Origin: Bacteroidales bacterium
GTDB taxonomy: Bacteria > Bacteroidota > Bacteroidia > Bacteroidales > UBA932
Assembly (NCBI GenBank): GCA_017551405.1
Contig: JAFZLP010000014.1
Span: forward strand, 1-13,065
Length of the DNA stretch: 13,065 bases
Direction of reading: 5' to 3'
Shown: piece after piece, positions 1-13,065 of the stretch
Layout of the letters: each line of letters starts with the position of its first letter
How positions within the stretch are numbered: the stretch's first letter is position 1
Notes under the pieces: model-generated
What the model was told of the DNA's origin: nothing
Database searches by the model: none
Seen by the model: only the letters and a program-made list of their open reading frames with translations
Made by a program: the position numbers and the translations under genes

Positions 1-386
1 ACCGCCTCGGCGACTGGAAAGGCCTCGATACAGGCGTCGCACCCGAGCAGGTGAAGGACGAGGAAATCCAGCCCGGCAAAGGCCCGTGGATGATGCTGGG
101 CCCCAGCGTGGGCCCGCCCGCATGCGAGCGCATCCGCTTCGGACGCGGAGTGTGCGGCACGGCATGGGCCGAAAAGCGCACCGTGGTGGTTCCCGACGTG
201 GACGAATTCCCGGGCCACATAGCGTGCAGCAGCGAGACTCGCTCCGAGATAGTCGTGCCCGTATTCAAGGACGGGGAGGTTGCCGGGGTACTGGACATCG
301 ACAGCCGCGAACCCGCCAATTTCGACAGCGTCGACGCGGGGTGGCTGGAAAGGATCTGCGCGCTGATCTCTTCGGCGCTTGCCTGA
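1..386 (+). CDS. msrC: Free methionine-(R)-sulfoxide reductase (GAF domain), 5' end cut off
   Basis: Seen: an open frame enters from the window edge (first whole codon at base 3) and ends at TGA 384-386. The translation carries the diagnostic core of the fRMsr family: PPAC, then RFGRGVCGTAW, then PGHIAC, then EIVVPVFKDGEVAGVLDIDS. The three family cysteines lie at codons 123-125, 153-155 and 225-227, so the catalytic set is complete. Known for the family: this GAF-fold cytosolic enzyme reduces free (not protein-bound) methionine-(R)-sulfoxide to methionine, with thioredoxin as usual reductant. The GTG at 51 is in frame but is not the real start, because the frame continues upstream and the N-terminal half of the fold is missing. 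Odd: about 25-30 residues (GDWKGLDTGVAPEQ... onward) lie before the LGP strand, where common homologues have a short turn. The gene converges on the sialidase gene with no base between the two stop codons. Confidence 0.88.
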   Translation, partial: RLGDWKGLDTGVAPEQVKDEEIQPGKGPWMMLGPSVGPPACERIRFGRGVCGTAWAEKRTVVVPDVDEFPGHIACSSETRSEIVVPVFKDGEVAGVLDIDSREPANFDSVDAGWLERICALISSALA

Positions 387-1610
387 TCAGCGGTACAAGC
401 CTCCTGTAATATCCGAGACTGACAGACGGCGGTAGATGAGATCGAAGCCGTCTTCTTTGAGTCCGTCTTCCCAGAAAGCCCCGACTGTGCCGTCGCGGAG
501 CAGGACGAGGTCGCTGTAGGCGCTGGAATGGTCGCTGAGGCGTATGCCCTTCTGCCAGCCTTCGGCGAAATCTTCCGACTCGTCATAGCTGTCCGGTCCG
601 GAGAGTTCCTTAAAGAAGATGCCCACATCGGTCCGGCTCCTCTGGAAAGTGATGGACTGGAGCGCCAGGCGGACTTTCCTTCCGTCTGAGACGCGCCTCG
701 CGGGCACCAGCAACAGCGCCCCGTTGCAGGCGTTCACCCCGTTCATGGCAGTGGCGTTCACGTCGTTCCCCCAGCTTCCTTCCGCTTTCTCCCTGTCGGT
801 GTAAGTGAAGACATTGAAGCCGCGGGCGCCGGGTTTGCGGACGCTCAGGAGCACGTTGCCGTCGGGCAGCTCCTCGCATTTCGACTCGTCCGCCGTGGCG
901 GAAGGCGGCGCATCGATGCTGCCGAGCACCTTCCACTGCTCTCCGAAATCGTCGCTGTACAACACATAAGTGCCTCCCGGACGGGTTGGGATGGCCGTGT
1001 AGATGCGGTAGTACTTGCCCACCTTTATCTGCCTGCTCTGGCACATTCGGCCGGATGTGAAGAAAATGCCCTGCGCCGGGCCGGCCTCGCGGCCGTCGAA
1101 AAGGGAGTAAACCGCTTCGGCCATGTCTTCGGCCTTTTCCCAGGTATGCCCGCCGTCGTGGCTGCGGTGCCGCACCGGGGACTGGAGGCTGTCGCGCTTC
1201 GAGAGATACCATGGCACATGCCCGCCGCACGACATGCAGAGCACCTCGTCGGAGCGGCGGTCCGCCACTATGGACGGGTCGCCGAAGGCATAGTTGAACT
1301 CGTTGCCGGCAAGTGTCGAATCCCCCGCCGCCATGAGCTCGGGAGCAGTCCATCCGGCGCCGAGGTCGGAACTGAAGGCCATGTGCAGGTCTATCGCTCC
1401 GAAGCCTATGTCGGAATGGCAGTAGCGGTAGTCGGCCAGGGCCACGAGCTCTCCGCGGCGGTTCTGGTCTATGGCCGGGATCCTGTACGGAACGCCGGTG
1501 GAATAGTTCTCGAATACGGTAACCTGGGGCGCAATCGGAACGGCCTTCGGGCCGCAGGCGGAGAATGCCGCAAGCGCTGCGGTCAGGGATATCAGGAGTT
1601 TGCGATACAT
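387..1610 (-). CDS. GH33 exo-alpha-sialidase (neuraminidase), lipoprotein
   Basis: This 407-residue protein is predicted to cleave terminal sialic acids from glycans. I chose the ATG at 1610 because it opens a lipoprotein signal peptide (MYRKLLISL...AFSAC, acylated Cys19); earlier in-frame ATGs lie inside the sulfatase gene. GH33 landmarks are all visible. YRIP holds a triad arginine (Arg43). Asp67 sits 24 residues later, the family spacing of the acid/base Asp. Glu242 and Arg258 lie in DESKCEELPDGNVLLSVR, with the expected 16-residue spacing. Tyr365 in SAYSDL is the expected nucleophile. Three Asp-boxes (SxDxGxxW) are at about 80-87, 150-157 and 219-226, and a degenerate one at about 326-333. 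I could not assign the third arginine securely. No acidic lipoprotein export signal follows Cys19, so a periplasmic-side location is possible; this is inference. It is the last gene of the transporter-sulfatase-sialidase operon, 7 bases after the sulfatase stop. There is no visible Shine-Dalgarno sequence. Confidence 0.92.
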   Translation of the reverse strand: MYRKLLISLTAALAAFSACGPKAVPIAPQVTVFENYSTGVPYRIPAIDQNRRGELVALADYRYCHSDIGFGAIDLHMAFSSDLGAGWTAPELMAAGDSTLAGNEFNYAFGDPSIVADRRSDEVLCMSCGGHVPWYLSKRDSLQSPVRHRSHDGGHTWEKAEDMAEAVYSLFDGREAGPAQGIFFTSGRMCQSRQIKVGKYYRIYTAIPTRPGGTYVLYSDDFGEQWKVLGSIDAPPSATADESKCEELPDGNVLLSVRKPGARGFNVFTYTDREKAEGSWGNDVNATAMNGVNACNGALLLVPARRVSDGRKVRLALQSITFQRSRTDVGIFFKELSGPDSYDESEDFAEGWQKGIRLSDHSSAYSDLVLLRDGTVGAFWEDGLKEDGFDLIYRRLSVSDITGGLYR

Positions 1611-1617
1611 ATCGTAA

Positions 1618-3129
1618 TTACATTTCATCCGGCCAGGGGCAGGGGGCTCCGGTGCGCACCAGCGAGGGCCGCTGGGCATCCACCTTCCGGAGGTATCTTC
1701 CGAGCCTGCGGCACAGCCTCTTCACCGTCCGGGGCCTTTCAGCCGCCAGGTTGACGGTTTCCCCTATGTCTTCCGCTATGTTGAACAGCTCGTCATGGCC
1801 GTCGGCATAGTAGTGGATAAGCTTCCAGTCGCCCATGCGGATAGTGCAGGTCGGGCCTATTCCGGGGCCCGGATCCCCCCAGATATTGGGGTAGTTCCAC
1901 ACCATGAATCGATGCCTCGGGCGGCGTGACGGATTCCTCAGGAGGGGCACGAAACTCTTTCCGTCCACCTTCTGCGGCACATTCCATGAGCGTATGCCCG
2001 CGATTTCGAGTATGGCGGGGAAGAAATCTTCTATGATGAGGGGCGTGGCGCAGCGGCTGCCGGGATTTGCAACTCCGGGCCAGCGCACTATCATGGGCTC
2101 GCGTATGCCGCCCTCGTATGCCGAGCCCTTGCCGCTGTTCAGGGGATAGTTCTGGGTGTAGAGGGGCTCGTCCCTCCACCATGTGCGGGTGCAGTACCCG
2201 CCGTTGTCGGACATGAAGATTACCACGGTGTCGTCTGCCAGGCCGCGGGCGTCCAGCCAGTCCATCAGGTCCCCAAGGCTCTTGTCCATGCCTTCTATCA
2301 GCGCGGCGTAGGCCGCCTCCTTCTCGCTCATGCCCTTGTCGAGGTATTTTTGGAAGAAGCGCGGGTCGCGGTCTATGGGGACATGCACGGCGTAGTGCGC
2401 CATGTAAAGGAAAAACGGGGCGGAAGCGGTGTCCAGGGCCGCCAGGGCCTCCTGCGTGAGCGCCTCGGTGAGGAAGGTGCCGCTGTCCCAGTACTTCTCC
2501 AGCCCAGGAATCGCGAAGGCCGAGACGGGAGTGCCGTCGGCAGCGTGGCCGTAGTTGTCTTCGGACAGATATGAGGCCGGACCTCCGCCGGCGTGTCCGG
2601 CTATGTTCACGTCGAAACCGAGTCTGAGCGGATCTTCCCCGGGGGTTCCGATTGCGCCGAAATGCGCTTTGCCGCAGTGGATGGTATGATAGCCGTTCTC
2701 CCTGAGTATCTGCACGAAAGTCTTGCAGGGGAAGGTATTGTTCACTCCACCTACGGGCGAGATGCCGTTGTAGTTCCAGTCGGGCAGGGCGAGGGTGTCG
2801 CAGGGGATGTCGGTGCTCTCGTCCCTGTTCAGAGTCCAGTTGGTGACCCTGTGCCTCGCGGCATTGGCGCCGGTGAGGAGGCTGCACCTGCTGGGGGAAC
2901 TGATGCTGCTGGCGTAAGCCTGGGTGAACATCATTCCCTGCGAGGCCAGACGCTCCATGTTGGGCGTCTCATACAGGCCGTTGTTGGGGACCGGCTGCGA
3001 CCAGAACGGCACGGAACTGTCTTCCCAGCCCATGTCGTCCACCATGAAGAGCACTATGTTGGGATGCCGCTGCGCCATCGCCGGGACGGCTGCGGCAAGT
3101 CCGAACGATATGAGGGCGAACCTGTTCAT
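1618..3129 (-). CDS. Secreted Ser-type S1 family sulfatase
   Basis: This 503-residue arylsulfatase-superfamily enzyme hydrolyses sulfate esters, presumably on a glycan. The start at 3129 gives a clear signal peptide (MNRFALISFGLAAAVPAMA, likely cut after Ala19), placing it in the periplasm. Metal-site residues are Asp31-Asp32 (MVDDMGW) and Asp308-Asn309 (MSDNGG). Lys154/His156 lie in GKAHFG, and a second lysine is in GKGSAYEGGIREP. The active-site signature is SSPSRCSLLTG at 77-87. Ser77 occupies the formylglycine position, so this is a Ser-type sulfatase needing the radical-SAM maturase anSME, which is not in this window. C-terminal features such as the IRMGDWKLIHYY strand are present, so the protein looks full length. 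I cannot assign substrate or subfamily from sequence alone. Its ATG overlaps the transporter stop (TGATG), implying translational coupling, and the sialidase gene follows 7 bases later. Pairing with a sialidase suggests host mucin or similar glycans (inference). Confidence 0.93.
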   Translation of the reverse strand: MNRFALISFGLAAAVPAMAQRHPNIVLFMVDDMGWEDSSVPFWSQPVPNNGLYETPNMERLASQGMMFTQAYASSISSPSRCSLLTGANAARHRVTNWTLNRDESTDIPCDTLALPDWNYNGISPVGGVNNTFPCKTFVQILRENGYHTIHCGKAHFGAIGTPGEDPLRLGFDVNIAGHAGGGPASYLSEDNYGHAADGTPVSAFAIPGLEKYWDSGTFLTEALTQEALAALDTASAPFFLYMAHYAVHVPIDRDPRFFQKYLDKGMSEKEAAYAALIEGMDKSLGDLMDWLDARGLADDTVVIFMSDNGGYCTRTWWRDEPLYTQNYPLNSGKGSAYEGGIREPMIVRWPGVANPGSRCATPLIIEDFFPAILEIAGIRSWNVPQKVDGKSFVPLLRNPSRRPRHRFMVWNYPNIWGDPGPGIGPTCTIRMGDWKLIHYYADGHDELFNIAEDIGETVNLAAERPRTVKRLCRRLGRYLRKVDAQRPSLVRTGAPCPWPDEM

Positions 3130-4022
3130 CAGAGACTGCCGGCAGTGAGGAGCATTATGCCGCCGAGGAGCAGGAGCATGGCGAGCCCCTTCCTGCCGAG
3201 GTTCTTTTCCCTGAAGATCCATGCGCCCAGCAGGAAGGTGACTATCACGCTGCTGCGGCGGACCAGGGAGATTATGCTGAGCATGGCTCCGGGCTGCTTG
3301 AGGGCGAAGAAATAGAAGGCGTCGGCCAGGGTGATGAACACGGCGATAAGTACCAGCATCCAGTCCCAGGTGAACTTCGGACGCTCTCCGGCAGGCCCCG
3401 TGCAGGCCTTGATTATGACCAGCACGGCAAGGATGACGGTTACGAAGAAGTTGGCCCAGAACTGCACGAACATCGGGTCCATGTCCAGCCCGGCGAGGAT
3501 GCGCTTGTCGTAAAGCGCGCTGGCCACGCCGGCCAGAATGGAGACCACGACGGCCCAGAAGCCCTTGCTGCTGCTGAACTTTATGCCCTCGCCCGCCGAC
3601 GTGCGGCTGAGCAAGTACAGGGCGGCCAGCACGACCACCACGCCGCACCACTGCAGCACATTCAGCCTTTCTCCGAACAGGATGATTGAGAAGAGCACCA
3701 CGAACATGGGCCTGGAGGCCTTGAGGGTGCTTACGGTGGTTATGGGAAGCAGCTTGAGGCCCATCATTCCGGCCACCCATGAGACGGACACGAGCACGGC
3801 CTTGAGCATGAGGCAGAGATAGTGCTTCGCCGGGGCTGCGAAGACCGCATTTCCCCCGGGAGCCACCGGCCCGAAGAACAGGAACGGGAAAAGGATGAGC
3901 GTGGTCATCAGCGTGGCTGCCAGCAGCACGTGAAATACGTTGTTTTTGGCAAGCGCCTTCTTTTTGGCGACGTCGTATACTCCCAGCAGGAAAGCCGACG
4001 CGAGTGTCATCCAAATCCACAT
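3129..4022 (-). CDS. EamA/DMT superfamily inner-membrane transporter
   Basis: This 297-residue, very hydrophobic protein has about ten predicted membrane segments in two EamA-like halves. Examples are the conserved stretches around ASRPMFVVLFSIILFGERLN in the first half and SLVRRSSVIVTFLLGAWIF in the second. Members of the drug/metabolite transporter superfamily move small metabolites across the inner membrane; the substrate cannot be read from sequence. I chose the ATG at 4022 because the N-terminus MWIWMTLASAFLLGVYDVAKK matches the usual start of this Bacteroidota family, with the first helix beginning at once. The open frame continues upstream but would run through the promoter. This is the first gene of the minus-strand operon. 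A TATTTTTG box lies directly upstream, and the stop codon overlaps the sulfatase start by one base (TGATG). Coupling to glycan-degrading enzymes suggests uptake of a released sugar or export of a by-product; that is inference. Confidence 0.88.
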   Translation of the reverse strand: MWIWMTLASAFLLGVYDVAKKKALAKNNVFHVLLAATLMTTLILFPFLFFGPVAPGGNAVFAAPAKHYLCLMLKAVLVSVSWVAGMMGLKLLPITTVSTLKASRPMFVVLFSIILFGERLNVLQWCGVVVVLAALYLLSRTSAGEGIKFSSSKGFWAVVVSILAGVASALYDKRILAGLDMDPMFVQFWANFFVTVILAVLVIIKACTGPAGERPKFTWDWMLVLIAVFITLADAFYFFALKQPGAMLSIISLVRRSSVIVTFLLGAWIFREKNLGRKGLAMLLLLGGIMLLTAGSL

Positions 4023-4029
4023 AACACGG

Positions 4030-4037
4030 CAAAAATA
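4030..4037 (-). promoter_or_regulatory. Bacteroidota -7 promoter box for the transporter-sulfatase-sialidase operon
   Basis: Read on the minus strand the bases are TATTTTTG, a match to the Bacteroidota -7 consensus TAnnTTTG. They lie only 7 bases before the transporter ATG. No clear -33 TTTG is visible at the expected distance; that position is filled by the -7 box of the opposing uvrA promoter in inverted orientation. If transcription starts about 4 bases after the final G, the leader would be only a few bases long. Confidence 0.6.
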
Positions 4038-4051
4038 CGCAATAAATTTCG

Positions 4052-4059
4052 TAATTTTG
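4052..4059 (+). promoter_or_regulatory. Bacteroidota -7 promoter box for uvrA
   Basis: TAATTTTG matches the TAnnTTTG consensus and ends 9 bases before the uvrA ATG at 4069. The predicted start site would leave a leader of roughly 6 bases. It faces away from the minus-strand box at 4030-4037, with exactly 14 bases between them. There is no recognisable -33 element and no LexA-type palindrome, so SOS control of uvrA is not evident here. Confidence 0.6.
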
Positions 4060-4068
4060 CAGTACCCG

Positions 4069-6933
4069 ATGGCAAAAGAGGAATACATCAGCATACGCGG
4101 TACGAGAACCCACAACCTGCAGAATGTCAGCGTCGACATTCCCCGCGGGAAGTTCACCGTCATAACCGGCCTCTCCGGCAGCGGAAAGAGCTCCCTCGCC
4201 TTCGACACCATCTACGCCGAGGGCCGCAGGCGCTACATGAACACCCTCTCCCCCTATGCCAAGCATTTCATGGGAATACTCGAAAAGCCAGAGGTGGAAA
4301 GCATCGAAGGGCTCTCCCCCATCATAGCCATCGAGCAGAAGACCACCGGCAACAATCCCCGGAGCACCGTCGGCACCATCACCGAAATCTCCGACTTCCT
4401 AAGGCTCCTCTACTCCAAGGCATCCACCGCCTACTCCCCCGTCACCGGCAAGGAGCTGGTGCGCTATACCGACGAGCAGATAGTGGACCTCATCATGAAG
4501 GAGTACGAAGGCCGCAGGTGCCTGCTCCTCGCCCCGCTTGTCCGTGGCCGCAAGGGCCACTACCGCGAACTTTTCGACCAGATGCGCCGCAAGGGCTACA
4601 CCCAGATCCGGATAGACGGCGAGGTGCTTGCCCTGAACGACGTGGAGCAGCTGGACCGCTACAAGGTCCACTTCATAGAGCTGGTGGTGGACAAGCTCAA
4701 GCCGGGCGAAGGCGACGAAAAGCGCATCCGCGACTCAGTGGTCGCCGCACTTGGGGTAGGAAAAGGCTCCCTGGCCATCCTGGACGCCGAAACCGGAGAA
4801 CTCCGCCACTTCTCGAAACACCTGATAGACCCCGAGAGCGGCCTTTCCCTCCAGGAGCCTCAGCCCCACACCTTCTCCTTCAATTCGCCCGAAGGCTACT
4901 GCCCCCACTGCAAGGGCCTCGGCACCGTCCCCGACATCAATCCCTCCTCGATAATACCCGATCCCGACGTGAGCATCGCCGACGGCGGAATAGTTCCGCT
5001 CGGGCGTCCGCGCGAGAACAAGAAGTTCGATATTATCAGGGCCATCGCCCGCAAATACGATTTCTCCCTGTACGACCCCATCGCCACCCTCCCCGACGAA
5101 GTGGTGAACCTGCTCATCTACGGTTCTGACGAGTTCTTCCGCGTGGGCGAAGGCAATCTCATGCAGATGGTGAGCTGGCCCGGCGTGGTCGACGACATCG
5201 AAGACAAGGTCGTCTGCCCCGTCTGCCACGGGTCGCGCCTCCGCGAGGAGACCAATTTCTTCAAGATAGACGGCAAGACCATAGCCGAAGTGTCGGCAAT
5301 GGAGATTTCGGCCCTCCACGCCTGGCTCGGGCAGCTCTCTGGCAAGCTCAGCGGCAGGGCGGCGGCCGTCTCGCACGACATTCTCAAGGAGCTTCACGAC
5401 AGGGTCGGCTTCCTCATGAACGTGGGTCTGGAGTACCTTACGCTCGACCGCGCCACCGGCTCGCTGTCGGGAGGCGAAAGCCAGCGCATCAGGCTCGCCA
5501 CCCAGATCGGCTCCCGCCTCGTCAATGTCATCTACATTCTCGACGAGCCCTCGATAGGGCTGCACCAGCGCGACAACCACAAGCTCCTGAGCTCTCTGCG
5601 GGAGCTCCGCGACGAGGGCAATACCGTGATCGTGGTGGAGCACGACGAGGCCACGATGCGGGCCGCCGACTACCTCGTTGACGTCGGTCCCGGCGCCGGC
5701 ATCCAAGGAGGCCGCATAGTCTACGCGGGGCCTGTACCCGGAGAGGCGGGTACTCCCCCTTCGGGAGTTCGCCCTTCGGGCTCACCCCACCATCCCTTCG
5801 GGACGGTCCCCCCGCTATCGAACCGCGGGTGTTACGTCCCTCAGGGGGAGTCCCGCCTCTCCGAAACGCTGAAGTATCTGCTGCGGGAAGAAACCATCCC
5901 GGTGCCGCTGGAAAGGCGGAAGGGCAACGGCCGAGTGCTGGGCCTCCACGGCGCCTGCGGCAACAACCTCCGCAGCGTGGACTTCGACATCCCCCTGGGA
6001 TGCCTCGTCGGCGTAGCCGGAGTCAGCGGCAGCGGGAAATCGTCCCTGGTGAACGAAACCCTGATGCCCGCCCTGAAACGGGTCTTCTACAACTCCAAAC
6101 AGAAGCCCCTGCCCTTCCGTGAGATCACAGGCATCGACAACATAGACAAAGTCATAGAGGTGGACCAGAGCCCCATCGGCCGCACGCCAAGGAGCAATCC
6201 CGCCACCTTCACCGGCGTCTTCGACGACATCCGCAAACTGTTCGAAGACACCCCCGATGCCAAGGTGCGCGGCTTCAAGGCGGGGCATTTCTCCTTCAAC
6301 GTCCCCGGAGGCCGCTGCGAGGAGTGCAAGGGCGCCGGCCTCAAGGTCATAGAGATGAACTTCCTGCCCAGCGTCACCGTGCCGTGCGAGCAGTGCCGCG
6401 GCAGGCGCTACAAGGAAGACACCCTCGCCGTGCACTACAAGCGCAAGAACATCTCGGACGTGCTGGACATGCCCGTATCCGAGGCATACGAGTTCTTCAA
6501 GACCCATCCCAAGATAGCCCCGAAGCTCAAGGCCATGGTGGACGTGGGGCTTGGCTACGTGCATCTGGGGCAGTCTTCCGTGACCCTCAGCGGCGGGGAA
6601 AGCCAGCGCATGAAACTGGCCGCCGAGCTTTCCAGGAAGGCCACCGGCAACTCCCTCTACATTCTCGACGAGCCCACCACCGGCCTGCATTCAGCAGACA
6701 TAAAAGTGCTTCTGGACGTGCTCCAGAAGCTTGTGGACCAGGGCAATACGGTAATAATCATAGAACACAACATGGACGTGCTAAAGAGCGTTGACTATCT
6801 CTTCGACCTCGGCCCGGCAGGCGGCGCCGCGGGCGGCCTCATAGTCGCCAAAGGCACGCCCGAAGAAGTGGCGGAGAATCCGGCTTCGGTCACCGCCCCA
6901 TATCTGAAACAATCCTTGTATGAAACAGAGTAA
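4069..6933 (+). CDS. uvrA: Excinuclease ABC subunit A (UvrA), with an in-frame palindromic insertion
   Basis: This 954-residue cytosolic ATPase scans DNA for bulky lesions with UvrB in nucleotide-excision repair. The ATG at 4069 gives the canonical N-terminus (ISIRGTRTHNLQNVSVDIPRGK). First ATPase half: Walker A GLSGSGKSS at 34-42, signature LSGGESQR, Walker B YILDEPSIGL. Second half: GVSGSGKSS, LSGGESQRMKLAAEL, YILDEPTTGLH. The motif SPIGRTPRSNPATFTGVFDDIR and the C-terminal zinc module (CEECKGAG ... CEQCRGRRY) are intact. Odd points: the classical CPxC pair before FSFNSP is DPES here (254-257), so the first zinc module is degenerate, although CPHC (278-281) and CPVC (383-386) remain. Residues about 557-599, in the linker between the two ATPase halves, are Gly/Pro/Ser-rich and encoded by hairpin-rich DNA. 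That stretch is flanked by normal sequence (DVGPGAGIQGGRIVYAG before, ETLKYLLREETIPVP after). The stop overlaps the next gene by 14 bases. Confidence 0.97.
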   Translation: MAKEEYISIRGTRTHNLQNVSVDIPRGKFTVITGLSGSGKSSLAFDTIYAEGRRRYMNTLSPYAKHFMGILEKPEVESIEGLSPIIAIEQKTTGNNPRSTVGTITEISDFLRLLYSKASTAYSPVTGKELVRYTDEQIVDLIMKEYEGRRCLLLAPLVRGRKGHYRELFDQMRRKGYTQIRIDGEVLALNDVEQLDRYKVHFIELVVDKLKPGEGDEKRIRDSVVAALGVGKGSLAILDAETGELRHFSKHLIDPESGLSLQEPQPHTFSFNSPEGYCPHCKGLGTVPDINPSSIIPDPDVSIADGGIVPLGRPRENKKFDIIRAIARKYDFSLYDPIATLPDEVVNLLIYGSDEFFRVGEGNLMQMVSWPGVVDDIEDKVVCPVCHGSRLREETNFFKIDGKTIAEVSAMEISALHAWLGQLSGKLSGRAAAVSHDILKELHDRVGFLMNVGLEYLTLDRATGSLSGGESQRIRLATQIGSRLVNVIYILDEPSIGLHQRDNHKLLSSLRELRDEGNTVIVVEHDEATMRAADYLVDVGPGAGIQGGRIVYAGPVPGEAGTPPSGVRPSGSPHHPFGTVPPLSNRGCYVPQGESRLSETLKYLLREETIPVPLERRKGNGRVLGLHGACGNNLRSVDFDIPLGCLVGVAGVSGSGKSSLVNETLMPALKRVFYNSKQKPLPFREITGIDNIDKVIEVDQSPIGRTPRSNPATFTGVFDDIRKLFEDTPDAKVRGFKAGHFSFNVPGGRCEECKGAGLKVIEMNFLPSVTVPCEQCRGRRYKEDTLAVHYKRKNISDVLDMPVSEAYEFFKTHPKIAPKLKAMVDVGLGYVHLGQSSVTLSGGESQRMKLAAELSRKATGNSLYILDEPTTGLHSADIKVLLDVLQKLVDQGNTVIIIEHNMDVLKSVDYLFDLGPAGGAAGGLIVAKGTPEEVAENPASVTAPYLKQSLYETE
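5734..5863. repeat. Palindromic, hairpin-rich element inserted in frame within uvrA
   Basis: The outer arms 5739-5760 and 5843-5863 are reverse complements of 21 bases, broken only by one extra T at 5751. Inside lie several smaller hairpins. ACTCCC/GGGAGT is at 5752-5757 and 5763-5768, GCCC-TTC-GGGC at 5771-5781, and TCCC-TTC-GGGA at 5793-5803. GGGA-CGG-TCCC is at 5800-5810 and CCCGC/GCGGG at 5811-5815 and 5825-5829. The left edge forms GTACCCG/CGGGTAC (5734-5740, 5747-5753). CCCTTCGGG occurs three times within 50 bases. The frame stays open through the element, giving a Pro/Gly/Ser-rich peptide not expected in UvrA. This resembles a mobile REP-like or RPE-like element that landed in a tolerant linker. 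I see no second copy in the window. Confidence 0.8.
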
Positions 6934-7921
6934 AATCAACGCGGCCAGACAGGAATACAAAGCCTGGTGCAGGGCCATCGGCGTAGACAGCCTCCCCAAA
7001 CTCAACGAAGTGCTTGCCGAAGGGCAGGGAATCCCCCTCATCAACCTTTGCGAGGCACGCCAGGAACGCAAATATGCGGAAATAGCCAACCAGATTTTCT
7101 GGCGCCGCAGGAAAAACCGCATCGTGATGATGTCAGGCCCCTCCAGCAGCGGCAAGACGTCCTCTTCGCTGCGCATCGCACAGCAGTGCCGCGTGCTGGG
7201 CATCAATCCCAGGGTGATCGAGCTGGACAATTACTTCGTGGACCGCGAGCATACGCCGAAAGACGCCAACGGCAACTACGACTTCGAGTGCCTCGAAGCG
7301 ATGGACGTCGAGCACCTCAACAGCGACCTCAACGACCTGCTGGCCGGCAAGGAAGTGATAATCCCCCGTTTCGATTTCAAGGAAGGGCGTTCCTTCATGG
7401 AGGAAAATCGCCGCATGAAGCTGGAGGCCAACGACATGCTCTTCATGGAAGGCATCCATGCCCTGAATCCCGCCCTGACCCCGAACGTGGATCACACCAA
7501 GATATTCGACGTCTACATCTCGGCCCTTTCGGCCATCAACGGAGGCACCAAGCTGCACGGCTCCACCACCGACAAGAGGCTCCTGCGAAGGATAGTCCGC
7601 GACAACCGCGTGAGAGGCATCTCCCCCGAAGAGACCATACTCCGCTGGCCCAGCGTCCGCCACGGCGAAATGAAGAATATCTTCCCCTATGAAGAGAATG
7701 CCGAAGCCGTGTTCAACTCCTCCATGCTGTACGACGTGCCGCTGCTCAAATACTATGCGGAGCCGCTGCTCTACGGCATCACGGAATCCAGCCCGGCCTA
7801 CAGGAAGGCGCAGGACCTGCTGCATTTCCTCTCCCCGGTCACTCCCCTCAAGCCCAACGAAATAGCCGCCATCCCTCCCACAAGCATCATGCGGGAGTTC
7901 ATAGGCGGCCAGAGTCTGTAA
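6920..7921 (+). CDS. Uridine-kinase-like nucleoside kinase, short form without TGS domain
   Basis: This 333-residue cytosolic P-loop kinase belongs to the phosphoribulokinase/uridine kinase fold. Walker A is GPSSSGKT at 73-80. Other family landmarks follow in order: ELDNYFVDREHTP, a YDFECLEAMD acidic motif, MEGIHALNP, and the lid/basic region DKRLLRRIVRDNRVRG. The close of the domain is WPSVRHGEMKNIFPYEENAEAVFNS. Such proteins phosphorylate nucleosides, probably uridine/cytidine, in salvage; the exact substrate is not determinable. Many bacterial homologues are about 550 residues, with an N-terminal TGS and tRNA-synthetase-like editing domain. This one keeps only the kinase part plus about 65 leading residues with the usual LPKLNEVLAEGQGIPLINLCEARQ helix. 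The ATG at 6920 is the first start in this frame and overlaps the end of uvrA by 14 bases, so it is probably cotranscribed with uvrA. Its stop (TAA) directly abuts the convergent protease gene. Confidence 0.86.
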   Translation: MKQSKINAARQEYKAWCRAIGVDSLPKLNEVLAEGQGIPLINLCEARQERKYAEIANQIFWRRRKNRIVMMSGPSSSGKTSSSLRIAQQCRVLGINPRVIELDNYFVDREHTPKDANGNYDFECLEAMDVEHLNSDLNDLLAGKEVIIPRFDFKEGRSFMEENRRMKLEANDMLFMEGIHALNPALTPNVDHTKIFDVYISALSAINGGTKLHGSTTDKRLLRRIVRDNRVRGISPEETILRWPSVRHGEMKNIFPYEENAEAVFNSSMLYDVPLLKYYAEPLLYGITESSPAYRKAQDLLHFLSPVTPLKPNEIAAIPPTSIMREFIGGQSL

Positions 7922-10900
7922 TTATTTCGCTGCTTTAAGCATCTCGGCCACGGCGGCCTCGAGCTGGGCATCCTCGCCACGCTGGACGGCTGCCGGGTCA
8001 TTATACACCGTGATGTCGGGTTCGAGCTGGTCGTTCTCGAGGAAACGGCCTTCCATGATGCTCCACGAGCCGATCTGGGGGATGCCGAAGATGAGGGTGG
8101 GATCCACCTGGGTCTCCCACCACACGCTGGTGGCGGTACCTGCGACCGGAGCGCCGATAATCTTTCCTATGCCCAGCGAGCGGTACACGTACGGGAAACC
8201 GCAGGCGTCGGAATAGTTGTCTTCGCAGATGAGCACGCAGGACGGCTTGTTCCACTTGTCATACGGCTCCGGTGACGCCGCGGCGCCGCGGGGACGGCGT
8301 TCGGTGTAGAGCCTGCCGTTCAGGAACGACGCCAGGTCGTTATGGAGCCATCCGCCGCCGTTGTGACGGGTGTCCACGATGAGGGCGTCGCAGCCCCGGT
8401 ACTTGCCCAGCGCCTTGGAATAGACCTCCCTGAACGACGGGGAGTTCATTCCCTGGACATGGACATAGCCGACGCGGCCGCCCGAAAGTTCCCTGACCTT
8501 CTCTTCGTTGTGACGCACCCACCTCTCGTACAGGCCGCGGCTGTCGCTGGCCTCGGGCTTCACGTACACCTTCTTGCCGGCCACGACAATGGGGATGCGC
8601 TTGCCCGTCTTGCGCTCGAAGGCCTGATACCAGCGCTGACCGGCCGGGACGGGCTTGCCGTCGACCGAGGTAATCACGTCGCCGGGCTTGAGCGTAGGTT
8701 CAGCGGTGAGGAGGATGCTGCCGGGAAGGAACTCCCTGATTTTCAGGCCCTCGCCGGTATAGGTGTCATCGAAGATAACGCCTATGCGGCCGACCGGAAC
8801 TCCGCTGCCGTCGCGGTAGCGGCCGCCGGTATGCGAACCGTTGAGCTCCCCGAGCATCTCGGACAGAAGCTCCTGGAATGCGTAATTGTCGGTAATATAG
8901 GGGAGGAACTGGCGGTAGTTCGCGGCAACCGCGGGCCAGTCCACGCCGTGGAGGTCCTCCACGTAGAACTTGCTTGCAACCTGGTTCCAGCAGTGCTCGA
9001 AGATGTACTCGCGCTCCTTTGCGGGGAAATACTCATATTCGCCGCTGAAGTTCACCGGGGTGGATTTGCCGGATGCGAGGTCGTATTTCTCGATGCTGCG
9101 CCCCACGATGAACAGGTTCTTGCCGTCGGGCGAGGGAATGAAGCGGCCGCGGACATCCTTCTTGACAACCTTGATGTCGCCCTTGCGGATATCGAGGCAG
9201 CACAGGTCCATGCCCTTCTCGAGCTGGGTGGTATAGTAGAGCTTGGTGCCGTCCGGCGTAAGGAAATGGTTTCCGATGTTGCCGGAATTGCGGGTGAGCC
9301 GCACGATGCGGTCTTCCCTGCGGGCGAGTTCGAGCTTGAGGGGTTCGGGCTTGCCTTTCGCGGCATTCGCGCTGTCCTTGGCCTCCTTCTTTTCTTCCTT
9401 CTTCTTGTCCTTGGGATCCTGGAGGAGCTTTTCTATGTCCTCGACCTCCTTGTCGCGGGAGAACTCCATGAAAGCCTTGTCGTCGAAGAACATCACGTAA
9501 ACGTCGCCTTCTGAACCCCAGCTGCCGTGGCTGCGGTAGCCCTGCTTGTCACTCACCCAGGTCATGGCCTTTCCGCCCATGGCCCAGTTGAAATCGGAAT
9601 CGGAGTAGCCGCTCGCGGTGAGGTCGGTGAGCGTGCCGTCCTCGACGTTGATGAGGGCGATGTCCTCGTTGTACATGCGGCCTTCACCCTGGTACACGGT
9701 GAGTATCCACCTGCCGTCGGGGCTCCATTCGAAGGGCATGTCGCCGTCGGAATAGGAGAAGTTCGCGCCCTTCAGCAGGCACTTCGCGTTCTTGCCGTCG
9801 GCATCGGCCACCACCAGTTCGGCGCGGTTGCGCAGATACGCCACCTTCTTGCCGTCGGGGCTGGCCTTGGGCTGGAAGCAGAGCTGCCCCACGGGCGTAA
9901 TCCGCTCTTCTTCAGTGTTTTCCGCAAAAGTGAAATAAGATTCGTTCTTACCCTTGAGCACCCTGCGGTACACGGCCCATTCGCCGTCACGCTCCGAATC
10001 GTAATAGAGCACCTTGCCTTCCTTGCCGAAGGACACAGTGCGCTCCTGTCCGGGAGTTTCGGTGATGCGGCGGGTGTCGCTGAGGTCGAGAGTGGTGGTA
10101 TAGACGTCCCCGCTGGAGACGATGGCTATCTCCTTGCCGTTCGGGGACACCGCTCCGCCTGCGACTCCCGTGGCCTTGCGCCAGACATGATCCTTCAGGC
10201 CCTTGTCTTTCCGCAGCGAAACTTGCAGCTTGACGGGCTCGGTACCCTCCCTGAGGGTGTAGAGGTCGCCGTTCCAGCTGAAGCACATGGTGCCTTCGCG
10301 GGAGATGCTGAGGAAGCGCACCGGCGCGCCGGTAAAATGCGTGAGCTGCTCCCCGCTCCCCTTGAACACGTTGTTGTCGCCGCCCCAGTCGTCCACCTTT
10401 GGATCGGAAGTGAGGGGGCCGTTGATGGACTTGCTGCGGGCGCCGCCCTTCTCGCTCAGGTAATAATAGTTGACTCCGTCGGGGGCCCACACGGGGTTGG
10501 TATCCTCCCCAACGTAGCCGGTGAGCTTGGTATAAACGTCGCCGTCTTTCTTCCAGATGTCGCGGGTGACGGCGGAAGTATGATGCTTGCGGAAGCTGTC
10601 TTCATAGCCCTTCCAGTCCTGGTAAAGCATTGTACCATTGGTATTTACGGACATGTTGTCCACCTGGATCGAAAGCACCTGTACGGGAACCGGCACCGGC
10701 TTTCCGGCCTTTGCCGCCTCCAGGCCCTCGCTCAGGCTGATGCAGTAGAGCTTGCCGTCGCCGGGGAAGACCGACGAAACGGGATCTTCCTGGATGATGG
10801 CGCTGAAATACACCTTGCCGTCGGGTGCCACCGTGAGCGGGGTCTCGCGGCCGCCGAAGTCAGTGAGCCTGCAGGGGGTGCCTCCCTTCGCGGGAATCGC

Positions 10901-11194
10901 CCAGATATCCTTGCTGCCCTCGCGGAAGGATGCGAATACGATGTACTCGCCGTCCAGGCTCCAGAGGGGCTCGGTGTCATGTGCGGGATTGGTGGTGAGC
11001 TGCACCGCCTCGCCGCCGGAGGCACTTACCGTGAAGATGTCCCCCTGGTAGACGAAGGCAACGGTGCTGCCGTCCGGGGAGATGGCATTCTGGCGGAGCC
11101 AGCGGGGTGTGGTCTGACAATTAGCCGTTTGAACGGATGCGCAGGCTGCGCCGAGAGTCAGGGCAGCTGCAAGGATGAGGATTCTGTTTTTCAT
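7922..11194 (-). CDS. Secreted Tricorn-like S41 family protease
   Basis: This 1090-residue protein has the layout of Tricorn core proteases. It starts with a signal peptide (MKNRILILAAALTLGAACA), followed by two beta-propeller regions with TolB/PD40-type repeats (SPDGSTVAFVYQGDIF, APDGKVYFSA, SPDGKKVAYLR and similar) up to about residue 690. A helical C1 domain, a PDZ domain at about 798-870 and an S41 catalytic core from about 905 follow. His788 in NGSHTGG (with the preceding Ser) and Ser995 in DNYSDA match the Tricorn catalytic His and nucleophile. LIVDTRHNGGG is the usual S41 strand. It presumably degrades peptides in the periplasm. The Cys18 context (LGAAC) is a poor lipobox, so acylated versus cleaved-soluble is open. 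A highly charged Lys/Glu-rich stretch (about 590-620) interrupts the second propeller. I chose the ATG at 11194 because it opens the signal peptide; an upstream in-frame ATG lies beyond the promoter box. Confidence 0.93.
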   Translation of the reverse strand: MKNRILILAAALTLGAACASVQTANCQTTPRWLRQNAISPDGSTVAFVYQGDIFTVSASGGEAVQLTTNPAHDTEPLWSLDGEYIVFASFREGSKDIWAIPAKGGTPCRLTDFGGRETPLTVAPDGKVYFSAIIQEDPVSSVFPGDGKLYCISLSEGLEAAKAGKPVPVPVQVLSIQVDNMSVNTNGTMLYQDWKGYEDSFRKHHTSAVTRDIWKKDGDVYTKLTGYVGEDTNPVWAPDGVNYYYLSEKGGARSKSINGPLTSDPKVDDWGGDNNVFKGSGEQLTHFTGAPVRFLSISREGTMCFSWNGDLYTLREGTEPVKLQVSLRKDKGLKDHVWRKATGVAGGAVSPNGKEIAIVSSGDVYTTTLDLSDTRRITETPGQERTVSFGKEGKVLYYDSERDGEWAVYRRVLKGKNESYFTFAENTEEERITPVGQLCFQPKASPDGKKVAYLRNRAELVVADADGKNAKCLLKGANFSYSDGDMPFEWSPDGRWILTVYQGEGRMYNEDIALINVEDGTLTDLTASGYSDSDFNWAMGGKAMTWVSDKQGYRSHGSWGSEGDVYVMFFDDKAFMEFSRDKEVEDIEKLLQDPKDKKKEEKKEAKDSANAAKGKPEPLKLELARREDRIVRLTRNSGNIGNHFLTPDGTKLYYTTQLEKGMDLCCLDIRKGDIKVVKKDVRGRFIPSPDGKNLFIVGRSIEKYDLASGKSTPVNFSGEYEYFPAKEREYIFEHCWNQVASKFYVEDLHGVDWPAVAANYRQFLPYITDNYAFQELLSEMLGELNGSHTGGRYRDGSGVPVGRIGVIFDDTYTGEGLKIREFLPGSILLTAEPTLKPGDVITSVDGKPVPAGQRWYQAFERKTGKRIPIVVAGKKVYVKPEASDSRGLYERWVRHNEEKVRELSGGRVGYVHVQGMNSPSFREVYSKALGKYRGCDALIVDTRHNGGGWLHNDLASFLNGRLYTERRPRGAAASPEPYDKWNKPSCVLICEDNYSDACGFPYVYRSLGIGKIIGAPVAGTATSVWWETQVDPTLIFGIPQIGSWSIMEGRFLENDQLEPDITVYNDPAAVQRGEDAQLEAAVAEMLKAAK

Positions 11195-11210
11195 ATGATT
11201 GCGGATTACA

Positions 11211-11218
11211 CAAAGATA
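11211..11218 (-). promoter_or_regulatory. Bacteroidota -7 promoter box for the Tricorn-like protease gene
   Basis: On the minus strand this reads TATCTTTG, a full TAnnTTTG match, 16 bases before the ATG at 11194. The predicted leader is about 13 bases. No separate -33 TTTG is visible. Confidence 0.65.
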
Positions 11219-11232
11219 CAAAAATTATTCTC

Positions 11233-11240
11233 TATCTTTG
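11233..11240 (+). promoter_or_regulatory. Bacteroidota -7 promoter box for recO
   Basis: TATCTTTG matches TAnnTTTG and ends only 5 bases before the recO ATG at 11246. With a start site about 4 bases after the final G, the transcript would be leaderless or nearly so. No other plausible recO start exists close downstream. Confidence 0.62.
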
Positions 11241-11245
11241 TGTAC

Positions 11246-11890
11246 ATGACGATCTCCACTCCCTTAATTGTGCTCAACACCACGAAGGTCGGCGACAGCA
11301 GCCTCGTGGTGCACGCCCTCAGCCCCTCCCTGGGCCGCAGGAGCTATATAATCGGAGTGGGCAAAAAGGGCGGCCAGGCCCTGTTCCAGCCGCTGAACAT
11401 CCTCAACGCCGAAGCGGTGGAGAATCCGAAATCGGACCTCTGGAGGCTGAAGGGAATCTCCTCCGCACAGCCCCTTTCAGGCATCCGCGCCAACATGTAC
11501 AAGAACAGCATGACCCTGTTCATGGCGGAGGTGCTTTTCCGCACGGTCAGGGGAGATGCCGAACCCGGGCTGTACGAGTGGTGCGAACGGAGCATACTAA
11601 CTCTCGACGCCCTCCAGAGCGACTTTGCGAACTACCATCTGCGCTGGCTGCTGGAACTGTGCGGCGCCCTCGGCTTTACCCCGTCGCCGGAAGACCTGGC
11701 GCCGTTCGCCGGGGAACATCTGCGTGATATACAAGGGCTTATGGGGCCTTTCGAAGAATCGCTGCTGGTGCCTCTCAGCGGGCAGAGCCGCAGCGAAATC
11801 GCCGACTGCCTGCTGCAGTACCTCTCGGCGCATCTCGAGACACGCCTCAACATCAGGTCACTGGGGGTTCTTTCGGAGCTATACCGCTAG
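11246..11890 (+). CDS. recO: DNA repair protein RecO
   Basis: This 214-residue cytosolic protein has the RecO layout. The N-terminal OB-fold strands (PLIVLNTTKVGDSSLVVHAL, then LGRRSYIIGVGKKG) lead to FQPLNILNAEAVENPKSDLWRLKGIS. The helical domain has the usual KNSMTLFMAEVLFRTVR helix, an LDAL segment, YHLRWLLELCGALGFTPSPEDLAPF, and a C-terminal IRSLGVLSELYR. RecO binds single-stranded DNA and RecR and helps load RecA in gap repair and annealing. It is at the short end for the family, through a compressed region between the LGF helix and the C-terminus; no cysteine zinc motif is visible. The ATG at 11246 is supported because the OB fold begins immediately. It is divergent from the protease gene and overlaps the convergent rdgB by 12 bases. 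Confidence in family is good, though the sequence is divergent. Confidence 0.88.
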   Translation: MTISTPLIVLNTTKVGDSSLVVHALSPSLGRRSYIIGVGKKGGQALFQPLNILNAEAVENPKSDLWRLKGISSAQPLSGIRANMYKNSMTLFMAEVLFRTVRGDAEPGLYEWCERSILTLDALQSDFANYHLRWLLELCGALGFTPSPEDLAPFAGEHLRDIQGLMGPFEESLLVPLSGQSRSEIADCLLQYLSAHLETRLNIRSLGVLSELYR

Positions 11891-12481
11891 CCATTCCGCC
11901 ATCTTGCGGAGGGCGACGCCGCGGTGGGAAATGCCGTTCTTGACGTCTTCCGGAAGCTCGGCTATGGTCCTGTCGGGGAATGCATCCGGAACGAAAACCG
12001 GGTCGTAGCCGAAACCTCCGTCCCCGTGGCGTCTGCGGGCGATGCGCCCCTCCACCGTCCCTTCGAAATAATGCGGCACCCCGTCCGGCAGGATGAGGGT
12101 TGTGACGCACCTGAACCTTGCTGCTCCGGGGAAAACGTCTTCATCGGAGGACGGCCCGTAAATCTTCTCCAGCTCGGAAAGGAGCCGGTCGATGTTGTCC
12201 GCGAAATTGTGGTCGGAGGCATAACGGGCCGAATAGATGCCGGGGGCTCCGCCGAGGGCGTCGACCTCGAGGCCGCTGTCATCGGCAAAACAGCCCTCGC
12301 CGAGTCGGTCGAACAGGAACTTCGCCTTCAGCAGCGAATTCTCGATGAATGTGCTGCCGGTTTCTTCGGCTTCGCCTTCCACCCCCGCATCGAGGGGGCT
12401 GAGCACCTCGTAAGAAGGCCCCAGGATTTCACGGGCCTCCCTCAGCTTTCCGGGGTTTCCGGTCGCAAAATAGAGCTTCAT
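11879..12481 (-). CDS. rdgB: Non-canonical purine NTP pyrophosphatase (RdgB/HAM1 family)
   Basis: This 200-residue enzyme hydrolyses dITP, dXTP and ITP to monophosphates and pyrophosphate, keeping deaminated purines out of DNA and RNA. The length is typical of the family and the motifs are complete. They are TGNPGKLREAREIL at the N-terminus (substrate-binding TGNxxK at 7-12), FADDSGLEVDALGGAPGIYSARYA around residue 70-90 with the metal-binding acidic residues, GFGYDPVFVP near 155-165, and KNGISHRGVAL at 181-191. The ATG at 12481 overlaps the upstream protease stop in the form ATGA, indicating translational coupling. No Shine-Dalgarno sequence is visible. The 3' end runs 12 bases into recO on the opposite strand. 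A functional link between a periplasmic-type protease and RdgB is not obvious; cotranscription may simply reflect genome compaction. Confidence 0.97.
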   Translation of the reverse strand: MKLYFATGNPGKLREAREILGPSYEVLSPLDAGVEGEAEETGSTFIENSLLKAKFLFDRLGEGCFADDSGLEVDALGGAPGIYSARYASDHNFADNIDRLLSELEKIYGPSSDEDVFPGAARFRCVTTLILPDGVPHYFEGTVEGRIARRRHGDGGFGYDPVFVPDAFPDRTIAELPEDVKNGISHRGVALRKMAEWLAV

Positions 12482-13065
12482 ATCTTGATCAGCGGGCTTT
12501 CAAGCGCCTTTTTGAGCGCGTCGTCATAACGGATCACCATCTCTACCCCTCCCTCCTGGAAGTAGTAGCGGGTGACTATCTCCTGCTCGATGAAGGGCAC
12601 AATCTCGTCTTTCTTCAGGCGGAGGAACTCTTCCTTGTCCATATCCATCCTGTCTTTCAGGGCCTTCAGCTCGGGAGCCAGGGCTTCCTCGAGGCCGTCC
12701 TTGCGGAGCTCGCCCACCATGCGGTCATAGGTAGCCTGGGCCGAGGAGCGGGAGTCGAAGGTCTTGCCCTTCGCAAATTCCACGAAGGCGTCGTAGTCTT
12801 CGAAATGGAAGTCGCGCACCGCCGGAATGCTCTCGTGGGCGCGCACGTATTCCATTGCGTACTGTTCGACTATCCCGTTGACTACCAGCGAATAAGCCAG
12901 GCGGCTGTACTCGCGCTGCGGGAGCTCCACGTCGGGAGTGATGCCGCCGCCGTCCCTGACCGTGCGCCCGTGGGCGGTTTTGAACTCATGGGTGAGGGAA
13001 TCGGGGATATGGCCCACCGAACCGTCTTCGTTGCGGTGCGAATAGTCGATGGCCTGCACGCAGCG
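12478..13065 (-). CDS. Carboxy-terminal-processing S41 peptidase, C-terminal part (5' end outside window)
   Basis: The frame enters from the right edge (codon CGC at 13065-13063) and ends at TGA 12480-12478; 195 residues are visible. The first part (CVQAIDYSHRNEDGSVG, then FKTAHGRTVRDGGGITPDVELP) is the characteristic end of the S41A/CtpA catalytic core in Bacteroidota. The remaining roughly 145 residues form the charged helical C-terminal extension usual for these proteins, ending in a short segment with ALKKALESPLIKI. The signal peptide, PDZ domain and catalytic Ser/Lys lie outside the window, so activity cannot be judged. Family members sit in the periplasm and cleave C-terminal tails. The stop overlaps the rdgB start by 4 bases. 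A GTG codon at 13059 is in frame but internal to the domain, so it is not the start. Confidence 0.9.
   Translation of the reverse strand, partial: RCVQAIDYSHRNEDGSVGHIPDSLTHEFKTAHGRTVRDGGGITPDVELPQREYSRLAYSLVVNGIVEQYAMEYVRAHESIPAVRDFHFEDYDAFVEFAKGKTFDSRSSAQATYDRMVGELRKDGLEEALAPELKALKDRMDMDKEEFLRLKKDEIVPFIEQEIVTRYYFQEGGVEMVIRYDDALKKALESPLIKI

Follow-up and report, generated by a model that had tools for sequence, protein, structure and literature searches.

A palindrome inside uvrA is one copy of a dispersed, lineage-specific Bacteroidales repeat with copy-specific outer arms

The palindrome found inside the uvrA gene of the window (the whole stretch of Bacteroidales DNA analysed here, 13,065 nucleotides) is one copy of a dispersed, lineage-specific repeat. 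Nearly all copies examined were shown to carry outer arms of their own, which are complementary to each other within a copy and different between copies. Taken as a whole, the data are probably best explained if the window palindrome belongs to a lineage-specific family of mobile Bacteroidales palindromes, apparently non-autonomous, that build their long stem by snap-back priming on the target.

A folded palindrome within the uvrA reading frame

The host gene, the parts of the palindrome and the peptide that it encodes are located in the window as follows.

4069 to 6933, plus strand: uvrA, the host gene, 954 amino acids with the start methionine (ATG start, TAA stop; NCBIfam TIGR00630 and NF001503 above cutoffs)
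5739 to 5754, plus strand: left outer arm (arm pairing over 16/15 nt, score 13)
5755 to 5848, plus strand: conserved 94-nt core as suggested by covariation, with the inner part of the outer stem (P0), P1, P2, P3 and an overlapping helix (covariance model R1, positions 1-94; 114.8 bits, a score not independent of the model, as the window copy was among the sequences used to build it)
5849 to 5863, plus strand: right outer arm, the reverse complement of the left arm (arm pairing)
5749 to 5853, plus strand: element peptide GTPPSG...QGES, predicted to be disordered, residues 560-594 in numbering without the methionine (translation; pLDDT below 50 at residues 559-595)

The NCBIfam matches to the UvrA family fall into two stretches, the first of which ends at residue 555. 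A sequence-only reading of this region had described 21-base arms with a single bulge and a uvrA frame that stays open throughout the palindrome. Both features were recovered: positions 5739-5760 and 5843-5863 form 21 pairs with a bulged T at 5751, and the element peptide occupies approximately residues 560-594 of 953 (counted after the start methionine). The same reading had proposed at least five short hairpins, three of them built on CCCTTCGGG. This motif is present three times, starting at 5757, 5772 and 5794, but its first occurrence sits in the outer stem, and comparison across copies gives no support for five independent hairpins; the interior consists of P1, P2 and, overlapping with a second helix, the P3 stem. 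Folding against shuffled controls, which had also been proposed, revealed a stronger real fold. For bases 5734-5863 the RNA folding energy was -78 kcal/mol, compared to -52.5 kcal/mol (sd 3.7) for 200 dinucleotide shuffles (z = -6.8), none of which folded as low, and the corresponding DNA fold gave z = -6.1. In the AlphaFold model of UvrA, mean pLDDT was 83.5 and residues 559-595 were below 50. The model is consistent with the insert being a disordered loop, although the low pLDDT may partly reflect the small number of aligned sequences at this place.

Copies elsewhere in the genome and in the genus

The sequence-only reading had suggested a search of the parent genome for further copies, and the core was found elsewhere in this genome as well as in many genomes of the genus. 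By DNA search, a second copy was identified in the same genome (G000:C58; 98% identity over 113 nt), located in frame in rsgA and encoding the same peptide, GTPPSGVRPSGSPHHPFGTVPPLSNRGCYVPQGES. The covariance model R2 detected seven copies in this genome, with UvrA, RsgA, PolA, RecG, a GcvPB-like protein, DUF2400 and a YggS-like protein (Ala_racemase_N) as hosts. Within genus samples, matches were obtained in at least 26 of 200 genomes with the DNA core (E ≤ 1e-3), in at least 151 of 400 genomes with model R1 (E ≤ 1e-3), and in at least 234 of 300 genomes with the broader model R2 (E ≤ 1e-5). In the order sample, R1 matched two of 393 genomes at E ≤ 1e-5, namely the own genome and G576, and in the phylum sample R2 matched only the own genome among 395 at the same threshold. 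Copy numbers are lower bounds, given that the best 4 (DNA core), 10 (R1) or 12 (R2) candidates per genome were scored, and genomes counted as element-free may hold missed copies.

Conserved structure of the core

The core of approximately 94 nt is composed of P0 (the inner part of the outer stem), the hairpins P1 and P2, a P3 stem of the form CCC(G/T)C...G(C/A)GGG, and an overlapping second helix, CGTGCC/GGCACG and variants thereof. Alignment A1 comprised all full-length copies except L013, L129, the second L153 copy and L155 (34 of 38), A2 comprised 34 of 35, again without the second L153 copy, and A5 combined 27 of 28 second-family stretches (L169 left out) with five first-family copies. Across 31 distinct core sequences, 89.8% of cells were paired, compared to 84.2% for shuffled and at most 47.5% for slid versions, and 11 core pairs were changed on both sides. 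The number of further pair types, one of five structure measures, was not exceptional in these sequences (62 of 500 shuffles). Judged by this comparison of sequences, the core is structurally conserved.

P3 was invariant across the 31 sequences. In the overlapping helix 80.6% of cells pair, and two of the six pairs are missing from 17 and 16 of the 31 sequences, respectively. Given the loop lengths, a true pseudoknot would be tight; P3 and the overlapping helix may be alternatives. In the second family (CCCTC...GAGGG) the overlapping helix seems to covary (TG/CA, CG/CG, GC/GC, TA/TA). This covariation was read by eye, and the same holds for the arms of L374, a nested hairpin, the scars, and the RsgA, GcvPB-like and YggS-like hosts. 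Rfam gave ten matches for the window region, all under the gathering score (E 0.52 to 9.2), and none at E ≤ 1 for seven loci.

Outer arms pair within copies and differ between them

Outer arms were compared for 132 copies, which remained from 136 matches after removal of one duplicate and three matches without flanks. Their lengths had quartiles of 15, 18 and 19 nt. The pairing score of a copy's own arms had a median of 12, compared to 1 for swapped controls, in which arms of different copies, orthologous ones included, were paired together; 127 of the 132 copies reached the 95th percentile of these controls and 112 the 99th. An excess of Watson-Crick pairing over shuffled partners extended to 19 nt beyond the core, with little or none from position 20 onwards. 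The arms themselves are poorly conserved, their information content staying under 0.5 bit at 22 left and 19 right positions out of 24 on each side (maximum 0.81), while an inner CCCCC/GGGGG stem is common to first-family copies. In the SpoU-family copies L160-L163 the arms differ from each other, yet remain paired.

Left arms are G-rich, so that some composition is common to the copies. The truB gene of G171 (L374) carries arms of approximately 26 nt as read by eye. A three-copy pattern of the form X-core-X'-X, suggested by L013, is not general: by eye, no third copy was seen in the window or in the RsgA copy.

Alleles with and without the insert

Empty sites were sought at the DNA level among element-carrying genomes, given that genus members with approximately 50% identity in the query protein were unusable for this comparison. 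UvrA genes of relatives were aligned, as had been proposed, and 126 nt present in L013 were absent from L017, the flanks of which are 91-94% identical (BLAST overlap 7 nt). In the gene for an AddB-like nuclease, G045 (L247) is without 123 nt present in G173 (L244; overlap 4 nt), and in truB, G120 (L380) is without a 123-nt second-family copy present in G045 (L375; overlap 2 nt). Over four comparisons of alleles with 74-94% identity, of which two concern the same AddB-like site, BLAST overlaps amounted to 2, 4, 6 and 7 nt. The three clean filled/empty sites agree in the origin of the arms. Sequence of the 5' arm is present in the empty allele as well, identical in TruB and UvrA and approximate in the AddB-like gene, whereas the 3' arm is additional and repeats the 5' arm in inverted form; this polarity was read from three independent clean sites. 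For 17 pairs hand-picked from 166 rows, several of them non-independent and some with remnants in the 'empty' allele, the left side had the shorter unaligned stretch in 14 and the right side in two (L060/L021 and L260/L017), with both sides equal in one. Comparison of the window with L066 and L021 leans in the opposite direction (34 vs 11 nt and 37 vs 17 nt, respectively), at 72-78% identity and with 46-73 unaligned nt, which makes these alleles too divergent to tell. By analogy with the clean sites, the right arm of the window would be the extra inverted copy. The left arm of the window is the counterpart of the arm present in empty alleles at other copies; the window itself is without a close empty relative.

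Alleles with and without the insert exist, and the difference between them may reflect either gain or loss. The empty truB allele of G120 could represent a loss, because truB of G099 (L376) has a similar insert. Around the AddB-like gene, G173 and G120 share 94.8% identity, yet the elements that they carry at one site belong to different families; turnover is therefore recent.

Pairing of the arms in nearly all copies would also be expected if the element inserted into pre-existing imperfect palindromes, i.e. target hairpins of which both arms are native. The dsbD gene of G171 (L345) can be read in this way, as its flanks can be aligned on either side as far as the place where L131 has the core; the 11 nt in the core's place may, however, equally be left by a core deletion, and the empty alleles L017, L247 and L380 have no inverted partner. 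We consider insertion into such target hairpins distinctly unlikely.

The arms could have been perfected after insertion. Quasipalindrome correction by template switching at a hairpin is a known mutation process in bacteria and might render arms complementary outside the insertion reaction, and the differing, still paired arms of the SpoU-family copies are what such a process would produce. We nevertheless judge it rather unlikely, given that the 3' arm in TruB and UvrA consists entirely of additional sequence and not of corrected native codons, and that the pairing excess ends within approximately 20 nt of the core; the longer arms of L374, read by eye, point against it as well.

Snap-back priming is the reading that we prefer, as it would explain both the copy-specific complementary arms and the native flank on one side only. 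The 5' end of a folded single-stranded element would be linked to a free 3' end of the target, and the element's own 3' end, held in a hairpin, would be extended back over the target flank. In this manner the element would make its own long stem before the other side closes. Only in-frame insertions giving a flexible loop would survive, and these would subsequently decay by in-frame deletions, with short linker scars remaining. Tentatively, and with considerable reservation, the family may represent a new kind of mobile element, namely a single-stranded hairpin, possibly with a pseudoknot, that becomes integrated at one end, copies approximately 15-19 nt of the target's 5' flank with its own 3' end to give a target-specific stem at each insertion, and resides inside coding sequence as a translated disordered loop.

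In-frame deletions seem to be a route of decay and may account for part of the variation in UvrA linker length. Putative scars or in-frame deletion derivatives were noticed by eye in TruB (L382), RsgA (L196) and DsbD (L345).

Insertion in open reading frames

An ORF of at least 250 amino acids, some of which may be spurious in GC-rich DNA, spans 121 of the 132 copies. Codon-usage framing was confident on both sides for 31 of 129 copies assessed (validation: 213 of 237 UvrA windows correct, on training genes), and 30 of these 31 keep strand and frame without a stop, the exception being L329. Among all 129, strand and frame were kept in 103, of which 82 were stop-free as well. All seven copies of the own genome lie in open host frames; family matches flank the insert on both sides in UvrA, PolA, RecG and DUF2400, and RsgA, the GcvPB-like and the YggS-like hosts were judged by eye. 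Further host families, named from their Pfam accessions, include TruB, SpoU, RsmG, TrmB, AtpG, DsbD, RdgB, shikimate kinase, RNase R, RluD, RnpA, IPP transferase and FtsK.

The insertions add about 35-44 amino acids, and the resulting peptides are rich in Pro, Gly, Ser and Asn. Of the 30 in-frame copies, 12 use one and 11 another of the six possible frames. Four frames were open in 69 of 116 cores, and 67% of frames were open overall compared to 59% after shuffling, a small excess. The inserts look tolerated; that they have been domesticated is a proposal.

Relative to the longest spanning ORF, 69 of the 121 copies have the same and 52 the opposite orientation. A role at the mRNA level is unlikely because both orientations occur. 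The sequence-only reading had raised an RNA structure affecting uvrA translation, which is not favoured by the finding of the same core in both orientations in many unrelated genes. More generally, a riboregulator or other cis-acting RNA element, maintained for what it does to the host mRNA, would fit the strong fold and the covariation; it would hardly be expected in either orientation, in so many unrelated hosts and absent from the same gene in relatives, and we hold it to be very improbable. A long stem joining both ends is, in turn, what an intervening sequence that is excised from the mRNA or passed over by ribosomes (an intron-like or bypass element) would presumably need. Such an element would not need to keep the frame, whereas 30 of 31 confident copies are in frame and stop-free, and copies in both orientations again argue against it; we give this possibility almost no weight.

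Comparison with known palindromic elements

Rickettsia palindromic elements (RPEs) are described, in the accessible portions of the respective papers, as palindromes of 100-150 bp inserted in frame in conserved genes and forming several families; in orthologous genes, different RPE groups are located close together, and RPE-6 and RPE-1 are reported from an excinuclease ABC subunit gene and from truB, respectively (PMC10969869, PMC3767692, PMC3733652). The elements described here resemble RPEs in behaviour, in that they are likewise inserted in frame in conserved protein genes (30 of 31 confident copies, seven of seven in the own genome). They differ in belonging to another lineage, in a core with covarying hairpins and an overlapping helix, and in copy-specific arms that match the target. 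A CGTC end has been described for RPEs of R. conorii (accessible text of PMC3733652); CGTC was present within 30 nt of the core in 16 of 132 copies on the left and 16 of 132 on the right, and is not conserved there. The proposal of a Bacteroidota counterpart of RPEs is thus upheld as an analogy by the copies in genome and genus, the filled and empty uvrA alleles and the fold above controls.

The likeness to REPs concerns folded repeats, RAYT-like Y1 genes in many carrier genomes and, in particular, the hosts: intragenic REPs and RPEs have been described in uvrA, DNA polymerase I, recBCD and truB genes (PMC3733652, accessible text), a set overlapping strongly with the hosts found here. In contrast, REPs, 20-40 bp in length in the accessible descriptions, lie mostly between genes and possess a GTAG/CGTC foot, whereas the present core measures approximately 94 nt and 121 of 132 copies lie in ORFs. 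GTAG occurred within 30 nt of the core in 11 of 132 copies on the left and in six of 132 on the right. The designation 'REP-like' does not apply in its strict sense, as there is no conserved GTAG/CGTC foot and copies are mostly within ORFs. Like MITEs, the elements are short, apparently non-autonomous and dispersed, with inverted-repeat ends. As to terminal inverted repeats of the MITE type, the outer arms are not common to copies, but the inner CCCCC/GGGGG stem is so in the first family; no constant target duplication was seen in the four comparisons of alleles with 74-94% identity (overlaps of 2, 4, 6 and 7 nt). The literature search, which covered few subscription papers, returned no report of this Bacteroidales element family in the portions of text accessible.

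Together, these data suggest that translated palindromic insertions extend beyond an oddity of Rickettsia and REPs, as a family without the foot and the extragenic placement of REPs, in a gut Bacteroidota genus, occupies a strikingly similar list of genes (uvrA, polA, recB/AddB-like, truB). Such insertions provide core proteins with a natural source of loops and linkers. Flanks that match the landing DNA hint at an unusual way of moving, and the target-matching arms render the movement of RPE-like palindromes directly testable from sequence.

Association with RAYT-like Y1 transposases

Snap-back insertion would require a free target 3' end and a folded single strand, which a RAYT-type Y1 HUH enzyme could supply. 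Y1 genes (PF01797) were present in eight of 12 element-rich genomes, the other four being without a Y1 match, and in none of eight genomes without R2 hits (Fisher p = 0.004; genomes hand-picked and phylogeny uncorrected). The best NCBIfam match of the Y1 proteins was REP-associated tyrosine transposase, under the cutoff. Six of the 18 Y1 matches were examined, and no clear element copy was seen beside the Y1 gene at any of them, all R2 hits there having E values of 0.086 or higher. As a lead from association only, the first candidate for the mobilising enzyme is a RAYT-like Y1 HUH transposase. The accessible text of PMC6006769 describes Bacteroidetes RAYT genes of subclass 2.6 as flanked by 'atypical secondary structures' that are repeated elsewhere in the genome; compared by description only, the likeness lies in the Bacteroidetes hosts and the unusual repeated structures. 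At L425, one of the six Y1 loci examined here, the Y1 gene lies between two shorter palindromes that have an inner core in common but differ in their outer arms, the same arm behaviour in another repeat.

Y1 transposase-like proteins in element-carrying genomes

Divergent Y1 (HUH) transposase-like proteins, mostly of about 300 amino acids and with RAYTs as their nearest matches, were present in many of the genomes that carry the element, the source genome of the window among them. In one genome (G065), the Y1 transposase-like gene at locus L425 lies between two palindromes which have a common inner core (CCTTCGGAGA/TCTCCGAAGG) and unlike outer arms; this arrangement is REPtron-like.

L422-L427: divergent Y1 (HUH) transposase-like proteins
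L425:1330-1415 and L425:1865-1950: palindrome pair around the Y1 transposase-like gene

Copy-specific arms, as found in the element of uvrA, recur at L425 in a shorter and different repeat. Within the order sample, the only carrier besides the source genome was genome G576, with two copies (loci L399 and L401). In contrast to copies within the genus, these two have the same arms as each other, and in G576 the arms may be part of the element.

Element copies in host genes

L149:8971-9744: shikimate-kinase-like gene with two element copies
L093:2380-2431: element copy in rsgA with an adjoining degenerate copy

The two copies in the shikimate-kinase-like gene have opposite orientations and are spanned by a single open frame. 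Immediately next to the element copy in rsgA lies a second copy of this element, which is degenerate. At L157, a SpoU-family gene contains a damaged element downstream of which the reading seems out of frame; this gene is possibly a pseudogene or an assembly error.

Several element cores (loci L145, L147, L150 and L157) contain a second small hairpin, CCCCGAAAAATGACAGTTTTCCGGGG-like, which is an element nested within an element.

Repeats in general seem to use the linker of UvrA as a place to land (L047; also loci L020, L034, L043 and L060). In the linker at L047, an element of the second family adjoins a stretch coding for CHPERSEGS.
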